A stretch of 64,000 nucleotides of DNA from Erysipelothrix rhusiopathiae (GTDB lineage Bacteria > Bacillota_I > Bacilli_A > Erysipelotrichales > Erysipelotrichaceae). A model generated the notes under the pieces. It did not search any database, was not told the origin of the DNA, and worked only from the letters and a program-made list of their open reading frames with translations. Where the stretch lies: NCBI RefSeq assembly GCF_900637845.1, contig NZ_LR134439.1, forward strand, positions 1,488,001 to 1,552,000, given 5' to 3'. The translations under genes were made by a program, and so were the position numbers. Positions 1 through 64,000 of the stretch are shown here, piece after piece. Position 1 is the stretch's first letter. Each line of letters begins with the position of its first letter.

Positions 1-927
1 CTTAACCGATATCAAAGTATGATGCGTTTATTAGTTGATTTGATTATTATGATGTCAGGTTTCGCACTCCTATATTTTGGAAGAACCTTAGACTTTAATA
101 TCTTATTGCTCGTGTTTACCTTACATATGAGTTCCTTTGGACCCGTGATTGCCCTGTCAAACTTAAGTGGTGATTTATACCATACACTTGCAAGTGGTCA
201 ACGTATTCTTGATTTGTTGGATGAAAAACCACAAGTTAATGAAGTTTGGGACGGTACGAATGAGGCATTTGAGGAAGCATCTGTACGTGATGTGACTTTT
301 AGTTATGACAACGAAATCATTTTGGATGAGATCAATATGACCATCACTAAAAATAAAATTATTGCTCTTACGGGAGAAAGTGGAGCCGGTAAATCTACAA
401 TCCTCAAACTCTTAATGCGCTTTTGGGATGTGAATGAAGGAAGTGTTAATATCAATGATCAGGATATTAAATCGGTAACGACGCGCCATTTAAGAAGTAT
501 TGAAAGCATGATGAGTCAAGATACTGATATATTTAAAGATACCATTAAGAATAATATTGCTTTCGTAAAACCGGATGCAAGTGATGAGGAAATTTATGAG
601 GCGGCTCAACACGCTTCGGTTCATGATTTCATTATGAGTCTTCCTTTGGGTTATGATACGATGATGGAAGAGTTAGGAAGTAACCTATCATCGGGTGAAC
701 GTCAACGAATCGGTCTTGCCCGTATATTCTTACATGGTGGTGATTTAATCTTGCTTGATGAACCCACAAGTAATTTAGATAGTCTCAATGAGGCTATCAT
801 CCTAAAATCAATCGTTGAGTATAAACACAACAAAACGATAGTAATTGTTTCGCACCGTGCATCAACGCTTAAAATTGCGGATGAAGTATGGAACCTCGAA
901 GACGGGAAATTAAACCCGATATTATAA
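1..927 (+). CDS. ABC transporter, ATP-binding/permease protein (5' truncated)
   Basis: The reading frame is open from the first base, so the gene begins upstream of the window; 308 residues are visible. The first ~75 residues are hydrophobic and look like the last membrane helices of an exporter half-transporter. A complete nucleotide-binding domain follows: Walker A GESGAGKST, signature LSSGERQRIGLARI, Walker B LILLDEPTSNLD and an H-loop histidine in IVSHR. The permease-ATPase fusion order is that of type IV exporters (CydC/MsbA-like). The substrate cannot be told from this fragment. The partner half-transporter, if any, lies outside the window. Confidence 0.85.
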   Translation, partial: LNRYQSMMRLLVDLIIMMSGFALLYFGRTLDFNILLLVFTLHMSSFGPVIALSNLSGDLYHTLASGQRILDLLDEKPQVNEVWDGTNEAFEEASVRDVTFSYDNEIILDEINMTITKNKIIALTGESGAGKSTILKLLMRFWDVNEGSVNINDQDIKSVTTRHLRSIESMMSQDTDIFKDTIKNNIAFVKPDASDEEIYEAAQHASVHDFIMSLPLGYDTMMEELGSNLSSGERQRIGLARIFLHGGDLILLDEPTSNLDSLNEAIILKSIVEYKHNKTIVIVSHRASTLKIADEVWNLEDGKLNPIL

Positions 928-945
928 ATTGATGGAGGAATGAAT

Positions 946-1428
946 ATGATTGGACGCATTTGTAGCATCGATAGTCAAGAGTACTTGATTGTTGAGCAGG
1001 AAGGTAATGTGATCTTCATAAGTACTGCTGATGATTTAGAATTTTTTAAGCGTAAATTTAAAGTTGAACATCTTCAAATAAATACTACATCGTGTGAGGC
1101 GATAGTGTGCCAGCTAAACGAGTATATACGTGGTGATCGTACACAATTTGATTTCCCATATAAGTTGTTGGGAACACCGTTTCAATGTCAAGTTTGGGAA
1201 GGACTTCAAGAGATTCCTTATGGATCTGCCATAAGTTATGAAGGCCTTTCTGACATCTTATTTGAAACACGCAAAACCCGTGCTGTTGCTCGAGCAGTCT
1301 CCCAAAACCCTTTATTGCTTTGTGTACCATGTCATCGTGTTATTGGTAAAAATGGAACATTAACAGGATTTAGAGGTGGGATCGAGTTAAAAGAGCGTCT
1401 TCTAAGACTAGAAAGGGACATGAATTAA
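946..1428 (+). CDS. ogt: Methylated-DNA--[protein]-cysteine S-methyltransferase
   Basis: A suicide DNA-repair protein that takes the alkyl group from O6-alkylguanine onto a cysteine. The active-site motif PCHRV is present near residue 128 (C of LCVPCHRVIG), followed by the LTGFRGG region typical of the C-terminal domain. At 160 aa it has the family's usual length. I chose ATG 946 over ATG 940 because GGAGG at 934-938 is 7 bases from 946 but only 1 base from 940. It follows the ABC gene by 18 bases and may be co-transcribed with it. Confidence 0.9.
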   Translation: MIGRICSIDSQEYLIVEQEGNVIFISTADDLEFFKRKFKVEHLQINTTSCEAIVCQLNEYIRGDRTQFDFPYKLLGTPFQCQVWEGLQEIPYGSAISYEGLSDILFETRKTRAVARAVSQNPLLLCVPCHRVIGKNGTLTGFRGGIELKERLLRLERDMN

Positions 1429-1510
1429 AGTAAATCAAGGTTTTCATGCTTTTTTCTACGATCCTAATCGGATTTCTAGTAGAAAAATATTTTATATCAT
1501 TTATCAAAGG

Positions 1511-1531
1511 CCCACTTAAGAGTGGGTTTTT
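1511..1531 (+). terminator. Intrinsic terminator after ogt
   Basis: A 6-bp stem (CCCACT/AGTGGG, loop TAAG) is followed by a T-run. A second, more distant inverted repeat lies just upstream (TTTTTCTAC at 1451-1459 against GTAGAAAAA at 1479-1487). The two may act together or be alternative structures. Confidence 0.75.
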
Positions 1532-1626
1532 GTTTGTTTTTTGTTTACTAATGAAAAAAATCACATGTAATTTTGCAAATGCTAAGAATACAATTTGAAA
1601 AGGGTTAATTGTCCTACACGTATTCA

Positions 1627-1640
1627 AAAAAGCGCTTACA
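1627..1640 (+). promoter_or_regulatory. cre-like (CcpA) site at the arc promoter
   Basis: AAAAAGCGCTTACA resembles the catabolite-responsive element consensus WTGNAANCGNWNNCW around its GCGCTTACA core. It overlaps a possible -10 (TACAAT, 1637-1642), a position that would give repression. Carbon catabolite control of arginine deiminase operons is well known in other Firmicutes. The -35 is unclear, so the promoter itself is an inference. Confidence 0.5.
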
Positions 1641-1652
1641 ATGTAAATGTAA

Positions 1653-1731
1653 ACATAGAAGGTCGAACAACCCATGGGAATTAGACTCTCTATGTTCGGT
1701 AATGAAAGTGTTCCTGATCAGTTCACTTTCA
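1653..1731 (+). promoter_or_regulatory. Structured 5' leader of the arc operon
   Basis: Two hairpins lie between the putative promoter and arcA. ACATAGA (1653-1659) pairs with TCTATGT (1689-1695), and TGAAAGTG (1703-1710) pairs with CACTTTCA (1724-1731). Neither is followed by a T-run, so they are not ordinary terminators. The arcA ribosome binding site (AGAGGAAA) lies outside the stems. Function is unknown: mRNA stability or a regulator-binding leader are possible. Confidence 0.45.
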
Positions 1732-1763
1732 AAACCTAGAAAAAAAAGAAAAGAGGAAACGTA

Positions 1764-2984
1764 ATGAGCGCAATTAGAGTTACAAGCGAAATTGGAACGC
1801 TTAAAAAAGTTTTATTACACAGACCTGGTAGGGAGCTTTTAAACCTTACTCCCGATACACTAGAACGTCTTCTATTCGATGACATTCCTTACCTTAAGGA
1901 TGCACAAGATGAGCACGATAAATTTGCTCAAGCACTTCGTGATAACGATATTGAAGTTGTTTACCTCGAAGATTTAATGGCAGAAGTGATTAAAGATTCA
2001 AGCCTACGTAAACAATTCCTAAATCAATTCATTGAAGAAGGCGGAATCAAAACACAACGTGAACACGACATGGTTTACAATTTCTTAGACTCAATCAAAG
2101 ATGAAAAAGAACTTGTATTAAAAACAATGGAAGGTGTTCGTACACATGAACTTGATCATTCAGGTAAAAAGTCATTAGTAGAGATGGCTGGAGAGATTCA
2201 AGATTTAATCTTAGATCCACTACCAAACCTTTACTTTACACGTGACCCATTTGCATCAATTGGAGATGGTGTAAGCTTGAACCGTATGTACTCTGTAACA
2301 CGTAATCGTGAAACAATCTATGCAGACTACATCTTCAAATACCACCCAGAATATAAAGGAAATGTTCCTTACTACTATGACCGTACGGCAGATTTCCATA
2401 TTGAAGGTGGAGATATCCTAAACATCAATGCTAAAACATTAGCAATTGGGATTTCACAACGTACACAAGCTCAAGCAATTGAAGACATTGCACATAATAT
2501 CTTCAATGTTGAAGGAACAGAGATTGAAACAATTCTTGCAATCGATATTCCAAATAGTCGTGCATTCATGCACTTGGATACTGTGTTTACACAAGTTGAC
2601 TATGACAAATTTACAATTCACCCAGGTATCCTTGGACCTCTACAAGTATTTGAGATCACTAAAGGCACAAATGGCGATGTAAATATTGTTAAGATTGATA
2701 CGGATCTAGAGTCCATCTTATCAAAACATGTTGGACGTCCAGTTACATTAATTAAATGTGGTGGCGAAGACATGATGGCTTCAGAACGTGAACAATGGAA
2801 TGATGGTTCTAACACACTAACAATCGCACCTGGTGTTGTTGTTGTATATGACCGTAACGAAATCAGTAACGAGTTATTAAAATCACATGGACTCAAATTA
2901 ATTGAGTTACGTGGTGCAGAGCTTGTTCGTGGTCGTGGTGGCCCTCGTTGTATGAGTATGCCATTAATTCGTGAAGATATTTAA
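1764..2984 (+). CDS. arcA: Arginine deiminase
   Basis: Hydrolyses L-arginine to citrulline and ammonia, the first step of the arginine deiminase pathway, in the cytoplasm. Family landmarks are present: FTRDPFA at residues 158-164, FHIEGGD, HLDTVFT near 270, and the nucleophilic cysteine near residue 396 in GGPRCMSMPL. The length (406 aa) is normal. It is the first gene of arcA-arcB-arcC-arcD, with a 32-base gap to arcB. The ATG is preceded by AGAGGAAACGTA. In pathogens the ammonia produced also protects against acid. Likely under CcpA control through the cre-like site upstream. Confidence 0.97.
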   Translation: MSAIRVTSEIGTLKKVLLHRPGRELLNLTPDTLERLLFDDIPYLKDAQDEHDKFAQALRDNDIEVVYLEDLMAEVIKDSSLRKQFLNQFIEEGGIKTQREHDMVYNFLDSIKDEKELVLKTMEGVRTHELDHSGKKSLVEMAGEIQDLILDPLPNLYFTRDPFASIGDGVSLNRMYSVTRNRETIYADYIFKYHPEYKGNVPYYYDRTADFHIEGGDILNINAKTLAIGISQRTQAQAIEDIAHNIFNVEGTEIETILAIDIPNSRAFMHLDTVFTQVDYDKFTIHPGILGPLQVFEITKGTNGDVNIVKIDTDLESILSKHVGRPVTLIKCGGEDMMASEREQWNDGSNTLTIAPGVVVVYDRNEISNELLKSHGLKLIELRGAELVRGRGGPRCMSMPLIREDI

Positions 2985-3016
2985 TTAGAAAAATAATAAA
3001 AGGAGATTAAGATCAC

Positions 3017-4009
3017 ATGGGAGTAAATTTAAGCGGAAGAAGCTTCTTAAAGCTTTTGGATTTCACATCAGATGAAATTAGATATTTAGTAGACTTATCA
3101 AAAGAGTTTAAAAATTTAAAACTCACAGGAACACCACACCGTTATCTCGAAGGAAAAAACATCGTATTACTTTTTGAAAAAACTTCAACACGTACACGTT
3201 GTTCATTTGAAGTAGCGGGTATGGACTTGGGTATGGGTGTTACATACTTAGATCCAGGTAGTTCACAAATGGGTAAAAAAGAAAGCATTCCTGATACTGC
3301 ACGTGTACTTGGTCGCATGTATGATGGAATTGAATACCGTGGTTATGCACAAGAAATTGTTCAAGCATTAGCAGATGATGCAGGCGTTCCAGTATGGAAT
3401 GGTTTAACTACAGAATTCCACCCAACACAAATGATCGCAGACTTACTTACAATTGAAGAAAACTTCGGTTATTTAAAAGGTCTAAACTTTGTATTTATGG
3501 GTGATGCTCAAAATAACGTTGCGAACTCACTAATGGTAGCATGTGCAAAAATGGGTCTAAACTTTACAGCTTGTGGACCTAAAGCACAAATGCCACACGC
3601 AGAATTAGTTAAAGAATGCCGTGCAATCGCAAAAGAAAACGGATGTACTGTTACTTTAACTGAAGATGTTAAGAAAGCAACAACAGGTGCTCACGTTATT
3701 TATACTGATATTTGGGTATCAATGGGTGAACCAGATAGTGTATGGGAAGAACGTATTAAACTCTTAAGTCCATACCAAGTAAATAGTGATGTTATGACAA
3801 ATGCAGCAGATGATGCAATCTTCTTACACTGCTTACCTTCATTCCATGATCTTAAGACTACAATTGGACAAGAAATCCATGAAAAATATGGCTTAAAAGA
3901 AATGGAAGTTACAAACGAAGTGTTTGAATCAAAACAATCTAAAGTCTTCAATGAAGCAGAAAACAGAATGCATACAATCAAAGCTGTGATGTATGCAACA
4001 CTTAAGTAG
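3017..4009 (+). CDS. arcB: Ornithine carbamoyltransferase, catabolic
   Basis: Carries out phosphorolysis of citrulline to ornithine and carbamoyl phosphate. Carbamoyl-phosphate-binding STRT is at residues 57-60, HPTQ near 136 and the HCLP motif near 271. The length (330 aa) is typical of OTCase. It sits between arcA and arcC, which supports the catabolic direction rather than arginine biosynthesis; no biosynthetic arg genes are seen in the window. AGGAG at 3001-3005 precedes the start. arcC follows after 9 bases. Confidence 0.95.
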
Positions 4010-4018
4010 GCGATTTCT

Positions 4019-4954
4019 ATGGGAAAACGTATTGTAATCGCTCTAGGTGGTAACGCACTCGGTAATAATGCAGAAGAACAAATCGAGCTCGTTAAACAAA
4101 CAGCACAAACAATCGTTGATATGGCTGAAGAAGGCTATGAAGTGATCGTTGGTCACGGAAATGGTCCTCAAGTAGGTATGATTAATTTGGCAATGGAGTT
4201 CGCCGCTAATAATGGCGGTGGAACTCCAGCAATGCCATTTCCTGAATGTGGGGCAATGAGTCAAGGCTACATTGGTTATCATCTACAACAAGCTATTCAA
4301 AACGAATTGCGTAAACGTAAGTTAAGTAAACACTGTGCAAGTGTTGTGACCCAAATGATTGTGGATGAAAAAGACCCAGCATTTGATAAACCAACAAAAC
4401 CTGTAGGACTTTTCTACACAGAAGAAGAATCAGTGAAACTTGCAGCAGAAAAGGGATACAGTTTTATGGAGGATGCAGGACGTGGGTATCGTCGTGTCGT
4501 TGCTTCACCATTGCCAAAAGAAATCGTTGAAATTGATCTTATTAAGCAATTAACAGGTCAAGGCGATATTGTTATTACAGTTGGTGGTGGCGGTATTCCA
4601 GTTATAGAAACAGCTGAAGGTTATAAAGGGGTTGCAGCTGTTATCGATAAGGATCGTTCTTGCTCAAAGCTTGCTCTTGACCTAAATGCCGATATGCTTA
4701 TTATCTTAACGGCAGTGGATCGTGTATGCATTCATTACAACACACCACAACAAGAAGAACTTGCAACAATGAATGTTGCAGAAGCAAAACAATACATCAA
4801 GGAAGGCCATTTTGCTCCTGGAAGTATGTTACCTAAGATTGAAGCTTGTCTCGATTTTGTTGAACAAGCATCTGAAGGTCAAGCTCTTGTTACGTCACTT
4901 GTACGAGCAAAAGATGCACTTGCAGGGGTTACCGGAACGATCATCAAAAAATAG
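4019..4954 (+). CDS. arcC: Carbamate kinase
   Basis: Transfers phosphate from carbamoyl phosphate to ADP, yielding ATP, CO2 and ammonia; this is the energy-producing step of the pathway. The sequence shows the amino-acid-kinase fold start (RIVIALGGNALG), the GHGNGPQVG loop near residue 45 and the GGGGIPV motif near 190. The length of 311 aa is standard. It follows arcB by 9 bases and precedes the transporter gene. Confidence 0.96.
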   Translation: MGKRIVIALGGNALGNNAEEQIELVKQTAQTIVDMAEEGYEVIVGHGNGPQVGMINLAMEFAANNGGGTPAMPFPECGAMSQGYIGYHLQQAIQNELRKRKLSKHCASVVTQMIVDEKDPAFDKPTKPVGLFYTEEESVKLAAEKGYSFMEDAGRGYRRVVASPLPKEIVEIDLIKQLTGQGDIVITVGGGGIPVIETAEGYKGVAAVIDKDRSCSKLALDLNADMLIILTAVDRVCIHYNTPQQEELATMNVAEAKQYIKEGHFAPGSMLPKIEACLDFVEQASEGQALVTSLVRAKDALAGVTGTIIKK

Positions 4955-4989
4955 TCAATCTATATAGATGACATACGGAGGAGAAAAAT

Positions 4990-6390
4990 ATGGCAAAAGA
5001 AAAGAAAACTAGAAAAATGCTCTCATCCTTTTCAATTCTTTTTATCATTCTGTTTGTTTTAGCTCTTGTAACAGTCTTAATTCCTGATGTAACAAGTGCA
5101 ACATTATCAACAGTAATGATGGCTCCAGTTAAAGGTTTTGCAGATGCGATTGATGTCTGTGTGTTTGTTATGATCCTTGGGGGATTTTTGGGACTTGTAA
5201 CAAAAACTGGTGCATTGGATGCGGGGATTGCAGCTTTAGTTAAAAAACTTAAAGGTAATGAACTTGTAATTATTCCAGTATTAATGACACTCTTCTCAAT
5301 CTGTGGCTCTACCTACGGAATGCTTGAAGAAACTGTGCCATTCTACGCACTGCTTACTGCAACAATGGTTGCAGCAGGATTTGATGCTGTTGTTGGTTCA
5401 GCAGTTGTCTTACTCGGTGCTGGTGCTGGGGTTCTTGGATCTACAATTAACCCATTTGCAGTTGGTGCAGCATTGGATGCGATTCCTAAAGACATTCCAG
5501 TGAACAATGGACTTGTTATGTTAATTGGTCTTGTACTATGGATTTCAGCATTACTCATCTCAATTTACTTTGTAATGAGTTATGCTAAAAAAGTTAAACA
5601 AGATAAAGGATCTACAATCCTTTCACTTCAAGAACAACAAGAAATTGATAAACATTATGGACATGCAGAAGGTGCTACCACAGTTGAATTAACAGGTACA
5701 CACAAAACAGTTCTTATCTTGTTTGGAATTACATTCTTAGTAATGATTCTTTCCTTTATTCCATGGGGATCCTTTGGAATTACATTCTTTGATAGTTGGA
5801 CTGCTTGGTTAACAGGGATTCCATTTGGAGAATGGTACTTCCAAGAAGCAACAACTTGGTTCCTTCTCATGGGTATTATTATTGGTATTGTTGGTAAACT
5901 TAACGAGAAAGAAATCGTCGATACATTCATGGATGGCGCTGCCGATATGATGAGTGTAGTACTCGTTATTGCATTAGCACGTGGTGCTTCAGTTCTTATG
6001 ACTGAAACAGGACTTGATGTTTACATCTTGACCAATGCTGCAAATGCACTTAAAGGGGTGTCAGGAATCATCTTTGCACCACTTGCATACTTACTCTACC
6101 TTGTACTAACTTTCCTTATTCCTTCCTCATCAGGACTTGCAACAGTGTCGATGCCAATTATGGCACCACTTGCATCAGAATTAGGCTTCAGTCCTGAAGT
6201 AATGGTAATGATCTTCGTGGCGGGTAGTGGTCTTGTCAACCTCTTTACCCCAACATGTGGAGCGATCATGGGTGGTCTTGCAATCGCCAAAGTTGAATAC
6301 TCTACTTGGATTAAATTCTCGAAGAAAATTATTCTCATAATTGCACTTGTAAGTGTTATTATCCTAACCGGAGCTATGCTCATAATTTAA
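4990..6390 (+). CDS. arcD: Arginine/ornithine antiporter, YfcC/DcuC-like family
   Basis: A 466-aa integral membrane protein with about 12 hydrophobic helices. It resembles the YfcC (C4-dicarboxylate carrier-like) family rather than the APC-type ArcD; the P-S-S-S-G-L motif near residue 380 and the repeated GG...NPF elements are typical of that family. Streptococcal arc operons often use such a transporter for arginine-ornithine exchange. The role here is inferred from its place as last gene of the operon, with AGGAGAAA at 4978-4985 before the ATG and a terminator after it. Substrate could be another amino acid or peptide. Confidence 0.8.
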   Translation: MAKEKKTRKMLSSFSILFIILFVLALVTVLIPDVTSATLSTVMMAPVKGFADAIDVCVFVMILGGFLGLVTKTGALDAGIAALVKKLKGNELVIIPVLMTLFSICGSTYGMLEETVPFYALLTATMVAAGFDAVVGSAVVLLGAGAGVLGSTINPFAVGAALDAIPKDIPVNNGLVMLIGLVLWISALLISIYFVMSYAKKVKQDKGSTILSLQEQQEIDKHYGHAEGATTVELTGTHKTVLILFGITFLVMILSFIPWGSFGITFFDSWTAWLTGIPFGEWYFQEATTWFLLMGIIIGIVGKLNEKEIVDTFMDGAADMMSVVLVIALARGASVLMTETGLDVYILTNAANALKGVSGIIFAPLAYLLYLVLTFLIPSSSGLATVSMPIMAPLASELGFSPEVMVMIFVAGSGLVNLFTPTCGAIMGGLAIAKVEYSTWIKFSKKIILIIALVSVIILTGAMLII

Positions 6391-6411
6391 GTTATAATAT
6401 AAAATAGGATC

Positions 6412-6443
6412 AAGGAATGGATGTTGCCTTCCATTCCTTTTTT
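6412..6443 (+). terminator. Intrinsic terminator of the arc operon
   Basis: AAGGAATGG (6412-6420) pairs with CCATTCCTT (6431-6439), followed by a T-run. It lies 21 bases after the arcD stop codon. Confidence 0.88.
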
Positions 6444-6462
6444 CATTTAGCAAGATAGTCAT

Positions 6463-6598
6463 AATCAGCCTTCAGATACAGATCATGATTTACGTTTATC
6501 GATATACTCTGAAGCTTGACTGATTTTCATGAATTGCTATTTCAAGGGGTTTTAAGTTTATTTAACGTGTAAGATGCCAATCTCTACACGTTTTATTT
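6463..6598 (+). ncRNA. Candidate small RNA between arcD and the AraC gene
   Basis: This part of the 334-base gap (6391-6724) has two structures. An imperfect inverted repeat joins AATCAGCCTTCAGA (6463-6476) to TCTGAA...CTGATT (6508-6525). A terminator-like hairpin follows: AACGTGTAAGAT pairs with ATCTCTACACGTT with one bulge (6564-6592), then TTATTT. The arc operon already ends at 6412-6443, so this second terminator implies a separate transcript. No clear promoter was found. No ORF with a ribosome binding site covers it. The rest of the gap (6600-6724) should hold the promoter of the regulator gene; TACAAT at 6681-6686 is a possible -10. Confidence 0.35.
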
Positions 6599-6724
6599 AT
6601 GAAACGAAACACGATTAAGATTAAATAATTTATGTTGTAAGAGGGCAATCTAGGTACTGTAAAAAAGTGTTCTTTTAGTGTACAATAAGAGTGTAATCAA
6701 GAAGTGTGAAAGGGGGTATATTTC

Positions 6725-8017
6725 ATGGACTTTGTAACTGAAATACAAGGTAAAAACTGCTCTCGATATGATAAGCGAAAGCTCTGCAGTTTTGACATGG
6801 AATTTATTGACTTACCAACCTATCCGATCATTCATCAAGCGTCACGCTTTCTCTTTATCAAAAAAGGTGAAGGAACGATTTTGATTGACGGGATAAGTTA
6901 TCCTATTAGAGAAAATTCTCTTATCGCAATTCTTCCTTGGGAAATAACAGAAATTGAGAGCGTGGCCAGGCCCCTCCAATTTGTACGCATAATCTATAAT
7001 ATCGATTACATTTCTCAAGCAATGAAGTGTGGGGCGAATCCAAGTAATGATATGATTGCAGTGACGGGACCTTTAGAAAAAAATCACGTGATTCAATGTA
7101 CTTCAAAAGAAGCTGATGTTATCTTGAAAGTTTTAGATGAGATTCGTGATGAGGTCGGGGTTGAATCAAACCTCGATATTCCTGAAGAGCAAAGTTTATC
7201 AAAACTTTATGTCACCAATAAACTTATTGAACTTGTAATTCATTTCCAACGTTTTGCGAATAAGAAGGAATGTAAGATGAAGTCGAATCAAGAAATTGAA
7301 CTCGATCATCGCTATAAGATTTTCAAATATTTATATTCACATTTAAGTGAAAAATTAACACTTTCTAAACTATCCGGATTTTTCTATATGAGTGAATCTG
7401 CAATTAGTAAGTACATTTATGATGTAACTGGCTTATCCTTCACCGCATTACTTAATGAGATGCGTATTGTGAAGTCGTTAGACTTACTGATTTATACAGG
7501 CATGTCACTGAGTGAAATTGCGGAATTAACGGGGTTTGCGGATGCGTCGCACTTATCAAAAGTATATAATGAACGCATCGGTACAACGCCAAATGAATAT
7601 CGTAAAATTTACCGTAATATTCACCAAGTTATAAATGATAAAGAATTAAGTCTTTCGTATCAGGTGTTAAATTATATGTATAACAACTACAAAGAAAACT
7701 TAAAAATTCAAGAAGTTGCGGATAAGTTCAACATTCCACTTGTAGAACTTAACCTCATTTTGCTTTTCCAAGTAGAAATGAACTTTGAAGACTTCTTGAA
7801 TTATCTTAGGATCAATAAGTCGTGTGAATTACTCTTATCTACCGATTTGGCGATTGTCGATATTGGCATTGCGGTAGGTTATAATAACAGTAAAACATTT
7901 CATCGTAATTTTGTGAAACAAAAGAACATGACCCCAGGAATATTCCGTAAGTCGGTAACGATGCCAACAAGTACGGTTGAAGATCCTGTAGAATTTATCC
8001 GAGCAACGATTTCTTAA
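6725..8017 (+). CDS. AraC-family regulator with two HTH domains
   Basis: A 430-aa transcription regulator. Residues ~15-120 look like the cupin sensor domain of AraC proteins (KKGEGTILIDG region). The first AraC HTH pair spans ~195-295 (LTLSKLSGFFYMSESAISKY, then GMSLSEIAELTGFADASHLS and TPNEYRK). A second, more diverged AraC-type HTH spans ~310-410 (LKIQEVADKFNIP, then DLAIVDIGIAVGYNNSKTFH and TPGIFRK). Usual members have one such unit and ~280-300 aa. GGGGG at 6714-6718 precedes the ATG. It lies downstream of the arc operon in the same orientation but has its own transcription signals. Its target is unknown; the arc operon or the cluster displaced by the IS are guesses. Confidence 0.8.
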   Translation: MDFVTEIQGKNCSRYDKRKLCSFDMEFIDLPTYPIIHQASRFLFIKKGEGTILIDGISYPIRENSLIAILPWEITEIESVARPLQFVRIIYNIDYISQAMKCGANPSNDMIAVTGPLEKNHVIQCTSKEADVILKVLDEIRDEVGVESNLDIPEEQSLSKLYVTNKLIELVIHFQRFANKKECKMKSNQEIELDHRYKIFKYLYSHLSEKLTLSKLSGFFYMSESAISKYIYDVTGLSFTALLNEMRIVKSLDLLIYTGMSLSEIAELTGFADASHLSKVYNERIGTTPNEYRKIYRNIHQVINDKELSLSYQVLNYMYNNYKENLKIQEVADKFNIPLVELNLILLFQVEMNFEDFLNYLRINKSCELLLSTDLAIVDIGIAVGYNNSKTFHRNFVKQKNMTPGIFRKSVTMPTSTVEDPVEFIRATIS

Positions 8018-8043
8018 AAAGACTGTCTTTGAACAGTCTTTTT
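8017..8043 (+). terminator. Intrinsic terminator, left copy of the IS target duplication
   Basis: The hairpin AAAAGACTGT/ACAGTCTTTT (loop CTTTGA) ends the AraC gene. The identical 27 bases recur at 9075-9101 on the other side of the IS, so the whole terminator is the target-site duplication. Confidence 0.88.
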
Positions 8044-8049
8044 CTTTTA

Positions 8050-8988
8050 TCAAATCTCAACCGCACCACTTTTACTTTTATTAAAGTCTATCTCATACGC
8101 CGTTTTGAAGTCAAATATTTTTCGTGGCATTGAGTTAATTTTAAAGCAAATATCATCAAGATATTGTTGTGCTATATCATACATCGATTTTCCTTTCGGT
8201 ATAAACCTTCGCACGATTGCATTTGCACGTTCATTGGTTCCACGTTGAAAAGAACAGTAAGGATCACACTTGTATAGCTTCACACCCAACCGCTTGGCTG
8301 TAATTCCTAATGTTTTAAACTCAAGTCCGTTATCTACTGTTATCGATTTGGTTGTTATATTGTTTTCTTCAATAAATTTCCGAATTAAGTTTGATGTGTA
8401 ATAGTCGTATCGATATTCTGCTTTTATAAGCCAGGTCATTCTTGAACATCGGTCCACAATAGATATAATCGCTGTAGATTCATGTTTCTTACCGATGATA
8501 GAGTCGATTTCGAGATGACCAATCTCGTTACGTTCCTCAATATATTTAGGCCTTAAGCTAATTGGAAGTACAGTTTTTTCTTCTAAGTTCCATCTCAAAT
8601 GATTCATCATTCCACTAATTCTCTTTTTACGTTTTCGTCGCTTATAACACATTCTATTTGGTTTGATTTCAAGTTTACCTTGGTTAATCCAATTATAGAC
8701 TTGCTGCGATGTAACACACGGTTTATACGGATGATATCGTTTATAGTTACTCAAACACACTTCTACCGAATGAACTTTAGGATCATAGTGAGAATGCAGA
8801 TAATCAATTAAGTGAGAATACTTTTCTCGAATATCAATCTTTCGTTTTTTGTAGACATTATTTTTATATCTAGAAATCGTAGAATGAGATATGTTGAGTT
8901 TACGTGCTGCTTTGCGCATAGAGTAGCCGATGCTTAATAGAATATCAATTTGGTCTTTCATTTTTTTATCTAATTGTTTATACTTCAT
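8050..8988 (-). CDS. IS30-family transposase (copy 1)
   Basis: A 312-aa DDE transposase. The N-terminus has an HTH (SMRKAARKLNISHSTISRYK, ~23-42) that would bind the terminal repeats. The catalytic core starts near residue 150 with HLEIDSIIG (first Asp), then SITVDNGLEF (second Asp, ~220) and QRGTNERANAIVRRFIPKG (Glu, ~255), matching the IS30 pattern. The stop codon lies inside the terminal inverted repeat. The start is preceded by AAAAGGAGCTCC. It differs from copy 2 by about 7 of 312 residues; both appear intact. Confidence 0.95.
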   Translation of the reverse strand: MKYKQLDKKMKDQIDILLSIGYSMRKAARKLNISHSTISRYKNNVYKKRKIDIREKYSHLIDYLHSHYDPKVHSVEVCLSNYKRYHPYKPCVTSQQVYNWINQGKLEIKPNRMCYKRRKRKKRISGMMNHLRWNLEEKTVLPISLRPKYIEERNEIGHLEIDSIIGKKHESTAIISIVDRCSRMTWLIKAEYRYDYYTSNLIRKFIEENNITTKSITVDNGLEFKTLGITAKRLGVKLYKCDPYCSFQRGTNERANAIVRRFIPKGKSMYDIAQQYLDDICFKINSMPRKIFDFKTAYEIDFNKSKSGAVEI

Positions 8989-9033
8989 ATGGAGCTCCTT
9001 TTAGTCGGGTGGGCTCCTTTTATTATACAAAAA

Positions 9034-9059
9034 CAACCGCACCTTGTGTGGTGCGGTTG
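9034..9059 (-). terminator. IS-borne terminator upstream of the transposase
   Basis: CAACCGCACC (9034-9043) and GGTGCGGTTG (9050-9059) form a 10-bp stem that reuses the terminal repeat. Read on the minus strand it is followed by TTTTTG, directly upstream of the probable transposase -10 (TATAAT). It would block read-through into the transposase from outside. The same structure is at 50259-50284 in copy 2. Confidence 0.6.
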
Positions 9060-16265: not shown

Positions 16266-17804
16266 ATGGTAACATTGCTTAAACTATCATTACTGAAGCG
16301 CTTTGCGAAAATCAGAAATATTTTCAGTAAGCCTACTTCCGCACTTTTTACTCTTGGTGCAATTTTACTCTACGGTTCAATGTTTATCCCAATGTTTAGA
16401 CATGAAGGAAAAGCAATTATGGCACTGGAACTCATGCAAGCATATATTATGATTGTTTTAGGAATTTCAGCCTTTTTCATGCTTTCTATGGTCCTCTCAA
16501 AACATCAAAGTCTCTTCTTTTTAGAAGATTCATACTTTATGTTTATTGGCCCTTTTAATCGAAAACAAATCTTAAGTCTTTTACCCTTTGAAAACATTTG
16601 GGGTAGTATGCTGTTGGCATTGTTAGCGTCATTTCTAAGTGCGTTTCAGTTTAGTTTGCATTTTGTAATGCCAATCCAGCTTGTCTTGATCACATTTCTT
16701 ATGAATACACTCTTGATAAGTGCCTTCTCATTGATAATGGAATGGTTTTATCTCAAAGGCATTATTCATAAAACTAAGAGTAAGGGACCACGTATTTTCT
16801 TCGCATTTATAATTGTGAGTACCTTAATAATTCTCGGTGCTCAGTTTTATCAAAATGGTTTTGATGTCATGGCATCGTTAATGGCATTTGTAACGCACGA
16901 TTCCTTTTTCTGGATTCCTTTATTTGGATGGGCAAAACTGGGTCTTGTTGGATTTGTTAGTCATAACATAGTTCAAGTCTTACTGGGTTTTGGTTTTATG
17001 CTCTTATTTCATGTTCTTGCAATCTATGTTTTTGCGAATACAAAGGGAGACTTCTTTGAGCAAGCCATGCTTGATGCTGAAGATTTTTCGGAATTCTATG
17101 CCCGAGCTAAAGCAGGAAAACAAGAAATCAATACCGATGATATTAAACGGGTTTCAGTAAAATATGGGACTGGTGCTCGTGCTATACATAATAAGAATGT
17201 TCTCTTATTAAAAAAACAGCGACGGATGATCAGTATCAAAGATGTTCTTATTTATATCATCTATCTTATTATGGGCTATTTTATGAAAATGCCGATTCAA
17301 GGATACATCATGTTTGTTATTATTGCCTTATTTAATCAAGCAAATGTTGATACGTTAACTGATGATCTGAAACAATATCACTTATACTTAATTCCAGATT
17401 CACCATTACGTAAGCTTTTTAATACAATTAAACTACCATTTCTTAAATCACTGGGAATTGCTTTATTCTTTACTTTAGTGTCAATCGGGATGGCTGGTGC
17501 AAATCTTCGCGAGGCATTGGTAGCTCTTGTGTTTGTATCAAGTTATGTCGCTTTGATTAATGTATCATCAATTCTAACGATTCGTATTATGAAGTCACGT
17601 CAGAACCAAATTGTGGATATGCTTTTACGCATGATTCTTTGTGTATTACCAATTGTATTCGTGTTTGCGACTGCAGGTCTTCTAAGCGTTGATATTGAGG
17701 CAAATGCATTGGCTTTAGGTATAACTGTGAGTGTTATTGCTTATGCAATAGCAGGGGCAGGATTTGTTTGGGCGGCACCGATGCTCAAAGGAACTGAGTT
17801 TTAA
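16266..17804 (+). CDS. ABC-2-type exporter permease
   Basis: A 512-aa membrane protein with about 12 hydrophobic segments in two halves around a polar loop (~residues 265-305). It resembles the putative ABC exporter permeases of Firmicutes that pair with a single ATPase gene. The substrate is not known; peptide or drug export is possible. It starts 3 bases after the ATPase gene. The next small gene follows after 11 bases, so three genes appear to share one mRNA. Confidence 0.82.
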   Translation: MVTLLKLSLLKRFAKIRNIFSKPTSALFTLGAILLYGSMFIPMFRHEGKAIMALELMQAYIMIVLGISAFFMLSMVLSKHQSLFFLEDSYFMFIGPFNRKQILSLLPFENIWGSMLLALLASFLSAFQFSLHFVMPIQLVLITFLMNTLLISAFSLIMEWFYLKGIIHKTKSKGPRIFFAFIIVSTLIILGAQFYQNGFDVMASLMAFVTHDSFFWIPLFGWAKLGLVGFVSHNIVQVLLGFGFMLLFHVLAIYVFANTKGDFFEQAMLDAEDFSEFYARAKAGKQEINTDDIKRVSVKYGTGARAIHNKNVLLLKKQRRMISIKDVLIYIIYLIMGYFMKMPIQGYIMFVIIALFNQANVDTLTDDLKQYHLYLIPDSPLRKLFNTIKLPFLKSLGIALFFTLVSIGMAGANLREALVALVFVSSYVALINVSSILTIRIMKSRQNQIVDMLLRMILCVLPIVFVFATAGLLSVDIEANALALGITVSVIAYAIAGAGFVWAAPMLKGTEF

Positions 17805-17815
17805 GGAGGGGTGTT

Positions 17816-17974
17816 ATGAAACATGAAAAAAATTCACTGGCAACATGGATTCCAATTGGCGTTGGTGTGGGCTTGGTTATAGGGCTTATCTTCGATAAGC
17901 TCGTACTTGGATTGGGTTTAGGATGCAGTGTTGGGGTTTGTGTTGGAAGCTATTTAGATTCAATCGATGATTGA
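17816..17974 (+). CDS. 52-aa glycine-rich membrane protein
   Basis: Begins MKHEKNSLATW after GGAGGGG at 17805-17811 and ends SIDD. The core (~12-45) is hydrophobic and glycine-spaced (PIGVGVGLVIGLIF, then LGLGLGCSVGVCVG), forming two possible helices with glycine-zipper packing. It starts 11 bases after the exporter permease gene and lies next to the XRE regulator, which points the other way. Small glycine-zipper proteins beside XRE regulators are common in Firmicutes, but no function is assigned. Confidence 0.7.
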   Translation: MKHEKNSLATWIPIGVGVGLVIGLIFDKLVLGLGLGCSVGVCVGSYLDSIDD

Positions 17975-17982
17975 AAAATATA

Positions 17983-18006
17983 AAAAAACAGGCATTTGCC
18001 TGTTAA
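17983..18006 (-). terminator. Intrinsic terminator of the XRE regulator gene
   Basis: AACAGGCA and TGCCTGTT form a stem around a short loop. The T-run is on the minus strand (seven A at 17982-17988), so it serves the regulator gene. It may also work weakly for the plus-strand gene. Confidence 0.75.
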
Positions 18007-18025
18007 CTAATATATGATCTGGGGA

Positions 18026-18217
18026 CTACTCATCAATAAAAACATCTTGTAAGTCAGTCTTGAGCGCTTTCGCAATATTGAAAGCAAGTTGTAATGATGG
18101 CACATACTTATTATGCTCTACAGCTAAAATCGTTTGCCGGGTTACCCCGGTTTGATCTGCAAGTTCTTGTTGTGTTAATTTTAATGCTTTACGTTTTTCT
18201 TTAATTGTATTTTTCAT
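18026..18217 (-). CDS. XRE-family HTH regulator, YvaO-like
   Basis: 63 aa, almost entirely one HTH_3 domain: LTQQELADQTGVTRQTILAVE gives the two recognition helices, followed by YVPSLQLAFNIAKAL. These minimal regulators (~65 aa) usually control an adjacent small membrane-protein gene. Here the neighbour is the 52-aa glycine-zipper gene, convergent to it. GGAAAGG lies upstream of the ATG on the minus strand. Confidence 0.9.
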   Translation of the reverse strand: MKNTIKEKRKALKLTQQELADQTGVTRQTILAVEHNKYVPSLQLAFNIAKALKTDLQDVFIDE

Positions 18218-18400
18218 TTCATCGTACCTTTCCGATATGATGAGTTAATCTTAGTATCCCCTTAACCTATGATTAGTTGGTTATAGTATAGCAAAAAGTT
18301 CATTAATTGTGAGTAAAAGCTTAAAAAAACATTGTTTTTACTACTATTTGTTTTAAAAAAAGCACATATAGGATATGATATGAGAAAGAAGGTGATTATT

Positions 18401-18730
18401 ATGGAACAAGTACTTGTGGCGGTAATTATTATACTGGTTGTACTTATTATTGGTTTAAGTATTGCACGGATTCAAGAACGTACAACAGAGTATGATGTAT
18501 TTGAGGCTGAGCGAAAATCAAGACCTTATACGGAAGCAGAGGTACATCACCATGAGATGAAGTTTGGAACGAATGCTAAGCCGAATAATCCGGTTCGCGT
18601 AAGCGAAGCAACTGAAGAAGAAATTCGTCATCTTGTTTTATCAGGTAAAAAGATCTTAGCGATTAAAATGCTCGTTGAGAAAACTGGAATGTCTCTTTCA
18701 GATGCGAAGCACCGTATTGATCAATATTAA
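18401..18730 (+). CDS. Membrane-anchored protein with an L7/L12 C-terminal-like domain
   Basis: 109 aa. One N-terminal helix (~3-23, VLVAVIIILVVLIIGLSIA), a polar linker, and a C-terminal module (~72-108, IRHLVLSGKKILAIKMLVEK then SLSDAKHRID). That module matches the ribosomal protein L7/L12 C-terminal fold pattern (GKKI.AIK..RE..G..L.EAK). Such stand-alone proteins have no settled function. I chose ATG 18401 because GAAGGTG at 18387-18393 precedes it; a longer frame begins at 18332. Monocistronic with its own terminator. Confidence 0.75.
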   Translation: MEQVLVAVIIILVVLIIGLSIARIQERTTEYDVFEAERKSRPYTEAEVHHHEMKFGTNAKPNNPVRVSEATEEEIRHLVLSGKKILAIKMLVEKTGMSLSDAKHRIDQY

Positions 18731-18733
18731 TTC

Positions 18734-18760
18734 AAATCTAACTTCGGTTAGATTTTTTTT
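18734..18760 (+). terminator. Intrinsic terminator (TTCG tetraloop)
   Basis: AAATCTAAC and GTTAGATTT form a 9-bp stem closed by a TTCG loop, with T-run to 18760. Confidence 0.92.
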
Positions 18761-18835
18761 ATGTGATATTACACATAAACTCATTATGAACGTACATTCA
18801 TGTTATATTTAAAACAGTTAGTTAGGAGGGGTTAT

Positions 18836-20308
18836 TTGAATATCTTATTAAGTAAATTTAAAGAGGTATCTTTTTCAGTATTGCCCATCACAGTTTTAGT
18901 ACTCTTAATGCATTTGTTTCTCGTACCACTTGAAACGGATGTATTGATCCGATTTCTCATTGGGGCATTCTTTGTAATCATCGGTTTGGGCATTTTTCTA
19001 TTTGGTGCAGAACTGGGGATTGTGCCAATTGGAACGCTTATGGGGAAATCGATTGCGCGAACCAATAAAGTAAGTATTGTTGCGGTATTAGGTTTAATTC
19101 TTGGGTTTTTAATTACATTTGCGGAGCCAGACTTACAAATTCTTGCGAATGAAGTAAATATGGCTTCTGGAGGTACCTTATCAGCAACTTTAATTGTAGC
19201 TGTTGTTTCGGTCGGTGTAGGGATTATGGTTGCGATTGGGCTTTTAAGAATTTTGTTTAATAAACCGCTTAATAAACTTTTTGCAGTTACTTATTTTGGA
19301 ATCATGGTATTGGGTGTTTTTGTATCAGAAGAGTTTTTAGCGATTTCTGTAGACGCTTCTGGTGCCACAACTGGTGCGATGACAACGCCGTTTATTCTTG
19401 CATTAGGGTATGGGGTCTCTCAGCTTAAAGGTGGGAAACATGCGGAAGAGGATAGCTTTGGGATGGTTGGATTGGCTTCGGCAGGTCCTATATTTATGGT
19501 TATGATTTTAAGTTTAGTTAGAGGGCTTGGTGGTATTGAAGGAGAGAGTGCAGTGATTCTTGAATCACAAGGGATTCTCTTGCCTTTTATTCGTATATTG
19601 CCTACAATGTTGAAAGAGTCATTACTTTCACTGCTACCACTTACAATATTGTTTATTGCTTTTGATATGTGGAAGTTTAAACTGACACGTTTTCGAAGAG
19701 ATAAAATATTTAAAGGACTTTTCTATACTTTCTTTGGTCTCTCAATTTTTATGACTGGTGTTCAGGCAGGTTTTATGGATGCAGGTCGAATTTTAGGTGA
19801 AGGTGTTGCCTTGATCCCAAATCGCTCGCTGTTGTTAGTTGTAGGGTTTTTAATGGGAATGGTGGTAGTGTTGGCGGAACCGGCTGTATATGTACTGACG
19901 GAACAAGTTGAAGAAGTAACTTCAGGACACATTAAGAAAAAATCAATTCTTGTAACACTTTCTATAGGAATTGCGTTTGCCGTGATGTTATCCATGTTAC
20001 GCATCACATCAGAACATTTAAAACTATGGCATTTGCTCTTACCTGGATTTATGCTGGCTACAGTTTTATCGTTTAGGGTTCCAAATATTTTCGTGGGAAT
20101 TGCATATGATTCCGGTGGAGTTGCTTCAGGACCCATGACTGCAACTTTTGTATTAGCATTTGCTCAAGGTGCTGCATCCGCAATACCCACTGCAAATGTT
20201 ATGACGGATGGTTTTGGTGTTATTGCGATGATTGCAATGATGCCAATTATTGCGATTCAAATTTTAGGATTCTTATACGCCCTAAAAACAAAAAAAAGAG
20301 GAGGGTAG
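18836..20308 (+). CDS. DUF1538 membrane protein
   Basis: 490 aa with about 12-14 hydrophobic segments in two homologous halves: each half has a SG.....P.. / D.G...SG.MT motif (ASGATTGAMTTPF near 180 and DSGGVASGPMTATF near 430) and an F-A-E-P-(D/A) element (TFAEPDLQIL and LAEPAVYVLTE). The repeated polar motif in the membrane suggests a transporter or channel. I chose TTG 18836 because AGGAGGG is at 18824-18830; the longer frame from 18800 lacks such a site. The downstream PII-like gene overlaps operon-wise with no gap. The substrate is unknown. Confidence 0.82.
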   Translation: MNILLSKFKEVSFSVLPITVLVLLMHLFLVPLETDVLIRFLIGAFFVIIGLGIFLFGAELGIVPIGTLMGKSIARTNKVSIVAVLGLILGFLITFAEPDLQILANEVNMASGGTLSATLIVAVVSVGVGIMVAIGLLRILFNKPLNKLFAVTYFGIMVLGVFVSEEFLAISVDASGATTGAMTTPFILALGYGVSQLKGGKHAEEDSFGMVGLASAGPIFMVMILSLVRGLGGIEGESAVILESQGILLPFIRILPTMLKESLLSLLPLTILFIAFDMWKFKLTRFRRDKIFKGLFYTFFGLSIFMTGVQAGFMDAGRILGEGVALIPNRSLLLVVGFLMGMVVVLAEPAVYVLTEQVEEVTSGHIKKKSILVTLSIGIAFAVMLSMLRITSEHLKLWHLLLPGFMLATVLSFRVPNIFVGIAYDSGGVASGPMTATFVLAFAQGAASAIPTANVMTDGFGVIAMIAMMPIIAIQILGFLYALKTKKRGG

Positions 20309-20980
20309 ATGATGCCTTTTGAATTATCAAATCTTATAATGGTTTGCTCAATCGTCGAACGTGAACACGGTTCGCATATTCTATCAATTTCCCGACAAGT
20401 GGGTGCAACCGGTGGTACTGTATTTCAAGGTAGAGGATGTGTTCGAGATCGGCTTCTTAATATGCTTGGTATTGAAGAACGTCGTAAGGAAGTGTGTATC
20501 ACGATTATGCCTGAAATGTTTGAGACAGACTTCTACGAACGCATCCAAATGCATACTCAGTTTAAAAAGCCTGATACAGGTGTTGTTTTCTCAGTTCCCT
20601 TAAAAAGTGTATTAGGGATTCAGAAATTACCGGGTCATGTTAAAACGATAAAGGAGGGTGAACGAAATATGGGTACAGATGCTATTTTTATTATCGTTGA
20701 TGATGGTTTAGCGCAAGATGTTATGCATGTTGCGAAAAACCATGGGGCAACAGGTGGAACGATTATCCATGCACGTGGATCTGGAACGCATGAACATGAA
20801 AAATTATTTAATATGGATATTGAACCCGAGAAAGAGATTATCTTAATCTTATCGAAAATGGAATTAACATCATCCATAGTCGAAGCACTAAATACATCAT
20901 TTGAAATTGATAAACCAGGACATGGTGTCATCTTTGTCATTGAAACATCACGTACACTTGGTCTTCTTGGTCAACAATAA
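20309..20980 (+). CDS. Tandem PII-like signalling protein
   Basis: 223 aa made of two ferredoxin-like P-II domains (~1-112 and ~120-220). Each carries a GATGGT motif (VGATGGTVFQGRG near 32 and HGATGGTIIHARG near 148), the part of P-II proteins that precedes the T-loop. Classical GlnB/GlnK is ~112 aa and trimeric, so a double-length protein would give a different symmetry. It begins immediately after the DUF1538 stop codon (GAGGAGGG upstream), and a regulator-channel pair is likely. Which nucleotide or ion it binds is not visible. A terminator follows at 20985-21011. Confidence 0.8.
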   Translation: MMPFELSNLIMVCSIVEREHGSHILSISRQVGATGGTVFQGRGCVRDRLLNMLGIEERRKEVCITIMPEMFETDFYERIQMHTQFKKPDTGVVFSVPLKSVLGIQKLPGHVKTIKEGERNMGTDAIFIIVDDGLAQDVMHVAKNHGATGGTIIHARGSGTHEHEKLFNMDIEPEKEIILILSKMELTSSIVEALNTSFEIDKPGHGVIFVIETSRTLGLLGQQ

Positions 20981-20984
20981 CTTT

Positions 20985-21011
20985 AAACAGGTTTCAACAC
21001 CTGTTTTTTTT
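20985..21011 (+). terminator. Intrinsic terminator of the DUF1538-PII operon
   Basis: AAACAGGT (20985-20992) pairs with ACCTGTTT (20999-21006), followed by a run of T. Confidence 0.9.
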
Positions 21012-21084
21012 TGTTTTATTATCCTTGGTGATTCATGTTATTTTTGTGAAACTCTTATGATAACGCTTGCATCTTGATATGAGT

Positions 21085-21138
21085 ATGGTATATTAAGATT
21101 AACTACATGGTATATACCACTAAAAATAACGGTATAAT
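21085..21138 (+). promoter_or_regulatory. Promoter and GntR-type operator of the EIIC operon
   Basis: TATAAT lies at 21133-21138. The perfect palindrome TGGTATATACCA (21108-21119) covers the region where the -35 should be, with a related half-site TGGTATATTA near 21086. It has the form of HutC/NagR-subfamily sites (TGGTCTAGACCA-like). The GntR regulator at 24299 is the obvious candidate ligand-responsive repressor. Confidence 0.7.
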
Positions 21139-21161
21139 CCGTAGTAAAGGAGAAGATATAT

Positions 21162-22484
21162 ATGGAGAAATTAACTTCATGGATGGAAGAGCATTTCGTC
21201 CCAATTGCAATTAAAATTGGTTCGCAAAAGCATTTAGTTGCGATTCGTGACGCTTTTATCAGCATCATGCCAATTACAATGGCAGGATCTGTTGCCGTTT
21301 TATTAAACGCACTTGTACGTGATTTACCCGCAAAGTTTGGTGCAGATGGTATTACAGATGCATTCAGTTGGCTTATTGGTATTAATGGAAACATTTGGTT
21401 CGGTACACTTGCGATTTTAGCTTTAGTGTTCGCATTCGCAATCGGATATCAATTATCCAAAGCTTATGATGTTGATCCATTGGCAGGTGGATTGATTTCA
21501 CTTGCATCATTTATTGTTGTTACACCTCAAGTAGCGTCTATTGATGTTGCAGGCTTAGCAGAACCTGTTGTTGGATGGGGATTTATCGGAATTGGTTATA
21601 TGGATGCGAAGGGTTTATTTACAGCTCTAATTGTGGGCTTTATCGCAACCATCATCTATGCAAAACTGATGAATAAAAACATTACAATTAAATTGCCAGA
21701 TCAAGTTCCTCCCGCAGTATCCCGTGCATTCGCATCAATCATTCCAGGATGTGTTGCTTTATATGCTGTAGGTACGCTTGCATATCTTACATCTACATTC
21801 TTTGATGCATCGGTGGGTGATTTAATCCTTAAGTATGTTCAAATGCCATTCCTTAATGTTTCTCAAGGACTTGGTTCTGTTATCTTCGTTACGATGTCTG
21901 TTTCTGTGTTCTGGTTCTTTGGTCTTCACGGTACCAACGTATTAGCGCCTGCACTTGATGGTGTTTATAAAGTTGCTTTAACAGCAAATACGAATGCCTA
22001 TAATGCAGCTTTATCAGCAGATAATTTACCTTACTTATGGACACGTGGATCTTTTGATGCCTTTGCGTGGATGGGTGGCGCTGGATGTACGCTTGGGCTG
22101 ATTATCGCATTGCTTATTTTCTCAAAACGTGAGGAAAATCGTGCTGTTGCGAAATTGAGTGCCCCAATGGGACTGTTTAATATCAATGAACCGGTAATCT
22201 TTGGATTACCGATCGTCTTAAATCCAATTTACTTAATTCCTTGGATTTTAGTTCCAACAATTCTCGTTACAATTGCATATCTTGCAACGTCAGCAGGACT
22301 TGTACCACCCGTATTCCTTGAAGTACCATGGGTAATGCCACCCATTCTTTATGCTTGGATGGCGACAGGTTTCTCATTCTCAGCGGCCTTGCTTGCTTTG
22401 ATTAATCTTGTTATTGGTACTGCAATTTGGGCGGTATTCGTTTTAGTTGCAAATAAAATTGATTATACTGAAGCACAAAAATAA
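21162..22484 (+). CDS. PTS sugar transporter subunit EIIC, cellobiose family
   Basis: 440 aa with about 10 membrane helices. It has the EIIC hallmarks FWFFGLHGTNV near 248 and GLFNINEPVIFGLPIVLNP near 340-358, which form the sugar site. Only the IIC domain is present; EIIA and EIIB must be supplied by genes elsewhere. The downstream DUF3284 and MupG-like genes suggest a disaccharide as substrate, possibly a muropeptide-derived one. AAAGGAGAAG precedes the ATG. Confidence 0.92.
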   Translation: MEKLTSWMEEHFVPIAIKIGSQKHLVAIRDAFISIMPITMAGSVAVLLNALVRDLPAKFGADGITDAFSWLIGINGNIWFGTLAILALVFAFAIGYQLSKAYDVDPLAGGLISLASFIVVTPQVASIDVAGLAEPVVGWGFIGIGYMDAKGLFTALIVGFIATIIYAKLMNKNITIKLPDQVPPAVSRAFASIIPGCVALYAVGTLAYLTSTFFDASVGDLILKYVQMPFLNVSQGLGSVIFVTMSVSVFWFFGLHGTNVLAPALDGVYKVALTANTNAYNAALSADNLPYLWTRGSFDAFAWMGGAGCTLGLIIALLIFSKREENRAVAKLSAPMGLFNINEPVIFGLPIVLNPIYLIPWILVPTILVTIAYLATSAGLVPPVFLEVPWVMPPILYAWMATGFSFSAALLALINLVIGTAIWAVFVLVANKIDYTEAQK

Positions 22485-22492
22485 TGTTAGCG

Positions 22493-22530
22493 AAATATTA
22501 GGGGCGTAAAAGCTCCTAATATTTGTTTTA
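22493..22530 (+). terminator. Weak terminator/attenuator after EIIC
   Basis: AAATATTAGG (22493-22502) pairs with CCTAATATTT (22515-22524), followed by GTTTTA. The poor T-run suggests partial termination between the permease gene and the genes downstream. Confidence 0.5.
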
Positions 22531-22542
22531 GTGGAGGTCGTT

Positions 22543-22692
22543 ATGAAGCAGTGGATTGTTTTTATTTTCGCGATTGGTACACTTTTGGTTCTATTGTCTA
22601 GTACTGTAGAACAAGGAAGTGGAATTATGCTTTTAGGCATGACACTCATTGTGATTGCACTTGGAATATTTTATCGAAAGGGGAGAGATTAA
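22543..22692 (+). CDS. 49-aa membrane protein
   Basis: Starts MKQWIVFIFA after GTGGAGG at 22531-22537 and ends FYRKGRD. There are two hydrophobic helices (~4-20 and ~27-43) joined by STVEQGSG. Its stop codon overlaps the start of the next gene (TAATG), so the two are translationally coupled. No family is recognised. Position in the operon suggests it may assist the EIIC permease. Confidence 0.7.
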   Translation: MKQWIVFIFAIGTLLVLLSSTVEQGSGIMLLGMTLIVIALGIFYRKGRD

Positions 22693-23141
22693 TGGAAGTA
22701 TATCGAACGATAAATGGAACACCCGATCAATGTTTTGATTTATTGATTGAATCGCTGTGCATGGATATCCTATCGAGTTCAGGTCAATCAGTAAACGAAG
22801 ACGAAATTCAAGAAGGGTTTCACTATGATAAACAGTTACGAGGACGTATGGGTAATTCCGGAATCGTTACTGTGACGATTTTAGAAATCAAACGACCGAA
22901 TGTATATAAAGTGCGTTTTGAGAGTGCACAAGGCGTTAATATGCTGGAATATCATCTTGAAGCGATTGATGATTCAGAATTTCAATTAAAGTACATCGAG
23001 TCGTATCACTCACATAAAAAAAGAAAGATGTTGAATTTTAAGTTGATGGAGCGATTTTATCGTAAAGGCAGTCAGAAACGTATTAATCTTTTATTAGATC
23101 AAATTGAAGGTATCTTACGAGAAAGAACTGCAAACAATTAG
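22692..23141 (+). CDS. DUF3284 domain protein
   Basis: A 149-aa soluble protein with no signal peptide. The pattern (CFDLLIESLCMDI, a glycine-rich middle and a closing amphipathic helix with KRKM/RFYRKGSQKRI) matches DUF3284, which occurs almost only beside cellobiose-type PTS operons. Its fold is thought to be START/polyketide-cyclase-like, but its role is not known. It overlaps the 49-aa gene by 1 base and is followed by the MupG-like gene after 14 bases. Confidence 0.72.
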   Translation: MEVYRTINGTPDQCFDLLIESLCMDILSSSGQSVNEDEIQEGFHYDKQLRGRMGNSGIVTVTILEIKRPNVYKVRFESAQGVNMLEYHLEAIDDSEFQLKYIESYHSHKKRKMLNFKLMERFYRKGSQKRINLLLDQIEGILRERTANN

Positions 23142-23155
23142 AGAAGGAGCAGATT

Positions 23156-24244
23156 ATGGCACGTTTAGGAATATCAATTTATCCCGAAAATTCCACGAAG
23201 GAAAAGGATATCGCATACTTGAATAAAGCGGCAGACTGCGGTTTTGAGCGTATTTTTATGAGTTTACTTCAATCTGATTTTGATCATAAAGATCAACTCA
23301 TTCAAGATTATCGCTTGCTTACGGATGCTGCACACCAAAGAGGGATGGAAGTCATTGTGGATGTTGCGCCTGCAGTATTTAAGGCTTTTAATATTACCCA
23401 CACAGATCTTATTTTCTTTAACCAGATTGGTGTTGATGGCATTCGACTTGATGAAGGTTTTAATGGTTCATTAGAAAGTGAAATGACTTTTAATGAGTAT
23501 GGTTTAAAAATTGAATTAAACTCGAGTCAAGGAAATGATTATATTGAAAATGTTATGACGTATTATCCAAATAAAAATGCATTAATCACATGTCATAATT
23601 TTTATCCGCAACGCTTTACAGGCTTGAGTAAGAATCATTTTGATTATTGCAATCAAAAGATTCGAAGACTAGGACTTCAAAGTGCTGCTTTTGTATCAAG
23701 TCAAAATGAGGGGACGTTTGGTCCATGGCCTGTTTATGAAGGTTTGTGTACACTTGAACACCATCGTGACTTGCCAATTGATGTGCAAATTCGAGAATTG
23801 ATTGCGACTGAAATGATCGATGATATTATTATCGGAAATGCCTATGCATCCGATGAAGAATTAGCGTCATGTGCAAATATTGTGTTGGGTAAGTTGCAGT
23901 TTAAAATCGATTTAGACGTTGAACTTTCAGAGACTGAGTCTTGGATAATCTATGATCATTATCATTTTGTTCGTGGTGATATGAGTTCTTACATGGCACG
24001 ATCAACGATGCCACGTGTTACCTATGCGGAAGCGTCAATTCCAGCTAAGAATACGGTTGACTTAAAACGGGGCGATGTGGTTGTTTTAAATGATGAATAT
24101 GGGCGTTACAAAGGGGAATTACATATTGTTCTTGAATCCATGCCAAATGATGGAAATAAGAATAAAATTGGGCGCATCCCTGACGCTGAAATGATGTTGC
24201 TTGACTACATCAAACCCTGGCGTCCCTTTGCATTCATTAAATAA
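23156..24244 (+). CDS. MupG-like 6-phospho-glycosidase (DUF871)
   Basis: 362 aa. The N-terminus (LGISIYPENSTKEKDIAYL) and motifs D-V-A-P/S-P-A, GVDGIRLDEGF and the HNFYP signature near 145 define the DUF871 TIM-barrel family. Staphylococcus aureus MupG hydrolyses MurNAc-6-phosphate-GlcNAc in the cytoplasm. Here the operon (EIIC, DUF3284, GntR regulator) suggests cleavage of an imported phosphorylated disaccharide. The cyclophilin-like C-terminal part (~240-360) is present. It is paralogous to 59195-60232, so the two may have different substrates. Confidence 0.83.
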   Translation: MARLGISIYPENSTKEKDIAYLNKAADCGFERIFMSLLQSDFDHKDQLIQDYRLLTDAAHQRGMEVIVDVAPAVFKAFNITHTDLIFFNQIGVDGIRLDEGFNGSLESEMTFNEYGLKIELNSSQGNDYIENVMTYYPNKNALITCHNFYPQRFTGLSKNHFDYCNQKIRRLGLQSAAFVSSQNEGTFGPWPVYEGLCTLEHHRDLPIDVQIRELIATEMIDDIIIGNAYASDEELASCANIVLGKLQFKIDLDVELSETESWIIYDHYHFVRGDMSSYMARSTMPRVTYAEASIPAKNTVDLKRGDVVVLNDEYGRYKGELHIVLESMPNDGNKNKIGRIPDAEMMLLDYIKPWRPFAFIK

Positions 24245-24298
24245 TCGTTGATTGTTTATTATATTATTTTATAATAGGTATATATTGGAGGTGTAGGG

Positions 24299-24958
24299 AT
24301 GAAGATTCCACTTTATCAACAAATTAAAGATAAGATCATAGCGATGATTGATATCATGGAACCAAACGCCTCAATTCCAAGTGAACGTGATTTTACCGAT
24401 CACTTTCAGGCAAGTCGTATGACTGTTCGAAAAGCCATCAATGAATTGGTCGATGAAGGATACCTTTATCGTGATGCCAATCGTGGTACATTTGTATCAG
24501 ACAAGCGCTTAATCAAAAAGAATTCTTTACTAACACCGGAGTTTGATAAACATACAATTTTATATTTTGATGTGAAGGCTTCTTGTGGTGAGGATGTAAG
24601 TTTAAAGTTGAACATTTCTCGGGATACTTCCGTTGTGCGGTTTATTCGTATTTTATCCAAAGACAATATTAATATTGCACTTGAAGAAGTTTATATTGCT
24701 CGAAATCAATTGACTGATGATGCGTTCAACGATTTACCAAAGTTAGAGAATTTTAATGCATTCTTTAATCGTGGCAGTGCATCCTTCACGGTGATACCCA
24801 TGCTCGTCCCCATCAAGTACGCAAATCTTTTAGGGGTTAAACTTGAAACTCCGATTCTATCCATTGAATCGATTATTTATAAAAATGATGGAAGTCCACT
24901 TGTTTACATTAAAAGTTTTAATCATCCTGTTTATCGTTTAATTGAAATTACAGATTAA
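24299..24958 (+). CDS. GntR-family regulator (HutC/UTRA type)
   Basis: 219 aa. The winged-HTH domain (~1-65) has IPLYQQIKDKI, IPSERDFTDHF and SRMTVRKAINELVDEGYLYR. A UTRA effector domain (~80-215) follows, which in this subfamily binds sugar phosphates. It ends the EIIC-DUF3284-MupG operon after a 54-base gap. Its probable operator is the palindrome at 21108-21119; a similar AGGTATATATT element precedes its own start (24272-24283). GGAGGTGTAGGG is the ribosome binding site. Confidence 0.92.
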   Translation: MKIPLYQQIKDKIIAMIDIMEPNASIPSERDFTDHFQASRMTVRKAINELVDEGYLYRDANRGTFVSDKRLIKKNSLLTPEFDKHTILYFDVKASCGEDVSLKLNISRDTSVVRFIRILSKDNINIALEEVYIARNQLTDDAFNDLPKLENFNAFFNRGSASFTVIPMLVPIKYANLLGVKLETPILSIESIIYKNDGSPLVYIKSFNHPVYRLIEITD

Positions 24959-24988
24959 AAAACTTAGGTTTTCCACCTAAGTTTTTTT
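24957..24988. terminator. Bidirectional terminator between gntR and the ABC-F gene
   Basis: ACTTAGGT and ACCTAAGT form a stem with A-run on the left and T-run on the right. It serves the two convergent genes. Confidence 0.88.
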
Positions 24989-26510
24989 ATTTTTCAATAC
25001 TGATGATTTTATCAATCCAATCTTCATAGAAGCTGGCTTCATGCGATACAAGAATGATTGTCCCGGTATAAGATTGTAATGCGAATTTTAATGCATCTTT
25101 GCTTTCAATATCGAGATGGTTTGTCGGTTCATCGAGCACAAGCATATTCGTATAGCGATTCATCAACAAGCATAGTTTTACCTTAGTTTGTTCACCACCA
25201 CTTAATGTTTTAATACTACGACTCCAATGTTCTTCCTTCATACCCACAGAAGCTAGGGTCTTACGCACTTCTCCTTGAGAAAACTTTGGATACGTTTGAC
25301 TTACGATTTGAAGTGGCGTTAAAGTATCATCACTCCAATTAAGACTTTGTTCAAAGTAACCAATTTTTAGATCGTCATTTAAATAGATGCTGCCATCTAA
25401 AGGTTTAAGTTGACCCATGATTGTTTTAATCAGTGTGGATTTACCAATACCATTAAATCCTGTAATCGCAAAGCGCTCACCACCGTAAATTTTCATATTA
25501 AATCCGTCAATTAATACAGAATCATAACCAATTGCAAGTTCAAGGGTTTCAAGTACTCGAACATTAGCTTGAGAAAGTGTTTTAAAAGCGTAATTTTGTT
25601 TTGCGTGTGCTAAGGGAGCATGAACACGATCAAGACGATTTAATTGTTTCTGTCGTCCTCGTGCCATTTTCGCATTACCACCAGCTTTATTTTTACGAAT
25701 AAAAGCCTCTGTTTTGTCAATATAATTTTGTTGTTTGGAATAAAGGCTGAGTTGTTCCATGCGGTTATGTTCTTTTTGTTTTAAAAAGGCATTATAGTTT
25801 CCATTATAACGTGTTATTTTTTGAAAATCGATATCTACGATAACATTCGCAACACGATTGATAAAAGAATCATCATGGGAAACAACGATAAAACTCTTAG
25901 CATAAGCATTCAAATAATTTGCAAGCCATTCAATATGATCGACATCGAGGAAGTTTGTAGGCTCATCAAGCAGTAATACGTCTGCATCTGAGAGTAATAA
26001 TTTTCCTAAAATTACTTTTGCGCGCTGGCCACCTGATAAGTGCTCAATTTTTGTATCAGATCCAAGAAGGTGTAATCCAAGTCCTTGAATTACTTTCTGA
26101 ATTTCTGTTTCGATTGTATAAAAATCCGCCTGTAGAAGACGTTCTTGAATGTTTGACGCTTTTCGGAGTGCATCTTCATCTTCAATCGATTCTAAGTAAT
26201 AGGCATTCATTCGTGCCTCTAAATCAAACAACTCTTTGTAAGTTGTGGAAAGGTAACCGTGTATGGTGAGGCTTGGGTCGACACTGACATATTGGTCCAT
26301 AAAGGCAACATTCAGTTTATCTTGCCAAACAACGGTTCCAAAATCAGGGGATAGATCTCCGGTCATAAAGCGTATTAATGTACTTTTACCAGCTCCATTT
26401 AAACCCACAAGTCCGATATGATCTCCTTTATGTAAGAGAAACTCTGCATTACTGTATAATTGGCGCTCCACAAATGTGTGCGTTAAATTTTTAATTTCAA
26501 GGTAGGGCAT
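24987..26510 (-). CDS. ABC-F family ribosome-associated ATPase
   Basis: 507 aa with two ABC domains and no membrane part. Domain 1 has GLNGAGKST and LSGGQRAKV with LLLDEPTNFLD; domain 2 has GFNGIGKST and LSGGEQTKV with LVLDEPTNHLD. Between them lies a basic helical linker (~240-300) that in this family reaches into the ribosomal E/P site. Some ABC-F proteins are translation factors and others give resistance to macrolides, lincosamides or pleuromutilins. The attenuator-like leader upstream (26517-26584) is a hallmark of the antibiotic-responsive class. The subtype is not resolved from memory. Confidence 0.88.
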   Translation of the reverse strand: MPYLEIKNLTHTFVERQLYSNAEFLLHKGDHIGLVGLNGAGKSTLIRFMTGDLSPDFGTVVWQDKLNVAFMDQYVSVDPSLTIHGYLSTTYKELFDLEARMNAYYLESIEDEDALRKASNIQERLLQADFYTIETEIQKVIQGLGLHLLGSDTKIEHLSGGQRAKVILGKLLLSDADVLLLDEPTNFLDVDHIEWLANYLNAYAKSFIVVSHDDSFINRVANVIVDIDFQKITRYNGNYNAFLKQKEHNRMEQLSLYSKQQNYIDKTEAFIRKNKAGGNAKMARGRQKQLNRLDRVHAPLAHAKQNYAFKTLSQANVRVLETLELAIGYDSVLIDGFNMKIYGGERFAITGFNGIGKSTLIKTIMGQLKPLDGSIYLNDDLKIGYFEQSLNWSDDTLTPLQIVSQTYPKFSQGEVRKTLASVGMKEEHWSRSIKTLSGGEQTKVKLCLLMNRYTNMLVLDEPTNHLDIESKDALKFALQSYTGTIILVSHEASFYEDWIDKIISIEK

Positions 26511-26516
26511 TTTTAA

Positions 26517-26584
26517 AAACCTTCTTTCGTGATGAAGGTTTATGCTTTAAAATCCTTCATTTAAAATATCTTGCATATTATAAC
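26517..26584 (-). promoter_or_regulatory. Attenuator-like leader of the ABC-F gene
   Basis: On the minus strand an extended -10 TGTTATAAT (TATAAT = complement of 26577-26582) starts a ~60-base leader with three alternating arms: ATGAAGG (26554-26560), CCTTCAT (26532-26538) and GAAGG (26520-26524). Arm 2-arm 3 pairing (AAACCTTC/GAAGGTTT) makes a hairpin followed by TTTTT that also hides the only ribosome binding site (AGAAGG). Arm 1-arm 2 pairing would free it. A 4-codon ORF (MKDF) begins in arm 1. Confidence 0.6.
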
Positions 26585-26695
26585 ATAGTTGTTTTAAATA
26601 ATTAAGATTTGTACAAATTAGGAATGGTTTTATCTTATACGGCGAAACGAATAAATATTGCGTTTTCTATGATACGTTATAGAGGGGGTTTTTTT

Positions 26696-27241
26696 ATGAA
26701 TTATAATAGAAAACACATGAATGTATTTGTAAGTCTTGTTTTAGTATTTGTCGTTTTGTTCCGAGGGTTTACGATGCGATATGCCGTATTGGTCTTAAAG
26801 TCAGACACAATTCCGTTTCAACGGTTTACCCAGACAATCTATGTTGTACGTAAAAATACTGAGTTTGTACTACCCGATCATAATTTGTATGAACCGGACC
26901 AAGAAGTCTTATTTAAAGGATGGCTGTTTGATAGCCATACAAGTCCGCAAAGTAAAATTATGGTTACAGATAATGTAACGGTGCATGCCACATGTAAAGT
27001 TGTGACTTCGTCGGTATTGGTTGAATATGTGGAGATACCATTTAAGACAATTCAGGTTGATCCTAAATCTTTTGATATAATCGATCTAGTTAAAGGTGAG
27101 AATGGGATTATGGAAGTGCGAACACGCATTATTTATCATGATGATGAAATTTTTAAAACTGAAAAACCCAGTAAATTTGTGAAAGTATTGCCGATTGACG
27201 AAATAAAACATATTAATCTTGAGAATTCTCGACAAGATTAG
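26696..27241 (+). CDS. Membrane-anchored protein with an InlB-repeat-like segment
   Basis: 181 aa. One N-terminal helix (~8-24, MNVFVSLVLVFVVLFRGF) anchors an extracytoplasmic part. Residues ~50-100 (TIYVVRKNTEF, YEPDQEVLFKGWLFD, MVTDNVTVHATC) follow the pattern of the InlB B-repeat/beta-grasp cell-surface modules: hydrophobic strand, GW, then T..A..K. Only one repeat is present and there is no LPXTG. ATG 26696 is chosen for GAGGGGG at 26682-26688; the longer frame lacks a site. It precedes a VanZ gene by 39 bases. Confidence 0.55.
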   Translation: MNYNRKHMNVFVSLVLVFVVLFRGFTMRYAVLVLKSDTIPFQRFTQTIYVVRKNTEFVLPDHNLYEPDQEVLFKGWLFDSHTSPQSKIMVTDNVTVHATCKVVTSSVLVEYVEIPFKTIQVDPKSFDIIDLVKGENGIMEVRTRIIYHDDEIFKTEKPSKFVKVLPIDEIKHINLENSRQD

Positions 27242-27280
27242 GGGAATCATGTAAAATTTAGGTATAGAATGGAGTTTTAC

Positions 27281-28336
27281 ATGTTTGAACGTTATTTAAG
27301 TCCTATCATAAACAATACTCAAGGAGTATCGATTAATTCAGGTATCATCGTTTATATTCTTGTTGCGATGATTTTTTTAGTGAAATTTCGCAAAACCACG
27401 GTTAAAAATAAGATTTTAGGTCTTCTGTTTATTTTGTATCTTGGAAAAGTCATGGATCTTACATTATTTCCATTGCCTTTAAATCAAAAAGAAGTACAGA
27501 ATGCTGCGATTCATTTTTCTCTTGAAAATGCATCCATTGATTATTATAATTTGATTCCGTTTCGAAATGGAATTAGTCTTAAAAACCTTAAGGAGCCACT
27601 CCTGAATGTATTAATGATGGTTCCTATGGGCGTATTTTTACCAGTTTTTTTTAAACGTTTCCGTAAAGTTGAAAAGACGGTGGCTGGCACATTTATGATT
27701 TCGCTCATGATTGAATGTGCGGAACTGCTATTGACGCTTTCTTTTGGCGTTATTTTATGGCATTTTGATGTCACTGATTTAATTACTAACACACTTGGGG
27801 GATTTTTCGGTTATTGTTTGTATTATCATGCAGTTCGTCATGTACTGGTATATTTTGATCAGAAAGAAAGTCATTGGTTACACCGTAAAGGATTTGGTGT
27901 GATGTCGATCTTACTGCTGTTTATTTTTATGATGTCGAGTATTTATTTAGAGGTGTCCGCAAACGATTCAATTACTTATCGCTTAAATATGAGGAATATG
28001 ATTTCAAATGGGAAAGCAAATCGCAGGTATTATTCCTTTGATCAATACGCTGTATCGATGGAAGGGTCTATGAAATTGAAACGAGATGATTTTGCGGGCA
28101 GTCATTCGGATAATCCGACGATTGAGCTAAAACAAAAGGTATTGTTTCTAGATTATTCGTTTGGGAAATATAATGTTGGTGGCATTTATTTAGATGCTCA
28201 TCACAATGAAGGTGATGCGCGTTTATTTTCAATCATCTGGGATTTAGATTATGGTGGCGATTATTTTTATTTCATAACGGAATCCAAAATTGCGACTGCA
28301 CGTAAGGTTGGTGAAGCAAAGATTACAAATCCATAA
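27281..28336 (+). CDS. VanZ-family membrane protein
   Basis: 351 aa with about 6 membrane helices. The VanZ pattern is present: LTLFPLPLNQ, YNLIPFRN, LLNVLMMVPMGVFLP, then FDVTDLITNTLGGFFGY. VanZ of enterococci gives low-level teicoplanin resistance; general function is unknown. The C-terminal ~100 residues after the last helix are extra and probably outside the membrane. ATG 27281 has GGAG at 27271-27274. A second VanZ-type protein is encoded at 56275. Confidence 0.82.
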   Translation: MFERYLSPIINNTQGVSINSGIIVYILVAMIFLVKFRKTTVKNKILGLLFILYLGKVMDLTLFPLPLNQKEVQNAAIHFSLENASIDYYNLIPFRNGISLKNLKEPLLNVLMMVPMGVFLPVFFKRFRKVEKTVAGTFMISLMIECAELLLTLSFGVILWHFDVTDLITNTLGGFFGYCLYYHAVRHVLVYFDQKESHWLHRKGFGVMSILLLFIFMMSSIYLEVSANDSITYRLNMRNMISNGKANRRYYSFDQYAVSMEGSMKLKRDDFAGSHSDNPTIELKQKVLFLDYSFGKYNVGGIYLDAHHNEGDARLFSIIWDLDYGGDYFYFITESKIATARKVGEAKITNP

Positions 28337-28359
28337 AGAAGGAGAGCCTTCTTTTTTTT
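28337..28359 (+). terminator. Intrinsic terminator after vanZ
   Basis: GAAGG (28338-28342), loop AGAG, CCTTC (28347-28351) and eight T. Confidence 0.88.
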
Positions 28360-28505
28360 GCGTATTTGTACGAAAAAGTGGACAAAATAGACATATTTTG
28401 CGTATAAACGTACCAAATGTGCAAAACCTATGTGAAATTTTGTTGAAATGTGTTAAATTATACATGTTGTATTCGATAAAGAAAAAGATATAAACAAAAA
28501 AACAA

Positions 28506-28590
28506 TCTTTGATTTTAATAAGTATGGGTAATGCTTATCAAAGAAAAAGATAATCATACGATTCTAAATGAATCCTCTATGATTCTTTTT
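28506..28590 (+). promoter_or_regulatory. Two-hairpin leader before the AraC/GH39 regulator gene
   Basis: Hairpin 1 pairs TCTTTGA...TAAG with CTTATCAAAGA, with a 6-base bulge (28506-28544). Hairpin 2 pairs AATCATA-C-GATT (28552-28563) with AATC-CTC-TATGATT (28571-28584) and is followed by CTTTTT, like an intrinsic terminator. It ends 30 bases before the start codon. This arrangement suggests transcription attenuation in the leader. The rest of the 28360-28505 gap is AT-rich and should hold the promoter. Confidence 0.5.
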
Positions 28591-28619
28591 GATGACAATG
28601 TGCAAGGGAGAACCATACC

Positions 28620-31022
28620 ATGAATACTATACATATCAAAAAATCTGAATCCTGCTCGCTCGCAGGAATTGCTATGAATAATGGAATTGTTGTTGTTAGA
28701 AGAAATTTACCGTACCGGACATTTTTAAAACAAATTGACGGTAAAGAATTTGAGGCGAATAAAGCGTTTGAAGTGATCTATGTCGTAAAGGGCATGATTG
28801 GACTTCGCGTAAATGGTTCGTATTTAAATCTCAATGAAGGTGATGTTTATATTCTTGAACCGAATCGAGCTCATTGTTTTTATGCAAACAGTCGGGATAA
28901 TTTAATTCTCGTAGCACAGATTGATTCATCGTTTGCAGAGGAACATTTTAACTTATCGCCAAAGGTAAGTATCGATAGTACACTTAAAGACCATAGAAAT
29001 AAAGTCCGTCTTATTGAATCCATTCGTCATCTGTATGGCCAAAAAGATGCAGGTGAAGTAACATTTGAAGAAAGTTATCATGCTGTTAAAGAAGTTGTGG
29101 ATTCTATAAAACTCTTTGTTATGAATCAAAAACGCGCTATATTAAGTACAGACTCTATTGAATCCATCGTGATTGATATTACGGAGAAGTATGCAGATGC
29201 GAAAAATGAGAAAATAACCTTAGAGGGGCTTGCGGACGAATATAATGTCAGCGGTGCGTATTTATCAAGAATGTTTAAAAAAATAACCGGCGTGAATGTC
29301 AGTGAATATTTTAGAGTGAACCGCATTAATTACGCTGTTGATTGTTTAATCAACACAGACTTAACAATGACCGAGATTTCAAATCATTGTGGCTTTTTAG
29401 ATATTAAAGCATTAGGAAGAGATTTTCAGAAAGTTTTTGGTTTATCGCCAACTCAATTTCGTAAGCAATACACAACGGAACATATCGCTTCCTTAGAATA
29501 TCCTTATGCTGCGGATTCTAAAGTGCGTTATTTCTTGGAAGTGGGTACAAAAGGACCAAGTCAACTAGAAAACGAGCCTATTAAAGCACTTGAAGCTCGA
29601 ATCAATCCAAACTTTATTAAAGGACACTTCCGGAATGCGTGGGGTGTTGTGGTTGATTTGGATTGTGTGGTCGATCGTGATTTCTTAAGTATTGCGGAAT
29701 TACGGGAAACACTGGGGCAATTTAAATTTAAAACAGTTAAAATTAAACTTGCGTTTTTAGACGGTGTCTTTAAATTGCAAACAAAATCTGGTGCCTTGCG
29801 TGATTTCTCGTCATTTGAAATTTATAATATCTTCACAGTATTTTCTGAATTTGATATTATTCCAGTATTGAGACTTGATTTTGTAAGCTTTAATGCGCTA
29901 TTACAAGAAGGTGCGAGTTTAAATGAAATCAATCATGCTGTAGTTGGAATGCAGAAAGCATTGGATGAGGCATCATTAATCATTAGTAATTCTAAGCTTC
30001 GTGAGTGGGGTTATGAATTATACTTTCCAACCATTAACGATGCGGTCAGTGATCAATCAAGAAGACCAATGTTTAAAGAATGTATTCATTCTTTCGTAAA
30101 AGTCCTTCAAGAAAAGTTTGATCAGGAAAAAGTGCGTTGGGGCTTGTACCTTGGTTCTTTTGATAACGATACACGAGATATTCATCAAGAGTATCTTGAG
30201 ATGATTGCGGAAATGAATATCGAACCAGCATTCTATACTTGTGACCTCAATTTCACAAACAATGATTTTGGAAGTGATCAATTACTACCGAAAATTCTTA
30301 ACGATATTCGTGAGATTAATCATGCAATCCGTATTAGTTTACCTGCGGATCGCTTAGGAAGACATATTGTTGCAGCTTCATTCAACTATACGGTTGAAGA
30401 TGATTATCGTTGGAATGATGCATTTGATAATCCATTCTATAATCTACTCTTTCTTCCAATTCTGCTTCAGCTAAGTTTAGGTGACTTCTACTTTTCATCT
30501 TGGAATATATTAGGTAAGTCGCAGCATCAACTGATGCCGATGTCTTATTCAAGTTTCTATAACTATCTTGGTGTTGAACGGATGCCATTTTATGTCCTTA
30601 AATTTCTTCAAGAATTGTTTAGTACTGTCGTCGATTATGGTGAGGGTTATATCGTGACCCGGAATCATCATGATTATGCAATTATTGTATATTCCAACTA
30701 TTACGAATCGTATCGTCGTGTAGACTCTAAAGATCGTAACAGTGGTTCAGAGTATGAGCGTAAGGTTAATTTTAAAATTGAAAGCATTAGTGGCCGTTAC
30801 AAAATGACGGAACGCTATTTAGATTATAAAAATGCATATTTCTGTCAGAACTGGATTGAAGATACCGGAATGTCAAATCTGACTCCAGAAGAGCGTGATT
30901 ACATCCGCCAGCAATCAAATCCACGAATGAAGGTTAAATATTTGGAAATCGATGGTGAATTAGATTACGCATTCAATCAGAGTTTGTTGAATATTAGTCT
31001 CATTAAGTTAAATAAGATATAA
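28620..31022 (+). CDS. AraC-family regulator with a GH39-like C-terminal domain
   Basis: 800 aa. An N-terminal cupin (~30-110, GMIGLRVNGSYLNLNEGDVYIL) is followed by one AraC HTH pair (~195-290: ITLEGLADEYNVSGAYLSRMF and LTMTEISNHCGFLDIKALGR, SPTQFRKQY). The remaining ~500 residues resemble the glycoside hydrolase family 39 barrel plus beta domain found on some Firmicute AraC regulators (HFRNAWGVVVDLD start). The usual W-N-E-P catalytic motif is not apparent: the matching place reads YFPTINDA. It is therefore probably a sugar sensor, not an enzyme. AGGGAG precedes the ATG. A terminator follows at once. Confidence 0.78.
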   Translation: MNTIHIKKSESCSLAGIAMNNGIVVVRRNLPYRTFLKQIDGKEFEANKAFEVIYVVKGMIGLRVNGSYLNLNEGDVYILEPNRAHCFYANSRDNLILVAQIDSSFAEEHFNLSPKVSIDSTLKDHRNKVRLIESIRHLYGQKDAGEVTFEESYHAVKEVVDSIKLFVMNQKRAILSTDSIESIVIDITEKYADAKNEKITLEGLADEYNVSGAYLSRMFKKITGVNVSEYFRVNRINYAVDCLINTDLTMTEISNHCGFLDIKALGRDFQKVFGLSPTQFRKQYTTEHIASLEYPYAADSKVRYFLEVGTKGPSQLENEPIKALEARINPNFIKGHFRNAWGVVVDLDCVVDRDFLSIAELRETLGQFKFKTVKIKLAFLDGVFKLQTKSGALRDFSSFEIYNIFTVFSEFDIIPVLRLDFVSFNALLQEGASLNEINHAVVGMQKALDEASLIISNSKLREWGYELYFPTINDAVSDQSRRPMFKECIHSFVKVLQEKFDQEKVRWGLYLGSFDNDTRDIHQEYLEMIAEMNIEPAFYTCDLNFTNNDFGSDQLLPKILNDIREINHAIRISLPADRLGRHIVAASFNYTVEDDYRWNDAFDNPFYNLLFLPILLQLSLGDFYFSSWNILGKSQHQLMPMSYSSFYNYLGVERMPFYVLKFLQELFSTVVDYGEGYIVTRNHHDYAIIVYSNYYESYRRVDSKDRNSGSEYERKVNFKIESISGRYKMTERYLDYKNAYFCQNWIEDTGMSNLTPEERDYIRQQSNPRMKVKYLEIDGELDYAFNQSLLNISLIKLNKI

Positions 31023-31050
31023 AAAGATACCAAATTACGGTATCTTTTTT
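31023..31050 (+). terminator. Intrinsic terminator after the AraC/GH39 gene
   Basis: AAAGATACC and GGTATCTTT form a stem followed by T-run. Confidence 0.9.
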
Positions 31051-31221
31051 ACTTCTTTCACATTTAATACAATTATTTACAACTGCGATGACAAATAATG
31101 CGTAGTCTACAACAAAGATGGGTAAATGGTTAAAATTTTGTGAAATTCACGTCAAAATATTGGTAGATACAGAATGCATATCATCATATACTATCTATGT
31201 CGGTGATGAGGAGATTCTATA

Positions 31222-31917
31222 GTGAATATTATTGTTTATATGGTTCTAACTGCTTTATTTTTTACACTAGGATACAACATTTCAAGATTTGTGAAAGATA
31301 CTGTAGCTTGGAAACAAAAACGTAACAATAAGATCTATAAGGTCTTTCGTCCAGAAGATGCGCATGACGCATTGATGAATGGCATTTATGTCGGTGCAGC
31401 TACTTTAGTTGCATATACATCATTCGGATTGTTTGAAGCAACTGTTATTTCTGTAATTGCTTTCTTAGCAGTTTATGGTATTCGAATCGATCAACGAATT
31501 CGAATTATTCCAAATGAGATGGTCCTTTGTGTCCTTGTCATAGGTTTAATATATCAGTTTGTCTCAAATGGATTTCATGGATTGTCAACTGGACTTATAG
31601 CAATGCTATTAACAGGTATACTGTTCTTTGCTACAGCCTTCTTGACAAAAGCATTCTCTGGAAGTCTCGGTGTGGGAGCAGGCGATATAAAGCTTGCAAT
31701 TGCATTATCATTTATGTTGGGATTACCTAATATTCTGACATTTCTAATAGGTATCGTACTTTGCTTGTTAATTTACATTGTTATCGGTTTTTACACCAAA
31801 ACGATGTACATAGGTAGTACATTCCCCATGTGTGCACAATTAATGGGCGGTGCTTTATTCGCGCTGTATTACCCAGTCATCAGTATGTTGATTTGCAGTG
31901 TTCTGTTAGGATGTTAG
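31222..31917 (+). CDS. tadV: Prepilin peptidase of the Tad system (A24 family)
   Basis: A 231-aa membrane aspartic protease with about 6 helices. The two catalytic aspartates are in GIRIDQRIRIIPN (~residue 94) and GVGAGDIKLA (~156), as in CpaA/TadV enzymes. It lacks the methylase domain of PilD. It would cleave both Flp pilins after the glycine of their E-S-G-Q-G motif. The start is GTG 31222 after GATGAGGAG. It is the first gene of the Tad locus; TATACT at 31184-31189 may be its -10, and the GTGAAATTCAC palindrome (31140-31150) lies upstream. Confidence 0.88.
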   Translation: MNIIVYMVLTALFFTLGYNISRFVKDTVAWKQKRNNKIYKVFRPEDAHDALMNGIYVGAATLVAYTSFGLFEATVISVIAFLAVYGIRIDQRIRIIPNEMVLCVLVIGLIYQFVSNGFHGLSTGLIAMLLTGILFFATAFLTKAFSGSLGVGAGDIKLAIALSFMLGLPNILTFLIGIVLCLLIYIVIGFYTKTMYIGSTFPMCAQLMGGALFALYYPVISMLICSVLLGC

Positions 31918-31926
31918 GAGATAGTT

Positions 31927-32100
31927 ATGATAACCGTAAATGAATTTATGGACGAGGAGTCTGGACAAGGCATGGTTGAATACGGACTTATTCTCGTATT
32001 GGTTTCAGTAGTTACAGTAGTGGTGCTCAAATCTATCGGGAGTGGTTATGTTAAAACAATGTTTGAAACAGTCGCTGATCTAGTCCCTAAAATTAACTAG
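31927..32100 (+). CDS. flp: Flp-type pilin 1
   Basis: A 57-aa type IVb pilin. The prepilin leader MITVNEFMDEESG is followed by QGMVEYGLILVLVSVV. Cleavage after G13 leaves Glu at +5 and the E-Y pair usual in Flp pilins, then a single long hydrophobic helix used in filament packing. It starts 9 bases after the tadV stop. The C-terminus (FETVADLVPKIN) differs from that of pilin 2. Confidence 0.92.
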   Translation: MITVNEFMDEESGQGMVEYGLILVLVSVVTVVVLKSIGSGYVKTMFETVADLVPKIN

Positions 32101-32123
32101 GGAAGAAAAATGAGGAGAAAATT

Positions 32124-32294
32124 ATGAAAAACTTTTTATTCAATGAAGAATCAGGACAAGGTATGGTTGAATACGGTCTTATCTTAGTTCTTGTTTCAGT
32201 AGTAGTTATCGTTGTTATGAAGACTTTAGGTACAAACCTAAAAGGAATCTTCGAAAACGTAGGTAAAGAATTACAAGCAGGTAAAGGCGCTTAG
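32124..32294 (+). CDS. flp: Flp-type pilin 2
   Basis: A 56-aa type IVb pilin with leader MKNFLFNEESG and mature start QGMVEYGLILVLVSVV. Its leader and helix are nearly identical to pilin 1, and the C-terminus is more basic (NVGKELQAGKGA). It has the stronger ribosome binding site (GAGGAGAAA) and is directly followed by two hairpins, so it is probably the major, highly expressed subunit. Confidence 0.93.
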   Translation: MKNFLFNEESGQGMVEYGLILVLVSVVVIVVMKTLGTNLKGIFENVGKELQAGKGA

Positions 32295-32317
32295 TCTTAA
32301 CACGCATTTATAAATCG

Positions 32318-32346
32318 TTAAAGTATCGCGCAAGTGATACTTTAAC
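32318..32346 (+). terminator. Stable hairpin after the pilin genes
   Basis: GTTAAAGTATC (32318-32328) pairs perfectly with GATACTTTAAC (32336-32346). The following bases are TTTAAAT, so it may stabilise the 3' end of a pilin mRNA or terminate partly. Confidence 0.6.
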
Positions 32347-32388
32347 TTTAAATATTTTTATAATCTCTATCCGGCTTGGATAGTTCCG

Positions 32389-32417
32389 AGGGGATGATTT
32401 TTCATCCCCTTTATTTG
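32389..32417 (+). terminator. Terminator before tadE
   Basis: AGGGGATGA and TCATCCCCT form a 9-bp stem with a TTTT loop and a short T-run. It lies just before the tadE ribosome binding site. It probably reduces transcription of the assembly genes relative to the pilins. Confidence 0.75.
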
Positions 32418-32435
32418 TCGCTTTAAGGAGTGAAT

Positions 32436-32975
32436 ATGATAAAAAAACTTAAAGGTGAAAGTGGTCAAAGTGTTACGGAATTTGCTTTAATCCTTCCTAT
32501 TCTCATAATTATGCTTGCTTTGATCATGGACGTTGGTAAAGCGGTGCATGCAAAGGTCAATTTACAATATCTAACCAGTGAAATTCAAAAGGTTGCGGTA
32601 TTGTACGACGAAGGTGGTGCAACGGGTGGTGTAAAAGATCAATCCCGATTTAGCAGTAAAGAGAAGACGATTGAAACACTTATAAACAATAACGGTACAC
32701 TTGACCCTAAACGCTTAAAATATGAAATTGATTTATCTGATATTGAGCATCGTGACTTTACGCGAAAAATTTGGAGCGCAAATGATGGTGGCTTTATCGG
32801 ACATAAAAATAGAACTGATATACGTTATGTAACCGTAACAACAACTTATGATGTTCCTTTCTCAATGTATATTACAAAACAAGTAATGGGTGAGACACTT
32901 CGTCTAACAGAAACGTACAGTGGTTTAATGTACATAGGAGGCGATGGTGATGCAAATGTCAAAGTTGGTCAATAA
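32436..32975 (+). CDS. tadE: TadE-like minor pilin
   Basis: 179 aa. The N-terminus KLKGESGQSVTEFALILPIL is the TadE/pseudopilin motif: positively charged, G, then E at +5 of the hydrophobic helix (~17-35). The rest is extracytoplasmic. TadE proteins are pseudopilins processed by TadV. I chose ATG 32436 over GTG 32430 because AAGGAG is at 32425-32430. It overlaps the next gene by 26 bases. Confidence 0.85.
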   Translation: MIKKLKGESGQSVTEFALILPILIIMLALIMDVGKAVHAKVNLQYLTSEIQKVAVLYDEGGATGGVKDQSRFSSKEKTIETLINNNGTLDPKRLKYEIDLSDIEHRDFTRKIWSANDGGFIGHKNRTDIRYVTVTTTYDVPFSMYITKQVMGETLRLTETYSGLMYIGGDGDANVKVGQ

Positions 32976-33525
32976 ATCTAAAAAAGAAAAAGGTCAGGCA
33001 ATGGTGGAATTTGCGATTGTGCTGCCACTTTTTCTATTGATTGTCTGCTTTTTAATTGATGTGAGCTGGGTGGTTTATAACAAAGTGCAGTTTGATTACT
33101 CACTACGTAAAATGGCCATTCAATTGGATCTTGGTCCTCAACAAAAACATGCGCTCCATACGAATCAAAGTTATATCGTAGATGGAGGTTGGGCAAATAC
33201 TCATATTCGAGACATGTATGAAAAAAATATCAAAGAAATGGGTGCACCCATTGATGTAAGTCGCGTAACGATTGAAAATAGTCGTATAGCGGTACTTGCT
33301 GGTAAACGCGAATTCAATTATGGTGTTCCAGATGGTACGGATAAAGATCGCGCAAACAGTAAATTTAAGACAACAACAATGGAAATTGCGTCGGATGTAA
33401 AATACAAAGTTTACCCTGTTACACCTTTCTCAAAGCCATTCCTCAAAGATGGTGTTGAGTTGAAAAATAATCTTTACAAAATTAGAAGAATTGAGTTAGT
33501 AGGGGGTAAGAATCAACAATGGTAA
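32950..33525 (+). CDS. TadE/TadF-like minor pilin
   Basis: 191 aa. The N-terminus KKEKGQAMVEFAIVLPLFLLIV repeats the pseudopilin motif (G, then E at +5) and the single helix. The mature part (~45-191) should be exposed. It overlaps tadE by 26 bases; ATG 32950 (rather than 32944) fits AGGAGG at 32936-32941. It overlaps the next gene by 7 bases, so translation of the minor pilins is coupled. Confidence 0.85.
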   Translation: MQMSKLVNKSKKEKGQAMVEFAIVLPLFLLIVCFLIDVSWVVYNKVQFDYSLRKMAIQLDLGPQQKHALHTNQSYIVDGGWANTHIRDMYEKNIKEMGAPIDVSRVTIENSRIAVLAGKREFNYGVPDGTDKDRANSKFKTTTMEIASDVKYKVYPVTPFSKPFLKDGVELKNNLYKIRRIELVGGKNQQW

Positions 33526-34007
33526 ATTTTAAAAATGAAGAAGATGGAAATATTCTTATTATGTTTGCATTTATTTTAATGTTTCTATTGGGATTTGTTG
33601 CGCTTTCAACAGATGTTGTTTTAGCAATGAATAAAAAAGATAAATTAACTGAAGTAGCTTATTTGGTTCGTGAAGCACGTCTTGATATCACAGAAGAAAT
33701 GTTGCATTCACAACAAGGTCAACAGATTGCATTGGATAATGCACATGAGATCCTAAAACGAAATGGTATTGATCCAAGTCAGTTTGAGTTGGTCTGGAAT
33801 GAACAACGTGGTATGTCTCCAAACGGTAACTACATGATTAGTCTTACCGGAACGATTATTTTGCGTGATGTTTATAAAACGACGACTTTGAAAGCACTTG
33901 GAATTGATGAGTTCCCAATTAAAGTTGAATTACCTGTATGGCAAAACTTTACAGATCAACAACCAATTTGGGATGGTCGTACCCCAACCATTAATGGTGT
34001 TTATTAA
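33519..34007 (+). CDS. TadG-like pilus assembly protein (short)
   Basis: 162 aa. The start NFKNEEDGNILIMFAFILMFLLGFVALSTDVVLA is the putative Flp-pilus-assembly TadE/G-like motif with one helix; the remainder is outside the membrane. Proteobacterial TadG is longer and has a von Willebrand domain, which is missing here. It overlaps the previous gene by 7 bases. Confidence 0.78.
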   Translation: MVNFKNEEDGNILIMFAFILMFLLGFVALSTDVVLAMNKKDKLTEVAYLVREARLDITEEMLHSQQGQQIALDNAHEILKRNGIDPSQFELVWNEQRGMSPNGNYMISLTGTIILRDVYKTTTLKALGIDEFPIKVELPVWQNFTDQQPIWDGRTPTINGVY

Positions 34008-34028
34008 TATTAAGAAAGAGGAATTACT

Positions 34029-34838
34029 TTGGATAAGAATAAATTAATTTCTGTAGTTGTAGCTGCAGGTGTATTTCTTTTAGCGTTAATGAACCCAATC
34101 CAAGGTTTAAAAAAGGAAATACCGAAGAAAGATTTAACGCAAGTTGTTGTAGCACTTAAACCCCTTACAGCACAAACTCGAATTACTCAAGATATGATCG
34201 AAGTTAAAAATGTTCATAAAGATGCTGCACCTGAAGGTGCTTTTGCGGATGCTGAACGTGTTGTTGGAAAAGTTACAACTACAAAGATGTCCGTTGGCGA
34301 TATGTTTACCGGTGAAAAGGTAGAGGTAGTGGGTCAAGGATCAAGTGGATTAAGTACTGTCCTTACAGACAATATGCGTGCTTATACTGTTAAACTTGAA
34401 GGTCAATACGGGATGCAAGGGTTAATTCGTGTTGGAAATAAAATTGATATCATTACTGTATTAGATAGTGATTTGCCAGAAGATACACTTCAAAAATATG
34501 ATTATTTGAAGAAGAATTATCCTCAATTGTATGCAGGATCTGTTGAAACTGCAGTTGATGGTAAAGAACGCATTCCTGTTCTTGGTTTAAAAGAAAAGAA
34601 AGCAGTGCTCCTTTTACAAAATAAAGAAGTTCTTGCAATTGATCAAGACACCTTACCGGATGATAAAAAAGTAGCGGATAAGATGTACACAACTGTAACA
34701 TTAGCGGTTTCTGCTGAAGACGCACTGAAATTAGCTGTTTCTGAATCAGTAGGTACTAACCGTGCAATCTTAAGAAGTCATGATCATGACAAGGTTGATA
34801 AAGTTCCTGGTGTTATCACAGGCGATTTATTGAAATAG
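34029..34838 (+). CDS. cpaB: CpaB/RcpC-like pilus assembly protein
   Basis: 269 aa. One N-terminal helix (~5-20) is followed by an SAF domain (~38-105: VVVALKPLTAQTRITQDMIEVK, with ERVVGKVTTTKMSVGDMFTGEKV). This is the order of CpaB/RcpC, which in Gram-negatives works near the secretin; no secretin gene exists in this locus, as expected for a Gram-positive. The start codon is TTG 34029 with AAGAGG upstream. Confidence 0.85.
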   Translation: MDKNKLISVVVAAGVFLLALMNPIQGLKKEIPKKDLTQVVVALKPLTAQTRITQDMIEVKNVHKDAAPEGAFADAERVVGKVTTTKMSVGDMFTGEKVEVVGQGSSGLSTVLTDNMRAYTVKLEGQYGMQGLIRVGNKIDIITVLDSDLPEDTLQKYDYLKKNYPQLYAGSVETAVDGKERIPVLGLKEKKAVLLLQNKEVLAIDQDTLPDDKKVADKMYTTVTLAVSAEDALKLAVSESVGTNRAILRSHDHDKVDKVPGVITGDLLK

Positions 34839-34852
34839 AGAAGGAGAATTAG

Positions 34853-36091
34853 ATGGAGTTAAAAGTTTTAGTATTTGCTGAAGATAGTGTCGCTCAACGA
34901 CTCTTTCCAATGCTACAAGATGATGAAATCCGCATCGTTGGTAAATCAAACGATGAGAACAAAGTCTTAGATGATATCTCAAAAACAAAACCAGATATTG
35001 TTCTAATCTATTCTTCTCACGAAAGTATTTTGCAACGTGTATGTCAACAAATTTATTTATTACGTCCTAAATCTGTACCCGTAGTTTTAACACAAGAATA
35101 CACAAGTGAAACGATGCAGAAGGTTATGCAAACAGGTGTTCATTATATTTTACCGATGCAAATTGATCGTTCTACTTTAGTACAGCAATTAAAAGGAATT
35201 CATAGTAATGAGTCATCACGACTTATTGCATTAGAAAACAGTTCAACAAACAACTGGAAATCAAAAGTTATTACAGTTTTTAGTTCAAAAGGTGGTGTTG
35301 GTCGTACAACAGTAGCAATGAACTTGGCTGTGAAACTTGCTCAAAAGAAATTAAAAGTTGCGATTTTAGACTTTGATCTTGAATTTGGAGAAGTTGCAAC
35401 GGCAATGCGTATTGAAACCAAAGATACACTTGCTGAGTTATTACAAGAACAAGCAAGTCCAAACGTAGATACCATCCGAAAATATATGGCTGTTCACCCT
35501 TCTGGTGTAAACGTGCTTGCTGCACCTAACAGTCCTGAATTTGCGGATAACATTTCAGTTTCACAAGTTGAAAAAATTGTATCGTCACTTCGTTCCTATT
35601 ACGATTACCTAATTATTGATACGAGCATGGGATTTAATAACATTAACTTGTCATGTTTTGATTTGTCATCAACAATTATTTATGTAACAGGAATGGATAT
35701 TCCAACATTACGTAGAACCAAAAAAGGATTGTCGATTGTAACCTCATTAGCAGGTAATGAAAAAATTAAATTGGTAGTTGCGAAAGAAGAACCTGGACGT
35801 GTTAAGCCAAAAGATGTTTCACGTGTCTTGGAATTCCCGCTATGGCATACCATCCCTTATGATTTAAAATCATCGATTGATGCTCTAAATCAAGGGAAAC
35901 CGATTGCAATTGATTCACCATTATCCGGTGTTGCGAAAGCATACCAAGTTATGGCGGATGAAATTGATCAATCCGATTCACCGGATGAACAAGAAGCGGG
36001 TCCTGCGGGACTTCTTGCTAAATTTTTACCAAAACCTAAAGAAAAACCTGCTAAAGCAAAAAAAGGTAAACGAAAAAAAGGTGGTAAATAA
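34853..36091 (+). CDS. tadZ: TadZ/CpaE-like MinD-family ATPase
   Basis: 412 aa. Residues ~1-115 resemble a receiver-like domain without a clear phosphorylation set. Residues ~138-370 are a ParA/MinD ATPase with the deviant Walker A FSSKGGVGRTT and the IIDTSMGFNN switch. The tail is lysine-rich (KPKEKPAKAKKGKRKKGGK). TadZ localises the Tad apparatus, often to a pole. Its last base is shared with the start of the next gene (TAATGA). Confidence 0.9.
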   Translation: MELKVLVFAEDSVAQRLFPMLQDDEIRIVGKSNDENKVLDDISKTKPDIVLIYSSHESILQRVCQQIYLLRPKSVPVVLTQEYTSETMQKVMQTGVHYILPMQIDRSTLVQQLKGIHSNESSRLIALENSSTNNWKSKVITVFSSKGGVGRTTVAMNLAVKLAQKKLKVAILDFDLEFGEVATAMRIETKDTLAELLQEQASPNVDTIRKYMAVHPSGVNVLAAPNSPEFADNISVSQVEKIVSSLRSYYDYLIIDTSMGFNNINLSCFDLSSTIIYVTGMDIPTLRRTKKGLSIVTSLAGNEKIKLVVAKEEPGRVKPKDVSRVLEFPLWHTIPYDLKSSIDALNQGKPIAIDSPLSGVAKAYQVMADEIDQSDSPDEQEAGPAGLLAKFLPKPKEKPAKAKKGKRKKGGK

Positions 36092-37455
36092 TGAAGTTAT
36101 CAGAACGCTTAGAACGTGCTAAAGCAACTGAAGGTGGCGGCTCGGGTGATGGACTAGCGTTTATGCCTGGTGTATTTGAAGTTGATGCCGAACCTCAAGT
36201 TGACCAATTTAAAGATTTAAAAGCAATTATTCACCGTGAAACGATTGATGCGTATAATACACGAATTCAGGACAATCACGGTGATAAAGAAGGAATTGAT
36301 GTTCGTGAAATTATTACGGAATGCTTAACACAACGTGCAGAAGCAATGACGAAAGCAAAGCGCGAACAATTAATTCAAGAAATTTTTGACGATGTTACGG
36401 GACTTGGACCTTTAGAAGTTCTAATCCGTGATGAAGATATTTCTGAAATCATGGTTAACGGTCCGAATACGGTTTATATTGAACGTAAAGGTCGTCTTGA
36501 GTTATCCAACGTTTTCTTTAGAGATGATGCTCACGTAGCTCAAATTATTAACCGTATTGTTTCACCATTAGGTCGTCGATGTGATGAAGCAAACCCAATG
36601 GTTGATGCGCGTTTACCGGATGGTTCTCGTGTTAATGCCATTGTTCCGCCTGTAGCTTTAAGTGGGCCAACAATTACAATTCGTAAATTTAATTCAACAC
36701 CACTGCAAATCAGTGACTTAATTGGATTTAATTCGATTTCATTTGGTATGGCTGCTTTTCTTGAAGCATGTGTTAAAGGACGCTGTAACGTTGTGGTTTC
36801 TGGAGGTACTGGTTCTGGGAAAACAACATTACTTAACGTTCTTTCAAGCTTTATTCCTGAAACAGAACGTATTGTAACCATCGAAGATGCGGCTGAAATT
36901 CAGTTAATGCAAAATCATGTTATTACACTTGAAGCACGTCCAGCTAACGTTGAAGGTAAGGGTGCTGTAACCATTCGAGATATGGTAAAGAACTCCCTCC
37001 GTATGCGTCCTGACCGTATTATTATTGGTGAGGTTCGTTCCGGTGAAGCGCTTGACATGTTACAAGCGATGAATACAGGTCACGATGGCTCTCTTGCTAC
37101 AGGTCACGCGAATACACCTAGGGATATGGTTTCACGTCTTGAAACGATGGTTATGATGTCAGGAATGGATCTGCCTATTAAAGCGATCCGTGAACAAATT
37201 TCATCTGCGATCAACATCATTGTTCAACAAACCCGTCTTCGTGATGGTTCACGTAAAGTTGTTGCGATCACAGAGGTTACAGGTATGGAGGGTGAAATTG
37301 TTACACTCCAAGACATCTTCGTTTTCAAACAAGAAGGCTATGATGCTGCAGGTAAAGTTAAAGGTAAATTTATGGCAACGGGTATTCGTCCATACATCAT
37401 TGATACATTAGAAGCGAATGGTATCCTTGTGAAAGATGAGTGGTTCCAAAAATAA
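36091..37455 (+). CDS. tadA: TadA/CpaF secretion ATPase
   Basis: A 454-aa hexameric type II/IV secretion ATPase that powers pilus assembly. It shows Walker [10 protein letters not shown] (~234-242), the Asp box [10 protein letters not shown], Walker [12 protein letters not shown] and the His box [15 protein letters not shown]. The N-terminal domain has [20 protein letters not shown]. It overlaps tadZ by 1 base and tadB by 1 base. Confidence 0.96.
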
Positions 37456-38390
37456 TGTGGATTATAATGGCAGCATGCCTTAGTTACATTACGCTTGTTG
37501 TCCTACAATTTGTATTAAATTTGATTTATCATCGCTTCATAATGTTAAAAGACCGTTTGGACTTAATCGAAAAACAAAGTTTATACGGTTATTCAAAAAA
37601 ATCAAAAAAAGATCAGAAAAAAGAAAAACAATCCATCAGTATTGAAGTTCCAGAAAAATTAAAAGAAAATCTCTTAATGGCTGGAATTAACTTACGACCG
37701 GATGAATTTCTGAAAATGTGGTTAGGACTTGCTGCGTTTGCAGTTGTAATTTGTGTTGCACTTGATAAAGGGATGATTGTTACATTATTCGCTTTCGCTG
37801 CAGCACTTATTGGTCCACCGATGTATATTAAAATTAAAAGAAAACAACGAATTGGTAAATTTAGTCAACAATTAGGTGATGCATTATTAATTCTTTCCAA
37901 TAGTTTACGTGCAGGTTTTACCTTTGAACAAGCACTTGCAAGTATTGCGAAAGACTTACCGGATCCAATTGGTCCTGAGTTTCTTAAAGTGTGTCGTGAA
38001 GTTGAATTGGGAGAGAATATTGAAAAATCTCTAGCCGCTGTATCAACACGCATGGAATCCGAAGAAATGAAATTGATGAACACTGCTGTTAGTATTCAAA
38101 GACAAGTAGGGGGTAACCTTGCGGATGTCTTGGATAATATTGGTGAAGCGATTCGAGAACGGATTACAATTCAGAAAAATATTAAGGCTCTAACAGCACA
38201 AGGGGATGTATCTGCGAAAGTAATTGCGGGTTTACCTGTTGTCGTTCTAGTCTTAATTTCAATGGTTAATAAAGAATATATGGAGCCAGTATTCACAACT
38301 CCATTTGGTTATGCATTGCTTGGTGTTAGTGCAACCCTTGAAATCATGGGTTATGCGATGATCAAGAAAATAACAAATATTGAGATGTAG
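37455..38390 (+). CDS. tadB: TadB-like inner membrane platform protein
   Basis: 311 aa with two N-terminal and two C-terminal helices around a GspF/T2SSF domain (~135-265: FSQQLGDALLILSNSLRAGF, then FEQALASIAKDLPDP). It forms the membrane base on which TadA acts. I chose ATG 37455, which overlaps the tadA stop (TAATG), over the longer GTG frame at 37440. Confidence 0.92.
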   Translation: MWIIMAACLSYITLVVLQFVLNLIYHRFIMLKDRLDLIEKQSLYGYSKKSKKDQKKEKQSISIEVPEKLKENLLMAGINLRPDEFLKMWLGLAAFAVVICVALDKGMIVTLFAFAAALIGPPMYIKIKRKQRIGKFSQQLGDALLILSNSLRAGFTFEQALASIAKDLPDPIGPEFLKVCREVELGENIEKSLAAVSTRMESEEMKLMNTAVSIQRQVGGNLADVLDNIGEAIRERITIQKNIKALTAQGDVSAKVIAGLPVVVLVLISMVNKEYMEPVFTTPFGYALLGVSATLEIMGYAMIKKITNIEM

Positions 38391-38399
38391 GAGGAAATC

Positions 38400-39320
38400 A
38401 TGATAAAAGCAATTACAGGAGCAATCTTTGCGTATGTCTTCGTAGATTTTGTAATGAGTGTCTTAACAGGAAAGTCACTTGTTATTAAAAAACGATTGGA
38501 TGAAACAAAGAATTCGAGCTCACAAAAACATGGTTCTGATGACATTTTAGATAAAACGTTCCAAGAACGTTTCTTACAACCGATTGTTGATAAGTTGATT
38601 CATGCCGTATCAACAATGCTCCCGGTTAAAGCAGAATCTCAATTAAAACTTGCAGATCGTTTGCTTAAAGCGGGGATTACAACGAATCCTAAAGATTACC
38701 GTGCGATGAATGTTATTATTATTGTCGGTTTTGGATTAGTTGGACTTTATCTTGCTATTACATCCCATCAACGTGGGTTTTCTCGCATTATGTATATGAT
38801 GATGGGGATGGCTGGTGGATACGTATATCGTCGTTATTCACTAGAGGGAAAGATAACAAAACGTAAAAAAATTATCAAAGGACAATTACCTGAAGTTATG
38901 GATATTTTAAGTGTTTCTGTTGTTGCGGGTTTAAGTTTTGACCAAGCACTCGGACATGTTACAACCAAAGCAGAAGGACCGTTGATTGAAGAGTTTCGTA
39001 TTTGTCAACGGGAGATTATGTTGGGGAAACCTCGTAAAGAGGCATTAAACCGACTATCAGAACGAACTGAAATTGAAGAGGTAAAATCATTTACCAACGC
39101 TATTATTCAAGCAGATGAACTTGGGATTTCACTCCAAAATGTTTTAATGAGTCAGTCTCAAATGATTCGTACTTCACACCGTCAGGATGTTGAAGAACGC
39201 GCTGCGAAGATTCCAGTTAAAATTCTAATTCCAATGGTACTCTTTATTTTCCCTGTTATCTTTATTATTCTGCTCGGACCTGCTGTGCCGACAATTATTG
39301 ACGCATTGGGAGGCCGATAA
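38400..39320 (+). CDS. tadC: TadC-like inner membrane platform protein
   Basis: 306 aa with the same T2SSF domain (~155-270: LPEVMDILSVSVVAGLSFDQAL) and C-terminal helices ending in LGPAVPTIIDALGGR. TadB and TadC together form the platform. AGGAGG at 38389-38394 precedes the ATG. It overlaps the next gene by 1 base. Confidence 0.92.
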   Translation: MIKAITGAIFAYVFVDFVMSVLTGKSLVIKKRLDETKNSSSQKHGSDDILDKTFQERFLQPIVDKLIHAVSTMLPVKAESQLKLADRLLKAGITTNPKDYRAMNVIIIVGFGLVGLYLAITSHQRGFSRIMYMMMGMAGGYVYRRYSLEGKITKRKKIIKGQLPEVMDILSVSVVAGLSFDQALGHVTTKAEGPLIEEFRICQREIMLGKPRKEALNRLSERTEIEEVKSFTNAIIQADELGISLQNVLMSQSQMIRTSHRQDVEERAAKIPVKILIPMVLFIFPVIFIILLGPAVPTIIDALGGR

Positions 39321-39631
39321 TGATAAAAAACCTCGAAATTGCATCTAACTTTGGAACACGTTTCAAAGGATTGATGTTAAGAAAAGAAATCAATGAAGAT
39401 CAAGGAATGTTATTTCTTCATTGTGCACGTGTTCATACTTGTTTTATGAAGTTTGACATTTGTGTAATTTACCTAGACAAAGACTTTAATATTATTGACC
39501 ATGAAATAATAAAACCTTGGCGTCTCGGTAAAAAAGTAAAAGGTGCGCGACATTTAGTTGAAGCGTCACCCCAAATAGTAGCATCACTTAGTGATATTAC
39601 ATTTAATGAATTAATTATGAAGGAGGGATAA
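39320..39631 (+). CDS. DUF192 domain protein
   Basis: 103 aa, a single DUF192 domain: RFKGLMLRKEINEDQGMLF, MKFDICVIYLDKDFNII and AR.LVEAS. No signal peptide is present, so it is cytoplasmic here. DUF192 proteins often lie in Tad loci without known function. It is coupled to tadC (1-base overlap) and the coiled-coil gene starts 1 base after it. Confidence 0.82.
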   Translation: MIKNLEIASNFGTRFKGLMLRKEINEDQGMLFLHCARVHTCFMKFDICVIYLDKDFNIIDHEIIKPWRLGKKVKGARHLVEASPQIVASLSDITFNELIMKEG

Positions 39632-39632
39632 G

Positions 39633-41468
39633 ATGAACGATTTTTTTGATATGAGTTTTGGTGATGATTCAAAATCAAACGACTTCGCCATGCCGACATT
39701 TGACGCATCAAATGACATCGACGATGATGAAGTTGATGATCTCGAAGAATCATCGAATAAATTCAAAAAGACACTTTTCGGAGGCTATACACGCGGTAGT
39801 GTTGAAGCATATGTAGAACAAATTGAACAAAATGTTTCACAAATGCAAGGAAACCTCGAATTTCAAATCAAAGAAATGTTGCTTGAAAAAGCTTCACTTT
39901 CTCAAGAAAATGCATTACTCAAGTCACAATTTACAGATGCAGAATCTAAAATGATTGAAATTGAAGAAGAGTACAAACGCATTAAAGGTTTAAATGAAGA
40001 ATTAGCTGAAAATATTAAGAATCAAGAATTACAGTTTTCAACTGAGTTAAATCAATACAAAACCGTTAGTGGAGAATTACAAGAAGAATTAGACAAAATA
40101 TCTTCTCACTATCAATCACTCCAGGAACAGTTAGAACGTGCTCATGGTGAAGTTTCCGTTTTAACACAGCAAGTGAAAGAAAATGAAGAAGAAAATATTA
40201 AAGTTGAGCAATACCTTGATCAACTTGAATCTAGCCTACAAGAAAAGAATCGTGCACTCGAAGAAAGTGTACGACTCTTAAAAGAAAAAGAAATTGAACT
40301 TGAAACAAGTAATGCGGAAGTTCATGAGTTACGTGAACAAATGCTTGTTATGGAAACAAAACTAGCAGAAAAAGATTCAGAGATCGCACGTACAATGAAA
40401 ATCTTAGAAGAATATCAAGCTCAAGAAGAAAACTTTATGGCTTTAATTGATCAAAAAGAAGATATGATTATTGAACGCAATAATGCACTTCAAGAAGCAG
40501 CTCGCATGGTTGAATCATTAGAAAGCCAACGCGAGGCATTTGAATCACGTCTTATGGATCAACAAGGAACAATTGATGAACAACAAGAGTCAATTGAACA
40601 TACGCAGTATGTACTTGATGAAAAAGAAGAAGAGATTAAGACACTTGAATTAAAAATTCAACAACTTACAGATGCTGTTGAAGCAATGAACAGCCAAGAT
40701 GATTTAGCTGTTGAAACATTAACCAATGAAGTTGAGTTTTTAACTAAGAAACTTGACCTTATGACATCTGAAAAAGATGAGACAGTAATGTTGTTGCAAG
40801 AAAAGATTCAAAATCTTACACAACAACTTGAACAAGTTCAATTACAACCGAATATTATGCAACGTGTAGAAGATATCCGTACGCAATATGATCAATTACT
40901 TCAAAAGAAGGATATTATCATTAACCGTTTGGAAGCAGAAGTTAACAGCGCGCCATCTTTTACATTCGATCAAGAACGTGCACTTCTAAAACAAGAAATT
41001 GCGCAATTGCAAGAAGAACTCAAGCAAGAAATGATTGACAAATATCAGGTTCGTAAAGGATTGAACGATGAGGTGCGTCGTCTCAAAGAACGATTAGATA
41101 CACAAACGTTTCAAGGGCAACCCAGACAAGACTTTGAACGCATTATCGATGAAAAAGACACCCAAATCAATCAACTCTTTCAGAAATTACAGAATATGCA
41201 AAAAGAAATGGAAGCATTAATGGGACGTGTTAATTTTACAAACCCATCTCATGATGCACTTCAAGAACGTACTCGTATTCAACATATGAATATACAAGAG
41301 CCTGCCCTTGAGCCAGTTTCAAATTTTGTACCAACACCACAGGTTGTTGAACCTGTAGTTGCAGCTAAAAATGACTTTGAAGAGGAAATTGCTCGTATCT
41401 ACAAGCAAATTGAAGCTCAAAGAGAAACTTTAGATGCATTTATGGATCATTATAAATACAATTCATAA
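39633..41468 (+). CDS. Large coiled-coil protein with a DivIVA-like N-terminus
   Basis: 611 aa. After an acidic start, residues ~44-70 (KFKKTLFGGYTRGSVEAYVE) match the DivIVA/GpsB membrane-binding motif (F..GGY....V..Y...). Residues ~75-530 are almost unbroken heptad coiled coil, rich in Glu, Gln and Lys. The last ~80 residues hold a proline-rich linker and a short helix. It follows the DUF192 gene by 1 base and is the last gene of the Tad operon. A pole- or septum-binding scaffold for the pilus machine is a reasonable inference; no such partner is known to me. Confidence 0.75.
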   Translation: MNDFFDMSFGDDSKSNDFAMPTFDASNDIDDDEVDDLEESSNKFKKTLFGGYTRGSVEAYVEQIEQNVSQMQGNLEFQIKEMLLEKASLSQENALLKSQFTDAESKMIEIEEEYKRIKGLNEELAENIKNQELQFSTELNQYKTVSGELQEELDKISSHYQSLQEQLERAHGEVSVLTQQVKENEEENIKVEQYLDQLESSLQEKNRALEESVRLLKEKEIELETSNAEVHELREQMLVMETKLAEKDSEIARTMKILEEYQAQEENFMALIDQKEDMIIERNNALQEAARMVESLESQREAFESRLMDQQGTIDEQQESIEHTQYVLDEKEEEIKTLELKIQQLTDAVEAMNSQDDLAVETLTNEVEFLTKKLDLMTSEKDETVMLLQEKIQNLTQQLEQVQLQPNIMQRVEDIRTQYDQLLQKKDIIINRLEAEVNSAPSFTFDQERALLKQEIAQLQEELKQEMIDKYQVRKGLNDEVRRLKERLDTQTFQGQPRQDFERIIDEKDTQINQLFQKLQNMQKEMEALMGRVNFTNPSHDALQERTRIQHMNIQEPALEPVSNFVPTPQVVEPVVAAKNDFEEEIARIYKQIEAQRETLDAFMDHYKYNS

Positions 41469-41472
41469 AAAG

Positions 41473-41504
41473 AAAAAGGTATTCATTGCGAATACCTTTT
41501 TTTG
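41473..41504 (+). terminator. Terminator of the Tad operon
   Basis: AAAGGTATTC and GAATACCTTT form a 10-bp stem (loop ATTGC) with A-run and T-run on either side; it may also serve glnN on the other strand. Confidence 0.9.
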
Positions 41505-41511
41505 TTTATTA

Positions 41512-43584
41512 CTATAATTCAAACAGTAATTGAGTGTAAGTGGGGAAGGGATAATGTGCTTTAGAAATGACGCGTTCCATTTGGTCGACTAGAGATCGTA
41601 TCGTTTCGAATTCTGGACGAATCTGTTGGTGCATAGCACGTGCTTTTTCTTCTAAATCTGTAATTTCATGGACGCATCCTAATTTATGTTCAAGTGTCAT
41701 GATAGCTGCATCAAGTGCATCAAGATTTGTCTCGAGGTCGTTGATTTGGCGTTGGACATAACTGCTTTGACTGTTTGAGTGCGATAGGTGATTGATTGAA
41801 GTTACAATTGCGGGCATAATATCTTGTTTTACCATTTTTAGTAATGTATTGGCTTCAGTATTAATGGTTTTTATAAATCGCGTTTGAACGATAATTGTAC
41901 GGGCTTGTAATTCGCGTTCACTAAGTACTTCAGTGGTTTTAAATAATTTAATAGTATCTGGATAAAGCATGGAAGGGATTGAATCAACATAGTGTTCAAG
42001 ATTCGGTAAACCACGTCGTAACGCTTCTTCTCTCCAGTTGTCATGATAAGCGTCTCCATCAAAAATAATCCTGTGATGCGCTTTAATGATTCGCTGACAG
42101 TGCCCCAGAGCTTGTTCGCGAATATCTTGAACATACTTGTATTGTTCTAAGTCATCCGCGATGCGCTCAAGCGATTCCGCCATAATTGAACACAACACAG
42201 TATTCACAAAAGCACTGCAAATCGAGGAGCCAGGCATTCTAAATTCAAATTTATTTCCGGTAAACGCAAATGGCGATGTTCGGTTTCGATCCGAGTAATC
42301 TTTTGTCACAGCACTGAGTGTAGTAAGGGGCGTAAAATATTGAACTTCTTTTTCAATATTTATTTTCTTTGAGGTCGCCAATTGCTTAAATATTTCTTCA
42401 AGAACAGATCCCACATAAAGTGAAATAATTGCAGGTGGTGCTTCAGATGATCCAAGGCGGTGATCATTTCCAGCCGATGACCCAGCGAAACGTAACAGTT
42501 CCGCATGGTTATCAACGGCCTCTACAAGGGCGCACACAAATACAAGGAACCGAATATTTTCGTGCGGACGTTCGCCTGGCTCGAAAAGATTGTGACCGGT
42601 ATTTGTTACTAATGACCAATTATTATGTTTACCGGATCCATTGATATTCTTAAAGGGTTTTTCATGTAGTAGTGCTGATAGATGATGTTTTTTTGCGACA
42701 CGTTGTAAAGTTTCCATAACGATCATATTTTGATCAAGGGCAATATTTGCCTTGTCGAAATGTGTTACAATTTCAAATTGCGCTGGTGCAACTTCATTAT
42801 GTTCTACTTTGCTGTATACCCCAAGCTTCCATAGTTCATCATTAACATCTTCCATATAATGCACAACATTAGAAGGAATATTACCATAATAATGTCCTAC
42901 TAAATCTTGACCTTTTGGTGCGTTTTCACCTAATAGGGTACGTCCCGTAAAAACAAGATCTTCCCGCTGTTCAAAATATTTCGAGCTAACCAAGAAATAT
43001 TCTTGTTCCAAACCGATCATTGCATCAACACTTGTGACACTTTTATCGCCTAAGAGATTCACAATGCGGGTTGCCTGTTTACTTAGGATTTCCATAGATT
43101 TTATAAGTGGTGCTTTCTCGTCCAAAGATTCACCGTGATATGAAATAAATATTGAAGGTATAAACAAAACATGACCACGAATAAATGCAGGAGAGGTTAC
43201 ATCCCAATATGTATACCCACGTGCTTCGAACGTTTGTCTTAGACCTCCATTTGGAAATGATGAGCCATCTGTTTCACCTTTAATTAAAGTTTTACCAGAG
43301 AATCGTGTAATTGGTTTCCCGTTTCGATCAGGTTCAATAAAAGCATCATGTTTTTCTGCACTTGAGCCCGTCATTGGATGGAACCAATGAGAATAATGCG
43401 TTGCTCCATGTTCTAAAGCCCACACTTTCATCGCGTGAGCAATTGCTTCCGCATTTGCCATATCCATTTTCTCTTTATATTGGATTGCATTTAGCCAACG
43501 CTCATAAACAGGTCGGGGTAAATACTCACTCATCACATCCTTTGTGAAGAGCTTGCTTCCAAAATCTTCGTACGGTTTCTTCAT
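41512..43584 (-). CDS. glnN: Glutamine synthetase type III
   Basis: A 690-aa ATP-dependent enzyme joining ammonia to glutamate. Its length and motifs fit GSIII: the N-terminal beta domain, GLEQEYFLV, NGSGKHNNWSL near 315, the EAPPAII loop and FTGNKFEFRMPGSS near 445. A helical C-terminal region (~560-690) follows. Type III enzymes form double hexameric rings and are not adenylylated. AAGGAG lies before the ATG on the minus strand. It is monocistronic. Ammonia made by the arginine deiminase pathway could be its substrate. Confidence 0.95.
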   Translation of the reverse strand: MKKPYEDFGSKLFTKDVMSEYLPRPVYERWLNAIQYKEKMDMANAEAIAHAMKVWALEHGATHYSHWFHPMTGSSAEKHDAFIEPDRNGKPITRFSGKTLIKGETDGSSFPNGGLRQTFEARGYTYWDVTSPAFIRGHVLFIPSIFISYHGESLDEKAPLIKSMEILSKQATRIVNLLGDKSVTSVDAMIGLEQEYFLVSSKYFEQREDLVFTGRTLLGENAPKGQDLVGHYYGNIPSNVVHYMEDVNDELWKLGVYSKVEHNEVAPAQFEIVTHFDKANIALDQNMIVMETLQRVAKKHHLSALLHEKPFKNINGSGKHNNWSLVTNTGHNLFEPGERPHENIRFLVFVCALVEAVDNHAELLRFAGSSAGNDHRLGSSEAPPAIISLYVGSVLEEIFKQLATSKKINIEKEVQYFTPLTTLSAVTKDYSDRNRTSPFAFTGNKFEFRMPGSSICSAFVNTVLCSIMAESLERIADDLEQYKYVQDIREQALGHCQRIIKAHHRIIFDGDAYHDNWREEALRRGLPNLEHYVDSIPSMLYPDTIKLFKTTEVLSERELQARTIIVQTRFIKTINTEANTLLKMVKQDIMPAIVTSINHLSHSNSQSSYVQRQINDLETNLDALDAAIMTLEHKLGCVHEITDLEEKARAMHQQIRPEFETIRSLVDQMERVISKAHYPFPTYTQLLFEL

Positions 43585-43702
43585 AGTAAATCTCCTTTTT
43601 CTTGTAAAATATAAAATAATTTATAGTAAAAGTAAAGATTTTTTTATTAATGTTTAATTATTTTGGAATATAATGATGGAATTGACGATATTTTTCTGAA
43701 TC

Positions 43703-43722
43703 AAAACAGTTTTTCCTGTTTT
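43703..43722. promoter_or_regulatory. Palindrome upstream of glnN
   Basis: AAAACAG and CTGTTTT form an inverted repeat with a 6-base spacer in the 278-base divergent gap (43585-43862). It does not match the GlnR box. The gap is otherwise very AT-rich and should contain promoters for both glnN and the cytidine-deaminase-like gene. Confidence 0.3.
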
Positions 43723-43862
43723 ACAACTGTCAAATTATAAATTAATATCGTAAAAAATAGTATACAAATATGTAAGAATTCTAAATGTATATTTATTTTA
43801 ACAAAATCCTTTTCTTTGTGTAATTGATGTGATAGAATTACGGAGAAATAGGAGAGATAAGT

Positions 43863-44240
43863 ATGAAATATAGTGATTTAATCGAAATAGCACTCCAAAA
43901 TTCAAGATGCGATGTGCTATCCTCAAATGCATTATTAAATGGAGAATGTACGGCATTATTATCGGTAGATGGAATCGTATTTACTGGGATTTCTGTTCAA
44001 AGTACAACAGCAGCAGGATGTAATTCAGGCGTAAGCGCTATTGCAGAGGCTTTAAAGTCTGGAAAAACACATTTTGTAAAGATGGTTACAGTTAATGGCG
44101 AAGGAAACGTGATTGCACCTTCAGGTCAAACACGTGAACTTCTTTCACAAATAAATTCAGATAATAAGCAATGTGAGATCATGGTTTCTAAAGACCATTT
44201 AGTAATCCTTGATCAACTCTTGCCATATGCAACACATTAA
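43863..44240 (+). CDS. Cytidine-deaminase-like protein without zinc ligands
   Basis: 125 aa with the length and order of a cytidine deaminase: N-terminal helix, ALLSVDGIVFTGISVQ, a helix after AAGCNSGVSAIAEALKSG, and VTVNGEGNVIAPSGQTRELL. Catalytic members have C-A-E and P-C-x-x-C, holding zinc and the catalytic glutamate. Here these read C-N-S and A-P-S-G-Q, so at least two ligands and the glutamate are missing. Deaminase activity is therefore unlikely. GGAGAG precedes the ATG, and the gene has its own terminator. Regulation or binding without catalysis is possible. Confidence 0.65.
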   Translation: MKYSDLIEIALQNSRCDVLSSNALLNGECTALLSVDGIVFTGISVQSTTAAGCNSGVSAIAEALKSGKTHFVKMVTVNGEGNVIAPSGQTRELLSQINSDNKQCEIMVSKDHLVILDQLLPYATH

Positions 44241-44261
44241 CACGGGAAACCGTGTTTTTAT
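44239..44261 (+). terminator. Intrinsic terminator
   Basis: AACACGG (44239-44245) and CCGTGTT (44250-44256), then a T-rich run. The 5' arm overlaps the stop codon. Confidence 0.85.
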
Positions 44262-44324
44262 TTGCCTAATGATGCGATAATAGAACTATAAAAAATAGAA
44301 AACGATACAATATTACTAAAATAG

Positions 44325-44384
44325 TTGACCAACGGTCAGTTTGGTGATAAACTTAACAACGGCTGGCATAATGACCAATGGTCA
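44325..44384 (+). promoter_or_regulatory. Promoter with two TetR-type operators
   Basis: TTGACC (44325-44330), a 17-base spacer and TAAACT (44348-44353) form a promoter. The palindrome TGACCAACGGTCA (44326-44338) covers the -35. A second copy, TGACCAATGGTCA (44372-44384), lies 46 bases downstream in the 5' untranslated region. Both are followed by GTTT. Autorepression by the TetR protein encoded next is the likely purpose. Confidence 0.82.
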
Positions 44385-44406
44385 GTTTGTATCGGAGGAG
44401 GGAAAT

Positions 44407-44994
44407 ATGGTATCCAAGCTTGAGAAAAACAAGTTACTTAAAGAGAACAAATTGTATAATGCTGCGTATGATTTATTTACGAGTCATGGAATTAACGAAA
44501 CATCAATCAGCGATATTGCGAAACACGCTGGAGTTGGTAAAGGAACCTTTTATCTTTACTTTAAAGATAAATACGATATTTTAGATCGCATTATTTTTAA
44601 AAAAAGTTCGGATGTTTTAGTTTATGCGGTTAACGAAACACATTTAAACGTATTTGAACATTTTGAAGATGAAGTGATATTTTTTATCAATGTAATTCTT
44701 GATTTTTTAGAACAAGATCGACTGCTTCTAAAACTTATCCATAAGAATTTGTCATGGGGGGTTCTTAAAAAGGCAAAAGAAGACTATGAAGAGATAAATT
44801 TAATCTATCATATGTTTACAAAAGGGCTTAAAGATTTAGGTATATCAGAAGCAGAAATTGATCATACGATTTACATTGTAATCGAACTTACGGGTTCAGT
44901 TGCATACAATACAATAATTCTTGAGGAACCCTCAAGTTTAGAAACCATGAAGCCCTTCCTCTTCGATACCATAAAACGTATTATTAGGAGATGA
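44407..44994 (+). CDS. TetR-family regulator
   Basis: 195 aa. The HTH (~15-55) is standard: LYNAAYDLFTSHGINETSIS, DIAKHAGVGKGTFYLYFKDK. The C-terminal ligand domain is diverse and gives no ligand. The start ATG 44407 follows GGAGGAGGG; the longer frame from 44341 would run through operator 2. The MMPL gene starts 4 bases after its stop, so it probably controls its own three-gene operon through the operators at 44326 and 44372. Confidence 0.92.
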   Translation: MVSKLEKNKLLKENKLYNAAYDLFTSHGINETSISDIAKHAGVGKGTFYLYFKDKYDILDRIIFKKSSDVLVYAVNETHLNVFEHFEDEVIFFINVILDFLEQDRLLLKLIHKNLSWGVLKKAKEDYEEINLIYHMFTKGLKDLGISEAEIDHTIYIVIELTGSVAYNTIILEEPSSLETMKPFLFDTIKRIIRR

Positions 44995-44998
44995 TTTC

Positions 44999-47107
44999 GT
45001 GAAGAAAGGTTTTACCCAAGCGTTTGGAGATGCGATTGCGAAACACCGCAATGTAATATTAATTATTGCGACGTTACTCTTGATTCCATCGCTTTACGGA
45101 GCAGTATCTACGAAGATAAATTATGATATTCTAACATATCTTCCTAAAGATTCTGAGTCGGTTAAAGGTCAAGAAATATTAGACCGAGAATTTGGTGGTG
45201 CTTCTACAGGAATGTTAGTCATTGAAAACATGACAAACAAAGATGTAGTAAAAACAAAAGAAAAGATTAAAACGGTTAAAGGTGTCGAAGATGTCATTTG
45301 GGTTGATGACCTTGTAGATATATCGGTTCCTTCAACAATGTTACCCGAAGATGTACAGTCGTTACTTTTCCGTGAAAACTCAACATTACTTATTGTTAAG
45401 TTTGATGAGGGAAATGCATCACCACTTACCCATGAAGCAATTGAGGATATTCGATCATTGCTTGATGAACATTCATTCCTAAGTGGAATGTCCGCATTAC
45501 TAAAAGATACAAAAGAACTTGCAGATGCACAAACACCGATTTATGTTGGGCTTGCAGTATTACTTGCAACATTAGTGCTTGCAATGACTTTAGAATCTAC
45601 AGTTATACCTTTTATTATCCTTTTAAGTATTGGATATGCAATCGCCTATAACTTTGGAACAAACGTGATATTTGGTCAAATATCATATATAACCAAATCG
45701 TTAGCAGCTGTATTGCAATTAGGTGTTACACTGGATTACTCGATCTTCTTATTACATCGTTATGAAGAAGAATTACGCAAGAATTCAAATAAAGAACAAG
45801 CAATGGGTTCCGCAATTGCGTCAACGGCATCATCGATTGTAGGGAGTTCATTAACCACGGTTGCAGGATTTTTAGCAATCGGAGCGATGAATCTCACAAT
45901 CGGTAAAGATATTGGATTTGTAATGGCTAAAGGGGTCGTGTTAGGTGTATTATCCGTTCTAACGGTATTACCTTCATTAATTCTTATCTTTGATGGTCCA
46001 ATTCATAAATGGCGTCATCGTACAATTTTACCTGAATTTAACCATCTATCAAAATTAGTTACACGTCATGCGAAAGTATTTGTACTCATTGGTGTTTTAC
46101 TCTTTGTTCCGGCATATTTTGGACAAAGTAACAACGATGTTTACTACAACCTTGATGAGTCTCTACCAAAAGATATGACATCAATGGTCGCTCTTACAAA
46201 ATTAAAAGATGATTATAATATGCAAACAACACACTTTGCTGTTATCCCGAAAACAGTTCCTGATTTCGAAATCACCCGAATGATTAAAGAAATCGAATCG
46301 TTGGATGGCATTGAAAATGTTATTTCATATCAAAAATATGTAGGACCTACTGTACCAGAGTCGTTTTTACCTGAAAAGGTAGTCTCAATTTTCGAAAAAG
46401 GTGATTACAAACGTTTAATCATTAATTCATCTTTTAAATCAGCTACGGATGAAGAAAATCAACAAATAGAGGCGATATCTTCAATTATGAAACAATATGA
46501 TGATGACGCATTACTAACGGGTGAAGGGGTTCTAACAAAAGATTTGATCGATATTGCGGACGAAGATTTTGCTCGTGTTAATGCACTTAGTTTTGCTGCT
46601 GTATTTATTATCATTGCCCTTGTATTCATGTCCGTATCAATTCCTGTTCTCTTAATTGCAGCAATCATGCTGGCAATCTTTATCAACATGAGTGTCCCAT
46701 TCTTTATGGGAACTTCAATTCCATTTATAGCTGGAATCGTAATTGGATCAATTCAATTAGGCGCTACAGTTGACTACGCAATTCTTCTAACAACACGATT
46801 TAAAGAAGAATGTGGTAATGGTTTAGAAAAACATGAAGCGATGGAAATTGCCGTTAAAGAATCTGCGAAATCAATATCAACAAGTGGACTTGCATTCTTC
46901 GGTTCTACCGTTGGTGTCGCAATTATTTCTGAAATGGAATTAGTATCAAGTCTTAGCGGCATGATTGCTCGTGGAGCAATCATTTCTACACTCGTTATTT
47001 TATTCATTCTTCCGGGAATCTTACTTGGATGTGAAGGAATTATAAGTAAAACAACACGGGGTTGGAGAAAAAGTAATAAAGGAGATGTTATAACGAATGA
47101 AGACTAA
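44999..47107 (+). CDS. MMPL/RND-family transporter
   Basis: 702 aa, two MMPL repeats of one helix, a large outer loop and five helices. The outer loops run ~40-180 and ~375-515. Conserved membrane aspartates lie in LQLGVTLDYSIFLLHRYEEE (~248) and IQLGATVDYAILLTTRFKEE (~590), the proton-relay positions. MMPL proteins export lipids or other hydrophobic molecules. The start is GTG 44999, 4 bases after tetR, and the next gene overlaps by 11 bases. Confidence 0.88.
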   Translation: MKKGFTQAFGDAIAKHRNVILIIATLLLIPSLYGAVSTKINYDILTYLPKDSESVKGQEILDREFGGASTGMLVIENMTNKDVVKTKEKIKTVKGVEDVIWVDDLVDISVPSTMLPEDVQSLLFRENSTLLIVKFDEGNASPLTHEAIEDIRSLLDEHSFLSGMSALLKDTKELADAQTPIYVGLAVLLATLVLAMTLESTVIPFIILLSIGYAIAYNFGTNVIFGQISYITKSLAAVLQLGVTLDYSIFLLHRYEEELRKNSNKEQAMGSAIASTASSIVGSSLTTVAGFLAIGAMNLTIGKDIGFVMAKGVVLGVLSVLTVLPSLILIFDGPIHKWRHRTILPEFNHLSKLVTRHAKVFVLIGVLLFVPAYFGQSNNDVYYNLDESLPKDMTSMVALTKLKDDYNMQTTHFAVIPKTVPDFEITRMIKEIESLDGIENVISYQKYVGPTVPESFLPEKVVSIFEKGDYKRLIINSSFKSATDEENQQIEAISSIMKQYDDDALLTGEGVLTKDLIDIADEDFARVNALSFAAVFIIIALVFMSVSIPVLLIAAIMLAIFINMSVPFFMGTSIPFIAGIVIGSIQLGATVDYAILLTTRFKEECGNGLEKHEAMEIAVKESAKSISTSGLAFFGSTVGVAIISEMELVSSLSGMIARGAIISTLVILFILPGILLGCEGIISKTTRGWRKSNKGDVITNED

Positions 47108-49241
47108 AAATTCAATACGTGCACTCAGTGGTGCGATTGCAATCAGCATGGTTGCCGTTGTACCTGTAAGTGCAAATGAACCAATAAAAAAAGATGAAAC
47201 AGTATTTGTTAACTTAGATAGCGATGGACGTGTGATTCATAAAGTATCAAGTGTTCATCTACATTCTAATAAAGAATTAAAGACTGTTTCCGACAAATCA
47301 AATTTAAAGAATATTGTGAATGTTAAAACAGATGATCAACCCGGTATAGCTGGTAATACAGTAATATGGAACACAGATCAAAAAGATGTTTATTATCAAG
47401 GAGATATTGAACAATCGTTACCCATTGAAACTTCCATACATTATACCTTAGATGGTAAAACGGTTCGTCCAGAAGATATTGTTGGACAAAGTGGTCGATT
47501 AAAAATTTCAATCGACATTAAAAATAACGATCCACGCACTATTAAATTAAAAAATGGTGGAACCAAAAAAGGTTATGCACCTTATATGGTTGCAACTGTC
47601 ATGAACTTATCCTCAGACATCTTTAAAGATGTAACTGTGAATACAGGTAAGTTAATTCAAGATGGAAACAACCAAATTGCTACCTTTGCGGTTCTTCCTG
47701 GAATGAAAGAAAATCTTGGTATTACAAAAGAACTCTTTGGTCTAAATGACCATATCGAAGTTCAAGCAGATGTTGTGGATTTTGAAATGAGTCCAATTGT
47801 ATTTACCGCCACTTCAAACATTCCAAATTTAGAAGCATTAGAAGATTTTGATCGTGTTGAAGATGTTGCAAGAAGTATCGAGACTTTAAAAGATGCTGCC
47901 AACCAACTTGCAAACGGAACACAACAATTATCAGATGGTTCAAATCAATTAAATAGTGGTATTACTGACTATGTTAGTGCAGTTGGTAAAGTAAACGATG
48001 GATCGCATGAACTTTCTTCAGGTTCAGGTGTATTCTTCGATGGTATTTATCGAAGTTCAGTAGGTGCACAATCCCTTGCTGACAATACATCTTTATTTAC
48101 AGAGAAAGCAGCACAATTAGGTAATGGTTATTTAGCCTTAAGTGAAGGTGTCATGCAATATGCATCAAAGGCAACTCAACTAAGCGATGGTTTTATTAAA
48201 GCTTCTGAAGCATTGAAACCTGTTCGAGGTTCTGTTACTAAGCTTAAGACTGGAATGACTCAAATTGATTCAGGCACACAAAAGTTGATGACAGGAAGTC
48301 ATCAAGTTGTAGCAGGTGTAACTGGAGTTCAAGGTGCAAACACGATGGGATTAAATCAAATTAATCAAACAACGCAAGCCATTGCATCACTTAAAGAACA
48401 AATTACGGTACTTGAAAAAGCCATTGCATTGATTCCTGAAGACAAAGATCGTACAGAAATTCAACAAGAATATGAAACACTTGTTAAAACGGTTAATGCA
48501 CTCGAACAATCCAACGAAGCAGTAAATACAATCTATGGACACGTTGATACACAACTACCTACGCTTGTTGAAGGTAGTGAAGCTGTGAAACAAGGACTTG
48601 AAACTGTGAATACAAATCAAAAATCAGTCTTAACAGGACTTGGTCAACTAGATCATGGATTGGAACAATTTGAAACTGTGTCTGCTCAATTGAATGAGAA
48701 TGCACAAAAACTAAATGCTGGAGCCTTGGTACTTGATACTAAATCTAAAGAAGCATCACGTGGAAGTCAACTTCTACTTGATGGTTCGTCCAAACTTTCT
48801 TCGGGCGCTCTAGAACTTGCAACAGGGATTCAAAAACTAAATGATGGATCCAGTGTCGTTAAAGACGGACTTGATGCGCTTGCACAAGGAACAAATCAAG
48901 TTTATCATGCTGGTTCACAACTCGAAGCAGGAGCATCCAAACTTGCAGAAGGTTCTTCAGAGCTTAATGTCAAAGTTACCGAAGGGATGGCTGAAGCGAA
49001 ATCACACGATGAGATCAGTATGGATGATTTAACTCAAATTCTTGATGTTAAAGATGGTCTGTTAGAGATCGCTGAAACAAATACAACATTCAGTGGACTT
49101 GGTTCTGACATGGAAGGTAGTTCCAAAATGATTATGAGAACTGAAGCAATTAAAAAAGAAAAAGAAACAAAGGTTATTGAAGAAACTGTTCAAGAACACC
49201 AAGGATTCTTTGCTTGGATTAAAGAAAAGTTTTCAAAGTAA
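47097..49241 (+). CDS. Secreted heptad-repeat (X-x-x-L-x-x-G) protein partnered with MMPL
   Basis: 714 aa. A signal peptide (~1-26, cut likely at VSA/NEPI) precedes a beta-type domain (~30-240). Residues ~260-650 are made of heptads such as LANGTQQLSDGSNQLNSG and LSSGALELATGIQKLNDG, the pattern of YhgE/Pip-like and MMPL-linked proteins, forming long coiled or tubular structures. The C-terminus is EKFSK with no membrane helix. It overlaps the MMPL gene by 11 bases, so a transport complex with the MMPL protein is likely: the extended part could act as an outer channel or periplasmic adapter. Confidence 0.78.
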   Translation: MKTKNSIRALSGAIAISMVAVVPVSANEPIKKDETVFVNLDSDGRVIHKVSSVHLHSNKELKTVSDKSNLKNIVNVKTDDQPGIAGNTVIWNTDQKDVYYQGDIEQSLPIETSIHYTLDGKTVRPEDIVGQSGRLKISIDIKNNDPRTIKLKNGGTKKGYAPYMVATVMNLSSDIFKDVTVNTGKLIQDGNNQIATFAVLPGMKENLGITKELFGLNDHIEVQADVVDFEMSPIVFTATSNIPNLEALEDFDRVEDVARSIETLKDAANQLANGTQQLSDGSNQLNSGITDYVSAVGKVNDGSHELSSGSGVFFDGIYRSSVGAQSLADNTSLFTEKAAQLGNGYLALSEGVMQYASKATQLSDGFIKASEALKPVRGSVTKLKTGMTQIDSGTQKLMTGSHQVVAGVTGVQGANTMGLNQINQTTQAIASLKEQITVLEKAIALIPEDKDRTEIQQEYETLVKTVNALEQSNEAVNTIYGHVDTQLPTLVEGSEAVKQGLETVNTNQKSVLTGLGQLDHGLEQFETVSAQLNENAQKLNAGALVLDTKSKEASRGSQLLLDGSSKLSSGALELATGIQKLNDGSSVVKDGLDALAQGTNQVYHAGSQLEAGASKLAEGSSELNVKVTEGMAEAKSHDEISMDDLTQILDVKDGLLEIAETNTTFSGLGSDMEGSSKMIMRTEAIKKEKETKVIEETVQEHQGFFAWIKEKFSK

Positions 49242-49267
49242 AAAAAAACGACTTCGGTCGTTTTTTT
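49242..49267. repeat. Left copy of the IS target duplication (a terminator)
   Basis: A-run, CGACTTCGGTCG hairpin and T-run, 26 bases, identical to 50300-50325. It is the bidirectional terminator of the heptad-protein gene and brnQ. Confidence 0.9.
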
Positions 49268-49273
49268 CTTTTA

Positions 49274-50212
49274 TCAAATCTCAACCGCACCACTTTTACT
49301 TTTATTAAAGTCTATCTCATAGGCCGTTTTGAAGTCAAATATTTTTCGCGGCATTGAGTTAATTTTGAAGCAAATATCATCAAGATATTGTTGCGCTATA
49401 TCATACATTGATTTTCCTTTTGGTATAAACCTTCTCACGATTGCATTGGCTCGTTCATTGGTTCCACGTTGAAAAGAACAGTACGGATCACACTTATATA
49501 GTTTCACACCCAACCGCTTGGCTGTAATTCCTAGTGTTTTAAATTCAAGTCCATTATCTACTGTTATCGATTTTGTTGTTATATTGTTTTCTTCAATAAA
49601 TTTCCGAATTAAGTTTGATGTGTAATAGTCATATCTATATTCTGCTTTAATAAGCCAGATCATTCTTGAGCAGCGGTCCACAATAGATATAATCGCTGCA
49701 GTTTCATGTTTCTTACCGATGATGGAGTCAATTTCGAGATGACCAATCTCGTTTCGTTCCTCAATGTATTTAGGTCTAAGGCTAATTGGAAGTACCGTTT
49801 TCTCTTCCAAGTTCCATTTCAAGTGATTCATCATTCCACTAATTCTCTTTTTACGTTTTCGACGTTTATAGCACATTCTATTTGGCTTTATTTCAAGCTT
49901 ACCTTGGTTAATCCAGTTATAGACTTGCTGCGATGTAACGCACGGTTTATATGGATGATATCGTTTATAGTTACTCAAGCATACTTCTACCGAATGAACT
50001 TTAGGATCATAGTGAGAATGAAGATATTCGATTAAGTGGGAATATTTGTCTCGAATATCAATCGTTCGTTTCTTATAGACATTATTTTTATATCTAGAAA
50101 TCGTAGAATGAGATATATTGAGTTTACGTGCTGCCTTGCGCATAGAATAGCCGATGCTTAATAGAATATCAATTTGGTCTTTCATTTTTTTATCTAATTG
50201 TTTATACTTCAT
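49274..50212 (-). CDS. IS30-family transposase (copy 2)
   Basis: 312 aa, intact, with the same HTH and DDE residues as copy 1. Differences seen: K/T, E/D and D/E near 53-66, R/K near 130, S/T and T/A near 172, and T/I near 187. None affects the catalytic residues, so both copies could be active. The stop codon lies in the terminal repeat. Confidence 0.95.
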   Translation of the reverse strand: MKYKQLDKKMKDQIDILLSIGYSMRKAARKLNISHSTISRYKNNVYKKRTIDIRDKYSHLIEYLHSHYDPKVHSVEVCLSNYKRYHPYKPCVTSQQVYNWINQGKLEIKPNRMCYKRRKRKKRISGMMNHLKWNLEEKTVLPISLRPKYIEERNEIGHLEIDSIIGKKHETAAIISIVDRCSRMIWLIKAEYRYDYYTSNLIRKFIEENNITTKSITVDNGLEFKTLGITAKRLGVKLYKCDPYCSFQRGTNERANAIVRRFIPKGKSMYDIAQQYLDDICFKINSMPRKIFDFKTAYEIDFNKSKSGAVEI

Positions 50213-50258
50213 ATGGGAGCTCCTTTTAGTCGGGTGGGCTCCTTTTATTATACAAAAA

Positions 50259-50284
50259 CAACCGCACCTTGGGTGGTGCGGTTG
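50259..50284 (-). terminator. IS-borne terminator upstream of transposase copy 2
   Basis: CAACCGCACC (50259-50268) and GGTGCGGTTG (50275-50284), T-run on the minus strand. The stem matches copy 1, while the loop differs by one base (TTGGGT against TTGTGT). Confidence 0.6.
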
Positions 50285-50299
50285 AGATTTGAATTTAGG

Positions 50300-50325
50300 A
50301 AAAAAACGACTTCGGTCGTTTTTTT
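50300..50325. repeat. Right copy of the IS target duplication (terminator of brnQ)
   Basis: Identical to 49242-49267. On the minus strand it directly follows brnQ, whose stop codon abuts the T-run. Confidence 0.9.
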
Positions 50326-51628
50326 AATCTTCAATCAGTGTAAGGTTTGCATAGATTGTTGTGATAATGGCAATGATGATTCCAGGTATGACCCAAGAAA
50401 GTTGAAGGTTATGTAATGGAAGCGTTGAGATGAGTTTAAAGCATGTACTGTGAGCATGATTAATACTCGATAGGATACTAATACATCCCACAACAATCGT
50501 CGTTATTTTAAATGTTATATCGGGTATGTCGCCTATAAGGGTTAAGAGAATTAAAGTAATTGCGATCGGATAGATTGCACTCAGTATCGGTGAACTGATC
50601 GCTAAAATCTGATTCAAACCAAAATTACCGATGATTAGACTAATTATTGAGAGTAAGATAACAAATTTTTCGTAACTTAGGATATGTAGAAGTTCTGAAA
50701 AATATTTACTGCATGAAGTAATTAATCCGACACAAGTTGTAAGGCATGCTAAGGTAAAGATCAATCCAAGTACAATTGGACCATAAGACCCATAGGCCGC
50801 ATATGAAACAGCAATTAAGACCTCTACACCATTGGTAGCATTTGCTAAATTTGGTGCAATATGAGAGCCTAGAAGTGCCAAAAGAATATAAACAAGAAAT
50901 AATAAGATACCTGCAATCGCACCAACTTTATATGTTGTATTACGAATCACCTTTTTATCGGCAATTCCGATGTCTTGTATAATCATTGAAAGTACAAGTC
51001 CAACTGTAAGGGATCCGATCGCATCCATCGTCATATAACCATTAATAAATGCGGCAGTTGCCGGATGGAGACGATATGGATCTTTGGGAGGTAAAATTAC
51101 ATGTGCCTGTTTAGAAAAAATCAGGACTGAAGTAATAATCAAAAGACTGAGAAGAATCGGTGTTAATACTTTACCCATCCGATCCACTAACTTATTGGGT
51201 TTCATGGATAACCATGCGGCAATACCAAAAAACACAAAGGTATAAATAAGCATTCCAACATTCAGGTTTGATTCAGATAATATCGGCTTAATTGCAATTT
51301 CAAAGGGCATTGTACCTGCTCGTGGAATCGCTAATCCAGGTCCTATTGAGATGTATATAATAACTGTGAACGCTGTAGCGAAGTAAGGATGAACTTTTGA
51401 GCCAATTGGATAGAACCCTTCAGCTTTTGCGACGGCACTAATGCCTAAAAACGTTAAAAACACTGCAGACATTGAGAAGAAGAAGATTGATATTGGAAGG
51501 TTATATCCCGATAGATAACCAATCATGGAAGGAAAAATCAGATTTCCAGCACCAAAAAACATAGAGAAAACAGTGATACCAAGAGAAAGCACCTCATGGC
51601 GTGATAATTTATTCATAAAAGACCTCAA
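50324..51628 (-). CDS. brnQ: Branched-chain amino acid carrier protein
   Basis: A 434-aa membrane symporter with 12 predicted helices, importing leucine, isoleucine and valine with sodium or protons. The start ITVFSMFFGAGNLIFPSMIG is the BrnQ/LIVCS signature with the ion-binding first helix, and FITSCSKYFSEL lies near 310. It ends at the IS-duplicated terminator. The promoter is in the 51-base gap before the next gene upstream or beyond it. Confidence 0.93.
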   Translation of the reverse strand: MRSFMNKLSRHEVLSLGITVFSMFFGAGNLIFPSMIGYLSGYNLPISIFFFSMSAVFLTFLGISAVAKAEGFYPIGSKVHPYFATAFTVIIYISIGPGLAIPRAGTMPFEIAIKPILSESNLNVGMLIYTFVFFGIAAWLSMKPNKLVDRMGKVLTPILLSLLIITSVLIFSKQAHVILPPKDPYRLHPATAAFINGYMTMDAIGSLTVGLVLSMIIQDIGIADKKVIRNTTYKVGAIAGILLFLVYILLALLGSHIAPNLANATNGVEVLIAVSYAAYGSYGPIVLGLIFTLACLTTCVGLITSCSKYFSELLHILSYEKFVILLSIISLIIGNFGLNQILAISSPILSAIYPIAITLILLTLIGDIPDITFKITTIVVGCISILSSINHAHSTCFKLISTLPLHNLQLSWVIPGIIIAIITTIYANLTLIED

Positions 51629-51679
51629 TTTCTAGAATTTAAGTTTATAGTGTAAAGGTGGATATTGAGTGAAATCACA

Positions 51680-52192
51680 TTAATTACCAAGGATATGGTC
51701 AAAGTTTTTTTCAAATAGAGTAATTTGATAGTCAATCGTGTTGTATGTAATTATAGGACTTGAATTGTTTGTTTTATTTTTAATGATATTACTTAATTGG
51801 ATTAAACGGTTATGGTGATCAAGAATAAGCGAAGCCATTCGATCATGGGTATTGAGATCGTCATTGCGATAGTTTTGACTGCAAATCATATCACCGTGGC
51901 TTCGAGACTTGAACCGGATTGATTCATTAAGTGATGCGATTTTTACGTCCTTATGGTCTGTTAGACGAAAAGATCTTAGAAAAGTGCGATGATAATTATC
52001 TTTATAAAACGTTCCATCCTGATTTAAAATAACGTATGTTCCTGTATGGGTTAAAATCAATTGTGATTCTAATTCATTGCCGCATTTATAAAATCGTGTA
52101 ATTTTCATAAATGGATTCAGTGATGAATACATAAACAAACCAATACACATCGATATTAATAGAAAATAGGTTAAGATATTCTTTTTATTCAT
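51680..52192 (-). CDS. Hypothetical membrane-anchored protein
   Basis: 170 aa. One N-terminal helix (~5-22, ILTYFLLISMCIGLFMYS) precedes a polar extracytoplasmic part of ~145 residues rich in His, Asn and Asp, with two cysteines (CGNE and MICSQN) that could form a disulfide. I recognise no family. ATG 52192 (9 bases from GGGGGA) is preferred; ATG 52198 is 3 bases away. It precedes brnQ on the same strand and might be co-transcribed. TATAAT on the minus strand at 52228-52233 may be its -10. Confidence 0.55.
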   Translation of the reverse strand: MNKKNILTYFLLISMCIGLFMYSSLNPFMKITRFYKCGNELESQLILTHTGTYVILNQDGTFYKDNYHRTFLRSFRLTDHKDVKIASLNESIRFKSRSHGDMICSQNYRNDDLNTHDRMASLILDHHNRLIQLSNIIKNKTNNSSPIITYNTIDYQITLFEKNFDHILGN

Positions 52193-52359
52193 ATACATCG
52201 TTCCCCCATAAAAGCGCTATAATTAGGATTATACACTGTTTTAGCGATTATAGGTCATCTTTCTCATCATTTAAACGATTTATTTTAATATAGGGTATCT
52301 GTTATATGAATTCGATACTAAAATGATGTTTCTAATAATAATGTTTAATCTTAAATCGA

Positions 52360-52403
52360 TTTAAGTTTTATTTAAGTTTATATTAAGATTTAGGTTTTAA
52401 TAT
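52360..52403 (+). promoter_or_regulatory. Promoter with four 11-bp direct repeats
   Basis: TTTAAGTTTTA (52360), TTTAAGTTTAT (52371), ATTAAGATTTA (52382) and the weaker GGTTTTAATAT (52393) follow each other with an exact 11-base period. TAATAT (52398-52403) or TATATA (52401-52406) can serve as -10, and no good -35 is present. Eleven-base direct repeats without a -35 are typical of promoters activated by OmpR/PhoB-type response regulators. No such regulator gene is in the window. Confidence 0.5.
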
Positions 52404-52408
52404 ATAGG

Positions 52409-52538
52409 TGTCGGACAGTCGGGGGGGACATGTATTCCCAATACATGGGTACTGTTAAAATATATTCATTCTTCTCCTTGAATATAGCCGACATAAAAAA
52501 ACGATGTAGTCTACTGTCATTGAGCTACATCGTTTTTT
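52409..52538 (+). ncRNA. Candidate structured small RNA
   Basis: Part of the 340-base gap between the hypothetical gene and cinA. Nested, purely Watson-Crick helices are visible. P1 is TGTCGG (52409-52414) with CCGACA (52488-52493); P2 is ACAGT with ACTGT (52450-52454); P2a is CATGTATT-CCC-AATACATG (52429-52447); P3 is TATATTCA (52461-52468) with TGAATATA (52479-52486). A run of seven G (52421-52427) lies between P2 and P2a. The terminator at 52495-52538 closes the unit, and the direct-repeat promoter ends where P1 begins. No known RNA family is recognised. Confidence 0.45.
52495..52538. terminator. Bidirectional terminator (small RNA / cinA)
   Basis: AAACGATGTAG and CTACATCGTTT form a stem of at least 11 bp with an A-run before and a T-run after. 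It serves cinA from the right and the candidate RNA from the left. Confidence 0.9.
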
Positions 52539-53780
52539 TTATTTTATCTCATCGAAAATCATTTTTAATGCATGGTTTGTTGCCATTTTTTGGATTTGGA
52601 TGCGTTCATTGGTATGATTTCGGCCCAACATGAGGGTTTTCACTTCAACATGTTTAGACGTCGCAATTGCAATATATACAAGTCCTACCGGTTTATCATC
52701 AAAACCACCTGTAGGTCCTGCGATTCCTGTTATACCAATACCAATATCTGAACCTGCAAGTGTACGAATATTGGAGGCCATTAGTTTCGCAACTTCCGGA
52801 GAAACAGCTCCAACGGTATCAAAATATTCATGAGGTATGTTTAGGATTGCGTTTTTCTGATCGTTTGAATACGTAGTAACACCCAGATTAAATACTTTTG
52901 AACTGCCGGAAACGCGTGTTATTCGGGAACTTAAAAGTCCTCCTGTACAACTTTCAGCCGTTGAAACGCTCATGTTTTTTCGTGCAAGTAAGGGAACAAT
53001 CACATCTTCAAGATAGGGCACATCAACACTGTAATAATAATCTTGAAAAAGTTCTTTGATTTCTTCGATTACGGGTTTTATAAGTGTGTCCGCTTCAAAA
53101 TAAGATTGAGCACTTGCAGTAATACGCAACATTACGCTGACATCTGAAACATATGGTGCAATTGTAGGATTTTGATAATCGATCATTTTATCTTTGAGAA
53201 TTGATTCGACTGTTGATTCACCAATTCCAAATAAATAGACCTTATGCGATACAAGCGTCACGTTTGTTTTTTGTTTTAAGTAATCATTAACAGATGTTTC
53301 AAACATCATTTTCATTTCACGTGGAGGTCCCGGAAGTAATATAACAGTTTTGGTGTTGGTTTCAATACCAATGCCTGGAGCGGTACCACACATGTTTTCA
53401 AATACAAAAGCACCTTGGGGAATCATCGCTTGCTTAATATTGTTTTCGGTCATAGATTTACCACTTGTTTTAAAATACGATTCAAGCTTATCCATGGAAG
53501 GTTGGTGAAGTATAAGAGGAAGACCAAGCATTTCAGCGATAATTTCTTTTGTAAGATCGTCATAAGTTGGTCCAAGTCCACCTGTAAGAAGAATGACATC
53601 ACTACGACTTAAAGCTTCCGAAAAACTATGCTTAAGACGCTTTGGATTATCACCCACAACACTTTGATGGTAACAAAATATTCCATCAGTCGCTAATTGT
53701 TGGGCAATATACGTTGCATTTGTATTCACAACATCCCCCAACAACAATTCGGTTCCAACACAAATAATTTCTGCTTTCAT
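52539..53780 (-). CDS. cinA: CinA-family competence/damage-inducible protein
   Basis: 413 aa. The N-terminal molybdopterin-binding-like domain (~1-170) starts KAEIICVGTELLLGDVVNTNA and has LTGGLGPTYDDLTKE and LLPGPPREMK. The C-terminal CinA domain (~255-405) has VSTAESCTGGLLSSRIT and GITGIAGPTGG, as in nicotinamide-nucleotide (NMN) deamidases. Both domains are full length. It is monocistronic, often found next to recA in other Firmicutes but not here. Confidence 0.93.
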   Translation of the reverse strand: MKAEIICVGTELLLGDVVNTNATYIAQQLATDGIFCYHQSVVGDNPKRLKHSFSEALSRSDVILLTGGLGPTYDDLTKEIIAEMLGLPLILHQPSMDKLESYFKTSGKSMTENNIKQAMIPQGAFVFENMCGTAPGIGIETNTKTVILLPGPPREMKMMFETSVNDYLKQKTNVTLVSHKVYLFGIGESTVESILKDKMIDYQNPTIAPYVSDVSVMLRITASAQSYFEADTLIKPVIEEIKELFQDYYYSVDVPYLEDVIVPLLARKNMSVSTAESCTGGLLSSRITRVSGSSKVFNLGVTTYSNDQKNAILNIPHEYFDTVGAVSPEVAKLMASNIRTLAGSDIGIGITGIAGPTGGFDDKPVGLVYIAIATSKHVEVKTLMLGRNHTNERIQIQKMATNHALKMIFDEIK

Positions 53781-53966
53781 AATTCAACTCCGTTCTGTCA
53801 CTATAATACCATTGTTACTGTCTTTTAACGAGAAGAATTCTTGATGACATTTTGTGATAGTTTCATGACAGCCGTCGTCATATTTGAATAATCATTTTAT
53901 AATAACTATAAGATCGTAATTGTTTTTAAAACACAATCAAACAGCGATGAAAGAAGAGGAGTAGTT

Positions 53967-54512
53967 ATGCGTCATAAATGGAAAAATTCACTAGATTTAT
54001 TAAAAGATGGAAATCTTCGCTTTACAAATCAAACGGTTCGAAATTCACATCATTCTCAACATGAGATGGAAGACTTAGGAACGGGACAAAATCCTTATGC
54101 GATTATTCTTAGTTGTTCGGATTCTCGTGTGTCACCGGATATTATATTTGATTGTAAGTTAGGGGATTTGTTTTTGATTCAAAATGCTGGAAATATTTCA
54201 GATTCTTCGGTGTTAGGAAGTATTGAATATGCGGTTGAGAATCTTAAAACGCCTTTAGTTGTCGTCTTAGGTCATAGTCAATGCGGTGCTATCAGTGCCG
54301 CATTCAATAACCTATCACTGGATGGGAATCTTAAAACCATTGTGGATCAAATCAAAGGACACATTTTAAGTGAAGGCATTGATCATTCATCGGAAAACCA
54401 CGCTCAAAAAACGGCTTCAGAAATCGCAGACAATTCGTCTATCAAACGTCATGATGTTAAAGTGGTGAGTGCGTTTTATGACATAACAACAGGGCTTGTA
54501 TCGTGGTTATAA
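53967..54512 (+). CDS. Beta-class carbonic anhydrase
   Basis: 181 aa, interconverting CO2 and bicarbonate. The zinc site is complete: ILSCSDSRVSPDIIF (Cys ~50, Asp-Arg pair) and GHSQCGAI (His ~109, Cys ~112). GAGGAG lies before the ATG, and TATAAT at 53898-53903 is a probable -10. It is monocistronic. Bicarbonate supply and CO2 from the arginine pathway are obvious links, but not shown by the sequence. Confidence 0.92.
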   Translation: MRHKWKNSLDLLKDGNLRFTNQTVRNSHHSQHEMEDLGTGQNPYAIILSCSDSRVSPDIIFDCKLGDLFLIQNAGNISDSSVLGSIEYAVENLKTPLVVVLGHSQCGAISAAFNNLSLDGNLKTIVDQIKGHILSEGIDHSSENHAQKTASEIADNSSIKRHDVKVVSAFYDITTGLVSWL

Positions 54513-54586
54513 TTGCATCAATATCATAAGACTACTATATTCATAAAAATTTGCTATACTATTAAGAAGATAAGTAATGTAAAAGC

Positions 54587-54610
54587 CAAGACAAATCTGT
54601 CTTGTTTTTA
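54587..54610 (+). terminator. Terminator between carbonic anhydrase and ABC-F genes
   Basis: CAAGACA (54587-54593) and TGTCTTG (54598-54604) around AATC, followed by TTTTT. It lies 75 bases after the carbonic anhydrase stop. Confidence 0.85.
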
Positions 54611-54648
54611 TTGTTTATTTATAAATATACTCTATAATAGGAGTTTGA

Positions 54649-54678
54649 ATGAATTTAAAGGAGAATATCAGTGATTAG
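54649..54678 (+). CDS. Possible 9-codon leader peptide before the second ABC-F gene
   Basis: ATG 54649 with AGGAG at 54639-54643 opens a short frame (MNLKENISD) ending at TAG 54676-54678, overlapping the GTG start of the ABC-F gene (54671). Translational coupling is possible. However, the nearest -10 (TATAAT, 54633-54638) would start the mRNA after this ribosome binding site, so translation may be leaderless or absent. Confidence 0.3.
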   Translation: MNLKENISD

Positions 54679-56254
54679 TACAAATAATTTATCGTTAATG
54701 TTTGATGGCAAGGCATTATTCGAAGAAGTATCTATAACATTTACAGAAGGTAATTGTTATGGTGTCATCGGTGCAAATGGTGCAGGGAAATCAACCTTCC
54801 TTAAACTCTTATCCGGTGAGCTTGAACCAACAAGTGGTCATATATCAATTCCAAATGGAAAACGACTCTCGTTTTTAAAACAAGATCATTTTGCCTTCGA
54901 TGATTTTACTGTTTTAGAAACAGTTATCATGGGGAACGAAAAACTCTATGAAATTATGAAAGAAAAAGAAGTAATCTACGCAAAAGAAGATTTTTCAGAA
55001 GCGGATGGAATTCGTGCCGGTGAACTGGAAGAACAATTTGCGGATATGGATGGTTGGAATGCTGAAGCAGAAGTGTTCACATTATTAAATGGTTTAGGCG
55101 TTGATCGTCAGTATCACGAATCGAAAATGGAACAACTCACAGGTTCTGATAAAGTTAAAGTATTATTAGCCCAAGCAATTTTTGGTAATCCTGATATTCT
55201 TCTACTTGATGAGCCAACAAACCACCTTGACCTTGAAGCCATTCAATGGCTTGAAGAATTCTTAATTAATTTTGAAAGCACCGTAATTTTAGTATCCCAT
55301 GACCGTCACTTTTTAAATAAAACATGTACTCATATTGCGGATATTGATTTCGGTAAAATTCAGTTATTTGTAGGAAACTATGACTTCTGGTATGAATCCA
55401 GTCAATTAATCCTTCGTCAAATGAAAGATGCAAATAAGAAAAAAGAAGAAAAAATTAAAGAACTTCAAGATTTTATTGATCGCTTTAGTGCAAATGCTTC
55501 AAAATCAAAACAAGCAACCTCACGTAAACAAGCTCTATCAAAAATCAAACTTGATGAGATGGTACCTTCAAAACGTCGTTACCCATTTATTGAGTTTAAA
55601 CCAAAACGTAATCTCGGAAGTTCAGTATTAGAAGTTGGCGATCTGAGTGCTACTTTAGATGGCAAAGAACTTTTCACAAATTTAAGTTTCACAATTGGAA
55701 ATAACGAAAAGGTAGCCTTCGTAGGAGACCAAGAAATCACTAAATCACGCTTTTTTGATATCATTACAGAACGAGTTCAACCAGATGCTGGTTTTGTGCA
55801 TTGGGGATCAAGTGTTGATTATGGATACTTCAATAAAAACTTTGATGAAGATTTTGAAACTGATGAACGAATTGTTGATTGGCTCATGGAATTTTCTGAT
55901 GAAAAAGATGAAACGTATGTACGTGGATTTTTAGGACGCATGATTTTTGCTGGAGATGATGCATTGAAGAAACTTAATGTTCTATCCGGTGGTGAAAAAG
56001 TGCGTTGTATGATGTCCAAGATGATGATTATGGGTAAAAACGTTCTAATTCTTGATGAACCAACAAACCATCTCGATATGGAATCCATTACTGCATTGAA
56101 TAATGCACTGATTAAATTCCCAGGTACAATTCTTTTAGCATCACATGATCACCAAATTATTGAAACAACCGCAACACGTATTATGGAATTTAAAGAAGAT
56201 GGTACGCTTGTAGACTATCTCGGAACATACCAAGAATATTTAGACCGTAAATAA
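54671..56254 (+). CDS. ABC-F ATPase, YkpA/YbiT type
   Basis: 527 aa with two ABC domains. Domain 1 has GANGAGKST, the altered signature LTGSDKVKV and LLLDEPTNHLD; domain 2 has a degenerate Walker A (GDQEITKS) but an intact LSGGEKVRC and LILDEPTNHLD. The loss of the second P-loop is also known for B. subtilis YkpA. The linker (~240-300) has SANASKSKQATSRK. YbiT-type proteins are thought to be translation factors rather than resistance proteins. The start is GTG 54671 with AAAGGAG upstream. Confidence 0.9.
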   Translation: MISTNNLSLMFDGKALFEEVSITFTEGNCYGVIGANGAGKSTFLKLLSGELEPTSGHISIPNGKRLSFLKQDHFAFDDFTVLETVIMGNEKLYEIMKEKEVIYAKEDFSEADGIRAGELEEQFADMDGWNAEAEVFTLLNGLGVDRQYHESKMEQLTGSDKVKVLLAQAIFGNPDILLLDEPTNHLDLEAIQWLEEFLINFESTVILVSHDRHFLNKTCTHIADIDFGKIQLFVGNYDFWYESSQLILRQMKDANKKKEEKIKELQDFIDRFSANASKSKQATSRKQALSKIKLDEMVPSKRRYPFIEFKPKRNLGSSVLEVGDLSATLDGKELFTNLSFTIGNNEKVAFVGDQEITKSRFFDIITERVQPDAGFVHWGSSVDYGYFNKNFDEDFETDERIVDWLMEFSDEKDETYVRGFLGRMIFAGDDALKKLNVLSGGEKVRCMMSKMMIMGKNVLILDEPTNHLDMESITALNNALIKFPGTILLASHDHQIIETTATRIMEFKEDGTLVDYLGTYQEYLDRK

Positions 56255-56274
56255 CAAGTTAAGGGGAATTGACG

Positions 56275-57435
56275 ATGCAAACCTATTTTTATCCAATACG
56301 AACAGCTCTAATCAGTTTTCCTTTCATTGCTTTTGCGATGTTAATTCCATATTTAATTTATGATTATCATAAACATGGATCGGTCTCAAAATGGCGGGCT
56401 GTGGTAATCTACAGTTTTATTTTCTATTTACTGTGTGCTTTTTATCTGGTAATTTTACCATTACCCGATCGACAAACAGTGCATACACATTGGAAAGATA
56501 TGATTCAACCCATTCCATTCTCATTTATATCTGACTTTATTCGAGAGTCCTCGATGCGTTTATCAAATCCAAGCTCTATTCTGATGGGATTAAAAGAGGG
56601 GGTATTCACTCAACCGGTTTTTAATATCCTGATGACTGTCCCTTTTGGAATTTATTTACGTTATTACTTTAACTGTGATTTAAAGAAAACAGTGATTTTA
56701 AGTTTTATATTATCATTATTCTTTGAGCTTACACAGCTTACAGGACTTTATGGACTGTATCCAGGACCTTATCGTTTATTCGATGTGGATGATTTAATTT
56801 TAAATACTTTAGGTGGGCTTTTCGGATATGGTATCGCACCCTTAATGACTTATTTTTTCCCATCCCGAGAAGCGTTGGACTTAGAATCTGCTGAAAAATC
56901 GGTTCGAGTTACTTATATACGGCGTCTTGTGGCTTATTTGATTGATACAGCGATAATGTCGGTGGCTATTTCAGTATTTATGCTTGGAATGGGTGCAATC
57001 AATCCCGTAGTAGCCCAGAATAATGTATTTATGTCGATGATTAACTTCATTGGATTCATCTTCTTTTTTGCGATATGGCCAATTGTACATCAAGGATCTA
57101 CCATAGGAATGTCAGTGGTGCAAGTCCGTATCGTGGCAGAGCAGAGTGCATCAAGAATCAAATCTATAATTTTAAGAACTGTTCTTGTTTATATATTTAT
57201 CATTCGTTTTGGAGATATTACAGGTGCACTATTTGAAATGGTTTCATCAACCAATTTATATGTTGGTACCATTACGTCGGTTCTATATTTATTGGTGATT
57301 TTAGGTTATTGGATATTTATTGTGAGTCATATTATTTCAACATTGTTTCGCAAGGATTATCGCCTTTTTTATGAACGGATTTCGAAAACATCTATTGTTA
57401 GTACTTATCATGAAAAAGAGTCGATGCATTCATAG
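56275..57435 (+). CDS. VanZ-RDD fusion membrane protein
   Basis: 386 aa. The N-terminal VanZ domain (~40-200) has LVILPLPDRQ, MTVPFGIYLRYYF and FDVDDLILNTLGGLFGY. A C-terminal RDD domain (~215-360) begins VTYIRRLVAYLIDTAIM with the R-D pair and PIVHQGSTIGM. About 8-9 helices in total. It follows the ABC-F gene by 20 bases (AAGGGG site) and probably shares its mRNA. ATG 56275 is chosen over TTG 56269. The function of neither domain is settled. Confidence 0.85.
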   Translation: MQTYFYPIRTALISFPFIAFAMLIPYLIYDYHKHGSVSKWRAVVIYSFIFYLLCAFYLVILPLPDRQTVHTHWKDMIQPIPFSFISDFIRESSMRLSNPSSILMGLKEGVFTQPVFNILMTVPFGIYLRYYFNCDLKKTVILSFILSLFFELTQLTGLYGLYPGPYRLFDVDDLILNTLGGLFGYGIAPLMTYFFPSREALDLESAEKSVRVTYIRRLVAYLIDTAIMSVAISVFMLGMGAINPVVAQNNVFMSMINFIGFIFFFAIWPIVHQGSTIGMSVVQVRIVAEQSASRIKSIILRTVLVYIFIIRFGDITGALFEMVSSTNLYVGTITSVLYLLVILGYWIFIVSHIISTLFRKDYRLFYERISKTSIVSTYHEKESMHS

Positions 57436-57447
57436 TTTAAAATACAT

Positions 57448-57480
57448 AAAAAAACGTTCACTGTTATCAGTGAACGTTTT
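57448..57480. terminator. Bidirectional terminator
   Basis: AAAACGTTCACTG and CAGTGAACGTTTT form a 13-bp stem with a TTAT loop, between convergent genes. Confidence 0.93.
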
Positions 57481-57488
57481 ATATTGTT

Positions 57489-57719
57489 TTAGATATACTC
57501 ATCTGCTTTAACTGTAAACATTATTGCTCCAGCCATAGGATCTTTTTTGATTTCAGCTTTAATGCGTTTGCACGCTTCGTCTTTATCTTCCATGTCCGTT
57601 TCGAAATAGAGTTTGATACCATCTTTCTTTACAAAAGTGCATTTCGGATCGGTCATTGATTCAACAATTTTTTGAATTTGTTTTTGCATTATAGGACTAT
57701 TTATAATAATTGTATTCAT
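57489..57719 (-). CDS. Hypothetical 76-aa protein
   Basis: A soluble, charged protein beginning MNTIIINSPIMQ, with two likely beta strands and a central acidic helix (ETDMEDKDEACKRIKAEIKK), ending FTVKADEYI. The overall pattern suggests a small alpha/beta fold. I chose ATG 57717-57719 because AGAGGT precedes it by a good distance; the longer frame lacks a site. No family is recognised. Confidence 0.6.
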   Translation of the reverse strand: MNTIIINSPIMQKQIQKIVESMTDPKCTFVKKDGIKLYFETDMEDKDEACKRIKAEIKKDPMAGAIMFTVKADEYI

Positions 57720-57787
57720 ATTAATACCTCTTTCTACAAAATAATAGTAGCAAAATATGGAAACGATTACAATGATAAACAACGATA

Positions 57788-57873
57788 TTGAAATAATATT
57801 CCAATATTTACAAAGAAAGGTTGAAATATATTTTGAAATCGGTTACTATTCATATGTAAGCACTAACAAGTGC
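57788..57873 (+). promoter_or_regulatory. Promoter and RpiR-type operator of the MurNAc cluster
   Basis: TTGAAA (57821-57826), a 17-base spacer and TACTAT (57844-57849) form a good promoter. TTGAAATAATATTCCAA (57788-57804) matches the operator at murQ (62365-62381) with one arm base changed. A half-site TTGAAAT covers the -35. GCACT-AACA-AGTGC (57860-57873) is a hairpin or second operator just after the start of transcription. Confidence 0.7.
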
Positions 57874-57889
57874 AGGAAAGGGAGTTAAT

Positions 57890-59191
57890 ATGGAGAAGTT
57901 AACACAATTTATAGAAGAGAAGATTGCCCCACCACTCATCAAATTTTCTCAGTTAAAATACGTTCAAGTAATGCAACGTACTGGACTTGGAATCATGTCC
58001 CTATTAGTTATTGGTTCTGTATTTTTACTTATTGCATCATTCCCAGTTAAGGCTTGGACTGATTTCTTAGGAGATAAACGCTGGGTTATTGCAGCAGCAT
58101 CTGGAGTAGGGACAGGTTTTATTGCCCTCTATACTGTAATCACGACATCGTATGGATTGGTCGAATACTACAATAAACAACGCGGAGAAAATCACGATAT
58201 TGTTCAACCGATGATTCTAGCCGTTGCATCATTCTTACTTTTAAATCCAGCACAAACTGTTACAACGATGGTTGATGGTGTTGAAGGTAAGTTTACAGGT
58301 GTTCCATCAACATATATGGGCGCACTTGGCGTATTCGCTGCATTGATTGTCGCAATTATTACGGTTGAAATTTATCGATTTGTTGTTAATAAAAAACTTG
58401 TTATTAAAATGCCAGAGGGAGTTCCTCCAATGGTATCTCAATCATTTATTGCATTAATTCCAAGTTTCTTTGTAATTTTATTTTGGTGGTTATTGGGTCA
58501 TGTTTTCCAATTAAACATTCCAGAATTGATTGCAGGCGTGTTCAAACCATTAGTAGCCGTTGGTGATTCACCAATCGTTGTTATGATTGCAACACTTCTA
58601 AACCGTATTCTATGGGCTGTTGGGATTCATGGATCTAACATTGTAAACTCAGTAGGTGGTACATTCTGGGGTCAAATGTCACAATTAAACCTTGCTGCAT
58701 TTGAAGCTACCGGTACACTTGCAAATCTACCACACACATATACATCCGTATTTATGGATAACTATATTTGGACTGGATTGTTCCCATTATCACTTTGCTT
58801 AATTATGTCAAAATCACCACGTTTAAGCGGTTTAGGTAAACTTGCTTTAGCTGCATCCTTATTCAATATTGGTGAACCTCTTATCTTTGGATTACCAATT
58901 ATGTTGAATCCGCTCATGATGATTCCATTCATCTTAAGTTACTTAGTGCTAGCACTTGCCGCAATCGTTTTAACAACATTAGGTGTCATACCAGTACCGG
59001 CATTGATGATTTCTTGGATTACACCAGCACCGATTAAAACATATTTAGCGACTGCAGGAAGTATTCCAGCAACAGCGTTTGTACTCGTTGGTTGGGTATT
59101 TATGTTCCTATGCTTCTATCCATTTGTGAAGGCAATGGAGAAAAACGACCTCGCTGAAATGGCTGCTGCGGAACAAGCAGAAGAAAACTAA
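57890..59191 (+). CDS. PTS EIIC permease (MurNAc-type cluster)
   Basis: 433 aa, cellobiose-family EIIC with about 10 helices: AVGIHGSNIVNSVGG near 245 and LFNIGEPLIFGLPIMLNP near 325-342. Neither EIIB nor EIIA is present; MurP of E. coli carries its own EIIB. The cluster (MupG, MurQ, AnmK) suggests MurNAc or MurNAc-GlcNAc as substrate. AAAGGGAG precedes the ATG. The MupG gene starts 3 bases after its stop. Confidence 0.9.
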   Translation: MEKLTQFIEEKIAPPLIKFSQLKYVQVMQRTGLGIMSLLVIGSVFLLIASFPVKAWTDFLGDKRWVIAAASGVGTGFIALYTVITTSYGLVEYYNKQRGENHDIVQPMILAVASFLLLNPAQTVTTMVDGVEGKFTGVPSTYMGALGVFAALIVAIITVEIYRFVVNKKLVIKMPEGVPPMVSQSFIALIPSFFVILFWWLLGHVFQLNIPELIAGVFKPLVAVGDSPIVVMIATLLNRILWAVGIHGSNIVNSVGGTFWGQMSQLNLAAFEATGTLANLPHTYTSVFMDNYIWTGLFPLSLCLIMSKSPRLSGLGKLALAASLFNIGEPLIFGLPIMLNPLMMIPFILSYLVLALAAIVLTTLGVIPVPALMISWITPAPIKTYLATAGSIPATAFVLVGWVFMFLCFYPFVKAMEKNDLAEMAAAEQAEEN

Positions 59192-59194
59192 ATT

Positions 59195-60232
59195 ATGTTA
59201 GGTATCTCAAGTTATTTTAAAGATTTAGATTACGGATATTTAGAAGCTGCGGCTGCTATAGGAGTGAAGTATTTATTTACTTCACTTCATATCCCAGAGG
59301 AAGATTTATCGAAATTGGATCAAGAAATTCCAAAGTTTTTATCGGAAGTTAAACGCTTAGGTCTTGAACTAGTACCCGATATTTCTCCTGCAACTTTTGA
59401 AAAACTGGGAATTGCTGCAAATGATTATAAAGCACTTAAAACACTTGGTTTTACATCACTACGTCTTGACTATGGATTTGATGACTTTGAAGTCGTTAAA
59501 TCACTTCAAAAAGACTTTGATTTAATGTTGAATGCAAGTGTTGTAAATGAACCGTATATTCTTGATGCTTTGGAAGCAGGTGTTGATTTTAAGAATATTT
59601 CTGTTCTACATAACTTTTATCCTAAAACGGAGACGGGACTATCGTTAGATTATTTTAAAAAAATCAATGAAGTATTTATTCGTCACAATATAAAAATTAT
59701 GGCTTTTGTACCCGGTGATGCTTTAAAACGATTCCCTCTTTATGAGGGTTTACCTACCGTTGAGAAACATCGTCAATGTAATCCGTATCTTGCAGCCGTG
59801 GAATTGATTCATGATTGTGGTATCACGGATATTCTAATTGGAGATAGTAAAGCACACCTTGAAACGTTATTCTATATTGAATCGTATATGAAAGATTCAA
59901 TGATGCATATACCTGCATTCTTTACTAAAAATGCACCAGATATGTATGATAAAATGTTTGAAGTACGTAAGGATTTATCTGAAAATGTGATTCGCATGTT
60001 AACACCACGTATTCCTGGGATTCCCGTAACCGATAATGGACCACGTGTCCGTGGAGCGATTACGATTGAGAATGAATTATCGGGACGATACAGTGGTGAA
60101 ATGCAAATTTGTAAAAAAGCATTTCCAATGGATGCACGAACCAATGTAATCGGATTTATTCATCCTGATTACGTAGATCTTGTTCATGCCATTGATCGAT
60201 ATACTAAAATAAAATTTGTGCGTATTGACTAA
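59195..60232 (+). CDS. mupG: MupG-type 6-phospho-N-acetylmuramidase
   Basis: 345 aa. The DUF871 motifs are complete: LGISSYFKDLDYGYLEAA, PDISPATFEKLG, LRLDYGF and VLHNFYPK, then the C-terminal domain with RGAITIENELSGRYSGEMQI. In S. aureus MupG cleaves MurNAc-6P-GlcNAc to MurNAc-6P and GlcNAc, the step before MurQ. Both an EIIC gene and murQ are close here, which makes this the more certain MupG of the two in the window. It starts 3 bases after the EIIC gene. Confidence 0.88.
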   Translation: MLGISSYFKDLDYGYLEAAAAIGVKYLFTSLHIPEEDLSKLDQEIPKFLSEVKRLGLELVPDISPATFEKLGIAANDYKALKTLGFTSLRLDYGFDDFEVVKSLQKDFDLMLNASVVNEPYILDALEAGVDFKNISVLHNFYPKTETGLSLDYFKKINEVFIRHNIKIMAFVPGDALKRFPLYEGLPTVEKHRQCNPYLAAVELIHDCGITDILIGDSKAHLETLFYIESYMKDSMMHIPAFFTKNAPDMYDKMFEVRKDLSENVIRMLTPRIPGIPVTDNGPRVRGAITIENELSGRYSGEMQICKKAFPMDARTNVIGFIHPDYVDLVHAIDRYTKIKFVRID

Positions 60233-60255
60233 GAAGGATTCTATCCTTCTTTTTT
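60232..60255 (+). terminator. Intrinsic terminator after mupG
   Basis: AGAAGGAT (60232-60239), loop TCT, ATCCTTCT (60243-60250) and T-run. Confidence 0.92.
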
Positions 60256-60300
60256 AAAATGCTACGTACGCAATACTGTAAGTAGAAGAGGAAGTTTATT

Positions 60301-61473
60301 ATGTTTTTAGAAAAGTTTGTTTCATTGATACAGGGAAGTCGTTGTTTAAACGCTATAAAAAATGCGATTAATAAAATGGCATATATCAATATCGTTTTGG
60401 GTGTTTGTATTTTTGTGTATTATCAGTTTGATCAAATCGGTTGGGTCCGTGATCCATTTCGTAATCAAGCTGTTTTGTTTTACCAGCTGTATTGCGTCAT
60501 GTTATCGATTTCTTTATCGTATCTAATTGCAAGTGAAGTCTTAAATACGGATGTTGATGTGAGTTTTACGATGAGTACTGTTTTCTTATCGTTATTACCT
60601 GGAATTGTTTTGGTTCCAAATGGACACACAACCACGTTTCCATTGGTTACGATGATCGTATCTGTAATCGTATCACTCGCTTTCAATTATTTGGATTCGT
60701 TTAAGTTTAAAGGAACGCGGATTCCCCAAGCTGTTACGGATTACTATAACCGCTTATGGCCAACTATCGTCATGTTGCTTTGTCTATTAATCTTTATATT
60801 TATTTTTAATCATTTCTTTCTAGCGCTGGCTAATGGTATTATAGTAGTAACCAATGTTTTGAGTGAATTTATTATCATACTATCACTCATCATGATTATT
60901 TGTATGTTTTGGGTTTTAGGGATTCATGGTGTTGGCGTTATAGGAACATTAATGAGACCGTTTTGGTTCCATATGATGCTTGTGAATGGATTTATGATCG
61001 TTTCAGGTAATTTACCCGTATATATCGGTACGGAAGCATTCTTAGGGTGGTGTGTTTGGATCGGTGGGTCTGGATGCACATTAGGATTAACGGTTAATTT
61101 GCTTTTTGCGAAAAGCCGTCATCTTAAAACACTTGGAAAAGATAGCCTTCTTTCAAATATATTCAATATTAACGAGAATATAATTTTTGGAACACCGATT
61201 GTCGAGAATAAGTATTTTAGAGTGCCTTTTTTCTTAGCACCGTTAATAACAGGAAGTGTTGCGTATTGGGCAATGAAACTGGGTTATGTTTCGATTCCAA
61301 GTATCGTAGCACCATGGGTAATTCCCATGCCCTTAGGTTTATTTATTTCAACCTTAGGAGATGTGCGTTCACTGCTATTAGCACTTATTCTAGTCGGTAT
61401 TACGACGCTAGTTTATTTTCCGTTTTTTAGAATGTATGATCAATCGTTGGTTAAACAAGAACACGATAAATAA
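60301..61473 (+). CDS. PTS EIIC-like permease, divergent
   Basis: 390 aa and shorter than the two other EIIC proteins. The core motifs are altered: VLGIHGVGVIGTLMRPF in place of GLHGTN.., and IFNINENIIFGTPIVENKY where E-P is replaced by E-N. About 10 helices remain. It has no EIIB domain. It lies behind the mupG terminator, followed by the RpiR gene after 21 bases. It may take a different sugar, or have lost transport and act as a sensor. Confidence 0.8.
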   Translation: MFLEKFVSLIQGSRCLNAIKNAINKMAYINIVLGVCIFVYYQFDQIGWVRDPFRNQAVLFYQLYCVMLSISLSYLIASEVLNTDVDVSFTMSTVFLSLLPGIVLVPNGHTTTFPLVTMIVSVIVSLAFNYLDSFKFKGTRIPQAVTDYYNRLWPTIVMLLCLLIFIFIFNHFFLALANGIIVVTNVLSEFIIILSLIMIICMFWVLGIHGVGVIGTLMRPFWFHMMLVNGFMIVSGNLPVYIGTEAFLGWCVWIGGSGCTLGLTVNLLFAKSRHLKTLGKDSLLSNIFNINENIIFGTPIVENKYFRVPFFLAPLITGSVAYWAMKLGYVSIPSIVAPWVIPMPLGLFISTLGDVRSLLLALILVGITTLVYFPFFRMYDQSLVKQEHDK

Positions 61474-61494
61474 TATATCATAGGAGGATTTTAG

Positions 61495-64000: not shown

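Follow-up and report, generated by a model that had tools for sequence, protein, structure and literature searches.

Hairpin target sites, mostly terminator-like, are duplicated by an IS30-family insertion sequence of Erysipelothrix and by its relatives

We analysed a 64,000-nucleotide stretch of Erysipelothrix rhusiopathiae DNA (hereafter the window), which sits in a complete 1.77-Mb genome, and found that an IS30-family insertion sequence in it is inserted at inverted repeats and flanked on both sides by a copy of the target hairpin. In total, 71 target-site duplications (TSDs) were recovered around related elements: 35 come from Erysipelothrix, 18 from other Bacilli and 18 from Mycoplasma-type relatives. 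Each of them is a hairpin whose centre lies no more than 1 nt from that of the duplication; their sequences differ and their lengths range from 11 to 43 bp. Structure-led target choice is therefore well supported, and targeting in Erysipelothrix has a clear sequence component as well. We consider it likely that this IS1630-like element selects hairpins, that its ends are transferred to the 5' feet of the hairpin, probably while it is extruded as a hairpin or cruciform, and that one hairpin is thereby left on each side.

Two copies of the element and their empty sites

The window carries two copies of the element (Table 1). Copy 2 belongs to the IS30 family by every feature considered. Its transposase scores 219.9 bits against the curated model NCBIfam NF033563 (transpos_IS30; cut-off 80) and has the catalytic triad D162-D219-E253, with 33 residues between the last two (DD(33)E). 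The element itself, 1,033 bp with one open reading frame and 27-bp terminal repeats, agrees with the family's size and layout, its members measuring about 1.0-1.25 kb and carrying one gene as well as terminal repeats of 20-30 bp. A search of the Protein Data Bank by sequence returned no relative; those named relatives that are closest to the element belong to Erysipelothrix species.

Table 1. Positions of the element copies, their target hairpins and adjoining genes in the window.
Feature	Position	Strand	Basis or remark
Copy 1, left 26-bp duplication, hairpin GACTGT-CTTTGA-ACAGTC (AAAAGACTGTCTTTGAACAGTCTTTT)	8017..8042	.	
Copy 1 of the element, 1,032 bp, 94% identical to copy 2	8043..9074	-	
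Copy 1, right 26-bp duplication (AAAAGACTGTCTTTGAACAGTCTTTT)	9075..9100	.	
X-X-X-Leu-X-X-Gly heptad-repeat protein gene	47097..49241	+	reads into left hairpin
Copy 2, left TSD copy, 25 bp, putative bidirectional terminator hairpin A7-CGAC-TTCG-GTCG-T6	49242..49266	.	fold; register with sister copies
IS30-family insertion sequence, copy 2, 1,033 bp	49267..50299	-	boundaries set by sister-copy register
Left terminal inverted repeat, 27 bp, TCTTTTATCAAATCTCAACCGCACCAC	49267..49293	+	
Transposase, 312 aa, HTH_38 + rve	49274..50212	-	Pfam, NCBIfam
Subterminal hairpin CAACCGCACC/GGTGCGGTTG followed by T5, just upstream of TATAAT	50254..50284	-	fold
Right terminal inverted repeat, 27 bp, CCTAAATTCAAATCTCAACCGCACCAC	50273..50299	-	
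Copy 2, right TSD copy, 25 bp	50300..50324	.	T at 50325 is the next target base
Branched-chain amino acid carrier gene, convergent	50324..51628	-	reads into right hairpin
Unoccupied hairpin, predicted terminator, natural empty site	57448..57480	.	orthologue in G001 carries the element (L128)

A preliminary description of this DNA reported a duplicated 26-bp hairpin around copy 2. A hairpin is indeed found on both sides: AAAAAAACGACTTCGGTCGTTTTTTT occurs identically at 49242-49267 and at 50300-50325 and forms a perfect 11+4+11 inverted repeat. The length, on the other hand, has to be corrected to 25 bp plus one base of microhomology. More specifically, the target base at the position equivalent to 49267 is A or C in the sister copies L080, L123 and L128, yet a T precedes CTTTTATC in all three, so that the T at 49267 is element sequence and the TSD is 25 bp long. 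By the same register, base 50325 is microhomology with the first T of the element. The corrected register aligns the two 27-bp terminal repeats (sequences in Table 1). Folded as DNA, the copy 2 hairpin has an energy of -9.3 kcal/mol (z -3.6).

Copy 2 does lie between convergent genes, as described before. The stop of the heptad-repeat protein gene directly adjoins the left hairpin, and the stop codon of the carrier gene (50324-50326) overlaps the edge of the hairpin site. The accompanying claim, that each of these genes keeps its own terminator, holds as far as sequence goes, in that a complete hairpin follows each stop; judged by their form, both flanking hairpins would terminate transcription. 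The subterminal hairpin inside the element is a probable internal terminator that may shield the transposase gene from outside transcription. Together, the two duplicated outer terminators and the internal one would insulate the element while leaving the neighbouring gene ends in place.

The hairpin of copy 1 (AAAAGACTGTCTTTGAACAGTCTTTT) is unrelated to that of copy 2 (AAAAAAACGACTTCGGTCGTTTTTTT), in agreement with the earlier description. In the genomes G001 and G011, from sister species, both sites are empty: the same flanking genes surround a single, uninterrupted hairpin (L130 and L132 for the copy 2 site, L136 and L138 for the copy 1 site). The window also holds an empty site of its own (Table 1), both flanks of which are 96-97% identical to those of the occupied orthologue in G001. 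Nearly every copy of the element is hairpin-flanked, as would be expected if the hairpins were terminal modules of the element, carried along with it rather than belonging to the host. However, the hairpin is different at each insertion and the same hairpin stands single at the empty sites of sister species, so the hairpins are host sequence and not element ends; the empty sites refute this explanation, and we give it practically no chance.

At the empty site L136 of G001, the copy 1 hairpin has the loop CCAAAG, as opposed to CTTTGA in the window (8017-8042). One loop is almost the inverse of the other, as though it had flipped over.

Target-site duplications of related elements

Copies of the element were searched for across the genus, and TSDs were obtained by pairing left and right flanks, in some cases across contig ends or between rearranged copies. 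The 35 Erysipelothrix TSDs range from 19 to 43 bp, and the offset of the hairpin centre from that of the TSD has a mean of 0.07 nt, an sd of 0.52 and a maximum of 1.0 nt. Their length follows that of the GC-containing core hairpin (r=0.81, slope 0.88), the cut falling about 4 nt outside the GC core on both sides. The difference between TSD and core length has an sd of 3.4 compared to 7.7 when permuted, and the lowest value in 20,000 permutations was 4.6. The first three bases are A and the last three are T in at least 31 of the 35. One terminator was targeted independently, in opposite orientations, in two species (L119/L116 in G002 and L113/L097 in G003).

Loci in other Bacilli, at 54-70% amino-acid identity, gave 18 TSDs, all of them centred, and the 53 TSDs from Erysipelothrix and other Bacilli together span 19-43 bp. 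In this combined set, TSD length correlates less closely with the core as measured automatically (r=0.58), since the limits of the core are hard to place in AT-rich stems. Relatives that use genetic code 4 (TGA = tryptophan, Mycoplasma-type), at 31-38% identity, have TSDs of 11-41 bp, and all 18 are centred to within 1 nt; in most, the ends coincide exactly with the base of the repeat. At 29-31% identity, 12 elements from three more distant genomes showed no long duplication, just repeats of a length expected by chance (7-12 nt). Lactobacillales-type IS30 elements at this level of identity (L211, L213, L216, L218, L219 and L221) often lie beside a terminator-like hairpin, likewise without a long duplication, and perhaps have a related preference for gene ends.

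A fixed-length TSD was rejected in view of the 11-43 bp range. Chance repeats were rejected as well: only 3% of random window segments of TSD-like length reach the lowest centred-hairpin score of the 53 duplications, as all 53 of these do. Taken one end at a time, 125 of 143 distinct element ends adjoin a hairpin that scores higher than 95% of random positions. Several of the 18 ends under this threshold are rearranged or decayed (L084, L090, L006, L093), two belong to hairpins too long for the 46-nt test to find (L078, L013), and L037, L031 and L041 have no explanation.

From two insertions at different hairpins, the preliminary description had considered it very likely that the target is chosen by structure and not by sequence, and had named comparative genomics as a check. 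Two events alone are thin evidence; the empty sites in sister species and the inverted repeats found in all 71 TSDs now bear out the structural half of the statement, whereas the exclusion of sequence goes too far, since the A/T arms also contribute.

Target recognition and a proposed mechanism

The A/T arms could in principle suffice, if an A-tract and a T-tract in inverted order were recognised with flexible spacing on linear DNA and the hairpin were incidental, terminators having such arms. The three A and three T that bound nearly all Erysipelothrix TSDs would fit this explanation. Yet the window outside the two element copies contains about 2,450 AAA...TTT segments of 19-43 nt, of which 5.6% reach a centred-hairpin score of 15, compared to 94% of the targets. 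Furthermore, the 53 TSDs show no helical phasing of their lengths across 19-43 bp (10.5-bp periodicity, Rayleigh p about 0.11), and several Mycoplasma-type TSDs, such as CAGCTCAGCTG and GAGATTGTGATCTC, have no such tracts. We regard a purely sequence-led choice as quite improbable.

At all 33 Erysipelothrix sites with readable context a gene reads into the hairpin; 19 of these sites are convergent, 14 co-directional and none divergent. Only surviving insertions are visible, and selection against other sites contributes to this pattern, gene-end insertions being plausibly the least harmful. Taken as the full account, with insertion at random and persistence of just the harmless gene-end events, selection is nevertheless very hard to credit: neutral intergenic DNA without a hairpin is not used, and selection can neither centre TSDs to half a nucleotide nor match their length to that of the hairpin.

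The same location, at gene ends in 33 of 33 cases and never between divergent genes, would also be expected if terminators rather than cruciforms attracted the transposition complex, through a paused RNA polymerase or through the RNA hairpin or bubble formed there. DNA shape and transcription are confounded here because strong palindromes in these genomes are mostly terminators. We nonetheless consider this transcription-coupled targeting unlikely, as the cuts are symmetric and centred within 1 nt, and as the orientation of the element at one-way (co-directional) sites, 9 versus 5, is not tied to the direction of transcription. In one Mycoplasma-type genome, a few AT-only palindromes and an (AT)n tract served as targets (L200, L202), which hints at DNA shape; with an old decayed element near L202, this point is weak either way.

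The L202 copy lies inside the (AT)n tract, a type of sequence that classically forms cruciforms and lacks the shape of a terminator (L232, about 2396-2410 and 3570-3605), and the decayed older element lies upstream of it. Because that element adjoins the site, L202 was rejected as a clean proof of DNA shape.

DDE enzymes usually make duplications of a fixed length of a few base pairs, set by the enzyme. Here, duplication length is set by the target hairpin, an indication that a folded DNA shape is recognised. Cutting of linear DNA at a fixed spacing cannot produce lengths that track the hairpin. An extruded hairpin or cruciform can, since its feet adjoin each other whatever the length of the stem, and duplications would then scale with the hairpin from 11 to 43 bp.

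We therefore favour selection of the hairpin itself, and the insertion could proceed as follows. The transposition complex would pick inverted repeats, mostly intrinsic terminators with A/T arms. Most likely it would act on DNA extruded as a hairpin or cruciform, where the two feet are close together at any stem length. On each strand, one of the element's two 3' ends would be joined to the 5' foot of the hairpin, which lies a few nucleotides beyond the GC stem. One hairpin would then stay attached to each flank, and gap filling would complete both. As a result, both neighbouring genes would have a terminator and the element would sit insulated between the two.

More broadly, and with less assurance, we lean towards the hypothesis that a clade of IS30-type DDE transposases targets extruded cruciforms and transfers strands at their feet, acting much like a junction resolvase, such that the target and not the enzyme sets the duplication length. 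If true, this would be a sequence-tolerant, terminator-addressed mode of integration extending from Mycoplasma-type Bacilli to Erysipelothrix. The comparison of 71 insertions makes recognition of a folded shape testable, in that an altered stem predicts an altered duplication. Because insertion at a terminator duplicates the terminator, neighbouring genes would keep their ends and the element would be insulated, which may make terminators a near-harmless niche for a selfish element.

Known systems and rearranged copies

Duplication of hairpins by an insertion sequence has been known since 1999; what is new here is the breadth, the empty sites and the cutting rule. The abstract of the 1999 report on IS1630 is said to have linked its duplications to rho-independent terminators already. 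In the accessible literature since then, no confirmed mechanism for hairpin duplication was found. IS1630 is an IS30-family element of Mycoplasma fermentans, and the title of that report describes the same target behaviour (Calcutt, Lavrrar and Wise, 1999). According to a later genome paper, its terminal repeats are 27 bp long and its duplications 16, 23, 25 and 26 bp (PMC3317919). Long inverted-repeat duplications of variable length and unrelated sequence, as in IS1630, were found here in 35 of 35 cases within the genus and in 71 of 71 overall. IS1630 comes from a different genus and has a divergent transposase, and the likeness is one of described behaviour. Compared to the IS1630 report, the present sample is larger and also shows where the cuts fall, how TSD length scales with the hairpin and what the sites look like when empty.

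ISMfau-2 of Mycoplasma faucium also encodes an IS30-family transposase, and 9 of its 10 copies have unique direct repeats of 19-29 bp (PMC11062135). These are locus-specific long duplications as in our elements; the accessible part of that paper does not identify them as hairpins or terminators. In E. rhusiopathiae, the IS30-like ISErh2 and ISErh4 were described as strain-specific insertions of 1,060-1,073 bp (PMC12017102). This length equals the 1,033-bp element plus 27-40 bp and so suggests recent mobility. By the same match of lengths, ISErh2 and ISErh4 probably represent our element or one closely related to it; the accessible part of their description gives lengths without discussion of the target.

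IS1272 of Staphylococcus aureus targets inverted repeats of unrelated sequence (PMC5678879). In the cruciform model for IS1272, 'pathway b', in which joining takes place at the 5' feet, duplicates the whole stem-loop (Wan and colleagues, 2017; PMC5678879). The outcome of this pathway is the one seen here, whereas IS1272 itself replaces the stem-loop and leaves no TSD. Such replacement was not found in our elements: the hairpin is present twice at occupied sites and once at empty ones. IS30 of Escherichia coli transposes via a circle in which its two ends are joined, and its points of attack on the target strands are 2 bp apart (PMC9333248). Its transposase is of the same family and prefers nearly palindromic hot spots, but its duplications are 2 bp long, a length not found here, compared to 19-43 bp in Erysipelothrix and other Bacilli. 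Group IIC introns, by contrast, are ribozyme retroelements with an unrelated mechanism; they insert beside the hairpin, which is often a terminator, and are not known to duplicate the target. What they recognise there is a DNA stem-loop (PMC10190682).

The duplicated hairpins also serve as site-specific bar-codes by which separated halves of an element can be paired, both after rearrangements and across contig breaks. Two draft genomes, G002 and G003 (L095-L122), have contigs that are interrupted within the element, and the contig ends can be joined through matching duplicated hairpins; a mate was found by its hairpin for 9 of 10 left ends in G003 and for 4 of 4 in G002. In G005, several hairpins mismatch within a copy and match between copies (L081/L086, L086/L082, L085/L087, L087/L089, L089/L081 and L084/L085), the footprint of recombination between element copies.

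In most of the approximately ten copies in G005, an IS3-type element with two ORFs and a length of about 1.4 kb is nested near the right end. Examples are L079, L080, L083 and L088, together with L093 in G011, and the nested element is found in either orientation (L079 versus L088). Several of the IS30/IS3-type composites have intact hairpin duplications, on the basis of which the two elements may move together. A remnant of about 55 bp (L006, G000:C1:331629-331683) consists of two fused element ends with a single terminator-like hairpin, on the right side only. Elsewhere in the window, two nearby copies of a segment encoding E-S-G-Q-G-M-V-E-Y-G-L-I-L-V-L-V (31954-32012 and 32145-32203) look like a tandem pair of Flp-type pilin genes.
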